Below, in pieces: positions 1-51,264 of a stretch of 51,264 nucleotides of DNA. The translations under genes and the position numbers were made by a program. Source of the DNA: a virus. The DNA lies in IMG/VR virus record IMGVR_UViG_3300009181_000105, positions 1-51,264 of that record; one strand, 5' to 3'. Position 1 is the first letter of the stretch, and every line of letters starts with the position of its first letter. Below the pieces are notes generated by a model. It did no database searches. It saw only the letters and a program-made list of their open reading frames with translations, and was not told where the DNA came from.

Positions 1-170
1 ACATCGACCCACGTCTCCTTCGTACCATCTGCCTTGAGGCGAGAATAGGTACGTAAAAAAGTTATCTCTCCAACCGAGTTTCCCGCTGCATCTTGATAAC
101 CAAACGGCGCCTTCTTTGGGCGATATGGTCCGATGAAGTCCTCAGTAAGTTTGAAAGATAATGTTGTCAT
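1..170 (-). CDS. nrdJ: Class II (B12-dependent) ribonucleotide reductase, N-terminal fragment
   Basis: This is the first 56 codons of a gene that runs off the left end of the window. The translated N-terminus contains LTEDFIGPY, KKAPFGYQD, GEITFLRTYSR and ETWVDV. This is the start I know from monomeric adenosylcobalamin-dependent ribonucleoside-triphosphate reductases (Lactobacillus NrdJ type), which are common in actinophages. The enzyme would make deoxynucleotides for phage DNA synthesis, which fits its place after the replication module. The ATG at 170 follows GGTAGGGG closely. An in-frame ATG at 182 is possible but lacks an obvious ribosome site. The catalytic residues lie outside the window, so identity rests on the N-terminal motif only. 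Confidence 0.8.
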   Translation of the reverse strand, partial: MTTLSFKLTEDFIGPYRPKKAPFGYQDAAGNSVGEITFLRTYSRLKADGTKETWVD

Positions 171-341
171 AACCCCTACCATTTCTATAAATGTCTAAAT
201 ACCCCTCAGTGGGTTGCTTAGTATTGCGCTTGGGAACCTACCACGTATATGCTAACTTTGCGAAGTACTAATGGAAAAAGAAAATGGTCAACTACGGGTG
301 AGATATGATTCACACCCTGTTAACTGCTGTTATCAGATAAG
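171..341 (-). other. Non-coding leader before the ribonucleotide reductase gene
   Basis: This is the longest stretch without a gene in the window (about 171 bases), lying between the stop of the TGT-like gene and the reductase start. On the minus strand it holds an imperfect hairpin (GGGTG...CACCC, 300-321) followed at some distance by a T-rich stretch. It also holds a TTGACC hexamer with a poor -10 match and a short ACCC/GGGT hairpin nearer the start codon. It may carry a promoter or regulatory leader. I do not recognise a known riboswitch consensus in it. Confidence 0.4.
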
Positions 342-1847
342 TTAGTCTTCGATTGCTTCAGAGATAATCTTAGTAACGGTCTCTTCACGAATAGGGTTGG
401 GGAACTCTTTAAGAGCCTGAGCACGATCTCCAAAGATTGCAGAGAGAACTCCACCAGAGGATTGACGGCTTGCGGTGATCTGAATGAACTCTTTATTCTG
501 ATCCATCTCATTGACATTACCCACTAACTTAAGCAGGCGATCGATCTCTTGAGAAAGATTTGGATCTGCGTATCCTCCATTCATTTCCTCAGCAAAACGC
601 ATAAAAGCAACTCTCTGCCCCTGCATTTCGATAATTGCAGTTAGTAATGATTTAAGTTGATCCTTTGTCTTTACCTCTACTGGAAGATTAAATGCACAAG
701 TATTTTGTGGTTTGAACGCTGGACAGTTAGATGCAACGAAGCAGGTATCGCATTGGCGAAGGGAAGTCTGCTGTGTCTGAACAACAGGAACATCCCTCAG
801 GATGTCTTTGCCATCATCATCAGTTTCAACTATCGTCTTCATTTTGAACCCAAAGACAAGTAAGTTTGTCATCTCTTCAGGGGCTCTTTCCACTGCTCCA
901 CTACGCTCCACTTTCCCCCCATCTGCTCCACTGTTATCAGACGTTGGCAGTTCTAATCCCATCAACCCCGTCATAAACTCATCGCTGTTATCAGATAAGT
1001 TCTTGTCTTTACCACCATCAATGATGTGGAAGTTGGGGGTCTTCTTGTCCATGGATTCCTCTAGTTTCTTGTATGACCAGACAGCAACTCTAGTTGCTTC
1101 AAGGGTACTATCTTTGACAAACTCTAAATAGTCTAGTCCAGCCTTCTCTACGATGTTCTTGTAGCGAGGGCGGGCTTGGTCTTTCATCTTCTTGGGATAG
1201 CGTACTAGACGTGCTCCATCCCAGATGATCGTCTCACCTCTACGCATGGGCGATAGCCATGACAATGTGCTGGCTGTGACAAATGGTATGGATCTTAGGT
1301 TGTCTGGCTTGGCACATCCAAGGGCGTGATAGTTGACCTTGAATTGGTTGGAGTAAGTCCTTGTTACGGCGGCCAGGTTAGTTACTGACTCAATCTCGTC
1401 ATGAGGTATAGCCACATTGTGGAACTTTTTTGACATCTCTGCCAACTTACTCTGTCCATACTCTTCATGCCAGATGACCCATAGTTTAGGGTCGTTACTG
1501 AAGAAGGGACGCTGCGCTTCTATCCATTCAAGGCCGAGTATTTGTGAGTCAAACTCAAGGAATCCTTCAGCACGATCTGCATTGTTTACAAGAAACTCCT
1601 GGTAGTCAGCGGCCAAGTCAGTTAGTTCCTCACGAGATAGCCCAGCCTTGTCAGCCTGTGATGCTCCTGATTCTATGTAGACCTTGGTCTCTGGATCAAA
1701 GTGCTCGCTTATAAGCCAGGTCTTAGTCTTTGGAAGACCACGCTTGCGAAGACCCCAAAAGTTGAGTCCCATCGACTCAACCTTCATGCCTTCTAGCAGG
1801 GTGCGGTTAGAACCAACCTCAACTCCTGAGAAGATAAGTTTAGTCAT
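342..1847 (-). CDS. TIM-barrel protein resembling TGT/DpdA, with C-terminal Cys cluster
   Basis: A 501-residue protein in two parts. The N-terminal ~270 residues have spaced motifs YIESGAS (57-63), ADYQEFL (80-86), WVIWHEE (123-129), YHALGC (173-178) and TASTLSW (191-197). These resemble, in order, the IDSGAF, YxxF, PVFHGE, HGFGxTS and VDSTSW motifs that I recall from phage tRNA-guanine-transglycosylase-like (DpdA) proteins. The aspartates expected in the first and last motif are Glu and Ala here, so base-exchange activity is doubtful. Residues ~364-385 form a possible metal site (C-x2-C-x5-C-x7-C), followed by a helical tail. It overlaps the upstream HAD-like gene by 8 bases (ATGACTAA). No queuosine synthesis genes are present. 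Fold assignment is inference from motifs; the C-terminal part is unrecognised. Confidence 0.4.
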   Translation of the reverse strand: MTKLIFSGVEVGSNRTLLEGMKVESMGLNFWGLRKRGLPKTKTWLISEHFDPETKVYIESGASQADKAGLSREELTDLAADYQEFLVNNADRAEGFLEFDSQILGLEWIEAQRPFFSNDPKLWVIWHEEYGQSKLAEMSKKFHNVAIPHDEIESVTNLAAVTRTYSNQFKVNYHALGCAKPDNLRSIPFVTASTLSWLSPMRRGETIIWDGARLVRYPKKMKDQARPRYKNIVEKAGLDYLEFVKDSTLEATRVAVWSYKKLEESMDKKTPNFHIIDGGKDKNLSDNSDEFMTGLMGLELPTSDNSGADGGKVERSGAVERAPEEMTNLLVFGFKMKTIVETDDDGKDILRDVPVVQTQQTSLRQCDTCFVASNCPAFKPQNTCAFNLPVEVKTKDQLKSLLTAIIEMQGQRVAFMRFAEEMNGGYADPNLSQEIDRLLKLVGNVNEMDQNKEFIQITASRQSSGGVLSAIFGDRAQALKEFPNPIREETVTKIISEAIED

Positions 1848-2328
1848 CCCAGAACTCTAGTTCCTTGGGGTTGGCTGCTTCTTTAGATTTAGCAAGGTTG
1901 ACTCTGGTTATTGAGTTTTCAATATCAGACCATTGACGAACCTTCTTAGGTGCATCAGGGCGACGCTCCACAGCCAAATAGCCTGGGTTCATAAACATAA
2001 TGGCAGGAATACCTTGCTCTTCAAAGACCCATGCACACATAGAAGGATCAGCGTCCACATACATCTCAATAGGAGCACGAGAACGGCTCAGAATAAACTG
2101 GCGTTTCTTTAAGTCTTCGCCTTCTAAATGGTACGAGTAATCAATCAGGTCATCGTAGTTGATGATTCCGTGGGAGTTAAGCCAGTGCTCTGCATCTTCT
2201 TTCTTACGAGAGGTTCTGATAGCCACTCGGTTATTGATGTTTAAAGCATAGTAGAGCATTACTCCTGCTCTGATTGGATCGCCTGAGTCTGAACTCAATA
2301 CTCCATCAAGGGACAACATTACATTCAT
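1840..2328 (-). CDS. HAD-like phosphatase-fold protein, nucleophile Asp replaced
   Basis: A 162-residue protein that begins with a hydrophobic strand and LSLDGVL (residues 5-11), the position of HAD motif I (DxDGxL). The first aspartate, the catalytic nucleophile, is Ser here while the second is kept. IRTSR (37-41) fits motif II, and VDADPSMCAWVFEEQGI (91-107) fits motif IV and the following helix. HAD-like proteins in phages include nucleotidases and polynucleotide-kinase phosphatases. With the nucleophile lost, this may be a binding protein or use another chemistry. It is followed with 8 bases of overlap by the TGT-like gene. Fold moderately supported; function unknown. Confidence 0.5.
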   Translation of the reverse strand: MNVMLSLDGVLSSDSGDPIRAGVMLYYALNINNRVAIRTSRKKEDAEHWLNSHGIINYDDLIDYSYHLEGEDLKKRQFILSRSRAPIEMYVDADPSMCAWVFEEQGIPAIMFMNPGYLAVERRPDAPKKVRQWSDIENSITRVNLAKSKEAANPKELEFWDD

Positions 2329-2354
2329 TTATACTCCAAATAATTGTTAGAACT

Positions 2355-3293
2355 TTATTGCGGTGTCTTGTACGTTGCTGCTCTCCTGATTAGCGTTTGT
2401 GTGTCTGGTAGATCGATTCCGTACGTCTCTTCTGCCTGCTTGTCTTTGTACTCTTTCCAGTAATCGTGCATCTGACGTAGTGCAGGTACTGTTCCGTACT
2501 TCTTACCTGCTTGCCAGCGGTAGTTGTACACATCAGCATACCCACCACCACTAGGGCTGAAAGCATAACGACGACTGTGATGTATGTCTTCAAATAACAT
2601 AGATCCATGCATTAATAACTGTTGCACTCTAAACTCTGCGTTACGACGTGCTGGATCATTTGTTGCGCCCTTTAGATCTGTCAAGGCTTGTGAATATCGC
2701 ATTACTACATCAGAAGCGCTCTTTAAATCACGTTGTGCTGCGGCTTCGCCCATAGGGTTAAGTGGTGCAGACTGCTTCTCTGGAAAGACTGTCCAGTCAT
2801 TATGAGTTAGATCGTAAGCAGCATAAGGATTGATGGTGCGAATATCTGTTGCTCCTGGATTGACATAGAAAGTTACTTCAAATCCATTCCAGTCTTTTGT
2901 ATCTGGCTGTAGTTGCTCACGAAAATCTTCGTTAAGCATCTTGCTGATCTCTGTATCGCCAAGTCCGTTGTACTCTGGATGAGCCTTGCGGAACTGAAGA
3001 TAGTCAACTCCGATTAAGACATCAAGATCACCTGGTTCACGAGCAGCAGACCATTGGTAAGAGACTGCAGAACCTGCAAGCCACACTCGTGTCCATAGAT
3101 CAGGATGACGATAGGTCTCGTTAAGGAACCCAAATAATAACTGCAGAAGGCCGTTGCGAACCCATCCCTTTAATGTTATGCCAGAAAACAGTTCAGGATC
3201 TAATCCTTCTTCGGGCTGGGAAAAGTAAGACGTTGGTAGAGCCTGTATGGATACAGGTCCAGCGTATTGATCTAATCCATCAGGGCGTTTCAT
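2355..3293 (-). CDS. Nucleotidyltransferase-fold protein
   Basis: A 312-residue protein. WLAGSAVSYQW (71-81) followed by PGDLDVLIGVD (87-97) is the GS...DxD signature of polymerase-beta-like nucleotidyltransferases. A third carboxylate is plausible in GFEVTFYV (E139). The family transfers NMPs to proteins, RNA or small molecules; the substrate here is unknown. The C-terminal half is helical with a tyrosine-rich stretch. The start is preceded by AAGGG. It lies in a left-end group with HAD-like and TGT-like proteins, which could suggest RNA or nucleotide metabolism, but this is inference. Confidence 0.65.
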   Translation of the reverse strand: MKRPDGLDQYAGPVSIQALPTSYFSQPEEGLDPELFSGITLKGWVRNGLLQLLFGFLNETYRHPDLWTRVWLAGSAVSYQWSAAREPGDLDVLIGVDYLQFRKAHPEYNGLGDTEISKMLNEDFREQLQPDTKDWNGFEVTFYVNPGATDIRTINPYAAYDLTHNDWTVFPEKQSAPLNPMGEAAAQRDLKSASDVVMRYSQALTDLKGATNDPARRNAEFRVQQLLMHGSMLFEDIHHSRRYAFSPSGGGYADVYNYRWQAGKKYGTVPALRQMHDYWKEYKDKQAEETYGIDLPDTQTLIRRAATYKTPQ

Positions 3294-3310
3294 ACCCTTA
3301 GTTTAGGTGC

Positions 3311-3586
3311 TTATTCTGCTTGGCGGTTTGCTAAAGCCTCAGCAATGCGTACTTTTGCCATCTCTTCTGGAGTTGGCGGCATTAACTTAGCCACTACAGC
3401 CTTTGAGATACGATCAGCAAGTAGTTGCGACTCAATGTCTTCAACTAACTCCTTACAGCATCCAAAGATGTCATAAGTAGTTGCTTGTCGTGCAACTGTG
3501 TCGCTGGCTGGAAACACATGAGTACTTAGTGTTCCATCTTCGTTAATAACTACACTGAAACCTGCTTGGATCTTTTGTTCTTCCAT
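3311..3586 (-). CDS. Hypothetical protein (91 aa)
   Basis: The start at 3586 (MEEQKIQAGF) forms a TAATG stop/start overlap with the preceding gene; a longer reading upstream is less likely. The protein has a short beta-rich N-terminus, a Cys-Cys pair (FGCCKEL) and a helical C-terminus ending in an Ala/Glu/Arg-rich tail. I recognise no family. Its coupling to the Cys/His-rich protein upstream suggests co-expression. Confidence 0.6.
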   Translation of the reverse strand: MEEQKIQAGFSVVINEDGTLSTHVFPASDTVARQATTYDIFGCCKELVEDIESQLLADRISKAVVAKLMPPTPEEMAKVRIAEALANRQAE

Positions 3587-4134
3587 TATTTCATTCCTAA
3601 CAGTTTTTGTTTGCGGTCTGCAACGCCAATTGCTACTGGACAAAAATCGCAGAGATAGGTCTTTTGACCTGGAGTGTCTTTATACTTACCCATACCTTCT
3701 TTAATACGGTCTTTTTCAGTTTTTGGGATAAGCATGAGGTTGTTATCGTGCCAATCTGGACAACCATCTTTGGGTTTATTATGGCGCTGGTAGCACGACA
3801 TAGCATCTTCCAAGAAGGTAGAACGGGACTCATAAAAAGTCTCGTCAATTGCTGCTAGACCCTTTGATCCACCGCCCTTAATCTGGCTGATGATTTCTCG
3901 TTTAGACTCTTGGTGTGCCCATGCACGAAGTGGCAGTACAAATAACTTGCCTTTGTGTGGCTCTCCTGAGTCAAACACGTGATTCTCACATGCAACAGCA
4001 AGGAGATGGTCTAACTCTGGTTCACCATCGTATGGTGGCAATTCATCTAGTGATTGGCAGACAAGACAGTAGAGCAACCGAAACATCGGCTCTTGGTCTT
4101 TAGGTTTTTCACCTAGAATTGGTACGTTACTCAT
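3586..4134 (-). CDS. Cys/His-rich hypothetical protein (182 aa)
   Basis: A 182-residue protein with several likely metal-binding elements: YCLVCQ near residue 23, a middle segment with CYQRHNKPKDGCPDWH (HNH-like spacing of Cys and His), and YLCDFCPV near residue 160. The paired CxxC at both ends could bind one or two zinc ions. The HNKPKDGCPDWHDNNL piece superficially recalls HNH nucleases, but the full HNH consensus is not evident. It sits at the left end of the cluster of small unknown proteins. Function unknown; nucleic-acid binding is a guess. Confidence 0.6.
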   Translation of the reverse strand: MSNVPILGEKPKDQEPMFRLLYCLVCQSLDELPPYDGEPELDHLLAVACENHVFDSGEPHKGKLFVLPLRAWAHQESKREIISQIKGGGSKGLAAIDETFYESRSTFLEDAMSCYQRHNKPKDGCPDWHDNNLMLIPKTEKDRIKEGMGKYKDTPGQKTYLCDFCPVAIGVADRKQKLLGMK

Positions 4135-4172
4135 TGTGCTCCTTGTAGTAGTCCGATTATCCTAACAGATCA

Positions 4173-4355
4173 TTAATCGAATTGTTTAGGTTTTCTTAAC
4201 TGTTGGTACTGCATTTTTTGTTCTTTATTGACCTTTTGAGACTCACCGTAGGCACGATTCTTTGACTTACCACCTATACGACGATCGTTGAATAGGTTAT
4301 GTGGCTGTCTACGCTCAAACTCACCAGGATCTGGTGCGCCTACTGCTGTTCTCAT
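4173..4355 (-). CDS. Small basic hypothetical protein (60 aa)
   Basis: A Lys/Arg/Gln-rich, probably disordered protein. It contains NLFNDRRIGGKSKNR, whose FNDRR core recurs at the start of the 85-residue protein at 4845-5102. It starts 2 bases after the stop of the 93-residue gene upstream. The charge suggests nucleic-acid or virion association, but there is no family match. Confidence 0.5.
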   Translation of the reverse strand: MRTAVGAPDPGEFERRQPHNLFNDRRIGGKSKNRAYGESQKVNKEQKMQYQQLRKPKQFD

Positions 4356-4357
4356 GA

Positions 4358-4639
4358 TTAATCCTGAAATTGATCTGGATTTAACCAGGAATGTAAATGA
4401 TGGGCTTCAACAATTGCTGATGCTGGTGCAGACTTTTTGCCTTTATACAAAATACCGTGTGGAAGTTTGATGTTTGAGTTATGGTTACCTTTGTTTACCG
4501 CAGAGATAGCACGCTTTGATGGTCCAAGCATTGATGCTGGAACTGGTGGATAATGGTTTCCTTGCAAATGTGCAAGCAATCCCATATCTTTATTCTTGCC
4601 TTTCATTGAGGCATATTCCTCAGCGTGCATATTACCCAT
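4358..4639 (-). CDS. Small hypothetical protein (93 aa), His/Asn/Lys rich
   Basis: Contains NHYPPVPASMLGPSKRAISAVNKGNHN and a C-terminal EAHHLHSWLNPDQFQD (both described by position: residues ~28-54 and ~78-93). Compact, basic and coupled to both neighbours by 2-base gaps. I recognise no family. It belongs to the run of unknown small genes between 4.1 and 8.2 kb. Confidence 0.55.
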   Translation of the reverse strand: MGNMHAEEYASMKGKNKDMGLLAHLQGNHYPPVPASMLGPSKRAISAVNKGNHNSNIKLPHGILYKGKKSAPASAIVEAHHLHSWLNPDQFQD

Positions 4640-4641
4640 GA

Positions 4642-4842
4642 TTACTTACCTGGGTTTACTTTTCCTGGATACTCAGTTGTTACAAATCCATATCCGTAGA
4701 ATGGGTGCAGTGACTGACGGTTAGCAACAGTTGCTGCTGACTCAGTTCCTACTTCAGTATCTGGGCGAACTTTGCGATACTTGCCATCTGTTGCGCCTGC
4801 ATCTAAGCCTGCGTTCATTGAACGTGATGAGTTAACTGTCAT
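4642..4842 (-). CDS. Small hypothetical protein (66 aa)
   Basis: Start chosen at 4842 (MTVNSSRS) because AGAAGGAAG lies just upstream and the preceding gene stops at 4845; a longer reading to 4881 would overlap that gene. The protein is polar, with the motif HPFYGYGFVTTEYPG near the C-terminus. No family recognised. Confidence 0.5.
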   Translation of the reverse strand: MTVNSSRSMNAGLDAGATDGKYRKVRPDTEVGTESAATVANRQSLHPFYGYGFVTTEYPGKVNPGK

Positions 4843-4844
4843 AA

Positions 4845-5102
4845 TTACTTCCTTCTTACGCTGTCGTTTTTGGATGTCCATGGGTCCATCTCATTTGCTG
4901 TACCATCACGATCAACACGGGTTGCTGCTGCGTTGTAACGTGCTTTGTGTGACACCAGATTTTGATTTTTTTCTAAAATTGGAGACGCTGCTGCTTTAAC
5001 AACTTTACGTCCAGCGGTATCTGGCTTGTAACCTTTAGGAGCAAGAGAAGGTCCATTGGCAGCCTTAAGAGCCCTTGCATTACGTCGGTCATTGAATATC
5101 AT
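4845..5102 (-). CDS. Small basic hypothetical protein (85 aa)
   Basis: Starts with MIFNDRRNAR; the FNDRR motif is shared with the 60-residue protein at 4173-4355. It is rich in Ala, Lys and Arg and looks disordered. ATGA start/stop overlap with the zinc-finger gene upstream. No family recognised. Confidence 0.5.
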   Translation of the reverse strand: MIFNDRRNARALKAANGPSLAPKGYKPDTAGRKVVKAAASPILEKNQNLVSHKARYNAAATRVDRDGTANEMDPWTSKNDSVRRK

Positions 5103-5296
5103 GCCATTTTACCTTTCACTCGTTGAGCATTGCGTTGTGTTACACAAGAGAGGCAATGACCTCTATTTGTCATAAAGTCTACAGGGTTCATGATTACTCC
5201 ACAGGTTGGACATGGAGCAGATCCGTTGTAACGGGTAGCGTTCTCAGCGATCTGACGAGCCTGCAACTCCATTGATAACATGCCATCACCATCCAT
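5099..5296 (-). CDS. Small zinc-ribbon protein (65 aa)
   Basis: CPTC at residues 29-32 and CLSC at 48-51 form a C-x2-C...C-x2-C zinc ribbon or treble-clef-like knuckle with a basic C-terminal tail (QRNAQRVKGK). Such mini-proteins often bind nucleic acid or a polymerase. Start and stop overlap the neighbours as TGATG (5296) and ATGA (5102). Confidence 0.6.
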   Translation of the reverse strand: MDGDGMLSMELQARQIAENATRYNGSAPCPTCGVIMNPVDFMTNRGHCLSCVTQRNAQRVKGKMA

Positions 5297-5658
5297 CAGG
5301 TGGTCCCCAATCCATTACGTTCTGCTGCTTGGTAACCTGAAACGCCACCAGAGAACCATGATACTCGTGGTTCTACATAATTTCTGTCTACAGTGACAAT
5401 GTCATCAATGCCAGGTTGTCTGCGATCTCCATAGCCGTAACGCTCTGGAAAGAGTTGAATCTGCGGAAGTGGTGGACGAACCATTGCCTGGATATCTGCT
5501 CCAGGAATGTTCATGACCATAAGAGCCTGTTGTGTAAGGCGTTCTGCATTTGTTGCCCAAGGCCCTAAGTAAGAGTAGCGTTTTGCTACTTGGTCAGGCT
5601 TGAGTGGTGCACGCCAAGGTTTGGTGTGATCGTAGACTCCATCAACATGTTGCGTCAT
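5296..5658 (-). CDS. Hypothetical protein (120 aa)
   Basis: Contains TKPWRAPLKPDQVAKRYSYLGPW near the N-terminus, a helical middle (AERLTQQALMVM) and a proline-rich stretch before RYGYGDRRQPG. It overlaps the upstream gene by 4 bases (ATGA). I know no family for it. Part of the 4.1-8.2 kb block of unknown genes. Confidence 0.55.
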   Translation of the reverse strand: MTQHVDGVYDHTKPWRAPLKPDQVAKRYSYLGPWATNAERLTQQALMVMNIPGADIQAMVRPPLPQIQLFPERYGYGDRRQPGIDDIVTVDRNYVEPRVSWFSGGVSGYQAAERNGLGTT

Positions 5659-6329
5659 CCGATTGCACCTCTGTGTTGAACCCAGGTAGTTGCTTGTACC
5701 TTGTGAGGCAGATCAACACCTAGTTCTCCAGCAGCAGTCTGGTATGCATGTGTAAAGTGCTTGTAGCGACCCATTGCACTTAATCCAAGATCTTCAGACA
5801 TTGGTGTGTGACCACTAGGTCCAACAGTAATATTACGTTGTGCTTTACCGCCACCTGCTCCAACAAAAGGATTACCTACTGCAATATCGTAAGCGTGACG
5901 ATCAATTGTTACTGGAAGTGGGTTACTTGGGTCATGAATGTTATGAAAAAAACTTTTTACTTTATTCCCACCAAGAACTTTTTCAGGATCTTCTCCTGAG
6001 TGAATTCTACGAGCCTTCTCTACGTTTGCTGGAAGAAGTGCACTTGCTACAGTTCCTGTTTTAATTAGTTCATGTGATTCGGCAACATTTCTTTCCCAGT
6101 TATTTAAAGGAGACAGTGCTGCAATAATTCCTGCACCTTTACGTGGGTCTCCACCGCCAACACGACTGGCTTCATCATGCGCTTTGCTGTACCACTCATG
6201 ACCGCCCTTTAACATTTCTTCTGGGGCTTCTTTATACTTACCAATAATGTTTTCTACATGTCCCTTAAATTGTTCTTGTGCAAGATTTTTATCCCAACGA
6301 CCGTGCGGGTCTACACCAAATTTAGCCAT
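5655..6329 (-). CDS. Conserved phage protein with AALSP/TIDRHA motifs (224 aa)
   Basis: A 224-residue helical protein with a WYSKAHDEA helix, then GAGIIAALSPLNNWERNV (66-83), a KSFFHNI segment and VTIDRHAYDIAVG (140-152). This arrangement (ALSP...W..N, then K.xsF..N, then TID.HA) is one I recall from many actinophage proteins. The helix pattern vaguely suggests the helix-hairpin-helix DNA-glycosylase fold, in which the late Asp would be catalytic. That is a weak inference. The C-terminus is VQATTWVQHRG. It is the largest of the unknown genes in its block. Confidence 0.5.
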   Translation of the reverse strand: MAKFGVDPHGRWDKNLAQEQFKGHVENIIGKYKEAPEEMLKGGHEWYSKAHDEASRVGGGDPRKGAGIIAALSPLNNWERNVAESHELIKTGTVASALLPANVEKARRIHSGEDPEKVLGGNKVKSFFHNIHDPSNPLPVTIDRHAYDIAVGNPFVGAGGGKAQRNITVGPSGHTPMSEDLGLSAMGRYKHFTHAYQTAAGELGVDLPHKVQATTWVQHRGAIG

Positions 6330-6330
6330 G

Positions 6331-6864
6331 TTATGACCACGCTGGTCTTAAATATGCAAGCATCGCCTGACGACGTGCATTAATTTCTCCTGGCTGATTA
6401 GCCTGTGTGTTGGTCTTACCGTCATTGACAAGGTGAGGAGCAGGAGTAAGATGAGTCTGTGGTGCGCTACGAGGAATCATGTATGACACTGCGCCATCTC
6501 GATTAACTAGCGTTGCCTTCATCTGACGGGCTAGTCCCATGTCAGGATTGAACTCTTCAGGCCAGTAGTACATAGATGGCTCAATGCGCTCACCTTTGTG
6601 TACACCACGTTGATAGGCCTTCTGGTTAACACGGTTTTTGATGCTATCCAACAAACGGTCATCACGACGTGAGCGGATAGTACCAAGGTAACCATCTGGG
6701 TATTCTGCAGATGGAACTCTTCCAACACCAATACGGAGTGAATCCATAGTGTCACGGGCTACAGGAGTACCTGCACCACCTTGGTTGTTATAACCGTTAA
6801 GGCCACCGCCTCCTAGGGATTGCCAGTTCTGAGAAGCAGAAAAGTTGTGATTATTTCCAGCCAT
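6331..6864 (-). CDS. Hypothetical protein (177 aa), Gly/Asn-rich N-terminus
   Basis: The N-terminal ~35 residues are Gly/Asn/Gln-rich and probably disordered. The conserved-looking core contains AEYPDGYLGTIRSRRDDRLL and the basic YQRGVHKGERIEPSMYYWP. I recall similar cores in actinophage proteins of unknown role. Coupled to neighbours with 1-2 base gaps. Confidence 0.55.
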   Translation of the reverse strand: MAGNNHNFSASQNWQSLGGGGLNGYNNQGGAGTPVARDTMDSLRIGVGRVPSAEYPDGYLGTIRSRRDDRLLDSIKNRVNQKAYQRGVHKGERIEPSMYYWPEEFNPDMGLARQMKATLVNRDGAVSYMIPRSAPQTHLTPAPHLVNDGKTNTQANQPGEINARRQAMLAYLRPAWS

Positions 6865-6866
6865 AA

Positions 6867-7499
6867 TTACTTTTTCCTAGGAAAGGCTGTATCAAACGCT
6901 TCTAATGCTGCAGATTTTTCTTGCATCTTTGCGCCTTTGCTCATTTTCTTACGACGAGCACTCTCTGCATTTTGTGTTTTTAAATAACCAAGAGTCATTT
7001 CTGCTGCTGGGTTTGGAGTTTTTGTTCCAAACTTATCTTCTGTATTTGTAGGTAATGTTCTACCTGATCCTGCTGCATAGACTGAAAGTTGTTTTTGATT
7101 AATACCACGAGATAGACCTTCTTCTAATGACTTGCGAGAGGCTCGTGCACCAATACGATCAGACACATCTAGGTATGTCTTTTTACTTTCTTCGTCTTGC
7201 CAAATTCCTTGATGTACATTTTCACTTTCTGTTGGTGTTGCTGCGCGAGCACTCATCCAACCAGTAGGCATAACTTTTTCAGCCTTACCCTTTATTGCTT
7301 CCAGATGTTCACGTACCTTACTTACATCTGCTAAACCGCCAACTGTCTCTTTGCTTCCACCAATTTCAACAGGCATGCGAGGGTCACGAGATACATAGTA
7401 CCCAGCACCCTTACCTTGCTTGCCCGTTGCAAGTTCACGAGAACCACCTAGTAGGTGTGCAAATTGAGAATCACTTAAGACAGGACGGCTATTGCTCAC
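6867..7499 (-). CDS. Hypothetical protein (210 aa)
   Basis: Contains GAGYYVSRDPRMPVEIGG (32-49), a helix, then GIWQDEESKKTYLDVSDRI and QLSVYA. The last ~45 residues are Lys/Arg/Ala-rich (ARRKKMSKGAKM). The mixture of an ordered middle and a basic tail could suit a DNA-bound or virion protein. I recognise no family. Overlaps the 81-residue gene upstream by 4 bases. Confidence 0.55.
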   Translation of the reverse strand: MSNSRPVLSDSQFAHLLGGSRELATGKQGKGAGYYVSRDPRMPVEIGGSKETVGGLADVSKVREHLEAIKGKAEKVMPTGWMSARAATPTESENVHQGIWQDEESKKTYLDVSDRIGARASRKSLEEGLSRGINQKQLSVYAAGSGRTLPTNTEDKFGTKTPNPAAEMTLGYLKTQNAESARRKKMSKGAKMQEKSAALEAFDTAFPRKK

Positions 7500-7741
7500 T
7501 GACTTCTACCTGCACCCTTGTCTGACTGAGGGATAGAAGGTGAAGAAGAAGTATCGTCCCAGTTAAAAGTTGTTCCTCGTGTCTTTGAAGACAACGCTAA
7601 TGGACCACCTTTGCCAAGAGAACTATTGCGCCATGCAGTTGACTGTGCAGCACTACCAGTTGTTGCTTTACTTAATGACAGGGGAGGTGTCATGTCTGGT
7701 TGTACGGCTTGGAACTGACTCGATGATATTGAGCCGCTCAT
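7496..7741 (-). CDS. Small Ser/Thr-rich hypothetical protein (81 aa)
   Basis: Low-complexity protein, very rich in Ser, Thr and Gly, with SSTRGTTFNWDDTSSSP-like composition in the C-terminal half (residues ~52-68). Probably disordered. No family. Overlaps the downstream gene by 4 bases. Confidence 0.5.
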   Translation of the reverse strand: MSGSISSSQFQAVQPDMTPPLSLSKATTGSAAQSTAWRNSSLGKGGPLALSSKTRGTTFNWDDTSSSPSIPQSDKGAGRSQ

Positions 7742-7742
7742 A

Positions 7743-8159
7743 TTAGTAGGTGCTATCTACGCCGCTATTAAAGTCAGGTGCTTGTCTTCCCATAACTGAA
7801 GGGATGATTCGTGCATTCGCCATTGTTGCGCCTGCTTCGCTGTTAATTGGTGCAGGCATCTTTGCAGTAATACGGTGCTGTGCACCCTTGTACTCAACGT
7901 TCTGACGGTTTGCTTTGTTCATGATTGTTGGATCGCCAGCCTGTGTGTTCTTCTTTGGCATTAACTTTCCAGCAACTGGTGTTGCACTTGGTGCAGTAAA
8001 GCCACCTGCTGCGCTACCCATGTAGGCACGTGCGCCAGTAGCCACAATTTGCTCTGGTGTTATGTTATCTTTCATTTTTTTACCTACCGATTCATGATGG
8101 TTTGAAGGTGCGCCCATGCGACGACGCATTGCGTGACCCATATCTGTCCAATTAGCCAT
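7743..8159 (-). CDS. Hypothetical protein (138 aa)
   Basis: Basic N-terminus (MANWTDMGHAMRRRMG) followed by Ala/Gly/Thr-rich sequence and a KMKDNITPEQIVATGARAYMG helix. A clear AAGGAG ribosome site precedes the ATG. It is the first of the block of unknown genes after the SpoVS-like gene. No family recognised. Confidence 0.55.
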   Translation of the reverse strand: MANWTDMGHAMRRRMGAPSNHHESVGKKMKDNITPEQIVATGARAYMGSAAGGFTAPSATPVAGKLMPKKNTQAGDPTIMNKANRQNVEYKGAQHRITAKMPAPINSEAGATMANARIIPSVMGRQAPDFNSGVDSTY

Positions 8160-8196
8160 GTTGACTCCTTAATCTATGTACAAGGATACGTCTGTT

Positions 8197-8490
8197 TTAG
8201 TTGGCTGTAATAGCAAACACAATGGCGCTAATCTCACCGTCACGAGACTCGATAGTGGTAAATCCTGGAATACAGGATAGATCCATACCTCGTGGGGCTA
8301 CATAACCTCTGGCGATTGCAATTGCTTTAACTGCTTGGTTTACTGCTCCTGCACCTACAGCACGAAGTTTTACTTCTTTCTTGTCGTAGATTGCGTGAGC
8401 AATTGCTGAGGCGACGCTCTGAGGGTTAGAGGAGGCGCTGACACGTAGAAACGGTTCTTCAGCAGAAATATGCGATGTTGATTCTGTCAC
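8197..8490 (-). CDS. SpoVS-like protein
   Basis: A 97-residue protein. Residues ~14-95 match the SpoVS family closely: LRVSASSNPQSVA, a KLRAVGAGAVNQAVKAIAIARGYVAP core (split by position 41-66) and LSCIPGF. Bacillus SpoVS is a small Alba-like nucleic-acid-binding protein affecting sporulation and septation, and homologues occur in many actinophages. Its role in the phage is not known; RNA or DNA binding is likely. The start is GTG at 8490, with AAAGGA about 9 bases upstream lying inside the 3' arm of a hairpin (8501-8537), so translation may be controlled by structure. Confidence 0.9.
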   Translation of the reverse strand: MTESTSHISAEEPFLRVSASSNPQSVASAIAHAIYDKKEVKLRAVGAGAVNQAVKAIAIARGYVAPRGMDLSCIPGFTTIESRDGEISAIVFAITAN

Positions 8491-8500
8491 AATTATTAGT

Positions 8501-8537
8501 CCTTTGGTTCGATGTGGTGTGCGCTCCTAACCAAAGG
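8501..8537 (-). promoter_or_regulatory. Hairpin covering the ribosome site of the SpoVS-like gene
   Basis: A perfect 9-bp inverted repeat (CCTTTGGTT / AACCAAAGG) with a 19-base loop lies in the 53-base gap between the RuvC-like and SpoVS-like genes. In the minus-strand RNA the 3' arm contains the AAAGG ribosome site of the GTG start at 8490. No U-tract follows, so it is not a normal terminator. The loop carries an AGGAG, an alternative ribosome-like sequence. Sequestration of the start is inference. Confidence 0.6.
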
Positions 8538-8543
8538 GTAAGG

Positions 8544-9131
8544 CTAAAGTCGTGCTTGGTCTCGGTATTTAGGGTCCTCAATTTGTTTGGCTACTGCTTC
8601 CTCAATTTTATCAATCGCAGTTTTTCCAGCAAGCCTTCCTAGAGCGTAGGCATCTGCAGCATTGTCATCATTGAACTCAATGCCCCATCTCTTATAGATT
8701 TGCATCAACATCTCTTGTTTTTTGGCGTTTCCTTTGCCTGCTGCATACTTCTTGAGTGTCATTGGTGGAATCTTTAATGGATAGCGACAATTCTCATCTT
8801 CACCAAAGTAGTCATAGATTGCCATCTTTACTACAGCAGCCAACTCACCAAGGACAAGGGCTGAGTGACTAGCAAGTACTGATCCTTCCATTGCTATGTC
8901 TACAATCCCGTGACCATCAGATACATAGTCGAGGGTGTCTATTAGCCACTGACGAATATCTACTAGCCGTTCAATACCAAAATACGGAGACTTGTATACC
9001 CAGGTTATGTGTTTCTCTGGCTCTGCAATACTTACTGCAGACAAAGCAAACCCCGTTAACGATTGGTCAATACCAATCGCAACGAGGACTTGCTCTGCTG
9101 TTAAACCGCCATCAAATAACTTTGTTGGCAC
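8544..9131 (-). CDS. RuvC-like Holliday junction resolvase
   Basis: A 195-residue RNase H-fold nuclease. AIGIDQSLTG (19-27) holds the first catalytic Asp (D22), AMEGS (80-84) the Glu, and FNDDNAADAYALG (153-165) the C-terminal acidic pair. Spacing and the LKKYAAGKGNAKKQEM stretch between them (127-141) are typical of phage RuvC-like resolvases, which resolve branched DNA before packaging. The start is GTG at 9131, overlapping the DUF6378 gene by 20 bases with no strong ribosome site. I see no better start. Confidence 0.85.
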   Translation of the reverse strand: MPTKLFDGGLTAEQVLVAIGIDQSLTGFALSAVSIAEPEKHITWVYKSPYFGIERLVDIRQWLIDTLDYVSDGHGIVDIAMEGSVLASHSALVLGELAAVVKMAIYDYFGEDENCRYPLKIPPMTLKKYAAGKGNAKKQEMLMQIYKRWGIEFNDDNAADAYALGRLAGKTAIDKIEEAVAKQIEDPKYRDQARL

Positions 9132-9405
9132 GGAGGTTTCTTTCTTCTATGACCATCTCAATGGTCCCAAGATAACCTGCCCCGTCAGTCAAGTTATCTC
9201 TCTTGTGCCTGTATGACTCTCGTGCAATTTTTACCCATGCCATTGCTAGTCCCACTTGTTCTTCAGTAATATCAATACCGAAAATAACTTCCCAACCCTT
9301 TTTAATTCGGTTGAAGTTGTCAAGTGGGTGGTCATAGGTGTAGTTACGATCCCCATTTATTAACTCATCTGCTTCTTGCAGAATGTTTTTATGGGAGTCG
9401 GACAT
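9112..9405 (-). CDS. DUF6378-type phage protein
   Basis: A 97-residue protein. The motif ILQEADELINGDRNYTYDHP followed by DNFNRI, a helix, VKIARE, HKRDNLTDGAGYLG is the pattern I know as DUF6378, a common phage family of unknown function. The start at 9405 (MSDSHKN) is preceded by CAGGAAAG; a longer reading to 9438 would overlap the protease gene by 50 bases. Even so the overlap with the protease gene is 17 bases. Confidence 0.75.
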   Translation of the reverse strand: MSDSHKNILQEADELINGDRNYTYDHPLDNFNRIKKGWEVIFGIDITEEQVGLAMAWVKIARESYRHKRDNLTDGAGYLGTIEMVIEERNLRANKVI

Positions 9406-10288
9406 ACTTTCCTGTCTGAAATTCATTCTTGGCATCAATAGTTGTAGCCATTAATGCATTGAAGGTCTCATCAAAGGTTGCTTTTCTATTCAGTAACCAC
9501 CAACCAGCAAACGCTGCTGTTGCTCCTGAGGTACCAGTAGTGAACTTGGTTGTTCCATCTAACTGCATCGCATTCCAACGACCGTTTAAAAAGAAATCAG
9601 TCTGTCCTTGTGCGCCGTTGCTATAACGTGCAATGTAAGGAGCAGCCTTTGAATCGTACTCAATTGGTTCTGAACCTGGCCATGGATTATCTGTTGCTCC
9701 AACGGAGACTGCGTCAGACAAGCATGCTGGTGAGAACACGTTCGTGCGATTCTTATCGTTACCAACTGCAGTGATCAATGGAACATGTGCTGCCTTAAGC
9801 GTTGCAATGCTTGCAGCCATTCCTTCTGGGACTTTACACCCAGGAAATACTGCGCCTTGTGCAAGGCTAACAACTGCAATGTTGTACTTGACTCGATTGG
9901 CAACAACCCAGTTGAGTGCATTCTGCACATCTTCCATTGAATAGAACCCTGGGGTACCTGATGGAGATATACCTACAATACGAATAGGAATAACTTTTGC
10001 TGTTGGGTTAAAGCGAAGAACCAAGGAGACCATCTGAGTTCCGTGGTTAAGTGCTTTGTCCTTTGTTACTGGAATATTGGCAGCGCCAGATCCCTCCATC
10101 GTCATCTTTCCATTAGGACATTTGTAGGAAGTTACTATGCAAACTTCGTACGAGATGCTGTCCTTGAATAGAGATGTGTTAGTACCAGTGTCAATAACTA
10201 CAACTGCTGGTGCTACCTCTGCGTGTACTGGTACCGCCGTGGTACCAAGTACCGTAATTGATATAAATAGTGTAAGTAATTTTTTCAT
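9389..10288 (-). CDS. Secreted subtilisin-like serine protease (S8)
   Basis: A 299-residue protein with an N-terminal signal peptide (Lys-Lys, hydrophobic core, probable cleavage after VHA at 23) and a compact subtilase domain. The triad is visible: Asp33 in VVVIDTG, His82 in NHGTQM, Ser254 in GTSGATAA. Asn177 in AVGND fits the oxyanion position. Subtilases cleave proteins outside the cytoplasm. There is no long propeptide, because the Asp motif begins just after the signal. It is inserted between replication genes with ATGA coupling at 10288, so it is co-transcribed with them. A role in cleaving envelope or competitor proteins, or in lysis, is inference. Confidence 0.85.
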   Translation of the reverse strand: MKKLLTLFISITVLGTTAVPVHAEVAPAVVVIDTGTNTSLFKDSISYEVCIVTSYKCPNGKMTMEGSGAANIPVTKDKALNHGTQMVSLVLRFNPTAKVIPIRIVGISPSGTPGFYSMEDVQNALNWVVANRVKYNIAVVSLAQGAVFPGCKVPEGMAASIATLKAAHVPLITAVGNDKNRTNVFSPACLSDAVSVGATDNPWPGSEPIEYDSKAAPYIARYSNGAQGQTDFFLNGRWNAMQLDGTTKFTTGTSGATAAFAGWWLLNRKATFDETFNALMATTIDAKNEFQTGKYVRLP

Positions 10289-10773
10289 GTGTTGAACTTA
10301 TCCTTTCGTCCCGTTCGTACGTCATTAGTTCGACGAGTGATTTCTCTGGATACCAACGCCACATCACGTTCAAAGTTGTTGTACACAACCTCTAACATTT
10401 TGCGGTACGCATAGGCACTCATATAACGCTCCTCCACGTCCATGAAGTCTGGATCAGCCATCACCTGAGCCTTCATCATGGTCACCCGTTCACCCTTAAC
10501 CTTACTGGTGTCTTTCATAATCAGCAACTTTGCCTCAAGCATGTCTCGGCGTTTTTCAAGCACCTTCTCGTCTACCTGTGACGCGGCTAACTGTCCCGCC
10601 ACAAAGTTAGACCAGGCTGTCAAGCGTGTGAACAAGGCGCTGAGTTCATCGCTCTCCAGTAGGGAGATGTCTTTGGGCATGGGTGGCTGCTTATCTTGTT
10701 CAGGCCACAGATTTATGTTCTGTGCCTTCATCTTATCCACAGCCTGCTTTGATCCATCACCTAGATTTATCAT
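10285..10773 (-). CDS. Helical hypothetical protein paired with Cas4-like nuclease (162 aa)
   Basis: Almost entirely alpha-helical. ELSALFTRLTAWSNFVAGQL near residues 44-63 precedes a long charged coiled coil, and the Arg/Lys-rich C-terminus ends ITRRTNDVRTGRKDK. Located directly after the Cas4-like gene with TAATG coupling. I recall such a pair in actinophages but know no function; a role in recombination with the nuclease is a guess from context. Confidence 0.55.
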   Translation of the reverse strand: MINLGDGSKQAVDKMKAQNINLWPEQDKQPPMPKDISLLESDELSALFTRLTAWSNFVAGQLAASQVDEKVLEKRRDMLEAKLLIMKDTSKVKGERVTMMKAQVMADPDFMDVEERYMSAYAYRKMLEVVYNNFERDVALVSREITRRTNDVRTGRKDKFNT

Positions 10774-11618
10774 TAGTCCTCAATCTGGTTGCACTGTTTA
10801 CAACCGTCCTCGCTAACATTACATAGAGGCATGACACCAGCATCAACTGCCTTGTTAATCTTTTCTGCTATAAAGAAGATCCTATCAACGGTGTCGTAAT
10901 CAGCCTTGATGATGAACTCTTTGTAGTCTTGATCGGCTTTCAATTCATAAAGGAAAACAATCTCATTCGGAGCATCATCTCCAAACATACGCTTGGCAAG
11001 TTCTAGATACATCTGTCCCTGTAACAAGTGAGTACGAAATGGTCTGCGGATATTCTTCCACGCTTTTGTTACATCTCCGTCAGCATCGTACAAAAGATCA
11101 GGTGCTTCAAAACGAAAAGTTCCTGCACCAATAGATTTGATCTCAATCAAGAAGTCATTACCTAATCCCTTTACCCAACCATCTGTATGACCTGCAATAC
11201 GCAACGACTCATCTACAAGATGTACTTCATCATACTTAAGAGTTTTAGTAGTGCAATACTGACACATAGCAGGTGATAGACCAGAGGTTATTTTCTTACA
11301 TACAACACACTTAAAGTCACCCCACATATGTCCCATGTCATAGATGCGACCCTGCCACTTCTCATGGATAAAGTGACCCTCATCAAAGATGTTCTGTAGT
11401 CTTAGGTTAGGGTTATCTTGTTTCTTCTTTCCACCTGTAAGTAAGTAGTAAGAATATCGATGACAGAAGTCAGACTTAATCATTTCTGATGGGTGAAGAA
11501 CTGTTGTGCTTCGATCACCTGGGGTCTTCTTCATAAGGTGACGTTCAATAGGACCAATAAGGCGTGTATCTGCCTTCTTAGTATCTAAATACTTTTGAAG
11601 ATCTGTCTTACTAGCCAT
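10773..11618 (-). CDS. Cas4/RecB-like PD-(D/E)XK exonuclease
   Basis: A 281-residue nuclease. GHTDGW (143-148, D146) and FLIEIKSIG (156-164, E159 and K161) form the PD-(D/E)XK core. FCHRYSYYLLTG (51-62) and GHFIHEKWQGRIY (81-93) are the typical upstream helices. Four cysteines (C104, C107, C119, C122) form a zinc ribbon, and a further Cys set at the C-terminus (CNVSEDGCKQC) could add the Fe-S-type site of Cas4. In phages such proteins process DNA ends in recombination. TAATG coupling with WhiB upstream. Confidence 0.85.
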   Translation of the reverse strand: MASKTDLQKYLDTKKADTRLIGPIERHLMKKTPGDRSTTVLHPSEMIKSDFCHRYSYYLLTGGKKKQDNPNLRLQNIFDEGHFIHEKWQGRIYDMGHMWGDFKCVVCKKITSGLSPAMCQYCTTKTLKYDEVHLVDESLRIAGHTDGWVKGLGNDFLIEIKSIGAGTFRFEAPDLLYDADGDVTKAWKNIRRPFRTHLLQGQMYLELAKRMFGDDAPNEIVFLYELKADQDYKEFIIKADYDTVDRIFFIAEKINKAVDAGVMPLCNVSEDGCKQCNQIED

Positions 11619-11959
11619 TAGTATTCCTTATCTATACTGAAAATAAATTCTTCTAGGGTTTGTTTATTTTTTTTATTTTTCTTAAGTTTTTGCCACTTTC
11701 GCATTAAGGCGTTTCGTTCTCGGTGACTAAGTCCTCCCCAGATTCCATGAGGTTCGTCTCGTCTGACGGCATCCCACAAACACTGTGCTCTTACTGGACA
11801 AGGGTTCTTTCCTGTTTCACCAAAACAGAATGCTTTTGCCTTGTTAGCAATCTCTTTGTACTGCTCCTTGTCACGAGGAGGGTAGAAGATATCTGTGTCT
11901 TGGCCTGAGCATCGTGCCTTGTATCTCCATGCGTACTCTGGTTCATCAAAGTCTTCCAT
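11618..11959 (-). CDS. WhiB-family Fe-S transcription regulator
   Basis: A 113-residue protein with the four WhiB cysteines (C17, C45, C54, C60; CPVRAQC between the last three) and the GIWGGLS turn (72-78), followed by a Lys-rich C-terminal DNA-binding tail (KKNKKNKQT). WhiB proteins bind a 4Fe-4S cluster, act with sigma factors and are restricted to Actinobacteria and their phages. This is the strongest host clue in the window. It may redirect host sigma factor use. Overlaps the nuclease gene upstream by 14 bases. Confidence 0.92.
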   Translation of the reverse strand: MEDFDEPEYAWRYKARCSGQDTDIFYPPRDKEQYKEIANKAKAFCFGETGKNPCPVRAQCLWDAVRRDEPHGIWGGLSHRERNALMRKWQKLKKNKKNKQTLEEFIFSIDKEY

Positions 11960-12272
11960 GGTTGTCTAGGTTCTCTCTCATCTCTAGGAAGTCGTCTTCA
12001 AGAAGAATTACGTAGTTCACTCCATCTAGATAAAGGCCAAACACTGGCATCCGTCCATCGAGGATTGCTTCGGTAGTTATCTTCTTCAATTCGTCTGATT
12101 TAATGGTTTTAGTTTTCTTGCCTGTCCACTTGTGTTCAATCAAAAGATCCTCTGATCGAACGTCACCCTTGCGAGACCAAAAAGCCCCAGACGCAGCGTT
12201 GGTAGACCCACCAATTTTTTTAGCAAGTCTCTTCTCGTGCTTCTGGGATTGCTTCTGGCCTTCAGTCTTCAA
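11946..12272 (-). CDS. Holliday-resolvase-like/VRR-NUC-like endonuclease
   Basis: A 108-residue protein: an EKRLAKKIGG helix, then SGAFWSRKGDVRSEDLLIEHKWT (28-50) with D37, E46 and K48. This is the compact PD-(D/E)XK arrangement seen in archaeal Hjc-like and small phage nucleases. It probably cleaves branched or phage-specific DNA. The reading frame has no ATG before the motif; the likely start is TTG at 12272 with GGAAGG upstream. It overlaps the upstream gene by 11 bases and WhiB by 14. Confidence 0.7.
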   Translation of the reverse strand: MKTEGQKQSQKHEKRLAKKIGGSTNAASGAFWSRKGDVRSEDLLIEHKWTGKKTKTIKSDELKKITTEAILDGRMPVFGLYLDGVNYVILLEDDFLEMRENLDNHGRL

Positions 12273-12504
12273 GTTCTATTTTGCCTTCCTCGTAACCTTC
12301 AATCAATCTAGGTACAAGAAAAAATAGTGCTTCTCTCCAGAAACAAGTACCGCAACCACAGAATAGTTCTCCTGACAATGTCTCAGGAATTACATCTTCA
12401 GTACCATCCCAGACTGCTTCAAAAAGCATGTCAGTGTAATCTTCTACGCCTTTCTCTAGTACTTGTGCCCAGTTTTCATCATTTACAACAAACTTCTTAG
12501 TCAT
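12262..12504 (-). CDS. Small hypothetical protein with CxCxxC (80 aa)
   Basis: The start at 12504 (MTKKFVV) follows GGAGGAAAGCG and overlaps the end of recA by 8 bases; a longer reading to 12540 is less likely. Acidic protein with FCGCGTCFW near residue 48, a possible metal knuckle. No family recognised. Placed between recA and the Hjc-like nuclease. Confidence 0.6.
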   Translation of the reverse strand: MTKKFVVNDENWAQVLEKGVEDYTDMLFEAVWDGTEDVIPETLSGELFCGCGTCFWREALFFLVPRLIEGYEEGKIELED

Positions 12505-13543
12505 CGCTTTCCTCCGCCATTGGTAGGTCTGATGTTTCAAATACTAACTTTTGGATCTGTTCTTTTAAATCAACTTCTTCACGAATACTTGCAATAACTG
12601 GATCAATACCTTGCCACTTACGTTCACCAAAGTAATACCAGCCACCCTTGCGTTGGATAATCTCCTTTACAACTGCAAGTGATGCAACTTCTTTTGCAAA
12701 GTCATACTCACCAGCAGCACAGTCTCCACCATCTGCAAAGTAAAAGTCAAAGTATGCAACTCGTTGTGGCGGTGCAGTCTTGTTCTTTAATGTACGAACT
12801 TTGATGCGTTGTCCTATACGATTCTTATTACCGCTAGGACCAATCTCAATCCATTCATCGCGGCGAATCTCACAACGAGTAAAGAATGCATAGTTCTTTC
12901 CTTCACCACCAGGGGTTGTGCGTGGGTCTCCATGCATCACACCGATCTTCATGCGGTACTGGTTAATTATGAGACCGAGCACTGGACGTTCATCCTCAAC
13001 CAAACTGCGCTTGATTGCAGAACCAACTACACGAAAGAACTTGTTGGTCAAGAGTGCTCCTCTTCCAACAGTCATTTCATTCATGTCCTTCTCCATTTCG
13101 GGGGCTGGTGAAAGGGCAGGAAGGGAGTCAATAACAATGGCATCTACTGACTTTGATTCGGCGAACTGTATAACGGCTTGATAAGCCTCTTCCATGATGT
13201 TTGTTTCAATAACAATGACGCGGCTTGTGTCTACTCCACACATTTCTGCATACTCTGGTACCCACTGCTCTGCAGCAACCCAGACAGTTGTGTGATCTTC
13301 TTTTAAGGCTTGATTTGCTGCGATTGTTTTAAGCGCAACCGCTGTCTTTCCATGCGATGGTTCGCCAATGAGTTCATTCCATTGATTACCAGGGAACCCA
13401 CCACCAAGAACATAGTCAAGAGTGGTAGAACCACTAGTAATACGAGGAATAAGGTCAGACCGAATGTCAGACGCAATAACCACCACATTATTGCCAAACT
13501 TTTTGTTAAGGGCAGCAACAATCTTGCGGGCTTCATCATTCAT
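12497..13543 (-). CDS. recA: RecA/UvsX recombinase
   Basis: A 348-residue RecA-fold ATPase. Walker A is GEPSHGKT (60-67), Walker B lies in DAIVIDSLPAL (134-144), and there is the RecA-type QYRMKIGVMHGDPRTTPGG stretch (residues ~196-214). Length and motif order fit bacterial RecA and phage UvsX. It would drive strand exchange in replication and repair with the SSB, polymerase and resolvases encoded around it. An acidic C-terminal tail (MAEESDD) is typical. Confidence 0.93.
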   Translation of the reverse strand: MNDEARKIVAALNKKFGNNVVVIASDIRSDLIPRITSGSTTLDYVLGGGFPGNQWNELIGEPSHGKTAVALKTIAANQALKEDHTTVWVAAEQWVPEYAEMCGVDTSRVIVIETNIMEEAYQAVIQFAESKSVDAIVIDSLPALSPAPEMEKDMNEMTVGRGALLTNKFFRVVGSAIKRSLVEDERPVLGLIINQYRMKIGVMHGDPRTTPGGEGKNYAFFTRCEIRRDEWIEIGPSGNKNRIGQRIKVRTLKNKTAPPQRVAYFDFYFADGGDCAAGEYDFAKEVASLAVVKEIIQRKGGWYYFGERKWQGIDPVIASIREEVDLKEQIQKLVFETSDLPMAEESDD

Positions 13544-13933
13544 TTAGTCTACTCTCCCGATAATTCCTTGTGGGTTCCAATTACTTTGAGTATCATTACC
13601 CATAGCACTCTTAGCACTACCTTCAACTTTTGCACCAGTCAATGATCCATAACGACTTCCTGATTGACTGATGGGATAACCACAGTCGTAGCAACGTGCT
13701 GCAGCCTTCTGTACAGACATGTAGTTTGTTCCACCACACTCTGGGCATGATGCAGTTTGTGATGCGCTCTGTGCTCGTGATGCTGTCTGTTGTGGTTGTT
13801 GAAACTGTGTCATGGGTTGTTGCGAGGGTGGCATTGGGTTATTAACTTGACGAGGTGCCGCAACAGGAACCTGTTGTTGTGGCGCCTGTGGCTGTGCACC
13901 TAGTTGTTTTGCCCACCAGTCTGCATTACTCAC
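13544..13933 (-). CDS. Zinc-ribbon protein with Gln/Pro-rich N-terminus (129 aa)
   Basis: GTG start at 13933 overlaps the polymerase stop as GTGA, with GGGGAGAAG upstream; a start at 13948 is less likely. After SNADWWAKQLG comes a long Gln/Pro low-complexity linker. A zinc ribbon follows, CPECGGTNYM...CYDCGYP. A short C-terminal tail (WNPQGIIGRVD) ends the protein. A single ribbon on a flexible linker between polymerase and RecA suggests a replisome accessory protein; that is inference. Confidence 0.65.
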   Translation of the reverse strand: MSNADWWAKQLGAQPQAPQQQVPVAAPRQVNNPMPPSQQPMTQFQQPQQTASRAQSASQTASCPECGGTNYMSVQKAAARCYDCGYPISQSGSRYGSLTGAKVEGSAKSAMGNDTQSNWNPQGIIGRVD

Positions 13934-15933
13934 TTTGCTTCTCCCCACTTGTTAACTATTTTTACATCTGCAATAAGAGGAACTGTAATCTCTGGTAGGT
14001 GAATACCTTCCATCGACACACGAATTGCTTCGGCTGTCTCTTCTGCTAGATCTTCACGAGCAACGGTAACTAATTCATCGTGGATAGTCAACACGACATT
14101 CACATCTGGCTCATCAGTAAAACAAGAATGTGCTCTAACAATCGCTAATTTCATTAAATCTGCAGCAGATCCTTGAATTACTGTATTAAATGCTTGACGA
14201 TCTGCTCGTGACTTTAGCCCTCTGTCTTGACTCTTTAACTCTGGGATGTAACGACGACGGCCAAAAATGGTTTCCACATATGGTATAGGGGCCTTCCCCG
14301 TTGCCTGTCGAATTACTTTTGCTTTGTACTTAGAGATGTCGTTAAATTGTGCCTCAAAACGAGCCAACAAATCTTTAGCATCTGTAACAGAACAACCAAT
14401 GCTCTGTGCAATCTTCTCTGGGCCAACGCCGTAAGCAATTGATAAAACCAATACCTTTCCAGCCTTACGATCTACCTTCATGGTGTCACCAATAGTGGTG
14501 TAGATATCTCCACCAGCCCTGTAGTTCTCTACCATAATCGGATCACCTGAGAAGGCTGCAATGATGCGTGGTTCAATCTGTGAGTAATCTGCAACAACTA
14601 ACTTGTACCCAGGTGGTGCAATAAACAAGTTACGAATAAGTTTTCCGTACTCTCCGCTACTAGGAATGTTCTGTAGGTTTGGATCACTACTGGAGAAACG
14701 CCCTGTCTCTGCACCGTGTGCTTTAAAGTTTGTATGTACCTTGCCGTTAATCATTAGACTCTTCTTGTCAACGATCTTCTCTTTACCCATAGTGGTACGA
14801 GTAATCTCTCCACCTAGATAAGGCATTACATAAGTTGTCATCAACTTGTTTAGATCTTGATACTCAAGGATTGCATCTACTAGTTCATCTTTTTTGCGGT
14901 AGAACTCCAACGCATCGGAAGACACTGAGTAGTGACGAATTGTCAATGCTTCTGGGTTACTTGCAGCAACCTCTTGTCCCTTTGTAGTTAGAGCAATACG
15001 AATACGAAGGTTAGGACGAATGCCTCTTCCACCTTTTTCCTTAGGTGAAAACAACAACTCCTGTTTTTCTTTCACTGAGTTCATAGAGAATGGTTTACCT
15101 GTTAACTTCCATGCCTTTGCTCGTGCAAGGTCAATGTCCTTCTCAAGACGTTCCTTTAATAGTGTTAGTTCTTTTACATCGATGTTGGCTCCTGAAAGTT
15201 CCATATCACAAAGGGCTGCAACTACATCCATCTCTAGTGCCCATACACGCTTCAAACTTCCCTCTAACCTTGGCTCTAAAGCCTTGTACAACTTCCACGT
15301 TACCTCTGAATCAAACCCAGAGTAGTGAGCAACATCGCTGAAGGAGTGAACCTCAACCATTGCTCCAATACCTTTTTCAACTTTGATCTTGAGTGTTCGT
15401 TCTGCACAGGCAGCAAGTCCTAACATGTTCTTGTTTCTGTTATCAATAATGAAGGAAGCCATCATCGTGTCAAAGAATGGTTTCTTAGGAACTTCTCCAC
15501 GGTAATACTTAGCAATTGATTTCAAATCAAACTTAACGTTGTGACCAATCTTTAATTGATCGCTAAAAAATAAAGGCTTTAACGCTTTGAATACATCTCC
15601 AGGAAGCAGTTGAACTGGTGGTGCATCAAAGACTGGAACCCACTTTGCTTCGTTCTTTGAGTAGTCTGCATCCTTTAACTCTTTACCTGCAGCAAGTTTG
15701 CGTTGACCACTTAACAATAACTCTTTATCCCAATGAAGGAACTCACCATTAGGGTGTCCCATAGGGATTACATCAGTGCGACCTTCTGTCGCTAGTGATA
15801 TCCACATGACATCGTTGACTACAGGTTGGATTCTATTTTCACCAACTGTTTCAACGTCAAATGCAAATGCATCTACCTTGGAGTAAAACTCAACAAGATC
15901 TTTTAACTGTTCTTTGGTTGTAATGATGTTCAT
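13930..15933 (-). CDS. polA: Family A DNA polymerase with 3'-5' exonuclease
   Basis: A 667-residue polymerase. Exonuclease motifs: FDVETVG (25-31), HNVKFDLKS (~130), YSGFDSEV (~205). Polymerase motifs: GRFSSSDPNLQNIP (~415-428) and VVADYSQIEPR (~445-455, motif A), DRKAGKVLVLSIAYG (motif B) and LTIHDELV (~615-622, motif C). It lacks a 5'-3' nuclease domain, as usual for phage replicative Pol A. A strong hairpin lies just upstream (15954-15994), and the ribosome site GAGGG lies between hairpin and ATG. Confidence 0.96.
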   Translation of the reverse strand: MNIITTKEQLKDLVEFYSKVDAFAFDVETVGENRIQPVVNDVMWISLATEGRTDVIPMGHPNGEFLHWDKELLLSGQRKLAAGKELKDADYSKNEAKWVPVFDAPPVQLLPGDVFKALKPLFFSDQLKIGHNVKFDLKSIAKYYRGEVPKKPFFDTMMASFIIDNRNKNMLGLAACAERTLKIKVEKGIGAMVEVHSFSDVAHYSGFDSEVTWKLYKALEPRLEGSLKRVWALEMDVVAALCDMELSGANIDVKELTLLKERLEKDIDLARAKAWKLTGKPFSMNSVKEKQELLFSPKEKGGRGIRPNLRIRIALTTKGQEVAASNPEALTIRHYSVSSDALEFYRKKDELVDAILEYQDLNKLMTTYVMPYLGGEITRTTMGKEKIVDKKSLMINGKVHTNFKAHGAETGRFSSSDPNLQNIPSSGEYGKLIRNLFIAPPGYKLVVADYSQIEPRIIAAFSGDPIMVENYRAGGDIYTTIGDTMKVDRKAGKVLVLSIAYGVGPEKIAQSIGCSVTDAKDLLARFEAQFNDISKYKAKVIRQATGKAPIPYVETIFGRRRYIPELKSQDRGLKSRADRQAFNTVIQGSAADLMKLAIVRAHSCFTDEPDVNVVLTIHDELVTVAREDLAEETAEAIRVSMEGIHLPEITVPLIADVKIVNKWGEAK

Positions 15934-15953
15934 GATCCCTCAATCTTTGTAAT

Positions 15954-15994
15954 GAGAAGAGGCCTGGAAACGGAAAGTAAACAGGCCCCTTCTC
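15954..15994 (-). promoter_or_regulatory. 13-bp hairpin between SSB and polymerase genes
   Basis: Arms 15954-15966 and 15982-15994 pair over 13 positions (GAGAAGRGGCCTG-type, one G-U pair in RNA) around a 15-base loop. It fills most of the 73-base gap in front of the polymerase. No U-tract follows in the minus direction, so full termination is unlikely. RNA stabilisation, processing or partial attenuation setting the SSB:polymerase ratio is inference. Confidence 0.65.
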
Positions 15995-16006
15995 TTGGAA
16001 GTACAG

Positions 16007-16654
16007 TTACGCTACAGAGCGAGCAACCTCAAGCATTTCGGAGCGAGGGGTCTCTCTAATTACTTCTGCTGTGAACGGAACAGCCGCTGCTACAGTCTCT
16101 GCAACAGCGTCACTGCTTAACTTCCATTCCTCTGCTAGATCACGGCCACGCACAAAATTGAGGGTATATTGTGTCGTTGGTCCCATACCTAACCGAGAAA
16201 TTTCCCAGAACTCTTTATCAAGAGGTCCCTTGCGCTCATCATCGTGCGCCTTCTTAATCTGGCGAGCAAGTGATGGTGGCGCTGTAAGGATTTGAACGCC
16301 CTGTGTCTCACCACTAAGAACAAGGACATTGAATGCGAACTTTCCACGAGGCTTATCACCTAGTACATCGCATAGTGGGCAGTTATCTCCCAAGCAAACA
16401 AAGGACTTCTTACCCTTAGGGCGTTCAATCCAGTGTTGTTCGTATGAAGCAAATGGACGATCTTCGAGGAACTTTACAAGTTGTGGTTCTTCGGAGAAAC
16501 GGAAGTCAGTTGGAAAATCTCCATCTGTCTTTGAGACGAGAGCATCAATTGCATCCCATCCTTCTTGTACGGTTGTTCCTACTTTAGGAACTGCGGTTTC
16601 GCTATCCTCATCGAGGTATGCATCCGCGTCTACCTGCGGCTTTGTAATTGGCAT
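16007..16654 (-). CDS. Putative ssDNA-binding protein (gp32-like)
   Basis: A 215-residue protein with an acidic N-terminus. After FRFSEEPQLVKFLEDRPF comes HWIERPKGKKSFVCLGDNCPLC (residues ~74-95), whose C-x4-C-x2-C ending fits a zinc-stabilised OB-fold like T4 gp32-type phage SSBs. Then KFAFNVLVL and YTLNFVRGRDL strands follow. Its position immediately upstream of DNA polymerase fits. Binding activity is inferred from family resemblance and context. Confidence 0.65.
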   Translation of the reverse strand: MPITKPQVDADAYLDEDSETAVPKVGTTVQEGWDAIDALVSKTDGDFPTDFRFSEEPQLVKFLEDRPFASYEQHWIERPKGKKSFVCLGDNCPLCDVLGDKPRGKFAFNVLVLSGETQGVQILTAPPSLARQIKKAHDDERKGPLDKEFWEISRLGMGPTTQYTLNFVRGRDLAEEWKLSSDAVAETVAAAVPFTAEVIRETPRSEMLEVARSVA

Positions 16655-16677
16655 GTGTTTCTTTCTGGTAATGAGGC

Positions 16678-17154
16678 CTAATGGCTCTCGGTGGATGTAA
16701 TGTCCTTCCAGCGCTTTACTAAAGCCTCTGTAAGGTCTTCATGTTGGCTCCACTCTACACGAGCAGAACCAATCAATCCTCTTCGATTAAATTCCTCAAT
16801 CGAAGATTCTATTAATGCACGAGTATAAACTCGGTTGCCACCAGTCTTTTCACCCTTAAGTGTTTTAGACCGAAGGCGGTATGGAGCACGAGGAATGTAT
16901 CCCTTGCGTTCCCATAAGCGGATAGTAACAATGGTCTTTTCTAATGCAAGTGCTAATGCACCGATTGTAAATACCTCTGTCTCTACTCCACCTAATGTTT
17001 TAACAACTGGATTTGCATCCCAGCCATTACTCTCACCGCTTTTACGACGAGAAACTTTTGGATCTAAATCACGGCGTTTCTTCTTAGAACCAGGGATATA
17101 TTCAAGGTCAGCAAATGCTGCATCAATCTCGTCTTGTCCACGTAGTCCTGCCAT
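16678..17154 (-). CDS. MerR-like DNA-binding protein
   Basis: A 158-residue protein. Residues 61-110 hold the MerR helix-turn-helix and wing: VFTIGALALALEKT, TIRLWERKGYIP, then GNRVYTRALIE. The N-terminal 55 residues are basic and probably disordered, and the C-terminus is a short helix. No ligand or dimerisation domain of a classical MerR is visible. It may regulate phage promoters or act at an origin; its placement within replication genes allows both. Confidence 0.75.
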   Translation of the reverse strand: MAGLRGQDEIDAAFADLEYIPGSKKKRRDLDPKVSRRKSGESNGWDANPVVKTLGGVETEVFTIGALALALEKTIVTIRLWERKGYIPRAPYRLRSKTLKGEKTGGNRVYTRALIESSIEEFNRRGLIGSARVEWSQHEDLTEALVKRWKDITSTESH

Positions 17155-17157
17155 GTG

Positions 17158-17592
17158 CTATCTCTTATTCATTACTAACGCCCACACAATTTTTTGTGGG
17201 TACATAAGATCAATCTCTGCCTCTGTTAGTTCGTCATTGTAAAGAGCAGCCATCAACGCATCCTCATCTACAACACGGATTGTTTTGTACAGTTGATCTT
17301 CCATTCCTTTTTCAGTAATGACTTCATCTGCAATAAGTTCATCAATCTTGCGGGATACACGACGCTGTTTTACTAGAGCACCAAACCCATTTACCTCTTC
17401 AGGTAATTCAATGATGATGTTACCTTTGTCGTCTACTTCACCTATCTCATCTAGTTGAGCAAATAGACGTTCACGAACTTCCTTTTGTTGTTTCTCAAGG
17501 AAATCAAGTTGTTGTTTTAAAAAAGAATATTCTCTTGCATCTTTAATGAGCGGATCTTCTTCTCGTGATTCTGCTGCTTTTACTCTCGCCAT
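17158..17592 (-). CDS. Coiled-coil hypothetical protein (144 aa)
   Basis: Charged, helical N-terminal half (FLKQQLDFLEKQQKEVRERL, residues ~24-43) predicted coiled coil, then a small beta segment GNIIIELPEE and a helical C-terminus. Sits between the MerR-like and SNF2 helicase genes. Function not recognised. Confidence 0.6.
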   Translation of the reverse strand: MARVKAAESREEDPLIKDAREYSFLKQQLDFLEKQQKEVRERLFAQLDEIGEVDDKGNIIIELPEEVNGFGALVKQRRVSRKIDELIADEVITEKGMEDQLYKTIRVVDEDALMAALYNDELTEAEIDLMYPQKIVWALVMNKR

Positions 17593-17600
17593 GTTTCCCC

Positions 17601-19157
17601 CTATGGTCTTGCTTTCTGTAAGAACCCTATCAGACTTCCAACGGTGAGGTCGACGCCACCCTTGGCGTTAATACCCTGACCATCAATAACAGCATCTGCT
17701 ACAGCGTTCTTTTGCTGGAGCATATCATGTTGTCTTTCTTCTATCGAATCGGCAATCAACATATCTTGAATAGTGATACTAGGCCATCGGCTAGAGGCTC
17801 TTTTGATCCGACCATTTCGTTGGACAGCCAGACCTGCACTCCAAGGAAGGTCATAGTTAACCAGCAGATTAGCGATAGGCAGGTCTACACCATACCCACC
17901 AGCATCGGATGAGATGAACACACGACACTCTGGATCAGTTAGGAACTTGGTCTTACTTGTTTCCTTCTCCTTAGCATTCATGTAGCCCGTGTAAAGGGTT
18001 CCACCCACTGCCTCTTGAATGCTCTCTAACATTCCTACCCAGGAAGTAAAGACAACTACCTTTGCTTCTGGATCGGTGTCTAAGTGATCATTTACATACG
18101 CCTTTAATGCATCTAACTTGGGGGTCTTAGTAACTCCTTCTAATAAGTCTCTTGTTTTTAAACTGTTGACGTAAGCACTACCTTCTCCAAGATGCTTATC
18201 AAACTTATCTGCGCTCTTGTGTAAGAGGTTGGGGTCGTCACACAACATACGAAGAGCAGTAATCTTTGACATGATCGATCCACGCAATTGATCTACAGGA
18301 CTTCCTGGCTTACTGTCGTGTCCGTAGTGAGCCATCAGCGAGAAGTTAGCGCCTAGCAACTGCTGTGCTTCAAAGAGTTCGTTGCTTAACTCGTCTGCGA
18401 TGAAGTTGTAAAGATAGGAAGTCTTCTTATCAAAGGCAATAAACATAGGGTCACGATGAATAGTGTCTGGAAGATATGGAGCAACGTCTGCATCTGTCTG
18501 AACCTTTCGAACGGAAGAACTCTTCATTTTATCGTGGAACAACTGCAGGTTGCGATAGCGTTGAACACCGCCAAAGTGATTGCGAACAATAAATGTCTGA
18601 TCAAACAAATCAAATCTACCTAAAAGAGTTGAGTCTACAAACTGCATGATGCTGTATACCTCTTCAGGTCTACCGTTTTCAATAGGTGTTCCTGTTAATG
18701 CAAACCTAATTGGTACACTGGCAGATAGTTTCTTAACAGCCTTAGACCTCTTTGATTTAAAGCCCTTGATTGCTGTGGCTTCGTCACAGACTATGGCTCC
18801 CCAGTCTTGATCTTTGATCAAATCCCAATCTCCTACTACAGTCTCATAGTTGCAGATGACGTAGTCGGTACGTTCTTCCCAGCGTTTTGTACGGACTGCC
18901 TTAGAGCCATCGATCACCGTGGTAGAGGAGTCAGAAAACTTCTGTATCTCTTTCTGCCACTGGTACTTTAAACTTGATAGGGCAATTACTAATACTGGCT
19001 TTGTAATTACATCGTTGTCTTTTAACTCCTCCACGGAGGCAATAGTCATGCAGGTCTTACCCAATCCCATCTCATAGGCAACGAGCATCTTCTTGCGTTC
19101 CACCATACGGTCTACAGCCTCTACTTGATAGGGCTTGAGTGTTCCTGTAAAGGTCAT
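17601..19157 (-). CDS. SNF2-family DNA helicase/translocase
   Basis: A 518-residue superfamily 2 ATPase. Motif I AYEMGLGKT (27-35), motif II CDEATAIK, motif III ALTGTPIENG, motif IV-like KVVVFTSW, and motifs V/VI SSDAGGYGVDLP...VQRNGRIKR all present in order. SNF2-type proteins translocate on dsDNA. Phage versions are thought to remodel replication forks or branched DNA. ATGA coupling with the small zinc protein upstream. Confidence 0.93.
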   Translation of the reverse strand: MTFTGTLKPYQVEAVDRMVERKKMLVAYEMGLGKTCMTIASVEELKDNDVITKPVLVIALSSLKYQWQKEIQKFSDSSTTVIDGSKAVRTKRWEERTDYVICNYETVVGDWDLIKDQDWGAIVCDEATAIKGFKSKRSKAVKKLSASVPIRFALTGTPIENGRPEEVYSIMQFVDSTLLGRFDLFDQTFIVRNHFGGVQRYRNLQLFHDKMKSSSVRKVQTDADVAPYLPDTIHRDPMFIAFDKKTSYLYNFIADELSNELFEAQQLLGANFSLMAHYGHDSKPGSPVDQLRGSIMSKITALRMLCDDPNLLHKSADKFDKHLGEGSAYVNSLKTRDLLEGVTKTPKLDALKAYVNDHLDTDPEAKVVVFTSWVGMLESIQEAVGGTLYTGYMNAKEKETSKTKFLTDPECRVFISSDAGGYGVDLPIANLLVNYDLPWSAGLAVQRNGRIKRASSRWPSITIQDMLIADSIEERQHDMLQQKNAVADAVIDGQGINAKGGVDLTVGSLIGFLQKARP

Positions 19158-19327
19158 TGATTATCTATCGCAGTTGGTGCAGTTGCTAGAGACCCGCATA
19201 AGGCGCATTCCATATCTAGCATGTACAGAGAAATTTCTCCGTCCTCAAAAATTGCTAGTACTTTCCATAGCATTGATCCGCAGATGCAAACATGTAGGGG
19301 GCGATCTTTATCTCGCAAGTCCATCAT
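19154..19327 (-). CDS. Small zinc-knuckle protein (57 aa)
   Basis: A short frame fully framed by signals. It has an AAGGAGG ribosome site 7 bases before ATGATG at 19327, an ATGA overlap with the primase stop, and an ATGA overlap with the helicase start. The protein has HVCICG (12-17) and ECALCG (40-45), four cysteines in a CxC...CxxC arrangement around two beta strands (KVLAIF, ISLYML). This looks like a mini zinc ribbon. Possibly a partner of the primase or helicase on either side. Confidence 0.75.
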   Translation of the reverse strand: MMDLRDKDRPLHVCICGSMLWKVLAIFEDGEISLYMLDMECALCGSLATAPTAIDNQ

Positions 19328-20259
19328 AGATACGCCTCCTTGCCATAGATCATATCTCGTGCTGTCTCGATGCTCTTGTGTATGTCACTCTCAATCATGT
19401 CACCAACATCCTTTACATCGATTCCTGTGTAATTAAAGTAAGACAATTCAATCCCATACTTGCGAGCATGACCACGCATTTCTTCTGAGGCTTTTTGTCC
19501 AGCGCCATCGTTATCAAATGCTGCAATAACTCTTGTAGCACGGCGCATAATCTTTACCTGCTCAACACTAGGCATCGCTCCGTATGTAGAGATTGCACTG
19601 TAACCAAGTCCAACTAATCTGACCGCATCGAGTGGAGACTCAACAACGATAAGTGGTGCATCCTCTTTCAGTATCTGTACATTGAAAACTGTCTTTGATT
19701 TCTTAACACCTTGAGGTTGATTACGAAAGAAACGACCACGAGCACCCTTCTCTTGCCACCCCCACAATGAGAAATCATCGGGGTCTCTGATAGGGAGTAT
19801 CCATGCAGTGTTCTTCTCATCCCACAACACGCCGCAAGTCTCTACAGCGGCTACTGTCAAGAATCTTTTTCTTAACTCAATTTTTGGCGGAGCAACATAT
19901 ACAGCCAAACGAGCCTCTGACATTCCAATTGGATGTGCTTCGGCTTGAATGTACTCTGGTAACTCCTTGATGCGTCTCATCAATGCATCAATCGGCATAT
20001 CCTCTTTGTCGTTTGCGTACTCACGGGCCTCGTGGTAATCAATGCCCTTGATGTCTGCAACGAGTGTGTAGATGTTCCCTTTGTATCCGCAAGAGAAACA
20101 GATGTGTGCGCCAGTCTCGGAGTTAATCCACCAAGAAGGATTGTGATCTTCTTTTCCTGTGCGCTTCTTATGCATAGGGCACAAACCATTAACCTCAATA
20201 CCACGCTGTGCATACAGTGGGAGGTCTAAGGAAAGAAGAACACGCTCTACATCAATCAC
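19324..20259 (-). CDS. DNA primase (CHC2 zinc finger + TOPRIM)
   Basis: About 311 residues. An N-terminal zinc finger CPMH...CFSCGYKGN matches the CHC2 domain. The TOPRIM motifs are VVESPLDAVRL (Glu) and AFDNDGAGQKA (DxD). It would synthesise RNA primers for the DnaB helicase encoded directly upstream. Start chosen as GTG at 20259, giving the GTGA overlap used across this genome. A GTG at 20289 would add 10 residues and overlap dnaB by 34 bases. Confidence 0.9.
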   Translation of the reverse strand: MIDVERVLLSLDLPLYAQRGIEVNGLCPMHKKRTGKEDHNPSWWINSETGAHICFSCGYKGNIYTLVADIKGIDYHEAREYANDKEDMPIDALMRRIKELPEYIQAEAHPIGMSEARLAVYVAPPKIELRKRFLTVAAVETCGVLWDEKNTAWILPIRDPDDFSLWGWQEKGARGRFFRNQPQGVKKSKTVFNVQILKEDAPLIVVESPLDAVRLVGLGYSAISTYGAMPSVEQVKIMRRATRVIAAFDNDGAGQKASEEMRGHARKYGIELSYFNYTGIDVKDVGDMIESDIHKSIETARDMIYGKEAYL

Positions 20260-21506
20260 ATGCGGTTCCAATTCGAACAGTAAACACACTTCAACATCTC
20301 GTCTTCATCGTGGAAGCAGCCAGTTTCCCAGCGCCATGTGAGCGCTGTCTCACTAGGTCCACAGTTACGAGATGCAACAATCTTTAGTAAACGAATCTCT
20401 TCATCTTCCTCTACTGGCTCAAGACCAAGGATTACATCTGAGTCCTGGAAGAATGAAGATGAATAACCAATTGAGTCGGCAGTAACTTTTCCAGCACGCA
20501 TCTTCCACAACAGAGTCTGTGTAGTAATGATTACTGGCTTTTGAATTCTTTGGGCTAGACGTTTCAATCCACGAGTGATGTTAGTGATTGCTTGTGGGGT
20601 ATTCATCTCGCCACTTACTTCATCAAGCATCAAGTACACACCGTCTACAAATACTATGTCTGGCTTTGTCTGTTCAATCTTTGCAGCAAGTGATGAGACT
20701 GTAATTCCGTTGACAGCATCTACTAAATGGAAAGAGTGTTCTTTCTCCATCTCGTTGAGTGTGTCTATGTAGCGGGCCTCTTCTGCTGGTAACAACTTTC
20801 CACGACGCAGACGTCCGTGTGAGATGTGTGAACGCATCGCATCGTGACGTTGCTGTTGTTCGTGGTTGTTCATCTCAAAAGATTGGAACATAGGAATTTT
20901 TCCACCTCTGTGCACATTGATCGCCATCTGTAATGCAATCTGTGATTTACCAGTTTTTGGTGGAGCAATAATTGTAATCAACTGACCAGATTGTAGACCT
21001 GCCGTTGCTTCATCAATCTTTGCAAACCCTGTAGGTATACCTAAGAAGGTTGAGTTCTGTAGAGACTGATACTCCTTGTAGCGTTCCTCTGTGTTTTTTG
21101 TAAGATCGATCTCGTGGGTTCCCAGAACACCTTGCTCATTAACCTTGGTGATTGTTGCTTCCATAGCAAGCAGAGCAGCATCATGATTGTTGTCCTGTAG
21201 TTGTTCAATTGCATTCTCAAGACCTTGACGAGTAAGGAGTCGACGACGGAAATCAACTATGGTGTCAAGCAAGTACTCAATGTTGTCTTGTACATCTAAG
21301 ACTTTGTAATTTGGATAGTGATCTTTTACTGTTACAGCGGTAGGTACTTCGCTGTACTCGCCGTAGTGTTTACGGACAAAATCCCAGACTCTCTTGTTGT
21401 CATCATCTAAGAACCACGCATTAGTTACGCCACGTTGTAGCGCTGGAATAATGTCTCGATCTCGAATGACCTTGCTGACTAAGCGATGCTCATTGTCAGA
21501 TGCCAT
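20256..21506 (-). CDS. dnaB: Replicative DNA helicase, DnaB family
   Basis: A 416-residue RecA-fold hexameric helicase. An N-terminal DnaB-like helical domain starts with ASDNEHRLVSKVIRDRD. Walker A is APPKTGKSQ (~180-188), Walker B VFVDGVYL, and a SQQ-type motif region TTQTLLW is present; LTWRWETGCF precedes the end. It unwinds DNA ahead of Pol A and recruits primase. It lies in one coupled block with the primase and, two genes upstream, the loader. Confidence 0.93.
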   Translation of the reverse strand: MASDNEHRLVSKVIRDRDIIPALQRGVTNAWFLDDDNKRVWDFVRKHYGEYSEVPTAVTVKDHYPNYKVLDVQDNIEYLLDTIVDFRRRLLTRQGLENAIEQLQDNNHDAALLAMEATITKVNEQGVLGTHEIDLTKNTEERYKEYQSLQNSTFLGIPTGFAKIDEATAGLQSGQLITIIAPPKTGKSQIALQMAINVHRGGKIPMFQSFEMNNHEQQQRHDAMRSHISHGRLRRGKLLPAEEARYIDTLNEMEKEHSFHLVDAVNGITVSSLAAKIEQTKPDIVFVDGVYLMLDEVSGEMNTPQAITNITRGLKRLAQRIQKPVIITTQTLLWKMRAGKVTADSIGYSSSFFQDSDVILGLEPVEEDEEIRLLKIVASRNCGPSETALTWRWETGCFHDEDEMLKCVYCSNWNRM

Positions 21507-21519
21507 TTAGTGTCCCCTC

Positions 21520-21936
21520 TTACATATTGTCTATTTGTACTCCTGCTGATCCATATCGTGCAACTCGTCCTGGGACATCTATAACGCCCCGTAGATTAGC
21601 ACGGTATGGGATACCAGCAACTAACTCGTCTGGGTTCTCGTAGAGTTGCCAGTAGTTAAATGGATTGACCACACGCTTTTCTAACTTGTCAAACGCCTTC
21701 TCAAGTAACTCTTCAGTCCAACCGTGATCTTGATAGCCAGCCAACTCAAGTGATACTCCGTAGTTGTTTGCAAGTTTCCATAACTTGTTAGCGTTCTGGA
21801 GATCGATGTTACCGATCTTGTATTCAAGTTTCTTTGACAGAAGTCTTCTAGTTTCCTCTTCAACCAATGCAATTACTACATCGGTAAGGCACACAACCTG
21901 TAGGGAGGAGACATTTGAGATGTCCCCGCCTTTCAT
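21520..21936 (-). CDS. Hypothetical protein in helicase/loader block (138 aa)
   Basis: Helical N-terminal half (ALVEEETRRLLSKKLEY), NANKLWKLANNYGVSLELAGY, and a C-terminus with GIPYRANLRGVIDVPGRVARYG. Coupled by ATGA to the SWIM gene and adjacent to dnaB. I recognise no family. Context suggests a replication accessory role. Confidence 0.6.
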   Translation of the reverse strand: MKGGDISNVSSLQVVCLTDVVIALVEEETRRLLSKKLEYKIGNIDLQNANKLWKLANNYGVSLELAGYQDHGWTEELLEKAFDKLEKRVVNPFNYWQLYENPDELVAGIPYRANLRGVIDVPGRVARYGSAGVQIDNM

Positions 21937-22241
21937 ATGACCTCTACTTTAGCGTACTTGACCACAAAGTCACGAAACTTCTTTGGGTCATCGCTTGCCT
22001 CTACTGCTAGGTCCTCAGATACTTCTGAAGGAACAAGTATTGAGTAGTGACCTTTGTTAAAACGCATTTTGTTTTGAACAAATAATGCGTGCTTGCATGA
22101 GGCTGTCTTACGCCACACAGGGCAGTTGCATCGTGTTCTCTTTGATTCAGTATCGACTTCAACTTCAAAGATGCCAGCAGCCTGAGCAGAGATAAAGACT
22201 TGAACGGTTCGCCAATGCGATTCCATACTCATACCTCTCAT
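21933..22241 (-). CDS. SWIM zinc-finger protein
   Basis: A 102-residue protein whose centre, CNCPVWRKTASCKHALF (38-54), is the SWIM signature CxCx(n)CxH (C38, C40, C49, H51). SWIM domains bind DNA or proteins and occur with SNF2 helicases and recombination factors. A SNF2 helicase gene lies about 3 kb downstream in the same unit. ATGA overlap with the loader gene. Confidence 0.8.
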   Translation of the reverse strand: MRGMSMESHWRTVQVFISAQAAGIFEVEVDTESKRTRCNCPVWRKTASCKHALFVQNKMRFNKGHYSILVPSEVSEDLAVEASDDPKKFRDFVVKYAKVEVI

Positions 22242-22960
22242 TGGGCTGCTCTTAGGTCAGAACCAATGATAGGGACTCGGATAAATGCTTCGTGGGCGAA
22301 ACTTGCCATGGCTTCTTTGTACTCCGCTTCCCAATCTTCCAGTCTAACATTTGTAGTTACAATTGTCGGTAGGGACTTGTCGTATCTTAATCTAAGAATC
22401 TCATCAAATGAACTGTCGTCATACTTACTTCCATACTCTTTACCAAGATCATCGATCACAAGTATGCGAACATTAAGGAAGTCCAACTTCGAGCGTCCGT
22501 GAAAGCCATCAAGTTCATAGATCATATTGCGCTTATCATCGTGATCCGCATCGAAGGTGGACTTTTTACGTGATAAGAACTCTGGGTATGTCATGTAGTA
22601 AATTGGACGAGTTCGTAATCCATAGTCTGAGATAGTCAATCCAAGAATCTTTGCGGCCTCTGCATCGTTGTCAGGAAGTCTGCGAACAAACTCCATGGCA
22701 GCAACTACTGCGTGAGTTGTCTTTCCAATTCCTGGACCGCCATCAAAGAGCAGGCCAACACCGTTGATACCGATGTTGCCAATCTGCTTAACGACATGAC
22801 CACCAACCGCATCATCGATCCACGTCGCAACCTCGCTAGGAAACTCTCCAGCCCTGTCGATTATGTCTTGTGGTTCAAGACCTAAAAATCGACGTGGGAT
22901 ATTTGAGGTACGAAGTAGCCAGTGCTTCTTAATCGCAGATAGCGTGTTGATGTCGTACAT
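22238..22960 (-). CDS. AAA+ helicase loader (DnaC/IstB-like)
   Basis: A 240-residue ATPase. Walker A FDGGPGIGKTTH (72-83), Walker B ILVIDDLGKEYG (~144-155), sensor 1 PTIVTTNV and a C-terminal RVPIIGSDLR with the sensor arginine fit DnaC/DnaI loaders. It would load the phage DnaB helicase at forks. A GAGGGGGG ribosome site precedes ATG. First gene of a tight block loader-SWIM-unknown-dnaB-primase. Confidence 0.87.
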   Translation of the reverse strand: MYDINTLSAIKKHWLLRTSNIPRRFLGLEPQDIIDRAGEFPSEVATWIDDAVGGHVVKQIGNIGINGVGLLFDGGPGIGKTTHAVVAAMEFVRRLPDNDAEAAKILGLTISDYGLRTRPIYYMTYPEFLSRKKSTFDADHDDKRNMIYELDGFHGRSKLDFLNVRILVIDDLGKEYGSKYDDSSFDEILRLRYDKSLPTIVTTNVRLEDWEAEYKEAMASFAHEAFIRVPIIGSDLRAAQ

Positions 22961-22978
22961 GATCCCCCCTCAGGGTTA

Positions 22979-23305
22979 CTACTTAGTGAATGTGAATGCG
23001 TTGTCAACCTTGAAGGTTAACGAGCCAGTAAAGGCTGTTGGCTTGCCTTTTGCATCAAGTGCTCCAGTTGCAACCATCTTTACTGACTTGCGAGGTGTGT
23101 GCTTAAGGACCTGCTCCTTGACCCAACGCTTTGCAGCAGATGCGTTCTTCCATGCTGTGTATTCGCTGATGCCTTCTGCAGGTTGCATAGAGTTAACAGA
23201 CTCTCCAGCAGGACGTTGTGCACTGACGATAGCAAGCCATCCGCCAGCCTTCTCAGTGTTGAGTGTGATCGTTGCTACAAATGTTGCTTCAACCTTCTTA
23301 GCCAT
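22979..23305 (-). CDS. Hypothetical protein (108 aa)
   Basis: Beta-rich at both ends (VEATFVATITLN; TAFTGSLTFKVDNAFTFTK) with a basic helix in the middle (SAAKRWVKEQVLKHTPRKS). Looks like a small alpha/beta DNA-binding domain but I cannot name it. Overlaps the 46-residue membrane protein gene by 8 bases, with AAGGAGAAAAAC upstream. Confidence 0.6.
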   Translation of the reverse strand: MAKKVEATFVATITLNTEKAGGWLAIVSAQRPAGESVNSMQPAEGISEYTAWKNASAAKRWVKEQVLKHTPRKSVKMVATGALDAKGKPTAFTGSLTFKVDNAFTFTK

Positions 23306-23438
23306 TGTTTTTCTCCTTCAGTAGTTTTCTTATTTGCTTTTGTAAAAACATGTTCTCTTTCCAAAACAAACCCATTACAGTTATTGAACCAGCAAGTGCA
23401 ATAATTATTGCAAGCATTGTTCCTGTATCTAAAATCAT
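23298..23438 (-). CDS. Single-span membrane protein (46 aa)
   Basis: A short frame with strong signals: AGGAG 8 bases upstream and ATGA overlap with the preceding gene. Residues 8-25 (MLAIIIALAGSITVMGLF) form one membrane segment, followed by a basic cytoplasmic tail (KQIRKLLKEK). Such proteins in phages include small membrane anchors, antiholin-like and superinfection factors; which applies here is unknown. Confidence 0.65.
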   Translation of the reverse strand: MILDTGTMLAIIIALAGSITVMGLFWKENMFLQKQIRKLLKEKNNG

Positions 23439-24412
23439 TTAGTTGCTCCTAATCTTTTTTCGTAACGCTCTAACTGTGCACGACCAGAGAGTGAGTTCTG
23501 GAAGACCTTGCCATCACTGGCGGTTAGGGTGGAGACCTTAACAGATGTATCGACCTTAGCATTTACTTTGTTTAGTCCCAAATTTTCACGGGCCTGATTC
23601 ATCTTCTTACCAAAGGATGCTAGGTACACCTTGTAGAGATGCGGGGCTTCATCGCCAATGCTATGGAAGTTGCGCTCATCTGCCATAAACAGTTTGAGCA
23701 GTTCCAGTTCGACTAGGGCTGTGGTTTGGTACTGCTTGCGAAACTTGCTGAGGGCTCCTGATAACTGTCGGACGTTAACGGTGCCTGGTAGGAGCGGGTA
23801 GCGTTTACCAACTCGATATGAGAATTCAGCAGCGACGTCCATGGGAGTCCATTCATGCTCAGGTCGCTTGCCTCTGGTCTTTGGGTCTGACTTGCGGATC
23901 TTCGGCTGAACAGCATCCCGCTCCTCAACAAGGCCGAAGCCTGCAAGATTGTCTGAATCATCTTCCCATTTTCTCATAGGTACTCGTATCTCTTTCATTG
24001 AAACACCTTCGGTGTTTCTAATATCTTTTAATTGATTACTATCTTTGCTATTAGGTACTAATGACTTATTAGTAATATGGCTACGTAACTTATAGTCATG
24101 TGAGGTGTGGACATTTGCGTCCCCTAGGCTTGAGGACTCTAGCGTCCCGCTTGGGCTTGTGATGTCCAGTAAGTCTATACCACGATATCCGTTGGCTCTC
24201 TTGGTCCGAGTTCGCTTGAGGAAGCCAGCCTCTTCCAGGGCTATGAGGCCTCTACGGACCGTCTTCTCATGGACGTTGCCAGTCTCTATACCAAGTTGGG
24301 CTGCTGAGGCCTTCAGACGGCCTTCAGAGCCCGCTAGATGGCACATGGTGGCCAGCAGTCGGAACTGATAATCGGTTAGGTTGGCGGTATACGCCTCATG
24401 TGGGATTCTCAC
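23435..24412 (-). CDS. Winged-helix replication-initiator-like protein
   Basis: A 325-residue protein. Residues ~13-75 hold a winged helix-turn-helix: DYQFRLLATMCHLAG, AAQLGIETGNVHEKTVRRGLIALEEAGFLKR (split at ~37-67). A polar linker follows, and a C-terminal helical domain (residues ~195-280). The layout resembles DnaD/RepA-like initiator proteins next to a DnaC-type loader. GTG start in a GTGA overlap. First gene of the replication module in transcription order apart from the one at 24409. Confidence 0.7.
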   Translation of the reverse strand: MRIPHEAYTANLTDYQFRLLATMCHLAGSEGRLKASAAQLGIETGNVHEKTVRRGLIALEEAGFLKRTRTKRANGYRGIDLLDITSPSGTLESSSLGDANVHTSHDYKLRSHITNKSLVPNSKDSNQLKDIRNTEGVSMKEIRVPMRKWEDDSDNLAGFGLVEERDAVQPKIRKSDPKTRGKRPEHEWTPMDVAAEFSYRVGKRYPLLPGTVNVRQLSGALSKFRKQYQTTALVELELLKLFMADERNFHSIGDEAPHLYKVYLASFGKKMNQARENLGLNKVNAKVDTSVKVSTLTASDGKVFQNSLSGRAQLERYEKRLGATK

Positions 24413-24996
24413 AGGTCGTCATTGTCCTTGAAGGGGTTGATGTCCTTAGAGTCAAACTCCTGCTCCAGCCGTGCCGTGATGGTCTCCATCAGAGTGTCCA
24501 AGACCGAAGAGGCTATGTAGGCAGCAAAGACATCGATGAAACCAACGAGGCTCTCCTGCATGGCGTCAAAGAGTTCTTCTGTGGTGTCCTCTGTAAAATC
24601 CATTTCGATTGGATTGAGGGTGCCCTTGATGTTCCACATCTCAAGGCCAAAATCTTCCAGGGAGTGCAGGGTCATGTGAGCCTCATCTGAGTCATCCCAT
24701 GCCATGGCAAGGATGTCATCTGGAGTAATCAGATTGAGTAACTCTTTGATCGGATTATTGCAGATGGTTATCTGCTCTGCTTCTTCCTCTATCCCATCCA
24801 TGGTGGTCTCTACATCTAGGTAGATCTTGAAATCTATACCCTGCTCTTTAACGGCATTGATTGCAGTCTCTGTAAATATTCCTCTAGTGATTACTGGAAT
24901 AAGAACTTCACTCACATCTTCTTTGCCGAGTAATTCTACAAGTGGGTAGTACACATCAGCACTTGGGTCAAAGGTTAAAAGGATAACTCGTTTCAT
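24409..24996 (-). CDS. Acidic hypothetical protein (195 aa), Rossmann-like N-terminus
   Basis: Residues 1-120 alternate strands and helices (RVILLTFDPSADVYYPLVELLG, DDILAMAWDDSDEAH). The pattern suggests a nucleotide-binding alpha/beta domain of SLOG-like type. The C-terminal half is strongly acidic and helical. I recall similar actinophage proteins of unknown role. Coupled to the initiator-like gene by GTGA. Confidence 0.55.
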   Translation of the reverse strand: MKRVILLTFDPSADVYYPLVELLGKEDVSEVLIPVITRGIFTETAINAVKEQGIDFKIYLDVETTMDGIEEEAEQITICNNPIKELLNLITPDDILAMAWDDSDEAHMTLHSLEDFGLEMWNIKGTLNPIEMDFTEDTTEELFDAMQESLVGFIDVFAAYIASSVLDTLMETITARLEQEFDSKDINPFKDNDDL

Positions 24997-25005
24997 AGTG
25001 TGCCC

Positions 25006-25275
25006 CTATAGTCGTGGTAGTCGTTGTTGTACAACCCTTGGTTTATTTAAGTACTTACTGAGTAATAATGCAACTGTAGCAATAGCAGGGACTGCAATTA
25101 TGAACTGCATGTCTAAAGAGTTTTGGGATATTAAAGCGCCAAAACTTAATGGGAGTGTTAAGAATTTATTGAGAAGAGGAACACCAAACAGTCCTGTAGT
25201 AATTAGTTCTAATAACTCTATGACGTAGGTAACTGCAACTCCAGCAATGACAATGGTGATAAGTAGGTCAATCAT
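25006..25275 (-). CDS. Small membrane protein, possible holin (89 aa)
   Basis: Two to three hydrophobic segments (residues 3-30, ~40-52 and 57-75) and a basic C-terminal tail (KYLNKPRVVQQRLPRL). The size and topology are those of holins and other small phage membrane proteins. It lies between the end of the tail module and the start of the replication module. There is no endolysin gene beside it, so the holin label is tentative. Confidence 0.55.
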   Translation of the reverse strand: MIDLLITIVIAGVAVTYVIELLELITTGLFGVPLLNKFLTLPLSFGALISQNSLDMQFIIAVPAIATVALLLSKYLNKPRVVQQRLPRL

Positions 25276-25285
25276 GACCTGGAGC

Positions 25286-27226
25286 CTACACCGTCAGATT
25301 GGTATATTCCACCCCATCATAGGTAGACAATCTCCAGAAGGTGTTAGGGACAACCCAGTCATTGAGCGTCTTACCTAACCTAGGGATCTTTAATGGCTTG
25401 TTAGGGTACATGTGGGTGTAGGAGGCGTGATCTGTGCCTTCCCAGACAGCGCCATAGTCAGAGGGAAGAGAGCCATCAAAGTACTCTGTCGCAGTCTGTG
25501 ACTTCTCAAACTGCACAAGATCTAAACGGTAAGTACCAGCGCGAGTAAAGGAAATCTTAACCTTTGCATACGACACCTCTGATCCTGAGTCAGTTAGTGC
25601 AGTCAGACTTACTCGACTAAAAGAACTATTAATAGTGAACTCGGACGCAAAATCTTCTAGTAAGTTATTGCTTGCATCAAAAAACTCTATAGTTCCAGTA
25701 ACTTTGACTGAGTTACTTGACGAGACGTAGAACGATAGGGTGTAGTACTTACCTGCAGTTACTGGGATGTTGTAATTAGTCTTGATGTTTCCTGTGGTAG
25801 CCACAACAAACTGTCCACTGTAAGTACCTGAGTAACCGTCAGTTGGAACTGCAGCGTTTTGAGTAAAGGTGGCACCAGTGGCTGTCCAGGTAGAAGCGTT
25901 TACTTCAAATGATGGATTCTTAATGTAGTTTATTTTTGAAGAGTCAAGGAATACAGAAATTGCTCTTGCTTCGTCATAGGCAACAGCGGCTCCAAGTTGA
26001 AGGCATACTTGATCTAAGTAGTATGTACCTGCTGCACTGTAAGCAATTTGAATACTTACATAGGATGCATCTGCTGGAGTTGTAAAGGTTTTTGAGGCGC
26101 TCTTCCAAGTGTTGTTTGCAGCCACTGCTGTTGCTGATTGTGTAGTGCCTGTGATGGTAGCGTTCTTGTCATAAAACTTTACAGAAAGAGTGATGTTTCC
26201 AGCGCTAGAAGGTGACTTAAGTTTGCACGATACTGTGTACTCGGTGCTTGGAAGTACTGGTACCCCACGTGTTATTGGTGCGGTATTACCTAGTTGCATA
26301 GCGCCAGAAGAAGCAGCAACAAGTTTACCTGTGTAGACGTTATCAATGACGTTGGTTCCAGTTGCTGGAACTTGCTCAGTACTAGATGTTAGGACTGCAT
26401 TTGTTTTTGTCCAATTACCAATAGAGTTATAAAAAGTTGAATCTTGTACCGATAGAAGTAAGTTAGTTGACAAAGTTGTTGTTGGTGCAAATCCTGTAAG
26501 GGACTCTGCGTAAGCATCTATACCGCTCTTCATTCCTTTGTGAGAGTACATATACAACGCTTCACGAATAAGTCTTTTTTGATTCTTAACTGGTAGTGCT
26601 GGTTCTGGAACAAGTCCAACACTGAAAGAGTTTTGCTCTAAAGTTGAAAAGGCTATTCCCTCTGAAGAATGCTGTGGTCTTAATATATCTAGTTGAGAAA
26701 GGAATTGTTCGTGAGTAAAAGCGATTCCTCCCATAAAGTTATAGAGAGCAGAAGTCTCATCCGTAACTCCAAGAGGGCTCTGGATCTCACTTGTAAATAC
26801 TTTAGGAATAATATCCATAATTTTTCTATGAACACCGTGGTTTAACGGCATCAAGTCTGTAATTTGTCCAGCATTAACCCAAATCTTTGCATCTGTAAAT
26901 AAAAACATTGTGTAGTAAACCTGACGCCCATTTACAATCGGTGTTTGATCTGGGTTATCTTCTCCATCTACAAAATAAGATCTACTGACTGTTCCTTCTG
27001 TAGCAGACTCTTCCCATATAGTGAGGCCATCTTCAGAGTTTTCAGGGAATCCAAATTGATTTCTTACAAGTTTAATCTTTGTAAAATCACCTGTTGGAGA
27101 TTGCCATTCTACTTGAATCTTTATAAAATCTAAGACAGTAATAGCCATAGGCTCAACTGAGTAAGCCAACTTTGGGGTTACGCCGTACTTAGCACCACCA
27201 TAAACAACGTTACCGTATTTTGCCAC
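25286..27226 (-). CDS. Baseplate protein (gpI-like) with carbohydrate-binding-like domains
   Basis: A 646-residue protein. Residues ~1-270 resemble P2 gpI/minor baseplate proteins (IMDIIPKVF, DILRPQHSSEG, REALYMYSHKGMKSGIDAYAESLTG). Two beta-sandwich domains follow (about 275-420 and 425-590) with the NWTKTN / NPSFEVNASTW openings and the YYLDQVCLQLG / YRLDLVQFEKS closings typical of CBM4/9-like jelly rolls. A conserved C-terminal knob (NDWVVPNTFWRLSTYDG) ends the protein. It probably sits at the baseplate rim and binds cell-surface sugars, as inference from domains. Confidence 0.75.
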   Translation of the reverse strand: MAKYGNVVYGGAKYGVTPKLAYSVEPMAITVLDFIKIQVEWQSPTGDFTKIKLVRNQFGFPENSEDGLTIWEESATEGTVSRSYFVDGEDNPDQTPIVNGRQVYYTMFLFTDAKIWVNAGQITDLMPLNHGVHRKIMDIIPKVFTSEIQSPLGVTDETSALYNFMGGIAFTHEQFLSQLDILRPQHSSEGIAFSTLEQNSFSVGLVPEPALPVKNQKRLIREALYMYSHKGMKSGIDAYAESLTGFAPTTTLSTNLLLSVQDSTFYNSIGNWTKTNAVLTSSTEQVPATGTNVIDNVYTGKLVAASSGAMQLGNTAPITRGVPVLPSTEYTVSCKLKSPSSAGNITLSVKFYDKNATITGTTQSATAVAANNTWKSASKTFTTPADASYVSIQIAYSAAGTYYLDQVCLQLGAAVAYDEARAISVFLDSSKINYIKNPSFEVNASTWTATGATFTQNAAVPTDGYSGTYSGQFVVATTGNIKTNYNIPVTAGKYYTLSFYVSSSNSVKVTGTIEFFDASNNLLEDFASEFTINSSFSRVSLTALTDSGSEVSYAKVKISFTRAGTYRLDLVQFEKSQTATEYFDGSLPSDYGAVWEGTDHASYTHMYPNKPLKIPRLGKTLNDWVVPNTFWRLSTYDGVEYTNLTV

Positions 27227-27235
27227 GGTCTAATC

Positions 27236-27685
27236 CTAACAGCCAGCAAGTAAGAACTGACTAAATGCGTCTGCTCCTGTTGCAACAATTGCCCATGAAG
27301 CACTTGTGCCGTTTGTTGTTAAGTAACGTCCACTATTGCCTGATTGTGAAGGAAGGGCATTAATGGTTGACCATTGTGTGGCGTAATCAGTTCCAGAAGT
27401 TTTAGTGAGAACTTGTCCAGTAGATCCACCTACAGGGACGGCATTCCATACATCAGCAAGTCCATATTCAATGTTAGCAAGACGATCCTTTAGAGAATCC
27501 CAGGCTGTGGTGACCTGGTCAAAATTTCCAACCCAACCAGAACCAGTCTTGATGAGAGTTCCGAGGTTTGCTTGAAGAGAGTTGACTTCTTCTTGAAGAC
27601 TGTTGACGTGTTCGGCCAGGATTGTGTCAGCAAAGTCAACCTTTGTTACAAAGGACTTAACCGCTGCGGGATATGATGCTGTCAC
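27236..27685 (-). CDS. Short tail fibre/baseplate protein (149 aa)
   Basis: N-terminal coiled coil (ILAEHVNSLQEEVNSLQANLG) then GGSTGQVLTKTSGTDYATQW and GRYLTTNGTSASW. This is the repeated GQVLT...TQW motif of trimeric phage tail fibres. The start is GTG at 27685 with AAGGAAG upstream. It follows the gp5-like spike gene after a 68-base gap in which I see only a weak 4-bp hairpin. Probably a baseplate-attached fibre. Confidence 0.6.
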   Translation of the reverse strand: MTASYPAAVKSFVTKVDFADTILAEHVNSLQEEVNSLQANLGTLIKTGSGWVGNFDQVTTAWDSLKDRLANIEYGLADVWNAVPVGGSTGQVLTKTSGTDYATQWSTINALPSQSGNSGRYLTTNGTSASWAIVATGADAFSQFLLAGC

Positions 27686-27753
27686 GCTGTACTTCCTTCC
27701 AGACTTGTCGGTCTATTTTCTCGGTTTTACTACTTATTTACTGCCTGAACTAC

Positions 27754-28257
27754 TTACCCGTTGCTACCGTGGGTATGTGATGTGGTAGTTCTAGTAGCCA
27801 AAGTATTTTTAATAGTAACCAGTTGAGACTCTAAAGAAGCAATTCGTGTCTCATATGCCTTTAATTTATTTGCCATGAGCATTATGGTGTCTGTTAAATC
27901 TACCTCGGTAGTGCCGTCTGTTTTTTGAGTTGTTTGCAAGTATGGAGTCAATCCCGTCAAAGAGACAGTGTTATCCAGTGGCTTGATAAAAATCTGTTGA
28001 TTAGGACCTTGGTTTTTACCAAAGGCTCCTGCCCACACAGGGTATTCAGGATCACCACCAACATAGGTAATCCACACACCCTGTCCAACCACTGGAACTT
28101 CAGTATGGATGCTGGATGGCTCCATAGGCCAAGCCCAGTCAGTAACCTCAATACCTGTAGTCTGAACCTGTACCTTTAGTCGACGTTGTGTTTGTGGGTC
28201 GCTGTTGTCTTGTACAACACCACGGTATACGCCGTATAAGCGTTTAATTGAATCCAT
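27754..28257 (-). CDS. Baseplate spike, gp5/VgrG/gpV-like
   Basis: A 167-residue protein. Residues ~8-85 form the OB fold of gp5/VgrG spike proteins (YRGVVQDNSDPQTQRRLKVQV, VGQGVWITYVGGDPEYPVWAGAF). A short beta-helix-like linker and a coiled coil (LKAYETRIASLESQLVTIKN) follow. The C-terminus TTSHTHGSNG carries an HxH that could bind the metal ion found at spike tips. It forms the membrane-piercing tip of the tail tube. TAATG coupling with baseplate J. Confidence 0.82.
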   Translation of the reverse strand: MDSIKRLYGVYRGVVQDNSDPQTQRRLKVQVQTTGIEVTDWAWPMEPSSIHTEVPVVGQGVWITYVGGDPEYPVWAGAFGKNQGPNQQIFIKPLDNTVSLTGLTPYLQTTQKTDGTTEVDLTDTIMLMANKLKAYETRIASLESQLVTIKNTLATRTTTSHTHGSNG

Positions 28258-29816
28258 TAGATAGTTCCAATACTTATATTACTTTCTTGGAATCGGAAGA
28301 TTTCATCCGCTGCTCCAACAACTGTCTTAAGTCCTGTGTCTCCTTCGATATGAAAAACTGTCACCTTTATTGTTTTTACTCCAGGAACTTGATTTAACGC
28401 AAATTCAATATCTTGAGGATAGATGGTGTCTTGGAAGTTCATTCCGTTGTACCCAAAGGAGGTTAGTAGAGCCTGCTTTACAGCAGTTTCAACTTCTGCT
28501 GTTGTGTATTGATCTAGTTTTGCATACTGCAAAGTTATAATGAGATCCACATAAGTAGGCGGCTGGATTGTTATGGTTGTTCCAAGCAATATTTTGTCTT
28601 CTAAGTAAGTTTCAATATCTGCTTTTAAACGATCGTATTCAAGAGTTGGATCTCCTACATCATCTAATCCAGGCGCTAAATCTGAATCAATACTGCTTCT
28701 ACTTGGTGCAATATAAACAGTCACAGAAGTCCAAGTTTCTGCAGAAGCGTTTGCTTTACCAACACCACTAACAGAAATAGATAGATCTGCATAATCTTGA
28801 AGTGTTACAGCACGATTTGCTGCTCTTAAAGATGCAGGAGCAGAGACACGGATTTGATTTGTAGTTTCAGGATCTGATCCACCGATGGCGGGGTCTGCAT
28901 TTGTTACAGTAACAATGGATTGTAGAGCCGTAGTTTGGTTAGTTGATAGTCCAGGAACGTAAACAATATCTACTAAGGTATCGCTTGGAACGTTCCCAAT
29001 TAACCCACCACCAACCATGTAGTTAGCACGGATCTCTGAATGTATTGTTGGAATAACGCCTGAAACACCATCTCCAAAAGTAATATAGACACTGTTGTTA
29101 GCATCTGTATTCACTTGATATACCAAATCAGTAGGCCCATTATCTAGAAGGTGTTGAACTTGTGTCCACTTAGAGTAGACGTCACCATCTTGAACGTAGA
29201 GTTCTGTTGTTCCATCTACAGACGGAGTCTCACCTAGTTCAAAAGACATATTAGGAAGACCAGTGGAGGTACCAATTAACTCTCCGTAAGTGTTTGCGTT
29301 GTCAGAGACAACTGTTACGTAGCGACCTTCTAACGCTGATATGTCTTCAGTTCCTGGTGTTGAAGCAACTTGAGGATCTACCGTTGCATCAGAGACGGTT
29401 GTAAAGTAGACGGTGTTAACAACGTCTCCAGAGATAACTTCTCCAGAAACAACTGTTCCTGCTGGAATAGACACAGCCGATGCAGAGGTATTAGATACAG
29501 TTAACAAAGTAAATGCTTGACGGTATCCTGCTGGAATATAACCATAAGTCTGTGCGATGTTGATGATGCTGTCTCGTTGAGTTGCTGTGGTTATAAGTGA
29601 CTCATTGGCGTTTCGATCAATATAGTAAGAAATTAAATCTCCCATGTAAGCAAACGCTTCAACAAGGGCTACACCAAAATCAGAGGGATCAGAGGCTGTC
29701 CATTCAGGAATACGGTCTTGAACACGAGCAATTAACTCATCACGAAGTACGTAGTAATCCTTGCTTGTGTAATCAACTGAAATTGGGATATTTGAAACGG
29801 GGGTTACGTCACTCAT
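28257..29816 (-). CDS. Baseplate J-like protein
   Basis: A 519-residue protein with the baseplate J/gp6 signature: DYTSKDYYVLRDELIARV at the start, DPSDFGVALVEAFAYMGDLISYYIDRNANES (split at ~41-71), a beta-rich centre and AAEVETAVKQALL-type C-terminal helix (~430-445). It forms the wedge ring that joins hub and sheath. Located between gp25-like and spike genes as in P2- and T4-like tails. Confidence 0.93.
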   Translation of the reverse strand: MSDVTPVSNIPISVDYTSKDYYVLRDELIARVQDRIPEWTASDPSDFGVALVEAFAYMGDLISYYIDRNANESLITTATQRDSIINIAQTYGYIPAGYRQAFTLLTVSNTSASAVSIPAGTVVSGEVISGDVVNTVYFTTVSDATVDPQVASTPGTEDISALEGRYVTVVSDNANTYGELIGTSTGLPNMSFELGETPSVDGTTELYVQDGDVYSKWTQVQHLLDNGPTDLVYQVNTDANNSVYITFGDGVSGVIPTIHSEIRANYMVGGGLIGNVPSDTLVDIVYVPGLSTNQTTALQSIVTVTNADPAIGGSDPETTNQIRVSAPASLRAANRAVTLQDYADLSISVSGVGKANASAETWTSVTVYIAPSRSSIDSDLAPGLDDVGDPTLEYDRLKADIETYLEDKILLGTTITIQPPTYVDLIITLQYAKLDQYTTAEVETAVKQALLTSFGYNGMNFQDTIYPQDIEFALNQVPGVKTIKVTVFHIEGDTGLKTVVGAADEIFRFQESNISIGTI

Positions 29817-30214
29817 AGCGTCTCCTGGTAGATCGGGTTAGTTCCTTGAATGTAAGCAATACCAATAACTGTCTCGACTTGAGTGTTATTTGGGAGGTCA
29901 TACACCGTGCTGACACTGATTATGCCAGTAAATTCATCAAAAGTCGTGGTGACAGACTGCAGACTCAGAAGAGGTAACTGAGTTTCAAAGGCTGCTTGAG
30001 TCTCACGTTCAATCAAGATAGAGGCATCTTCTTGTGTACTAAACACAGAGTAGGGAATCTCTGTACCAAACAGAGGCTGCATTACACGTTCCTTTAATGC
30101 AGTCCCAAGTACAGACCTAACACGGTCTGCATATATTTTTTGCTGGTCAGTAGACACAGCAATCTTTCCGTAGGGATCGACTCTAAAGGGAAGAGAGATT
30201 GCTACTTCAGCCAT
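29813..30214 (-). CDS. gp25/W-like baseplate wedge protein
   Basis: A 133-residue protein of the gp25/IraD-like fold: ISLPFRVDPYGKIAVSTDQQKIYADRVRSVLGTALKERVMQPLFGTE (described by position 7-53) and RETQAAFETQLP. gp25-like proteins start sheath assembly at the baseplate. ATGA and TAATG couplings to baseplate J and hub gene. Confidence 0.9.
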   Translation of the reverse strand: MAEVAISLPFRVDPYGKIAVSTDQQKIYADRVRSVLGTALKERVMQPLFGTEIPYSVFSTQEDASILIERETQAAFETQLPLLSLQSVTTTFDEFTGIISVSTVYDLPNNTQVETVIGIAYIQGTNPIYQETL

Positions 30215-31470
30215 TACTTACCCACCCATCTACTTGGTGTAACTTTAAATCCCACATTAGATTTGTTGACTAACATCTGAGGAGCACGAAGTGTAGTGAC
30301 TGTTGGTCTACTGGTGGTTCCTGTACTTAACTCTTGTTTGATGTTTCGGGTAGGTATAACAGATGCAGTTTCTGGACGAAACGCAGAAGACTTATTCCTT
30401 CCCGTACCGTCTGTCATACAAGTAAATTCAACTTCGTAGCGTCCATCGTAGTAGCACTGATGAACTGTTTTTTTAACAATCCAATTACCATCAGTGGTTG
30501 ACCCAGTTCCATTTATTTCCACAGTTCTGTATGGAGCAATTCGTGGATCACCTTGACTTGCTGCATCTGCAGTAATTGAAAATCTGGAGAGTTGAGCATG
30601 GGCTTGAGCAATGGTGTCTGCCATCTGTGCGTTTCCAGTAATTGCCCCTGGCAATGCTTCCAAGAACAATGGATCTAAGTTTGAAGTTCTAAGGTTCTTA
30701 CCTACAGTTGTAGGAGACTTTGAGGAGGAATAAAATTTTCCTGTTACAGGATCAACGCCGTGAACAACTTTTTCTTTTTTAGAGTAAGACGATTTATCAA
30801 TGTAGTCTCCAACTTTTGGTTTAAACATATCTAGTGTCTGGGAATTTAACTCATTCCAGATATTTCCAACAGGGTCAAAGAAAGATAGCACTGGAATAGT
30901 TGTTATAAACTTATCAATCATCTTATCTATAGGGTGAAAGTGCAGTTCTGTGCCACTCACCTGTGCGACGTACCCAATACGTCTTGCTAGTTCTTGAATC
31001 TTTTCCCAGTAAGTGTGGTTCAACATTGACTGCTGGCTAAAGATCATTGGATGAGGAGTCACTACTGGTTTTAATTTAAACTTGTTAGCAATCTCAGTAA
31101 CAATATCTGGAGCAGTTTTGTTCTTCCAGATCTTATTTCCTCCTTCTTTTAATGGAAGAGAGGCACCGATTGCTCGTATAGTGACGGGGCGACGAAGAGT
31201 TTGTTGGGTAATGGGTGTGTAATCAACTATGTACCCAAAGAACTCACCGACAACACTGTTGGAAGTTTTCCATTTTACTTTGACAGTTGCTCCTGTCTTT
31301 AACCCTTTGTAAAAGACACTGCTATCTCGTAAGTAAATTATCTCTAGTACATCTTGCTTTCCAGCCTCTTGTATTAATGTAAAACTTTTTGGTGTAACTG
31401 TAAAACTTGGGAAGTCTGGATAAGAGACGGTGAATGAGGTTCCTAAACGATTCTGTGTTGTTTTATTCAT
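30214..31470 (-). CDS. Tail hub protein, gpD/gp27-like
   Basis: A 418-residue protein. The N-terminal beta-barrel pair, ATVKVKWKTSN..GEFFGYIVDYTPI, and the following PDIVTEIANKFKL, TYWEKIQELARRIGYVAQVSGTELHFHPID segments (split at ~130-180) match phage late-control gpD/gp27 hubs. It joins the tube to the spike. Gene order hub-gp25-J-spike fits. Overlaps the LysM-like gene by 8 bases. Confidence 0.88.
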   Translation of the reverse strand: MNKTTQNRLGTSFTVSYPDFPSFTVTPKSFTLIQEAGKQDVLEIIYLRDSSVFYKGLKTGATVKVKWKTSNSVVGEFFGYIVDYTPITQQTLRRPVTIRAIGASLPLKEGGNKIWKNKTAPDIVTEIANKFKLKPVVTPHPMIFSQQSMLNHTYWEKIQELARRIGYVAQVSGTELHFHPIDKMIDKFITTIPVLSFFDPVGNIWNELNSQTLDMFKPKVGDYIDKSSYSKKEKVVHGVDPVTGKFYSSSKSPTTVGKNLRTSNLDPLFLEALPGAITGNAQMADTIAQAHAQLSRFSITADAASQGDPRIAPYRTVEINGTGSTTDGNWIVKKTVHQCYYDGRYEVEFTCMTDGTGRNKSSAFRPETASVIPTRNIKQELSTGTTSRPTVTTLRAPQMLVNKSNVGFKVTPSRWVGK

Positions 31471-31738
31471 TAGGTATCCTTAACACGGTTCCTGGAATAA
31501 TAGTCAAGGGGTCAATAACTTCAGGATTAATATCCATAATCTGCCACCACAAAGTTGACGCCCCTAAGAATCGCAAAGCAATTCTATCTAGACGGTCTGT
31601 TTCAACCCAGGTGTAAGAGAAGTAAGTGACCTTGTAACTTGGGAATGAACGCAACACAGTTAACTCGTACGTGTCAGTACGTGAGTCGTAAGCCTTAAAT
31701 AGAGGGCCGTCAGCATATCTGCTATCTAGGTAGATCAT
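31463..31738 (-). CDS. gpX/gp53-like LysM-type baseplate protein (91 aa)
   Basis: A 91-residue protein. YTWVETDRLDRIALRFLG, WWQIMDINPEVIDPLTIIPGTVLRIP has the LysM fold pattern of P2 gpX/T4 gp53 (INPxxIxxPxxxxPGTxLRIP). In contractile tails it links hub and tube. ATGA coupling with the upstream gene. Confidence 0.85.
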   Translation of the reverse strand: MIYLDSRYADGPLFKAYDSRTDTYELTVLRSFPSYKVTYFSYTWVETDRLDRIALRFLGASTLWWQIMDINPEVIDPLTIIPGTVLRIPNE

Positions 31739-33039
31739 GGTTGATTAAACCCCCCACTTGCTGCTCGGATTCCCTCTAAAGTATTTGTGTTAACAAAGGC
31801 TGGTTGTAGTAAGGGAGTACCAGGACCATCGTTGTAACGACCACACACAAATCGAACTGTTGACAAGATAGGAACCATACGGTTATTAAAAATTGCGTGG
31901 TTGATTGAGACTTCATTGATACGGATTCTGTATCTCATTCCAGCACCTAGATGAAGTTCCATAGAGGAGGGACGCAACCAACCAGAGTCTGCGGTCATAC
32001 CGTTGTAGGCAGAGGTAAAGGTTCCATGAGGTCCATTGATTGTTTTAAAGAAATACTCTAGGTCGTACATGGTTCCACGATCGTATATTTGTTTTCTTTC
32101 TTGAACAGGAACATCAATTTGACCATAAGGATATTGACCACGTAGTGAACCGTCTGCATTTAAATGATTAAAGTCGGCAATACGATTTAAAAGTACTTCA
32201 AAAACAATTGTGCTAGAAATTAAACCAGCAGAAATTGGATTAAATATATCTTCCCCAGAACTTTCGTAATTAGGGTCCATCATCTGTTGTACGCCCCACG
32301 CCATACTGACTGTTGTTGGGTTATACAAGAACTTAAATCCATACATCTGTGGATCAAATTTTGTTGCGTCTTTTTGTGCTTTTCCAATAGCGTTTACGTA
32401 TTTTCTATCCATTTGAATAGTTCCACGTCCACCGTTTACTCCACGCCAGGCGTTATAGGCATCAGAAAAAACTGGAGCATTAATTGGGAATCCTTTAGTG
32501 TCTACCGCAGCACCTAATGAGTCTGCAGAGATTCCTTGCCCTAGGTATGCTCCAGATACTAGAGGAGCGTTGTATTTGTACTCTGCTGAAAACTCTAAAT
32601 CAACATTTCCTCCCTGATCAGTTACGGTTGTTGTTGTAGAAGTACTGTTAGGCTTAGTAGGTACAACAGGTTTTTTACCTGTCAGTTCATTAATTTGATT
32701 TTGAACATTATTCTTGTCTTTCATTAATCGAATAATTTTTGCGTTTGCCTCAGTAATTAAAGATCGTGTAGCATTGCGAGAAGTTATGGCAGCATCAATT
32801 GTTACCTGATTAGTAGATGTGTTGATAATGTCAGAATAACGTTTTACGTTTTCTTCTTGTACTTTAATTATAGTTTGTTGTGTCTTTATATCTTTTTCGT
32901 AACCTTCAATTTTCTTTTTGTAGGTATTAATAGTTGCCCTTTTTGCGGCATACGAAATTTGTTTTTGTCGTGCGTTTTGTGGGGCTCTAACTTCTGAAGG
33001 ACTTGGATATCCTTTGCCTGTCCATGTCCAGCCTGCCAT
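31735..33039 (-). CDS. Tail/baseplate protein with N-terminal coiled coil (434 aa)
   Basis: Residues ~30-115 form a long coiled coil rich in Lys, Gln and Asn. A Thr-rich linker follows, then a beta-rich domain with YGFKFLYNPTTVSMAWGVQQ (~240-259), a helix and RFVCGRYNDGP near the end. The YNPTTVS motif is one I know from tail assembly or hub-associated proteins of actinophage contractile tails. Located between tape measure and gpX-like. Exact role not known; baseplate hub-associated is likely. Confidence 0.65.
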   Translation of the reverse strand: MAGWTWTGKGYPSPSEVRAPQNARQKQISYAAKRATINTYKKKIEGYEKDIKTQQTIIKVQEENVKRYSDIINTSTNQVTIDAAITSRNATRSLITEANAKIIRLMKDKNNVQNQINELTGKKPVVPTKPNSTSTTTTVTDQGGNVDLEFSAEYKYNAPLVSGAYLGQGISADSLGAAVDTKGFPINAPVFSDAYNAWRGVNGGRGTIQMDRKYVNAIGKAQKDATKFDPQMYGFKFLYNPTTVSMAWGVQQMMDPNYESSGEDIFNPISAGLISSTIVFEVLLNRIADFNHLNADGSLRGQYPYGQIDVPVQERKQIYDRGTMYDLEYFFKTINGPHGTFTSAYNGMTADSGWLRPSSMELHLGAGMRYRIRINEVSINHAIFNNRMVPILSTVRFVCGRYNDGPGTPLLQPAFVNTNTLEGIRAASGGFNQP

Positions 33040-35387
33040 TATGAACCACCTATCATTGAGATCTCTTTATCGTGGTCAAGGTAGTCCTTAACCTTCTTGG
33101 CAAACCGCAGTGCTTCTTGGTCTGTTGCTTGATCAAATTTAATTGTGACGTTTACTGTCTTGTTACCTGATTGCAGTTGAGTTGGCATAGACGCTCCATA
33201 GCCAGAGTCTCCACCACCAATACCTAACTTCTTTGAAGTATTAACCCAGGCGTCGCTCCATTTAGTACCACTCTTAGAGATGTCGTAAGCAATACGTGCA
33301 TTGATTGCTGGATCGTAAAGACTTTCTGGACCTGTGTATCCAATTCCCGCATATTCTTTTAAGTAGTTTGCGTTACGTCGTTTTCCTAAATCACCAATCA
33401 TGTTGACTTGGAATAATCCTAGTGAGTAGTCACCTGTTTTTGCATCAGGGTTTAATGCTCCAGGACGACCGCCTGACTCAGCACGGGCTACACGGAAGGC
33501 TGTCTCTAAAGAAGATCCGCTAAAGCCTGCATTAGAGAGAACACTAATAAGTTCTGAGTTGCTTAAGGCTCCTTTACCAACAGGACCGTCAATAGACATT
33601 GTTGCACCTATTGAGTTTGTTGCAGCACCTGTACCAAGTAGTTCACTACTTGATGGGGTTACAACTGCGCTTGCGTATTGCATACCCAAAATAGAAGAGG
33701 CACCAGTATACCCTGAAGGATCTACTGGGTTGTTTTTTCCTTTACGTAGTTCAAAATGTAAGTGAGGACCAGTGGAATTTCCAGTAGATCCAGACTTACC
33801 AATACGTTGGCCTGCCTTTATAACGTCGCCTGCCTTTACGTCTTTAGAACTAAGGTGGCCGTAGATGCTCTGCATACCGTCTGCATGCTCAAGCATGACT
33901 GCTGTTCCATAACCTGCATCTAAACTTTCGGTAGATACAATTCCGTCTTTCCAAGAAATAACTGGAGTACCCTCTGGTACTGCGTAGTCTGTTCCCTTGT
34001 GGGAGTTGTTTGTACCAGACCACATACTTCCTTTATCGCCATAGCCAGCAGTTACTCCCCCTGCAACTGGTGAGCCTCCTGTTGATCCGCCAATTCCAAA
34101 CCCTCCACCAAAGCCAGTGCGTCCACCACCACCAGGTTTTAATTTCATAATTGCGCTAACAATGCTTCCAACTCCACTAGTAAACATAGCAGCAGTTACT
34201 GCAATTCCAGCACCTACGTTTGTAGCACCAATTCCTCCTACAAGACCTTTGAGTTGTGCAAGAGGTTGAATAGTATTTTCAAGAACACGATTAAATGCCT
34301 CTACTGTATCTGCAGCATTTTCGAATCCCTTGATCATTGACTCTTCGCCTTTAGTCATTAAAGAGGTTTGAGAGGCATTCATTCTTCCTTGAGCAGTAAG
34401 CATGGTGTTTGAATTTTTATCTGTGCCTTGTGCACTTCCTCTTGCTGCAAGATCGGGGTTTCTTCCAGCAGATAAGTCAATCATTGCTTGGTAAAGAATC
34501 TCTTGCTGTGCAGGATCAAATCCCATTGTCTTTAGGTTTGCACCCAGAGCACCGCGCTGGAATGATTCACGGACTTGTTGAGTAGTTGCTTTTCCTCCAC
34601 CCATAACACTCATTAATTCTTTTGCAAGTTGTCCTGGAGTCTTTTCTTTTCCAGACGCAGTGCGTGTGTTAATTCCATACTGGTATAGGTTTGCTCCCAT
34701 AGGTCCTGATTGAAATCCAGCGATAGCCTGTGTTGCAACAGCGTTATCCATACCTAAATATTTATAGGCTCCACCAATTTGGCCTGCAGCCTGTTGATAG
34801 TTTGCACTTCCTGGTGTGTATCCACTACCAGCAAGACCCGCTGCAACAATTGCATCAGAACCAACGCTAGAGATTCCTCCACCCATTGCACTAAAAGTTG
34901 CACGCTGTAATTGGTTACGACTAATTCCTGGTGATTTTAATCCTGCTTGGTAGTAACCAAGTGCACGACCCATAGTCAATCCTAGGTCAGGAGTTGCAGC
35001 ATAGGCACCAGCAGGCAGTGCCATAAACATCTTTGCAATACCACCGTACTTTTGAAGTTTTGCAATGTTTGGATCTTCAGGTCCTTCTTGAGCAAACGTT
35101 GTTTTACTTTTAGAAATAGAGTTTCCTCCGCCAGCAGGAGACATTCCTGTTGGCGTAGGCGGTTGTGTAAACCGTGCATTGTCTGTTCCTACGCCAGGGC
35201 GAGTAGACCCCTGCATCAGTCCCATAGAACCGCCAGAAGAATTTATGGCGCCGTTTGCATTTTTAAATGCCTTACCAGCAATTGCGTTTAACTTTTCAAT
35301 AGATTTATAAAGGGACTCAACCTCTTTGTTTAAACCACGGGTCTCTGTAGTCAGCGACTTGATGTTAGCAACCATCTTGTTAGCCAT
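33039..35387 (-). CDS. Tape-measure/tail lysin with M23 peptidase and SLT domains
   Basis: A 782-residue protein. The N-terminal part is a coiled coil followed by Gly/Ala-rich helical sequence with a hydrophobic stretch (~390-415) typical of tape measures. Residues ~450-560 are an M23 zinc endopeptidase: SHKGTDYAVP (His ~461, Asp ~465), YGHLSS and HLHFEL (HxH ~540). Residues ~615-745 are a lytic transglycosylase: VARAESGGRPGA (Glu ~635), YSLGLFQVN, AYDIS. The length is consistent with tape measure. Together the domains would cut peptide and glycan of the host wall during injection. Confidence 0.88.
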   Translation of the reverse strand: MANKMVANIKSLTTETRGLNKEVESLYKSIEKLNAIAGKAFKNANGAINSSGGSMGLMQGSTRPGVGTDNARFTQPPTPTGMSPAGGGNSISKSKTTFAQEGPEDPNIAKLQKYGGIAKMFMALPAGAYAATPDLGLTMGRALGYYQAGLKSPGISRNQLQRATFSAMGGGISSVGSDAIVAAGLAGSGYTPGSANYQQAAGQIGGAYKYLGMDNAVATQAIAGFQSGPMGANLYQYGINTRTASGKEKTPGQLAKELMSVMGGGKATTQQVRESFQRGALGANLKTMGFDPAQQEILYQAMIDLSAGRNPDLAARGSAQGTDKNSNTMLTAQGRMNASQTSLMTKGEESMIKGFENAADTVEAFNRVLENTIQPLAQLKGLVGGIGATNVGAGIAVTAAMFTSGVGSIVSAIMKLKPGGGGRTGFGGGFGIGGSTGGSPVAGGVTAGYGDKGSMWSGTNNSHKGTDYAVPEGTPVISWKDGIVSTESLDAGYGTAVMLEHADGMQSIYGHLSSKDVKAGDVIKAGQRIGKSGSTGNSTGPHLHFELRKGKNNPVDPSGYTGASSILGMQYASAVVTPSSSELLGTGAATNSIGATMSIDGPVGKGALSNSELISVLSNAGFSGSSLETAFRVARAESGGRPGALNPDAKTGDYSLGLFQVNMIGDLGKRRNANYLKEYAGIGYTGPESLYDPAINARIAYDISKSGTKWSDAWVNTSKKLGIGGGDSGYGASMPTQLQSGNKTVNVTIKFDQATDQEALRFAKKVKDYLDHDKEISMIGGS

Positions 35388-35389
35388 GA

Positions 35390-35584
35390 CTATCCCTTTC
35401 TACTGGTTTGGCTGGCTATCTCTAGCCAGTTCTCTCGTTCTCTCACTGATAGAGATTTGATCTCTGTCAGTGTCCATCCTCTGTACTCGTTAGTTAAGAC
35501 CGACCATTCCGCAAGTAAATGCGGATATGGAGTAACGCTAGAAGCGAAATAAGGTCCCGAAATTAACGGGAACAGATACCTCAC
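35390..35584 (-). CDS. Small tail assembly chaperone-like protein (64 aa)
   Basis: The frame opens with GTG inside the upstream gene and overlaps it by 47 bases, in the +1 frame. The body HLLAEWSVLTNEYRGWTLTEIKSLSVRERENWLEIA (split at ~22-57) resembles the second tail-assembly chaperone found before the tape measure in many tails. Such genes are often expressed by programmed frameshift; here either a GTG start or a +1 shift near the upstream stop could make it. A direct gene is simplest. Confidence 0.6.
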   Translation of the reverse strand: MRYLFPLISGPYFASSVTPYPHLLAEWSVLTNEYRGWTLTEIKSLSVRERENWLEIASQTSRKG

Positions 35585-36347
35585 TTTCGCAGTCAGGGCA
35601 TGTCACCTTGACCACATCGAACTGAGGACCACATAGACGCTTATTGATTGCCTCACTGATAGTGCGACGATCTACAAGCCCCAAATTCTGTACCTGCATC
35701 TTGCTTAGTACTGGTGAATCATCGATCTTCATTACTGTGTTCTCTAACATGATCGTTGTTAGTTCTGCCGATGTCTTGTCAGAGTTCTGCAGCATCTCTT
35801 TTTGTGTGATGCCTGTAGGAAGTTGCACTGTGAATGTGCGGTTCTTTCCTTGTACGGTAAAGACTCGATCATTCATTGGGTCCATCAGAGCCTTGACTGT
35901 GATGTCTGTATCAAGGTCAACCTGTACGGTCTTCATCTCTTCACAGCCTTCGCAGTACCCACCGATGTCAGCGGTCTTACCAAAAGTTGCTTTAAGAATT
36001 CCTAAAACTAACATGTCTCTGTCACCAGAGAGTAGTTGATCTAGTAACTTCTCATCGGCCTTCTGATTACCAACACGGACTGTTCCACGATGAAGAATTG
36101 TAAGGATTGCTTTACCGATGTTTGCAGTACGAGCAATCGCTTCTTCATCAGAGCCGTTGAGTTCACGAACCTCGGCCTCTGTGATGATCTCCCCAGTGGC
36201 TGTTACATAGCCACCAGGGAGAGTCACTACAGTGTCCGAAGGAGGTGTGATCTTTACTTCTTGCTGTACTGGCGCTTCAGCCAGTGCAGAGTTAATCAAG
36301 TTATTTGCCAATGCGGGGTTAGCCGCTGCACTAATTGTTTTCGTCAT
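35538..36347 (-). CDS. T4 gp26-like tail assembly/baseplate hub chaperone
   Basis: A 269-residue protein with helical N-terminus, GKAILTILHRGTVRVG core and two CxxC pairs (YCEGCEEM and CPDCESEV, C-terminal) forming a zinc ribbon. It precedes the tape-measure gene where tail chaperones are encoded. The family resemblance to T4-type hub proteins is from memory and motif. It ends in FGTLFRF with the next gene starting within it. Confidence 0.6.
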   Translation of the reverse strand: MTKTISAAANPALANNLINSALAEAPVQQEVKITPPSDTVVTLPGGYVTATGEIITEAEVRELNGSDEEAIARTANIGKAILTILHRGTVRVGNQKADEKLLDQLLSGDRDMLVLGILKATFGKTADIGGYCEGCEEMKTVQVDLDTDITVKALMDPMNDRVFTVQGKNRTFTVQLPTGITQKEMLQNSDKTSAELTTIMLENTVMKIDDSPVLSKMQVQNLGLVDRRTISEAINKRLCGPQFDVVKVTCPDCESEVSVPVNFGTLFRF

Positions 36348-36359
36348 GTTAGTCCTTTG

Positions 36360-36962
36360 TTAGAATGTAGGGGCTGGTGCTGTGTAGTTTCCTGCCCAGT
36401 TAACATCAAAGCCTTCGTGCACGAGTGTCATCTGCTCTACGAATAGAGCGTTGTCACCTGCGTTAAGGTCTGAGTATGCAACTGAAGTAGGCCATGCGTT
36501 GTATACCTTAAAGCGCATTGCTACGTGATCTACTGATGTTTCTGTTGTGTCATTTGCATTTGGTGATCCAGGGATTGGGTGCGATAGCACAGCAATCTCT
36601 AAGTCGCAACGGAAGTTCTGGTCTACTGCACGAGTTGTATTTCCCGCAGTTACTGTTGCGAACAAGTTACGCATCCAGTCCCAGTTCTGACGTGTTCCTA
36701 ATAGGACACCACGTTGAAGTGTAAGAGGTGTAAAGGTTGTCTGACCAGGAATCTGGTGGACAGTGGTGTTGTAACCACCTTCACGGTAAGGGATAGAGTC
36801 AGTAGCAACCGACAATCCCGACACAGAAGTAAACCCAATAGTTGCTTGAGTTAGACCAATGCTGTTTTGAGCAAAGTCTCCGTGTGGTTGAAACGTAACT
36901 AAAAATCGAAAGTTACGTAATGGATCAGTCAATAGTGTTGACCGATTATTAATTACTGCCAT
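36360..36962 (-). CDS. Tail tube protein, gp19-like
   Basis: A 200-residue protein. NFRFLVTF near the start, GFTSVSGLSVATDSIPYREGG (31-56 region), the turn GQTTFTPLTLQRGV and the closing YSDLNAGDNALFVEQMTLVHEGFDV match the T4 gp19-like tube fold. It polymerises into the DNA channel around the tape measure. Encoded next to the sheath, as usual. Confidence 0.93.
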   Translation of the reverse strand: MAVINNRSTLLTDPLRNFRFLVTFQPHGDFAQNSIGLTQATIGFTSVSGLSVATDSIPYREGGYNTTVHQIPGQTTFTPLTLQRGVLLGTRQNWDWMRNLFATVTAGNTTRAVDQNFRCDLEIAVLSHPIPGSPNANDTTETSVDHVAMRFKVYNAWPTSVAYSDLNAGDNALFVEQMTLVHEGFDVNWAGNYTAPAPTF

Positions 36963-36980
36963 TTATTTTTCTCCTTCGCT

Positions 36981-38492
36981 TTAGTTCAGCGTCTTTTGGC
37001 TGAGGTCGATGACAATGAACTCTGCTGGGTATTGCAACGCAACACCAACCTGGATATGGACTTCGCCATTGGCGATTTGTTGTGCACTATTATTCTCAGC
37101 ATCACACTTAACAAAGTAAGCCTGTGTTGGAGTTGTGCCACGTAGACCACCCTGGTTCTTGTATTCGCCAAGGAAGTTATTGAGGACTGTGCGGATCTGC
37201 GCCCACAATTTTTCCTCATTGTTTTCAAAAAGAGCAAACTCAGTGAGGTTCTTAAGGTTCTTGCGGATGTAGATAAGAGAGCGACGCATGTTGACATACT
37301 TGTTAGCAGTGCCATCTTGCTTCAATGTACGAGCACCCATAACAGAAAGACCAGCGCCAGGAATCTGACGGATTGGATTTACTGGTGATGTGCTTGCGTT
37401 CATTGTGTCAAGTTCTGTAGATGAGAATGATCTTTCTACAGCAACAATTCCTTGGATTGCTGAACCAATACCTGCTGGAGCCTTGAAGACTCCACGGCTT
37501 GCATCAGTTGCAAGGTATAGACCTACTACAGCACCTGCTGGTTCAATCTTGCGAAGTGCTCCTGCACCACGTCCTAGAGGATCAGCAATGTAAACGTGTG
37601 GATAGTAGACAGCAGCATTGCTTGTATCTGTAAGGCTTCCAGCAAATGAAACTGCATTTGCAACGGTAAGGTCTGGGTCAGTTCCAAGAACAACAAACCC
37701 ATTATTATCTTCAGCCCAAGAAGTTGCGGCATCAAACGCACTCACTGATCCAGAGGCCAGTGCATTTACATTTGGAAGAAATATTACTAATGGACGATCT
37801 AATGAGGTAAAGCGTTCAAATACTGAAGAACCACTAGCCTTGTAGTTGGTGTAATCAGTAGAAGTTGTTGCTGAGCCGTTTGCTCCAGTTGTCAGTGGGT
37901 ATGTAGCACTTGTTATGCCTTGACCAGCATAACCAGTAATAACAGCAACTGAAATATTTGGAGACACAATATTGATTACAGTTGGGGCATAATCACTAGA
38001 GGTAGAATCATTAAAAATAACATTTGAGTATCGTTCAAGAAGAATGTCATCAGTAATGTCATTTGCTACACCAGACTCTTTATAAAGAGTAAGTGTGTAA
38101 GTACTAGCAACTTCACCAGCAGTAACAACAACACGAAGATTGTTTCCATCTGTTCCAGCATTTTTTGATGTAACAGTTACTCGTGGAGTGCTACCGCTAT
38201 CTACTAGGTTTGTAGTAGCAGCAACAGCGTTGGCTGCTAGTAGACGTTGAACGTAGAGTTCACGTCCACCGTTTGCAAAAAATGAACCAACTTGAAATGT
38301 TGCTGGGTAGGAGACGTCATAGCCTCCAAAGTTCTTAGTAAATTCATACCAAGATGAAACAAGCGTTACGGCTTCTGGGCCTTGTGCAAAAGGTGCAACA
38401 ACAGCGCCAGCAGCGTTAGCAGTAACACCACCTGTTAGTGGTGCGGGTAGTAGGCGTTCACTAATGTAAACACCTGGGCGGCTATATGCCAT
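36981..38492 (-). CDS. Contractile tail sheath protein
   Basis: A 503-residue protein. It begins AYSRPGVYISERLLP, with SWYEFTKNFGGYD, GRELYVQRLLAANA, AVYYPHVYIADPLGRG, PAGIGSAIQG and the C-terminal NMRRSLIYIRKNLKN...EFIVIDLSQK. All are hallmarks of the phage tail sheath family. It contracts to drive the tube through the envelope. The presence of this gene makes the phage a myovirus. Confidence 0.97.
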   Translation of the reverse strand: MAYSRPGVYISERLLPAPLTGGVTANAAGAVVAPFAQGPEAVTLVSSWYEFTKNFGGYDVSYPATFQVGSFFANGGRELYVQRLLAANAVAATTNLVDSGSTPRVTVTSKNAGTDGNNLRVVVTAGEVASTYTLTLYKESGVANDITDDILLERYSNVIFNDSTSSDYAPTVINIVSPNISVAVITGYAGQGITSATYPLTTGANGSATTSTDYTNYKASGSSVFERFTSLDRPLVIFLPNVNALASGSVSAFDAATSWAEDNNGFVVLGTDPDLTVANAVSFAGSLTDTSNAAVYYPHVYIADPLGRGAGALRKIEPAGAVVGLYLATDASRGVFKAPAGIGSAIQGIVAVERSFSSTELDTMNASTSPVNPIRQIPGAGLSVMGARTLKQDGTANKYVNMRRSLIYIRKNLKNLTEFALFENNEEKLWAQIRTVLNNFLGEYKNQGGLRGTTPTQAYFVKCDAENNSAQQIANGEVHIQVGVALQYPAEFIVIDLSQKTLN

Positions 38493-38523
38493 TTTTTCTC
38501 CTAACTAGTTGGGTAAGGGTTCC

Positions 38524-39441
38524 TTATGGTGTCGGTATTGTGAGCGGATCTACAGCAGTAAACGTGCCACGACCAATAACTTGGGTGCCAGTTGTGCCTG
38601 TAACGTTGATTTCTTGGACCTTGTATAACTTATTGAATGTAGATGGAGCGATCTCACTAGAGACCCGCACCGTGATAGCGTTTACGAATAGACGCTTTCC
38701 TTGTTCAGTGATATCTCGTTTAGAGATGTCCAGAACATCCAGACGACGTGCAGTTCCGTATTGGGTATCTGGACCCACATTAAGAACTGCAAATCGAAGT
38801 GGAATCTTTGTGTATAGCAACTCCGCCAAGATCTGACGGTCATGACGGGGCTGACGTGCATAGGTAGTAATCTGATAGTCAATATTAACTGGGATAGGAA
38901 AGTCCATATCCTTATCGTGCAAATTTGAATTCCATGTAACTCTTTGAATTCCTTGTGCAGCATTAACCATATTTGTTGGGTCTGCGTAATAAATGGGGCT
39001 TACTCGTCCACGATGTGCACGATCAAATGCCTCTGCAATATCAATCATGTCGATTGTAATGTAAGGATACGACTGCGATCTTATTTCCTGGTCAGGTTGA
39101 CCAAACCATACGCCAACTTTTCTAGTAGTACCTGGAGTAGCAGTTCCACCTGAAGCAACCCTAGCAATGTTTGCATTTGTTTTTGCATATTTAAATGTAG
39201 TAGGAGTTGGAATTAACGTAATGTTGTAGGTGCCATTGAAAGGAGTTACAGCACCCGCAATAGTGACTGTGTCTCCAACTTCAAAGCCATGTTCTGTAGA
39301 TGTAGTTATTGTAACTACATTGCTAGTAAGCGCTCTATGTGTAATAGTCTTGGCAGCAGCAGAAGACGCCTTTTGATCTGTAACAGTCATCTCTTTTAGA
39401 AGATCACGAAGTGCTTCATCCTCGTCAAATAAGAAACTCAT
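38524..39441 (-). CDS. Tail terminator/neck-like protein with beta-sandwich insert
   Basis: A 305-residue protein. The core is split: residues 1-25 and ~110-290 (PYITIDMIDIAEAFDR, PVNIDYQITTYARQPRHDRQI, LYTKIPLRFAV) resemble tail-terminator proteins. Residues ~35-100 form a small beta domain, HGFEVGDTVTIAG...FNGTYNIT, of the kind repeated in fibre proteins. It sits just upstream of the sheath gene where terminators are found. The assignment is by context and pattern. Confidence 0.6.
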   Translation of the reverse strand: MSFLFDEDEALRDLLKEMTVTDQKASSAAAKTITHRALTSNVVTITTSTEHGFEVGDTVTIAGAVTPFNGTYNITLIPTPTTFKYAKTNANIARVASGGTATPGTTRKVGVWFGQPDQEIRSQSYPYITIDMIDIAEAFDRAHRGRVSPIYYADPTNMVNAAQGIQRVTWNSNLHDKDMDFPIPVNIDYQITTYARQPRHDRQILAELLYTKIPLRFAVLNVGPDTQYGTARRLDVLDISKRDITEQGKRLFVNAITVRVSSEIAPSTFNKLYKVQEINVTGTTGTQVIGRGTFTAVDPLTIPTP

Positions 39442-39755
39442 AGGTAAGCCTCCAGATGCTTGTAGAGACGATTAACTAAAAAGTTTTCTGACTCAGCGGT
39501 ACGGTTTGCTGTATGACGAATTGCCCCACTCGGTTGTCTGTCGGGGGTTCCGTACTCATGGTCGAGTGCCTCTGCGTGATGCTTCTCATTGACGTTAGCA
39601 TCAAAGCCGCTCTTGCTATAGGAGACGCTCATACCGCTCACGACGTGCGATGGCCATCCAGTTGCTCTGGCTTCTGCACGCAGATGCGCTCCTACAAGTC
39701 GAGAGGTCTCGTGACTCGCTTTGTGAATTGCGTTAAGGACGTTGTCTTTCTTCAC
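39438..39755 (-). CDS. HK97 gp10-like neck/tail completion protein (105 aa)
   Basis: Helix-sheet-helix of about 105 residues with HHAEALDHEYGTPDRQPSGAIR (60-81) and flanking helices. The YGTPxxxPxxxxR motif is typical of HK97 gp10-like head-tail completion proteins. Start is GTG in a GTGA overlap. Confidence 0.75.
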   Translation of the reverse strand: MKKDNVLNAIHKASHETSRLVGAHLRAEARATGWPSHVVSGMSVSYSKSGFDANVNEKHHAEALDHEYGTPDRQPSGAIRHTANRTAESENFLVNRLYKHLEAYL

Positions 39756-39940
39756 TTCTTTTTCCTGGCCTTCGCAACGGATTTGCCAGCAACTTTTCCA
39801 CCGACGTAGCCTGCGATAAGACCAGTAATAATTGGTTGTTTGTCTTTAGGACGACCGCCGAACATGCCACGCATGAAGTTCTCGACTTCGTCTTTGCCGT
39901 TCAATTCAGCGGCACGTTCATACCAAGGCTTATAGCCCAT
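39752..39940 (-). CDS. Small Gly-rich basic protein (62 aa)
   Basis: MGYKPWYERAAELNGKDE, then FMRGMFGGRPKDKQP and a hydrophobic GLIAGYVGGKVAGKSVAKARKKK tail. AAGGGG precedes the ATG. It is the first gene after the terminator at 40018. Role unknown; the glycine-zipper-like tail may insert in a membrane or pack in the virion. Confidence 0.6.
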   Translation of the reverse strand: MGYKPWYERAAELNGKDEVENFMRGMFGGRPKDKQPIITGLIAGYVGGKVAGKSVAKARKKK

Positions 39941-40017
39941 AATAAAACCCCTTATCGCAACCTGTGGGAACAGTGGTCAGGCACCGCAGCGGTGGTCTGA
40001 TATTGCAATGATAAATG

Positions 40018-40037
40018 AAAAAACCACCCGTAGGTGG
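40018..40037 (-). terminator. Rho-independent terminator after the tiny-gene array
   Basis: In the minus strand, CCACC-TACG-GGTGG followed by six T forms a 5-bp GC-rich stem with UACG tetraloop (extended by a G-U and flanking A/T pair). It lies 8 bases after the stop of the last tiny gene (40046). It is the only convincing intrinsic terminator I find. The 77 bases after it (39941-40017) contain a second inverted repeat (CACCG...CGGTG) and may hold the promoter of the tail operon. Confidence 0.85.
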
Positions 40038-40045
40038 CTTAGTCA

Positions 40046-40219
40046 TTACTTCTTTTTAATCTTTTTAACTATGGCTTTATCCATCTTGCGATCGTCTTCT
40101 TGAGACTTAGGCTTGCGGTGCTTCTTGTCCATCTTCTCAAACATTGCCTTCTGCTCTTTGTCAAGACCTTTTGTGGTCTTGGCATCCTGCTTCTTGTCTG
40201 AGGTTTTGGTGTATTTCAC
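40046..40219 (-). CDS. Tiny Lys/Asp-rich protein (57 aa)
   Basis: GTG start overlapping the preceding TAG (TAGTG). Extremely rich in Lys and charged residues (KKQDAKTTKGLDKEQ, KMDKKHRKPKSQED), ending IVKKIKKK. Probably helical or disordered. Last gene of the coupled tiny-gene run before the terminator. Function unknown. Confidence 0.7.
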   Translation of the reverse strand: MKYTKTSDKKQDAKTTKGLDKEQKAMFEKMDKKHRKPKSQEDDRKMDKAIVKKIKKK

Positions 40220-40359
40220 TACATGCCTTTTTTCTTGTTCATAGTCATCTTTGGTGCCTTGCCCTTTTTAAGGGCCTTAAAGTCAGCGCCAGTGATCTTG
40301 TCTGTTGGCTTTGCAGCCCCAGCGATCTTCATCTGCTTAGGAGTAAGAGTCTTCTTCAT
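40219..40359 (-). CDS. Tiny basic protein with ITGADFKALKK motif (46 aa)
   Basis: MKKTLTPKQMKIAGAAKP, then TDKITGADFKALKKGKAPK and NKKKGM. The ITGADFKALKK stretch is one I know from tiny proteins of cyanophages and pelagiphages. TAATG start and TAGTG stop overlaps. Function unknown; a virion or DNA-associated peptide is a guess. Confidence 0.75.
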   Translation of the reverse strand: MKKTLTPKQMKIAGAAKPTDKITGADFKALKKGKAPKMTMNKKKGM

Positions 40360-40484
40360 TACTTCTTGTCCTTCTTCTTCTTAGTTGGTTTACTTGTTGC
40401 CTTTGCAAATTTCTTATTAGCAGCGGCAAGAGTCTTCATGCCGTGCTTGTCCTTTGGCTTCATGCAGCCACAGGTGGCACACAT
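40359..40484 (-). CDS. Tiny Cys/Lys-rich protein (41 aa)
   Basis: Starts MCATCGCMKPKDKHGMK: three cysteines in CxxCxC within the first seven residues, then an Ala/Lys helix and KKKKDKK tail. It shares the MCxxCGC opening with the next gene upstream (40484-40609), so the two appear to be tandem paralogs. TAATG overlaps at both ends. May bind zinc or an Fe-S cluster; function unknown. Confidence 0.7.
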   Translation of the reverse strand: MCATCGCMKPKDKHGMKTLAAANKKFAKATSKPTKKKKDKK

Positions 40485-40609
40485 TACTTCTTCTTTGCTT
40501 TACAAGCCTTGCAAGTACCGCAAGTACAAGCCTTCTTTGCTTTTGACTTTGGGCCTTTACCAAATCCTGGCTCACCCTTTTTCTTACCACATCCACATGC
40601 TGCACACAT
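40484..40609 (-). CDS. Tiny Cys/Lys-rich protein (41 aa), second copy
   Basis: MCAACGCGKKKGEPGFGKG, then KKACTCGTCKACKAKKK: seven cysteines in 41 residues, CxxCxC at the start and CxCxxCxxC at the end, among Lys. The arrangement looks like a metallothionein-like or zinc-finger mini-protein. Paralogous opening with the neighbouring 41-residue protein. Starts immediately after the stop of the gene upstream. Confidence 0.7.
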   Translation of the reverse strand: MCAACGCGKKKGEPGFGKGPKSKAKKACTCGTCKACKAKKK

Positions 40610-40750
40610 TTACTTGCTCACTTTCTTCTTAGGTTTGGATTTTGGAACGCCCTTTGCAGGAACGCAGTTTGGAACTTTCTTGCCATTCTTCATTTTCATA
40701 CCAACTTGGGTATAACCATCCCAGCAAGGATCTGTCTTCTTGGTTGCCAT
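40610..40750 (-). CDS. Tiny protein with DPCWDGYTQVGMK motif (46 aa)
   Basis: MATKKTDPCWDGYTQVGMK, then KNGKKVPNCVP and a Lys-rich end. The DPCW-GY-x2-VGMK...VPNCVP pattern recurs in my memory in small marine-phage proteins, sometimes as a fused C-terminal tail of larger proteins. TAATG start. Two cysteines. Function unknown. Confidence 0.75.
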   Translation of the reverse strand: MATKKTDPCWDGYTQVGMKMKNGKKVPNCVPAKGVPKSKPKKKVSK

Positions 40751-41013
40751 TAGCAATCCCACTTCCTTAAGGCTAGAGCCTTGCGAGTTGGCTTGCCATT
40801 CTTCTCCATAGGACCTTCCATGCCGCCCATGCGTGCACAGAAAGACTTACGACGTGCTGCAGACTTAGGTGACTTCTTTGCTTGCTTAGCAGATACTGGA
40901 GGTTTTAAATCTGAACCAGGGTTAGCCTTCTCATAAGACTTGCGACCCTTCTCATTAAGTCCACCCTTTTTATTCTTGCCCTCTGAACGTTGCCATGCCT
41001 CTGACTTAGCCAT
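40750..41013 (-). CDS. DUF6321-type basic protein (87 aa)
   Basis: Start at 41013 (MAKSEAWQ), overlapping the preceding gene by 8 bases; a reading from 41055 is less likely. The C-terminal ~65 residues, GGLNEKGRKSYEKANPGS, LKPPVS, RRKSFCARMGGMEGPM and PTRKALALRKWDC, follow what I know as DUF6321, frequent in cyanophages and aquatic phages. Strongly basic. TAATG stop/start with the next gene. Function unknown. Confidence 0.85.
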   Translation of the reverse strand: MAKSEAWQRSEGKNKKGGLNEKGRKSYEKANPGSDLKPPVSAKQAKKSPKSAARRKSFCARMGGMEGPMEKNGKPTRKALALRKWDC

Positions 41014-41194
41014 TTTTCTTGTGCCAATCTTTAGTCGCCTTAACTCCTTGAGCAATGGTCTTAGAGCCAGCCTTCTTTGTCAGGTTAATCTTGTCGTACT
41101 TTCCTTTGTTTCCAGCGTGGTCAACAATGACCTCGCCCTTCTTGTTCTTCTTTATGGTGTGGCCTTCGCCTTTAATCTTGATTGTCTTAGCCAT
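41006..41194 (-). CDS. Small basic protein (62 aa)
   Basis: MAKTIKIKGEGHTIKKNKKGE, VIVDHAGNKGKYDKINLTKKAG and the C-terminal IAQGVKATKDWHKKNG. The beta-hairpin followed by a helix ending DWHKKNG is a pattern found in small marine-phage proteins. TAATG start. Function unknown. Confidence 0.75.
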   Translation of the reverse strand: MAKTIKIKGEGHTIKKNKKGEVIVDHAGNKGKYDKINLTKKAGSKTIAQGVKATKDWHKKNG

Positions 41195-41388
41195 TACTTT
41201 TTAACCTTTACTGGAGAAGAACTTTCTTTGGCGTGTTTTTCTTTCAACTTAGCAAGTTCAGCCTTGTGTTTTGCTTCCATGGCTTCTACCTCTAGTTGCT
41301 GAGATTCTCTTGGCTTGCTAGACATTGCTGAGAGTCCTCCTCCATTGGGAAATTTTACGGGTGCTGGTAGTAATTTTGATGCAGGCAT
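41194..41388 (-). CDS. Small coiled-coil protein (64 aa)
   Basis: Proline-containing N-terminus (MPASKLLPAPVKFPNGGG), then a helix QQLEVEAMEAKHKAELAKLKEKHAKE predicted to be a short coiled coil, and a Lys-rich end. TAATG couplings on both sides. No family recognised. Confidence 0.7.
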   Translation of the reverse strand: MPASKLLPAPVKFPNGGGLSAMSSKPRESQQLEVEAMEAKHKAELAKLKEKHAKESSSPVKVKK

Positions 41389-41543
41389 TATTTCTTTTTC
41401 TTTTTCATGCCTGCTTCTGAAAGAGCAATAGCGACGGCCTGCTTCTTGTTTTTAACTACTGGGCCTTTTTTAGATCCGCTATGAAGTTTACCTTCTTTGT
41501 ATTCCTTCATAACTTTTTCTACTTTACCTTTTTTAGCAGGCAT
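41388..41543 (-). CDS. DUF6496-type basic protein (51 aa)
   Basis: MPAKKGKVEKVMKEYKEGKL, HSGSKKGPVVKNKKQAVAIALSEAG and a poly-Lys tail. This VMxEYKxGxLxSGSKxG...KQAxAIALSEAG pattern is the DUF6496 family, small basic proteins seen in bacteria and phages with no known function. TAATG overlaps at both ends. Confidence 0.85.
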   Translation of the reverse strand: MPAKKGKVEKVMKEYKEGKLHSGSKKGPVVKNKKQAVAIALSEAGMKKKKK

Positions 41544-41665
41544 TAACTATCCTCCCAGTCTTCGTCTTCCTCGTCTAGGGCGTGCTTGTCATAGTCGAGG
41601 TCATCTAATTCTACAACCTCATCTTCAAAGAGGTCTGGGTCTAACTCTGGCTCAAAATCGTCCAT
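41543..41665 (-). CDS. Tiny strongly acidic protein (40 aa)
   Basis: A 40-residue protein with about half of its residues Asp or Glu (MDDFEPELDPDLFEDE, ALDEEDEDWEDS), in sharp contrast to the basic proteins that follow. AGGAG lies about 6 bases upstream of the ATG, and its TAA shares a base with the next ATG. It could neutralise or chaperone its basic neighbours; this is inference from charge and coupling. Confidence 0.7.
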   Translation of the reverse strand: MDDFEPELDPDLFEDEVVELDDLDYDKHALDEEDEDWEDS

Positions 41666-41674
41666 GACAATCTC

Positions 41675-42208
41675 CTAGTTTGTAAGGTCCTGAAATTGTG
41701 GATCATTAACAAGTTCTTCAGCATTGACCTGGTTGCAATCAATAGTAACTACTGAGTAGCGCTCTTTATAAAGTCCTCTAGGAAGGACACGAGTAGGAAC
41801 GAATACGGCGTCGCGGAATACGACACGGTCTTTAATATGTAGCGCTGGATCTGTGATCATTGCTGGAAGAAGTCTATTGATATCTGCCACAGCAACTACT
41901 AGGCGCAATGTATCTGTGGTGTAGTAACCACGCTCATTCATGATGTTAGTACCACGAAGTTGTTGCGCCATGATCACAGGTAGTTTGAATGGCTCGTTCC
42001 ATCGACGACCCTTGCCATCTTCCTGATTGGAGACGTCATAGATTGGATCTACGAAGGTGTCGTAGTCTGCGGCTAGGGCTGCATCATCCCAGAGCCACCA
42101 GTCAACCTCAGTACCTACGGGGTCACGGAGTTCGTCAACGATGCCTTCATCCATTGACATAGTCTCGTAGTCGATCTTGAATCGACCCTGTACTTTGTTA
42201 CCACGCAT
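41675..42208 (-). CDS. Head-tail connector/neck protein (177 aa)
   Basis: A 177-residue protein with DYETMSMDEGIVDELRDPVGTEVDWWLWDD at the start (split at ~14-43), a beta-rich centre (TTDTLRLVVAVADINRLLP) and YKERYSVVTIDCNQVNAEELVNDPQF. The pattern is that of head-completion/stopper proteins in actinophages. Position between fibre genes and the neck/sheath genes is compatible. Assignment is tentative. Confidence 0.55.
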   Translation of the reverse strand: MRGNKVQGRFKIDYETMSMDEGIVDELRDPVGTEVDWWLWDDAALAADYDTFVDPIYDVSNQEDGKGRRWNEPFKLPVIMAQQLRGTNIMNERGYYTTDTLRLVVAVADINRLLPAMITDPALHIKDRVVFRDAVFVPTRVLPRGLYKERYSVVTIDCNQVNAEELVNDPQFQDLTN

Positions 42209-42232
42209 GGTAAGGATTATTCCCTATCTATA

Positions 42233-42263
42233 CTGAGAAAAAAGTATTAAGGGGCGATCTCTA
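42233..42263. repeat. 31-bp direct repeat, copy 1
   Basis: Exact 31-bp match to 47261-47291, with a further CCTATC-N4 similarity at the adjoining left side. The minus-strand copy covers the last codons (ending EIAP) of the gene at 42247-42600 and a T-rich stretch after its stop. There is no GC-rich stem before the T run, so I do not call it a terminator. Confidence 0.85.
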
Positions 42264-42600
42264 TCTCTACCCAAGAGGTAGTTTCTTCATCCCAATCGTA
42301 TACCTTGTCATCTGTAGGCTTTGCTATTGGGGCTTCCCATTTGCAAGTTTCTTCATTTAACACCCATGATGGGTAAGGTTGTGGCGCAATAAATGCGTCA
42401 AGTTCTTCACTGTATGTAAAGCCAATTCCAGCATAATTTTTACGTATGTTGTTATTGTAAGATGTACGTTTGCAAACTTGATTACGAAAATTTCCATACC
42501 AAACTTCAGGGGTCAGACCTTCAATAAGTTCTGTTTCATCCTTACCTGGGATAACCTCTGTAACGATGTTGTTCTCATCTAAAAATGCGTAATGTGCCAT
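42247..42600 (-). CDS. Tail-fibre-associated protein with KNYAGIG motif (117 aa)
   Basis: Begins MAHYAFLDENNIVTEVIPG. The centre holds NIRKNYAGIGFTYSEELDAF (52-71), then APQPYPSWVLNEETCKWEAP and a repeat of Trp-Asp-Glu. This is a family I know from cyanophage and pelagiphage virions, where it is often encoded beside fibre genes. Paralog of the 94-residue protein at 44320. TAATG with the upstream adhesin gene; ends EIAP like the 99-residue protein at 47275. Confidence 0.75.
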   Translation of the reverse strand: MAHYAFLDENNIVTEVIPGKDETELIEGLTPEVWYGNFRNQVCKRTSYNNNIRKNYAGIGFTYSEELDAFIAPQPYPSWVLNEETCKWEAPIAKPTDDKVYDWDEETTSWVEIEIAP

Positions 42601-44015
42601 TAGATAGTCACCGTTCCTGTTCCTGCTGTAAATCTATAAACTCTGTAACCTGAACGGCTTGGTTGGTCGTAGGTTAGCCCACCGTCAATAGAAGAAAGCG
42701 CCCTGTATGAATCAGGATAAGCAATAATAACTACACCAGAACCACCAGCCTTTGCAGTGTTACTTGAACCACCACCACCACCGCCAGTATTAGGAGTACC
42801 TGCATATGCTGTACCTCCACCGTTACCTCCACCACCTGTACCGCCTGTACCGCCACTTCCTTGTCCTTGTGAACCAGCACCGCCACCTGCATATGCTGTA
42901 GAGGTACCCGTTATACTAGTTGATGAACCAGCGCCACCATTTCCTCCTCGGCTGTATGCAACAGGGTCACCTCCAACAGCACTAGCGCCACCGCCACCAG
43001 CACCTGAAGCATTTGTTGGACTGCTATCAAAACGACCTGTACCTCCACGAAAACCCTGACCATTTATACCAGTTCCGTAAGAGTTATTTATGCCAGCACC
43101 TCCACCACCTGAGCCACCATTTCCTCCTGATGTTGCACTGCCTCCTCCTTGACCACCTCCAGTAGCAGACACACCTCCAAATACAGATGCAATTCCAGTT
43201 GGAGAACCACTACCACCACTGCCAGCAACACCGCCAGCACCAACAGTTACTGTGAATGAACCAGAAATTGATGTAGAAGATTCTAAGTAACCTCCAGCGC
43301 CACCACCACCACCACCATAACCTGAGTAGTTTCCTCCACCGCCACCAGCAATAACCAAATAATCAACTGATGTAGGAACAGGAAGTTGTGGAGTTACAGA
43401 GTTAGAAGCGCTAGACGCTGTAGAAGTACCATTAGCATTTGTTGCAGTTACAGTAAATGTGTAAGCAGTTCCTGCTGTTAATCCAGAAACAGAAATTGGG
43501 CTCGAAGCACTTGTTCCTGTTATAGAACCAGGAGATGAAGTTGCTGTAAAAGTTGAGACCGCTGCGCCACCAGTAGCATTTGCTGTAAACGGTACAGATG
43601 CAGTTGTAGAAGAGGGAGATGTTACAGTGCCAATAGTAGGAGCCTGTGGAACAGTAGTTGCTGTTATAGATCCAGAAGCAGATGTTGCAGGAGACGTTCC
43701 TGTTGAGTTAGCACCAGTCACAGCAAAAGTGTAAGAAGTCTGAGACTGTAGACCAGCGACTGTTACTGGAGAAGAGGCCGCAGTACCAGTAAATGATCCT
43801 GGGGTACTTGTTGCTGTATAGGTAGTTACTGTACCGCCTGTTGTATTAGGCGTAAATGCAACTGTTGCAGCGCCGTTATTGTATGCACGGCTAGTACCTA
43901 CGTTAGTTGCTGCACCAATAGTAGGTGCATCTGGCACATCGGATATCTCCGTAATGGCGGTATTGCCGTCAGGAGTGCCTTCAATGCGCTCATCTTGTGC
44001 TCTACGAACTGACAC
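42600..44015 (-). CDS. Glycine-rich adhesin with two fibronectin-III domains (471 aa)
   Basis: Residues 1-25 carry a conserved fibre N-terminus ending ISDVPDAPTIGA. Two fibronectin-III domains follow (~30-115, ~120-210). After DYLVIAGGGGG comes a long Gly-rich stretch (~220-430) with many GGGG runs and GGAGG, closing with GSGVVIIAYPD. This is the Gly-rich domain pattern of phage adhesins (compare T-even gp38, whose poly-glycine sandwich binds receptors). Start GTG with AAGGAG upstream. Confidence 0.85.
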   Translation of the reverse strand: MSVRRAQDERIEGTPDGNTAITEISDVPDAPTIGAATNVGTSRAYNNGAATVAFTPNTTGGTVTTYTATSTPGSFTGTAASSPVTVAGLQSQTSYTFAVTGANSTGTSPATSASGSITATTVPQAPTIGTVTSPSSTTASVPFTANATGGAAVSTFTATSSPGSITGTSASSPISVSGLTAGTAYTFTVTATNANGTSTASSASNSVTPQLPVPTSVDYLVIAGGGGGNYSGYGGGGGGAGGYLESSTSISGSFTVTVGAGGVAGSGGSGSPTGIASVFGGVSATGGGQGGGSATSGGNGGSGGGGAGINNSYGTGINGQGFRGGTGRFDSSPTNASGAGGGGASAVGGDPVAYSRGGNGGAGSSTSITGTSTAYAGGGAGSQGQGSGGTGGTGGGGNGGGTAYAGTPNTGGGGGGSSNTAKAGGSGVVIIAYPDSYRALSSIDGGLTYDQPSRSGYRVYRFTAGTGTVTI

Positions 44016-44042
44016 GGTACTCCTTAAATATTTGGGGCGAAA

Positions 44043-44276
44043 TTAAATGACGAGAACGGCTGCTTCTTCTGCAGTAAGAGGAGTACCAGCGACTAACTTA
44101 GCCTTTGCTGATTCCTTCAGTGCTGCCTTTGCTGCTGCTTCTTCTTCTCGTGCTGCTTCTGCTTCGGCAAATGCTGCTGCATCTGCTTCCATCTGAGTGA
44201 TCTCTTCGGCTGTGAGTTCAACGATTGACTCTTCGCCTGTTGAGCAGTCTACAATGACCTTAGTTGGAACTGACAT
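44043..44276 (-). CDS. Ala/Glu-rich fibre-associated small protein (77 aa)
   Basis: SVPTKVIVDCSTGEESIVEL, then a long Ala/Glu helix (EEITQMEADAAAFAEAEAAREEE) and TPLTAEEAAVLVI. The same design (short strand, acidic Ala-rich helix, LTxEEAxxL tail) is common next to phage fibre genes and may be an assembly chaperone. RBS AGGAGAT before the ATG. Confidence 0.7.
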   Translation of the reverse strand: MSVPTKVIVDCSTGEESIVELTAEEITQMEADAAAFAEAEAAREEEAAAKAALKESAKAKLVAGTPLTAEEAAVLVI

Positions 44277-44319
44277 GTTTATCTCCTAAACGGGTTTGAG
44301 TTGTTAGTTTATCTTACTT

Positions 44320-44604
44320 TTATTCTTCTGTGCGTAGAACCCAGCGACAAGTTTCCTCATCAAGGGTGTAATCTGCATGTGGTTCTGGGCGAGGAGCAAT
44401 AAATGCATCACGGTCTTCGTCGTAGTACATACCGATACCTGCATAATTCTTACGGATGTTTCCGTTGTATGAAGTCTGAATCCAACGTCCACCAAGGCCC
44501 AAATCATCAGCCAAGAACTCTTGACCACGATGCTCTTGGGCATCAGGAACTACTAGTACACGGACTACTTCTAGTCTCTCGTCAACTTCTGCAAAATGTG
44601 CCAT
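44320..44604 (-). CDS. Tail-fibre-associated protein with KNYAGIG motif, second copy (94 aa)
   Basis: Paralog of the 117-residue protein at 42247: both share MAHxAxxDE at the start, NIRKNYAGIGxxYxExxDAFIAP (split: 47-56 and 64-70) and LxEETCxW near the end. The copy is shorter and has no C-terminal Trp-Asp-Glu repeat. Each copy follows a Gly-rich adhesin gene, so the pair may be a duplicated adhesin/accessory unit. Confidence 0.75.
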   Translation of the reverse strand: MAHFAEVDERLEVVRVLVVPDAQEHRGQEFLADDLGLGGRWIQTSYNGNIRKNYAGIGMYYDEDRDAFIAPRPEPHADYTLDEETCRWVLRTEE

Positions 44605-45896
44605 TAAACTGCGTACCTCACAATTACTAGACCTGAACCACCCGATTTACCAACTACGCCATTGTTGTCTCCACCAGCACCGCCACCAGTATTTGCATAG
44701 CCATTCGTTGCAGCCGCACTTCCAGCACCACTCTCACCACCAGCACCGCCACCACCAGAGCCGCCTAAACCACCAGTGTTATTAGGAGTAACGCCGTTCC
44801 AAGCAGAACCACCACCACCACCTGCAATGTACCCCGCTATGCCAGTACCAGTTGCAGTATGCCAAGTTGAGTAAGTGTTTATTCCAGCGCCACCAGCACC
44901 GCCACGAGAGCCAACGCCACCTGCGCCACCTGCGCCACCAGCACCACCACCACCACCTGAATAATAAGAACCTCTAGCGCCACCGCTGTTGCCTTGACCT
45001 GCAGTGCCAGTACCTACCGAACCACTACCAGGTGCGCTTTGTCCACCACCTGAGCCACCATTTGCTTGGTAGGTACCGCCACCAACTGCTGCTGTTAATG
45101 CACCAAATACAGAGTTAGAACCATTGGTGTTAGAACCGCCACCAGCACCTACGGTTACTGTGTAGCCAGTTGCAGTGAGAGCGTTACTTGCTGAGTAATA
45201 AACACCACCAGCACCTCCGCCACCTGAAACAGAGGTTGTAGTTCCACCGCCACCTGCTACTACAAGCACTGCTGCAGTCAAAGACTGTGAAGGTGTAAAT
45301 GTTCCAGATTGACGGAAGGTGTGATAAATATAGGTTCCATCAGTAGTGATATCTCCACCAGTTGCTTTTTCTGTAATTTGTTGGGAGGGCACCTCTACAC
45401 CATAAAGAGTAACCGTTGAGTACTCCGCTAAATTCGCATTAACAGCAGCAAAAGTTAAAGAGGTAACTGCTGCTGTGCTTGATTGCACTACCGCATTCAT
45501 TGTCATATAAGCAGTAGTAGAGTTTTTTTCAGTAACAGAGTCAACTAAGTAATATTTTGCAGTGCTACCAGCGTAGTTAGGGATAAGAACATCAGTGCTA
45601 GAAAAGATGCTTGAACCAGCGCTTGCTCCAACAATTCTTCCCGACCAAGGTTGTTCGTATGCGGTAGAGGCAGTAGATGCTGTAGAACCATTTCCCATTA
45701 AAGGTTTGTAAGTGTAACCTGAAGAACTTGAGTTTACCGTTAAACTTAAGCCATCTTCATCGGCTGCACGAGTTGAACGCAAAGACAGTTTTAATACTAG
45801 GTCTGTGTAAGTTTGTGGGATGTTAGAAAGAGTAATGCTGGAAGTTCCTCCACTTCCCACAGTTACTTTTTTTAATGCTATGTATGTATTAGCCAT
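44604..45896 (-). CDS. Glycine-rich adhesin with fibre N-terminal domain (430 aa)
   Basis: Residues 1-170 are the fibre beta-sandwich module seen in five other proteins here (IPQTYTDLVLKLSLRSTR, DVLIPNYAGSTAKYYLVDSVT, AEYSTVTLYGVEVPS). It is followed by HTFRQSGTFTPS and AAVLVVAGGGG, then a long Gly-rich stretch (~215-415) and GGSGLVIVRYAV at the end. Same overall design as the 471-residue adhesin but with a beta-sandwich instead of fibronectin domains. Confidence 0.85.
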   Translation of the reverse strand: MANTYIALKKVTVGSGGTSSITLSNIPQTYTDLVLKLSLRSTRAADEDGLSLTVNSSSSGYTYKPLMGNGSTASTASTAYEQPWSGRIVGASAGSSIFSSTDVLIPNYAGSTAKYYLVDSVTEKNSTTAYMTMNAVVQSSTAAVTSLTFAAVNANLAEYSTVTLYGVEVPSQQITEKATGGDITTDGTYIYHTFRQSGTFTPSQSLTAAVLVVAGGGGTTTSVSGGGGAGGVYYSASNALTATGYTVTVGAGGGSNTNGSNSVFGALTAAVGGGTYQANGGSGGGQSAPGSGSVGTGTAGQGNSGGARGSYYSGGGGGAGGAGGAGGVGSRGGAGGAGINTYSTWHTATGTGIAGYIAGGGGGSAWNGVTPNNTGGLGGSGGGGAGGESGAGSAAATNGYANTGGGAGGDNNGVVGKSGGSGLVIVRYAV

Positions 45897-45899
45897 TAT

Positions 45900-46394
45900 T
45901 TACGCCGCCAATATTCCGTAGAGGTTAAATGTGGTGCCAACATCAAAACTATATCCGCTATCTGTATACAAGTTTAGTGTATCCACAGCAGCCGTAGACC
46001 TCCAAAGATTTGCAACTGCAGATACTCCATTTGCCCCATTGCCAGTTTTGTTTAATATTTGTTTGTACGAGGTAGTACTTGAATAGTTATTTATAAAAAG
46101 AGTATTGATATATCCAACAGTTGTTCCTAAGTAACCATAAGTACCAACGACCGCTCTAGAATCACTTGTGCCACGAGTGCTTTGAGAAGAGGTTCCATCA
46201 GCACCTAAAGTAGTTCGTGAGTAGTTATTCCCAGTATCGTTATTAATACGACAAATAAGACTATCTGCACTTGTTGTCTTTCCTGTAACAACAAGAACAA
46301 GGTCAGTATAAGTAGATGGTATAGAACCTAAATTTACAGAGGCTTGAGATGCTGTAAGAGATACGCTTACAATTGCATTATATGTCAATGCCAT
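45900..46394 (-). CDS. Tail fibre beta-sandwich protein (164 aa)
   Basis: A single copy of the fibre module: SLGSIPSTYTDLVLVVTGKTT-like opening (residues ~20-40), RINNDTGNNYSRTTLG, NTLFINNYSSTTSYKQIL and WRSTAAVDTLNLYTD...FNLYGIL. Virion fibre subunit; binding target unknown. Lies 3 bases downstream of the 279-residue relative. Confidence 0.75.
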   Translation of the reverse strand: MALTYNAIVSVSLTASQASVNLGSIPSTYTDLVLVVTGKTTSADSLICRINNDTGNNYSRTTLGADGTSSQSTRGTSDSRAVVGTYGYLGTTVGYINTLFINNYSSTTSYKQILNKTGNGANGVSAVANLWRSTAAVDTLNLYTDSGYSFDVGTTFNLYGILAA

Positions 46395-46396
46395 GA

Positions 46397-47236
46397 TTAC
46401 CCCTTCATTCCATAGAGAGCAATTTTGGTATATTGAGAAAAGGTAGTTGAATCAACAGTCAAATCTATTCTAGAAACCGCCGCTGTGTTTTGCCAAAGGC
46501 CACTAAAGAGCCCCACTTGTCCTCCTCCATTATCGTCATAATTTCCAAATTGACGAAGAGTTGTATACTTGCTTGTATTGGCATAATCTAAAATGTCAAT
46601 ATTTCCTGTACTAAAGTTATAAGGCTGCCCACCGCTTCCAGAATCCGTTATTGTTCCACCATATGCGGCAGTTTGAGTTGCAGCACCGCCAGATAATGCG
46701 GAAGCACCGTTTCCTACCAAATAGTGATAGGAGTAATTAGAGCCAGTATCACTGTTAAATCTTATGCGACAAGGAACTCCACCGCCTGCTGTTGAACACT
46801 TTGCAAAAAATCTAATTTGAAGATGAGTGTAAGTAGAAGGAATTGAGGTAAATGAGATTGTTGCTTGAGTGGTTGAAAGTGTAGTAGTAGCAATAGAGTC
46901 GTAAGCAAGTGCTGTGGGACTAACAGAACTAGAGGCAGCAGATGCTGGACCTGTGGCTGTTGAATTTGTTCCAGTAACCGTAAATGTGTAATCAGTACCT
47001 AAACTTAATCCAGTGACAGTAATAGGAGAGGCGCCAGTACCAGTAATTCCGCCAGGTGAAGATGTAGCGGTAAAGGTAGTTGCAGTTCCTCCAGTAACGG
47101 CTGCTGTGTAGGCAACAGTAACTGTTCCATCTGTCAGTGCTGCCACAGCGCCAATGGTAGGAGCATCAGGTACGTCAGCGATCGCAACACCACTCTTAGT
47201 GATGCTGGATGCATTTGCTCTCTTGATATTAGCCAT
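46397..47236 (-). CDS. Tail fibre protein: fibronectin-III + beta-sandwich (279 aa)
   Basis: N-terminal AIADVPDAPTIGAVAALTDG leads into one fibronectin-III domain (~22-105), then one beta-sandwich module (~110-279: SIPSTYTHLQIRFFAK, RFNSDTGSNYSYHYL, GLWQNTAAVSRIDL...KIALYGM). The same two-domain design as the protein at 50372. Confidence 0.8.
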   Translation of the reverse strand: MANIKRANASSITKSGVAIADVPDAPTIGAVAALTDGTVTVAYTAAVTGGTATTFTATSSPGGITGTGASPITVTGLSLGTDYTFTVTGTNSTATGPASAASSSVSPTALAYDSIATTTLSTTQATISFTSIPSTYTHLQIRFFAKCSTAGGGVPCRIRFNSDTGSNYSYHYLVGNGASALSGGAATQTAAYGGTITDSGSGGQPYNFSTGNIDILDYANTSKYTTLRQFGNYDDNGGGQVGLFSGLWQNTAAVSRIDLTVDSTTFSQYTKIALYGMKG

Positions 47237-47260
47237 GAGGCTTATTGTCTCCTATCGGTT

Positions 47261-47291
47261 CTGAGAAAAAAGTATTAAGGGGCGATCTCTA
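47261..47291. repeat. 31-bp direct repeat, copy 2
   Basis: Exact match to 42233-42263. As there, the minus-strand copy covers the EIAP C-terminus of the upstream small gene and a T-rich tail before the next gene. The two copies flank a ~5-kb segment containing five to six fibre-related genes. Confidence 0.85.
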
Positions 47292-47574
47292 CTACAGGGA
47301 ACTTAACAAAGCCATCTTCAAGTACTGCCTCTGGAGAGAGTTCCTGAGCAGCGGCAAGCATCGCTGCTGCTGTGGTCTCTGTTACAGACCAGGCAGTCAA
47401 AGCGCTAGTGTTAATTGAACCTCTAAGCAGGTAGCAGTAGATCAGTGTTGCTGAGTCAGATACATCACCTGTAGCAAAGACTGGCTCAATACGAACCTCA
47501 TCAGTATTCACAGTGAATGTAGGATCAGTACCTTCACCGTTTTCCCACTTTAACTTCCATGTGTAGTACTTCAT
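47275..47574 (-). CDS. Fibre-associated small protein (99 aa)
   Basis: MKYYTWKLKWENGEGTDP, TFTVNTDEVRIEPVFATGD and a helix AAAMLAAAQELSPEAVLEDGF, ending VVEIAP. I recall relatives in cyanophages near tail-fibre genes. ATGA coupling with the coiled-coil gene upstream. Its last codons lie in the 31-bp repeat. Confidence 0.65.
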   Translation of the reverse strand: MKYYTWKLKWENGEGTDPTFTVNTDEVRIEPVFATGDVSDSATLIYCYLLRGSINTSALTAWSVTETTAAAMLAAAQELSPEAVLEDGFVKFPVVEIAP

Positions 47575-48161
47575 GCTAACTCCTTCTGAGTCTGTCCTGT
47601 AATCTGCTGCATCTCTTGGGAGACTGCACGGATTCCGCCCTCTGGTGTCATTTCAAGGGCACCAATCTGACGAAGTGAATCTAGGTGTGCAGCCTGTGCC
47701 TGAGTGCCACCGATAGCCTCTAGTGTAGACTGACGACTTAATCTCTTGTTCCAATAATCTGGCTGTGCTGCTTCAATCTCTTGGCGAGTGTATTTATGCT
47801 CAAAAGAGTTATAGATATTCATTAACATATCCAACTCTCTAAAAGCGCCAATTCCAACAAGGCGAGTCTGTTCAAGTCCCAATTCTTTGATCTGAGCATC
47901 AATCTCATCGATCTCATCGCCAGTTTCACGAAGTTTATTGATTTCAATCTCAGTCTTCTTCATTTCAAGACTGACTGTCTTTATGGTGTAGTAGAGAGAC
48001 TGAAGTTCAATGACGCACTGCTGGTAGCGCATTTCATCTGTATCGTGCTGATTCACAACAAACTTCTCTAACTGAAAGTCAGAGCGTGACTGTTGAACTT
48101 CTGCCATCGCTAGCAAAATATCGGGTGTGAATTTTTCGGTTATATCAGGTAGTAGTTCCAT
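47571..48161 (-). CDS. Coiled-coil fibre-associated protein (196 aa)
   Basis: Start at 48161 (MELLPDITEK), with AAGGAAC upstream and just after the stop of the propeller gene; the longer reading to 48218 would overlap that gene by 47 bases. Mostly helical, with a long coiled coil (~50-115) and a C-terminal EIEAAQPDYWNKRLSRQ, GGIRAVSQEM. I know similar proteins from aquatic phages beside fibre genes; function unknown. Confidence 0.7.
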   Translation of the reverse strand: MELLPDITEKFTPDILLAMAEVQQSRSDFQLEKFVVNQHDTDEMRYQQCVIELQSLYYTIKTVSLEMKKTEIEINKLRETGDEIDEIDAQIKELGLEQTRLVGIGAFRELDMLMNIYNSFEHKYTRQEIEAAQPDYWNKRLSRQSTLEAIGGTQAQAAHLDSLRQIGALEMTPEGGIRAVSQEMQQITGQTQKELA

Positions 48162-48171
48162 ATATTGTTCC

Positions 48172-49857
48172 TTATAGTGTTCCTGAGTCGGCAAAGCCTG
48201 CTGGGTTACTTCGTGCACTAGCCATTGTTACAGAGGTCGATGACACGGCGTCGTTAGAGTAGGCCAACTTTTCAATTGAAGACAATCTTGCATTAGAGGT
48301 GTTTTGTCCTCCAGCAGCGTACCCAGCAGTTCCTGAGTTAGCAAAGGCTGTATGGTATTGACGCGGAGTAGACATTCCTCCACTTACAGCAGAAACGCTA
48401 TCTGATGAGAATGTTATTTTGTCAATTGTTGTAAAGTTGTTATTTCCACCTAAGAAGTAACCCGCAGTTCCTGAGTTAGCATGAGCCGCATTTCTTGCAT
48501 TTAGAGAACTCAAAGTGGCAGAGGTTGTTGATTTTGAGTCATTAGAAAAAGTAATTTTATCAATGTAACTAGTAAGACTGCTTGTGTCTGTTCTGTTTCC
48601 TCCAGCAGTGTAGCCAGCAGTACCGCTGTTAGCCATTGCTCCAGTATTTCTATAAATGACGGCAGTTAAAGTTGCAGCAAGAGTTGTCCTAGCATCATTT
48701 GAAAAAGCAATTTTATCTATTGCAGCAGTTGTACCGCCACCAGTACTGCCTCCTAGTACATATCCAGCAGTACCGCTGTTAGCCATTGCTCCATGTTCTT
48801 TTCTAGCAGTTGCTAATGTAGTGCCTAGAGTAGAGACCACAGCGGTAGAGAATACAAGTTTGTTTATAGTAGTAGACGGTGATTGGCTTATTCCTGTTAT
48901 GTATCCAGCAACTCCACTGTTAGACATAGCAGCAGATTCTTGTGTATTAGCACTTAGAGTTGCACTTAATGTACTGCTAGTTTCTGCAGGTAAAGATATC
49001 TTTTCGATAATGCTAGTTGCGCTAGAAGAAGTTTCGCCACCAGCAGTGTAGCCCGCCTTTGGATAAGCAGTAGGAGTGGCACTATTAGAGGCAGAAGACG
49101 CTGCAGAAGTTCCTAGTGGATTTGCAGCCGTTACAGTAAATGTGTATCCAGTACCATTTGTTAACCCTGAAACTGTTACTGGACTTGCTACACCAGTTCC
49201 AATAATTGAGCCAGGGGTAGAAGTAACTGTAAACAAAGATGCGGTCTGTCCCGCTGGAGTAAATGCTACAGAGATTGCTCCAGTAGTTACTAAATCAGTA
49301 GCAGTAACGCTAGTAGGTGCACTAGGTGCTCCTGATACATTTTCTTTAAATACTCCATAGAGAGTTGCAGTTGAGTATTGGGCAAAATTACTTCCAGTAC
49401 CAGAAGTCAATGTAATAGATGTAATTGAGGATGTGTTTGACCACAAGTTAGACATAAGCATAATCAATGCTTCATAAGCGGTTGCTGAATTATTTTCCGT
49501 AACGCTGTCAGAGTTAATAGATTTGTAATTTGAAGAGGTGTAGTTTGGTATACATATCTCTGCATTTCCAAACGTATTTGTTGTTGCTCCAGATGCTGGC
49601 ATTGCTCCAACATATTGACTAGAACCACTGCTGGCCCTAGCACTTGTTACGTATCCTTGAAAATAGCGATACGCATAACTAGTTGCTGACCCATTATATG
49701 ATATATATATATCATCATCAGCGCCTGCGCGAGTTGACCTAGCACAGATTTTTATAACTAAATCAGTGTACGTTTGTGGAATAGAGGTAAAAGCAATGCT
49801 AGAAGCACCGCCTGCTCCTACAGTTACTGTTTGAATCTTCTTATGTGTGGTAGCCAT
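48172..49857 (-). CDS. Tail fibre protein with six kelch-like propeller repeats (561 aa)
   Basis: Residues 1-170 are the fibre beta-sandwich module (IPQTYTDLVIKICARSTR ... YSTATLYGVF). Residues ~175-265 are a fibronectin-III domain. From ~270 to the end are six repeats of 46-51 residues with consensus GYxxGG...IDKIxFSxD...L...R....ANSGTA. This suggests a six-bladed beta-propeller at the fibre tip. Propellers commonly bind sugars or proteins, so this may be the receptor-binding protein; inference. TAATG start. Confidence 0.85.
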   Translation of the reverse strand: MATTHKKIQTVTVGAGGASSIAFTSIPQTYTDLVIKICARSTRAGADDDIYISYNGSATSYAYRYFQGYVTSARASSGSSQYVGAMPASGATTNTFGNAEICIPNYTSSNYKSINSDSVTENNSATAYEALIMLMSNLWSNTSSITSITLTSGTGSNFAQYSTATLYGVFKENVSGAPSAPTSVTATDLVTTGAISVAFTPAGQTASLFTVTSTPGSIIGTGVASPVTVSGLTNGTGYTFTVTAANPLGTSAASSASNSATPTAYPKAGYTAGGETSSSATSIIEKISLPAETSSTLSATLSANTQESAAMSNSGVAGYITGISQSPSTTINKLVFSTAVVSTLGTTLATARKEHGAMANSGTAGYVLGGSTGGGTTAAIDKIAFSNDARTTLAATLTAVIYRNTGAMANSGTAGYTAGGNRTDTSSLTSYIDKITFSNDSKSTTSATLSSLNARNAAHANSGTAGYFLGGNNNFTTIDKITFSSDSVSAVSGGMSTPRQYHTAFANSGTAGYAAGGQNTSNARLSSIEKLAYSNDAVSSTSVTMASARSNPAGFADSGTL

Positions 49858-50372
49858 TATGCACTCGCAATTCCATAGAGTGTGAAAGTTGAACCAGCAG
49901 CAAAAGTACCGCTTGATTCAGAAGTAAAAGTTAAAGAAGTAATGGCTGCCGTGCTACGCCATAGTCCTGCTGTCATAAGAGTGTACTGGTTAGTATCAAT
50001 ACTGCTACTTCTTGATAAACATGATTTATAAGTGGTGGCATTAGCGTAATTAAAAATATCAATAGTTATAGGTGTCCAAGCATTTCCACTTGTAGCACTT
50101 GTAAAACCTACTTTTTGTATAGCAACACTGGTTCCTCTAAAACTATTAGCAGATGAGCCTGCGTACCCAGCAGCACCAACCCAAGAGTAATTAGTTGCAG
50201 TATCGGAATTATATTGCAATTGTGTTGCGTAACCATCACCAACACTATTTTTTACTTGAAGGACAACTCGTAAGTCTGTATAAGAACCACTAATAGAAGA
50301 AAATGTAACAGATGCTGTAGCGCTTGCTAGGGTGTTAGTAGCAAGCGGTGTGTAAGTAATTCCTGCAGCCAT
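49857..50372 (-). CDS. Tail fibre beta-sandwich protein (171 aa)
   Basis: A single fibre module: SISGSYTDLRVVLQVKN, QYNSDTATNYSWVG, DIFNYANATTYKSCLS, WRSTAAITSLTFTSE...FTLYGIASA. Close to the 164-residue protein in design. TAATG couplings on both sides. Confidence 0.8.
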   Translation of the reverse strand: MAAGITYTPLATNTLASATASVTFSSISGSYTDLRVVLQVKNSVGDGYATQLQYNSDTATNYSWVGAAGYAGSSANSFRGTSVAIQKVGFTSATSGNAWTPITIDIFNYANATTYKSCLSRSSSIDTNQYTLMTAGLWRSTAAITSLTFTSESSGTFAAGSTFTLYGIASA

Positions 50373-51235
50373 TATGCCATCACCCCATAAAGTGCAAAAT
50401 GACTAGCGCTTGTAAAACCAGCACCAGAACCAGAAAGAAGAGTTATTGAAGTAATTGCAGCGGTTGATAACCATAATCCACTTACTAATCCTACGCCCCA
50501 AAAGTTTCCGTTGTAAATATTGTTTGTTTCTACGCCTGTAAACGCACGAACAGTTTTGTTTTTAATTGTGTTGGTATAGTCCAAAATGTCTACAACGCCT
50601 GTTCCATAAGTACTTGTTGCACCATTAGAGGCAGACATTAAAAAGTTATCTCCCATATAAGTAGCAGCGGCTGTTCCAGCACTTACTCCTGACCCTTGAC
50701 CCCATAAATTATGGATTCTGTAATTAGAACCCGTATCACCATTTATTCTAATGGTAATTCCATCAGCAATAGTGGTCTGAGCCCAACTAGTTTTAGCCAT
50801 GTATCTAATTTGCAAATGAGTGTACGTGCTTGGAATTGAACTAAAGGTTATACTGCTAGCAGTAGAAGAAGTAGTAGTAGCAATAGAGAAGTAAGAACCA
50901 GCGGTGACAATTGCAGTAGATGCAGAGGCAGCACCTGCTGGACCTGTGGCTGTTGAGTTAACTCCAGCAGCGGTAAATGTGTAAGAGGTTGCATCACTCA
51001 AGCCCGAAACTGTTACAGGTGATGCTCCAGTAAATGTGGCTGGAGAAGTTGTTGGTGTGGGCGTAATAACAAAAGTAGTTGGTGTTCCACCAGTAGCAGC
51101 AGCAGTTGCTTCAACAGTAGCGGTGCCATCAAACGCACTTGTTACCGCTCCAACTGTAGCCCCATCTGGAACGTCGGCAATAGGCGTGTTACCGCCATTA
51201 ACGCTCTTTAATGAAACCTTGTTAGTGATAGTCAC
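50372..51235 (-). CDS. Tail fibre protein: fibronectin-III + beta-sandwich (287 aa)
   Basis: Short N-terminus with PIADVPDGATVGAVTSAFDG, one fibronectin-III domain (~20-110), then a beta-sandwich module (~115-287: SIPSTYTHLQIRYMAK, RINGDTGSNYRIHNL, GLWLSTAAITSITLL...FALYGVMA). Nearest relative in the window is the protein at 46397. GTG start at 51235 with AGAGG upstream. The remaining bases to the window end (51236-51264) hold a TAACTAGTTA palindrome and no gene I can support. Confidence 0.8.
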   Translation of the reverse strand: MTITNKVSLKSVNGGNTPIADVPDGATVGAVTSAFDGTATVEATAAATGGTPTTFVITPTPTTSPATFTGASPVTVSGLSDATSYTFTAAGVNSTATGPAGAASASTAIVTAGSYFSIATTTSSTASSITFSSIPSTYTHLQIRYMAKTSWAQTTIADGITIRINGDTGSNYRIHNLWGQGSGVSAGTAAATYMGDNFLMSASNGATSTYGTGVVDILDYTNTIKNKTVRAFTGVETNNIYNGNFWGVGLVSGLWLSTAAITSITLLSGSGAGFTSASHFALYGVMA

Positions 51236-51264
51236 TTGATATACCTCTAACTAGTTAATTAGGA

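Follow-up and report, generated by a model that had tools for sequence, protein, structure and literature searches.

Three-gene adhesin sets in freshwater tailed phages: ordered paralogues, slot-wise exchange of their central bodies and a putative heterotrimeric head

Genes and Features of the Locus

The linear IMG/VR virus record IMGVR_UViG_3300009181_000105 was analysed over its full 51,264 bases, a stretch called the window in what follows. It encodes tail sheath, baseplate, DNA polymerase A and DnaB genes, from which we concluded that it belongs to a contractile-tailed phage; no close DNA relatives of the baseplate region were found among named phage records. The genes described here sit in the tail/fibre module with structural genes adjoining, the location typical of phage receptor-binding proteins, and form a cassette on the minus strand with two sets of three adjacent genes (trios), whose members are called P1, P2 and P3 according to their position and carry one β module each. 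The first trio consists of P1, the putative anchor (50372..51235; leader MTITNKVSLKSVNGGNTPIA, weak FN3, module 50375-50911; 188 bits against the P1 profile, 95 above the next class), P2 (49857..50372; module alone, no leader, its start overlapping the P1 stop by 1 nt; 172 bits against the P2 profile, margin 83) and P3 (48172..49857; module 49342-49857, followed by FN3 and by a C-terminal tip of kelch-like repeats; 217 bits against the P3 profile, margin 111). The second trio has the same organization, with P1, again the putative anchor (46397..47236; leader MANIKRANASSITKSGVAIA, FN3, module 46400-46921; 207 bits, margin 92), P2 (45900..46394; module alone, 2 nt past the P1 stop; 167 bits, margin 90) and P3 (44604..45896; module 45390-45896, then a Gly_rich_2 tip; 201 bits, margin 112).

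The same cassette encodes a single-chain adhesin (42600..44015, minus strand) with the leader MSVRRAQDERIEG, two FN3 domains and Gly_rich_2 but no module. Directly after it comes a phrog_7759 protein (42247..42600, minus strand), whose paralogue (44320..44604, minus strand) follows the glycine-rich P3 tip of the second trio; homologues of both also directly follow glycine-rich genes in relatives, and their products are possibly tip partners or assembly factors. The two genes between the trios (47275..48218, minus strand), of 99 aa and 215 aa (the latter phrog_1409), were absent from the cassettes of all relatives listed but the near-identical G001. Downstream, the variable cassette is bounded by a conserved gene (41675..42208, minus strand), for which a best match was found in every sheath relative listed. 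A 77-aa protein ending in PLTAEEAAVLVI (44043-44276) recurs beside the trio in sheath relatives. Unannotated proteins of 232-246 aa, alike in kind (e.g., MKIIFTDIQNPKGVLEKPKPAIEYI), lie within the adhesin cassette of relatives (L453 9161-11334, L457 14576-15286, L455 12159-12857). Downstream of the baseplate genes, a 646-aa protein (25286-27226) has two CBM_4_9 carbohydrate-binding matches and is likely another host-contact protein.

The β Module and Its Three Positional Classes

The initial annotation had described one fibre module with shared motifs in six genes, and the ORFs at 44604, 45900, 46397, 48172, 49857 and 50372 do hold one copy each, about 170 aa long, with 12 invariant alignment columns across the six. 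All 15 pairwise local scores exceeded every one of 300 composition-preserving shuffles (z 7.4 to 33.5), and a profile built from any five modules recovered the sixth with E values of 1e-27 to 1e-42 (Z set to 1000), so that low-complexity composition, which the annotation had named as a possible source of the similarity, is excluded. Pfam and PHROGs matches also bore out its description of modules combined with FN3, glycine-rich and propeller parts: fn3 was matched in the genes at 42600 and 48172, weakly at 50372 and below the cut-off at 46397, and the tip of the gene at 48172 matched Kelch_4 (E 9e-5) and phrog_19111 (E 1e-18), suggesting a kelch-like propeller. The DVPD(A/G)xTxGA motif read as a shared leader is the first strand of the FN3 domain, and the real leaders are the roughly 20 residues ahead of that strand.

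The module itself has no family model in Pfam, PHROGs or NCBIfam, which matched only the attached FN3, Gly_rich_2 and kelch-like parts, and a PDB sequence search with the module profile returned nothing at E ≤ 1. AF2 modelled the P2 protein of the window (49857) with twelve strands (pLDDT 91, pTM 0.88). Foldseek found no match to the module in the PDB at E ≤ 0.001, which leaves the fold without a solved-structure anchor; in BFVD there were 108 matches at E ≤ 0.001, some of them to predicted Stf-repeat, collagen-repeat and fibre proteins. In viral fibre proteins and collagen-repeat proteins, the part that matches the fold is the predicted head. Distant modules occur in single copy at the C-termini of other proteins (L028 5403-5864; L041 2081-2536 and 5738-6232; L048 16864-17367; L086 gp29) and are possible homomeric relatives of the ancestor. 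In the isolate singleton Streptomyces phage Intolerant, gp29 ends in a single module-like C-terminus, and a trio is absent.

A phylogeny of the module, the check proposed with the annotation, gave one clade per gene position, as described for the tail of Dishui Lake virophage 2 (DSLV2), with support of 100/99, 100/98 and 100/99 for P1, P2 and P3 in the careful tree; a tree of the central bodies only showed 3 label changes among its 732 leaves. The three clades could not be rooted with the distant single-copy modules because of long branches. Inside the window, the best matches run from position to position (46397-50372, z 33.5; 44604-48172, z 33.1; 45900-49857, z 20.6), and a subunit of one trio lies no nearer to its counterpart in the other than to the subunits of other phages, which shows that the second trio did not arise by recent tandem duplication. 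What had been taken for one module duplicated six times is instead a three-gene set present twice. Between trio members the mirror-tree r is 0.385-0.388, and co-inheritance of whole trios was rejected as a sole explanation, the nearest neighbours of P1, P2 and P3 agreeing in only 7-8% of trios.

Trios across Environmental and Cultured Phages

In the loci retrieved with the module, its genes came in directly adjacent threes, on the same strand and in the fixed order P1 (FN3-module), P2 (module alone) and P3 (module plus tip), which is the DSLV2-type arrangement of three consecutive homologous genes. For the class profiles, gene position in the first scan served as the training label; they were then applied to the loci of five later scans and to a GTDB contig, with a median class margin of 99 bits over 902 modules. 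Of 360 IMG/VR loci with strong modules, which include overlapping stretches of one contig and amount to 244 trios distinct by sequence, 320 contained nothing but complete P1-P2-P3 sets, from one to three per locus, in place of the one gene per head of a homotrimeric tail fibre. Another 39 were cut by stored ends and one (L304) had its P3 split by an apparent frameshift (888-1334); the order was broken in none, and no interior loss of a single member was found among the 360. In three loci (L010, L039, L042), P3 is fused via a linker to P1 of the next trio, consistent with heads in series. Among the sheath relatives of the window, some have no trio (G003, G004, G017), some have one (G012, G013, G016) and one has two (G005); the gain, loss and swapping of these genes among relatives agree with the shuffling fibre locus which the initial annotation had proposed.

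The trio also occurs in the cultured Planktophila phages LanE43AprE7 (OX376640) and LanE43AprF5 (OX376641), directly after two glycine-rich ("collagen-like") genes; both records were deposited, unannotated and with no host given, as "Caudovirales sp. ct2KA10". Their variable island was published with "three proteins encoding DUF2541" (ISME J 2023, PMC10202952), and these are this very trio, whose paralogy, positional classes, assembly and exchange are not described in that paper. Pfam HMMs did not reproduce the DUF2541 name for the window proteins or, among the families listed, for 65 P3 members. Both phages infect strain LanE-43 (PMC10202952) and their trios are 100% identical in nucleotides over the parts compared; one host and one trio are consistent with a putative role in receptor binding and host range.

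The architecture of the subunits differs systematically between positions. Over the 244 trios, P1 carries an N-terminal extension and never a C-terminal tip, whereas P2 and P3 begin at the module, are never N-terminally extended and bear C-terminal tips in 21/244 and 37/244 cases, respectively. Four leader types are shared by P1 and single-chain adhesins, most of the latter glycine-rich, and none occurs on P2 or P3, a distribution from which the leader may be read as a virion-docking tag, with one tag per head. Stop and next start overlap or lie ≤14 nt apart in 226/235 and 228/236 trio junctions. The initial annotation proposed that the locus could supply several alternative receptor binders. 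On this view the genes would be separate adhesins in an operon, each with its own receptor and all retained because all are useful. Such an arrangement would be in keeping with the independent exchange of bodies described below; it is nevertheless quite improbable given the zero interior losses among 360 loci, the putative docking leader missing from P2 and P3, the near-universal stop-start coupling and the covariation between the proteins. The positions form ancient separate clades and ordered trios across freshwater phages, and the trio rule together with the three clades identifies the genes as a unit of three ancient paralogues rather than as six binders acting independently. The more likely products of the window are two heteromeric heads and at least one single-chain glycine-rich adhesin.

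Slot-Wise Exchange of the Central Bodies

Comparison of trios between phages showed directly that pairs are alike at high identity in one subunit and not in the other two. Taking bodies of >75% nucleotide identity as common, 36 trio pairs had one position (slot) in common, 6 had two and 3 had three, and no body was shared across slots, where the maximum nucleotide identity was 0.585. Conserved flanks surround a replaced body in the pairs L060/L169, L204/L401, L055/L069 and L253/L263. The converse, a common body with no flank homology, was found for P1 (L149/L184, L173/L186), P2 (L060/L338, for which only the upstream flank was compared) and P3 (L178/L247, L279/L316). The data are mostly metagenome contigs from a collection which looks dereplicated, and swapping could be simulated by assembly artefacts or by hyper-divergence in place. 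We regard this as very improbable: in swapped pairs the flanks, too, have diverged (70-95%), bodies are common at 76-93% in contigs without flank homology in all slots, and L060 and L169 are ~97% identical around their replaced P3 body. The breakpoints leave the first ~30-100 nt and the last ~40-50 nt with the backbone, and these retained end segments are the strands which bear the inter-subunit couplings.

Covariation between Subunits and Structure Predictions

The couplings were obtained by mean-field DCA on 244 paired trios, a small number for 495 columns (27 effective at 50% identity). In all three pairs, the strongest inter-protein couplings lie at the N- and C-terminal strands, with top scores of 1.81 (P1-P2), 2.85 (P2-P3) and 2.06 (P3-P1). 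Random re-pairings, three per pair, gave top scores of 1.16-1.41 and in one case 1.83 (P3-P1), and the true pairing was higher, narrowly so for P1-P2. When partners were replaced by those of the nearest relative, most top scores dropped strongly, which argues that plain relatedness is not the source of most couplings; P1-P2 dropped less, from 1.81 to 1.13, and is the weakest side of the covariation. Peaks between the N-strand of one subunit and the C-strand of the next reached z 8.6 (1-2), 12.9 (2-3) and 9.5 (3-1), against 2.7, 4.5 and 5.9 in the reverse direction, though cyclic and flipped orientations were not separated when summed over all positions. N-N strand couplings were also strong (z 8.3, 11.8 and 9.3, respectively). 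Some linkage could also come from recombination blocks, but this would not produce the observed N(k)-C(k+1) pattern.

That P3 is in turn coupled to P1 speaks for a ring that closes, and it bears on an arrangement in which P1, P2 and P3 each form a homomeric ring, the rings being stacked along one fibre and all needed. Phage fibres are usually homotrimers, such as those of A-1(L) and T5, stacking would equally account for the fixed order and the co-conservation, and an anchor on P1 with a tip on P3 suits a linear order. Stacked homotrimers are unlikely all the same, for the P3-P1 couplings equal those of P1-P2 and P2-P3 in strength and lie at the same homologous positions, tips occur on P2 and not on P3 alone, and P2 has no N-terminal stalk.

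In L036 the three trio genes stand in one frame and can be read as a single chain. AF2 gave this chain a pTM of 0.68 and a pLDDT of 84, with only four rows in the P3 alignment; set against a roughly estimated pTM of ~0.35-0.4 for loose domains, the model favours a defined mutual placement of the subunits and is not decisive. For the trio fold, an alignment mixing P1P2 and P2P3 rows was abandoned because MAFFT placed P2P3 rows onto P1P2. Most Foldseek matches of the single-chain model in BFVD were to single modules, and no natural chain with three modules stood out clearly.

A Model for the Assembly of the Adhesin Head

From these observations we infer that the product of each trio is probably a single adhesin head, an obligate heterotrimer with 1:1:1 stoichiometry and with P1 as its anchor. 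Exchange of its bodies proceeds slot by slot. The three β-sandwich subunits, homologous but different, would close a ring about a pseudo-threefold axis through a class-specific interface made of the N- and C-terminal strands. P1, the sole carrier of a leader, of types also found on single-chain glycine-rich adhesins, would dock the head on the virion; P2 and P3, which lack the leader, would join by assembly, and they are the only subunits with a glycine-rich or kelch-like tip at the C-terminus. Receptor contact is probably made by the central bodies, which have the most variable loops and recombine between phages within each slot. With bodies exchanged separately in three slots, specificity would become combinatorial, in a three-chain, antibody-like design.

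Extending this reading, it seems rather probable that widespread adhesins of freshwater tailed phages are obligate heterotrimers of ancient paralogues which draw on per-slot pools of bodies and generate new host specificities by combining three parts that recombine independently while the assembly frame stays constant. Receptor binders of phages are commonly taken to be homotrimers, and a single gene is used to predict host range. Were the binding surfaces instead assembled from three chains that are exchanged separately, it is the combination that would set host range; single-gene predictors would fail for these phages and diversity would multiply across slots. The trio would also be a natural case of paralogues locked in a heteromer and yet recombining slot by slot. 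Its presence in many environmental phages, including cultured lytic "Ca. Planktophila" phages, makes the model directly testable.

Comparison with Known Systems

The closed head proposed here resembles the receptor-binding fibres or heads of T5 (pb1) and A-1(L) (gp33/gp34) in being trimeric and placed at the virion surface; those are homotrimers, with one gene for three identical chains, whereas the trio has three genes. In the host complement protein C1q, the paralogous A, B and C chains form one heterotrimeric globular head, and collagen stalks are present on all three chains. The likeness to the proposed head lies in the three paralogous subunits of one heterotrimeric head; Foldseek against the PDB found no fold link of the module to C1q. 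Phage DEV has a hetero-component receptor-binding fibre encoded by a three-gene operon, gp56-gp55-gp54, with overlapping stop/start codons, in which a gp56 homotrimer bears one gp55 and one gp54 (mBio 2026, PMC12892993). The operon and its overlapping codons are alike; a ring of three homologous subunits is absent from the DEV fibre.

The principle of a three-gene heterotrimeric fibre is already published for DSLV2, whose tail is encoded by three consecutive homologous genes with one clade per position (J Virol 2025, PMC12724248). Co-expression, native PAGE, negative stain and an AF3 model (pTM 0.66) are reported to show a 1:1:1 heterotrimer formed in vitro, the tail binds Synechococcus cells, and its diversification was reported to parallel that of the capsid (PMC12724248). 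The trio shares the three consecutive homologous genes with one clade each. The DSLV2 tail has a collar domain (PF07484) and a T4 gp37-like needle and is carried on a virophage capsid, whereas the trio lies in tail loci of tailed phages; PF07484 was matched neither in the six window proteins (E ≤ 0.1) nor among the families listed for 65 P3 members, and T4 gp37 was not among the PDB matches listed by Foldseek. Relative to DSLV2, what is new is a module unrelated by these tests, found in tailed phages and in hundreds of environmental contigs, although it may have been described earlier elsewhere. Also new are the exchangeable tips, the combinatorial exchange of bodies slot by slot and, as the leader distribution suggests, anchoring through a single subunit.
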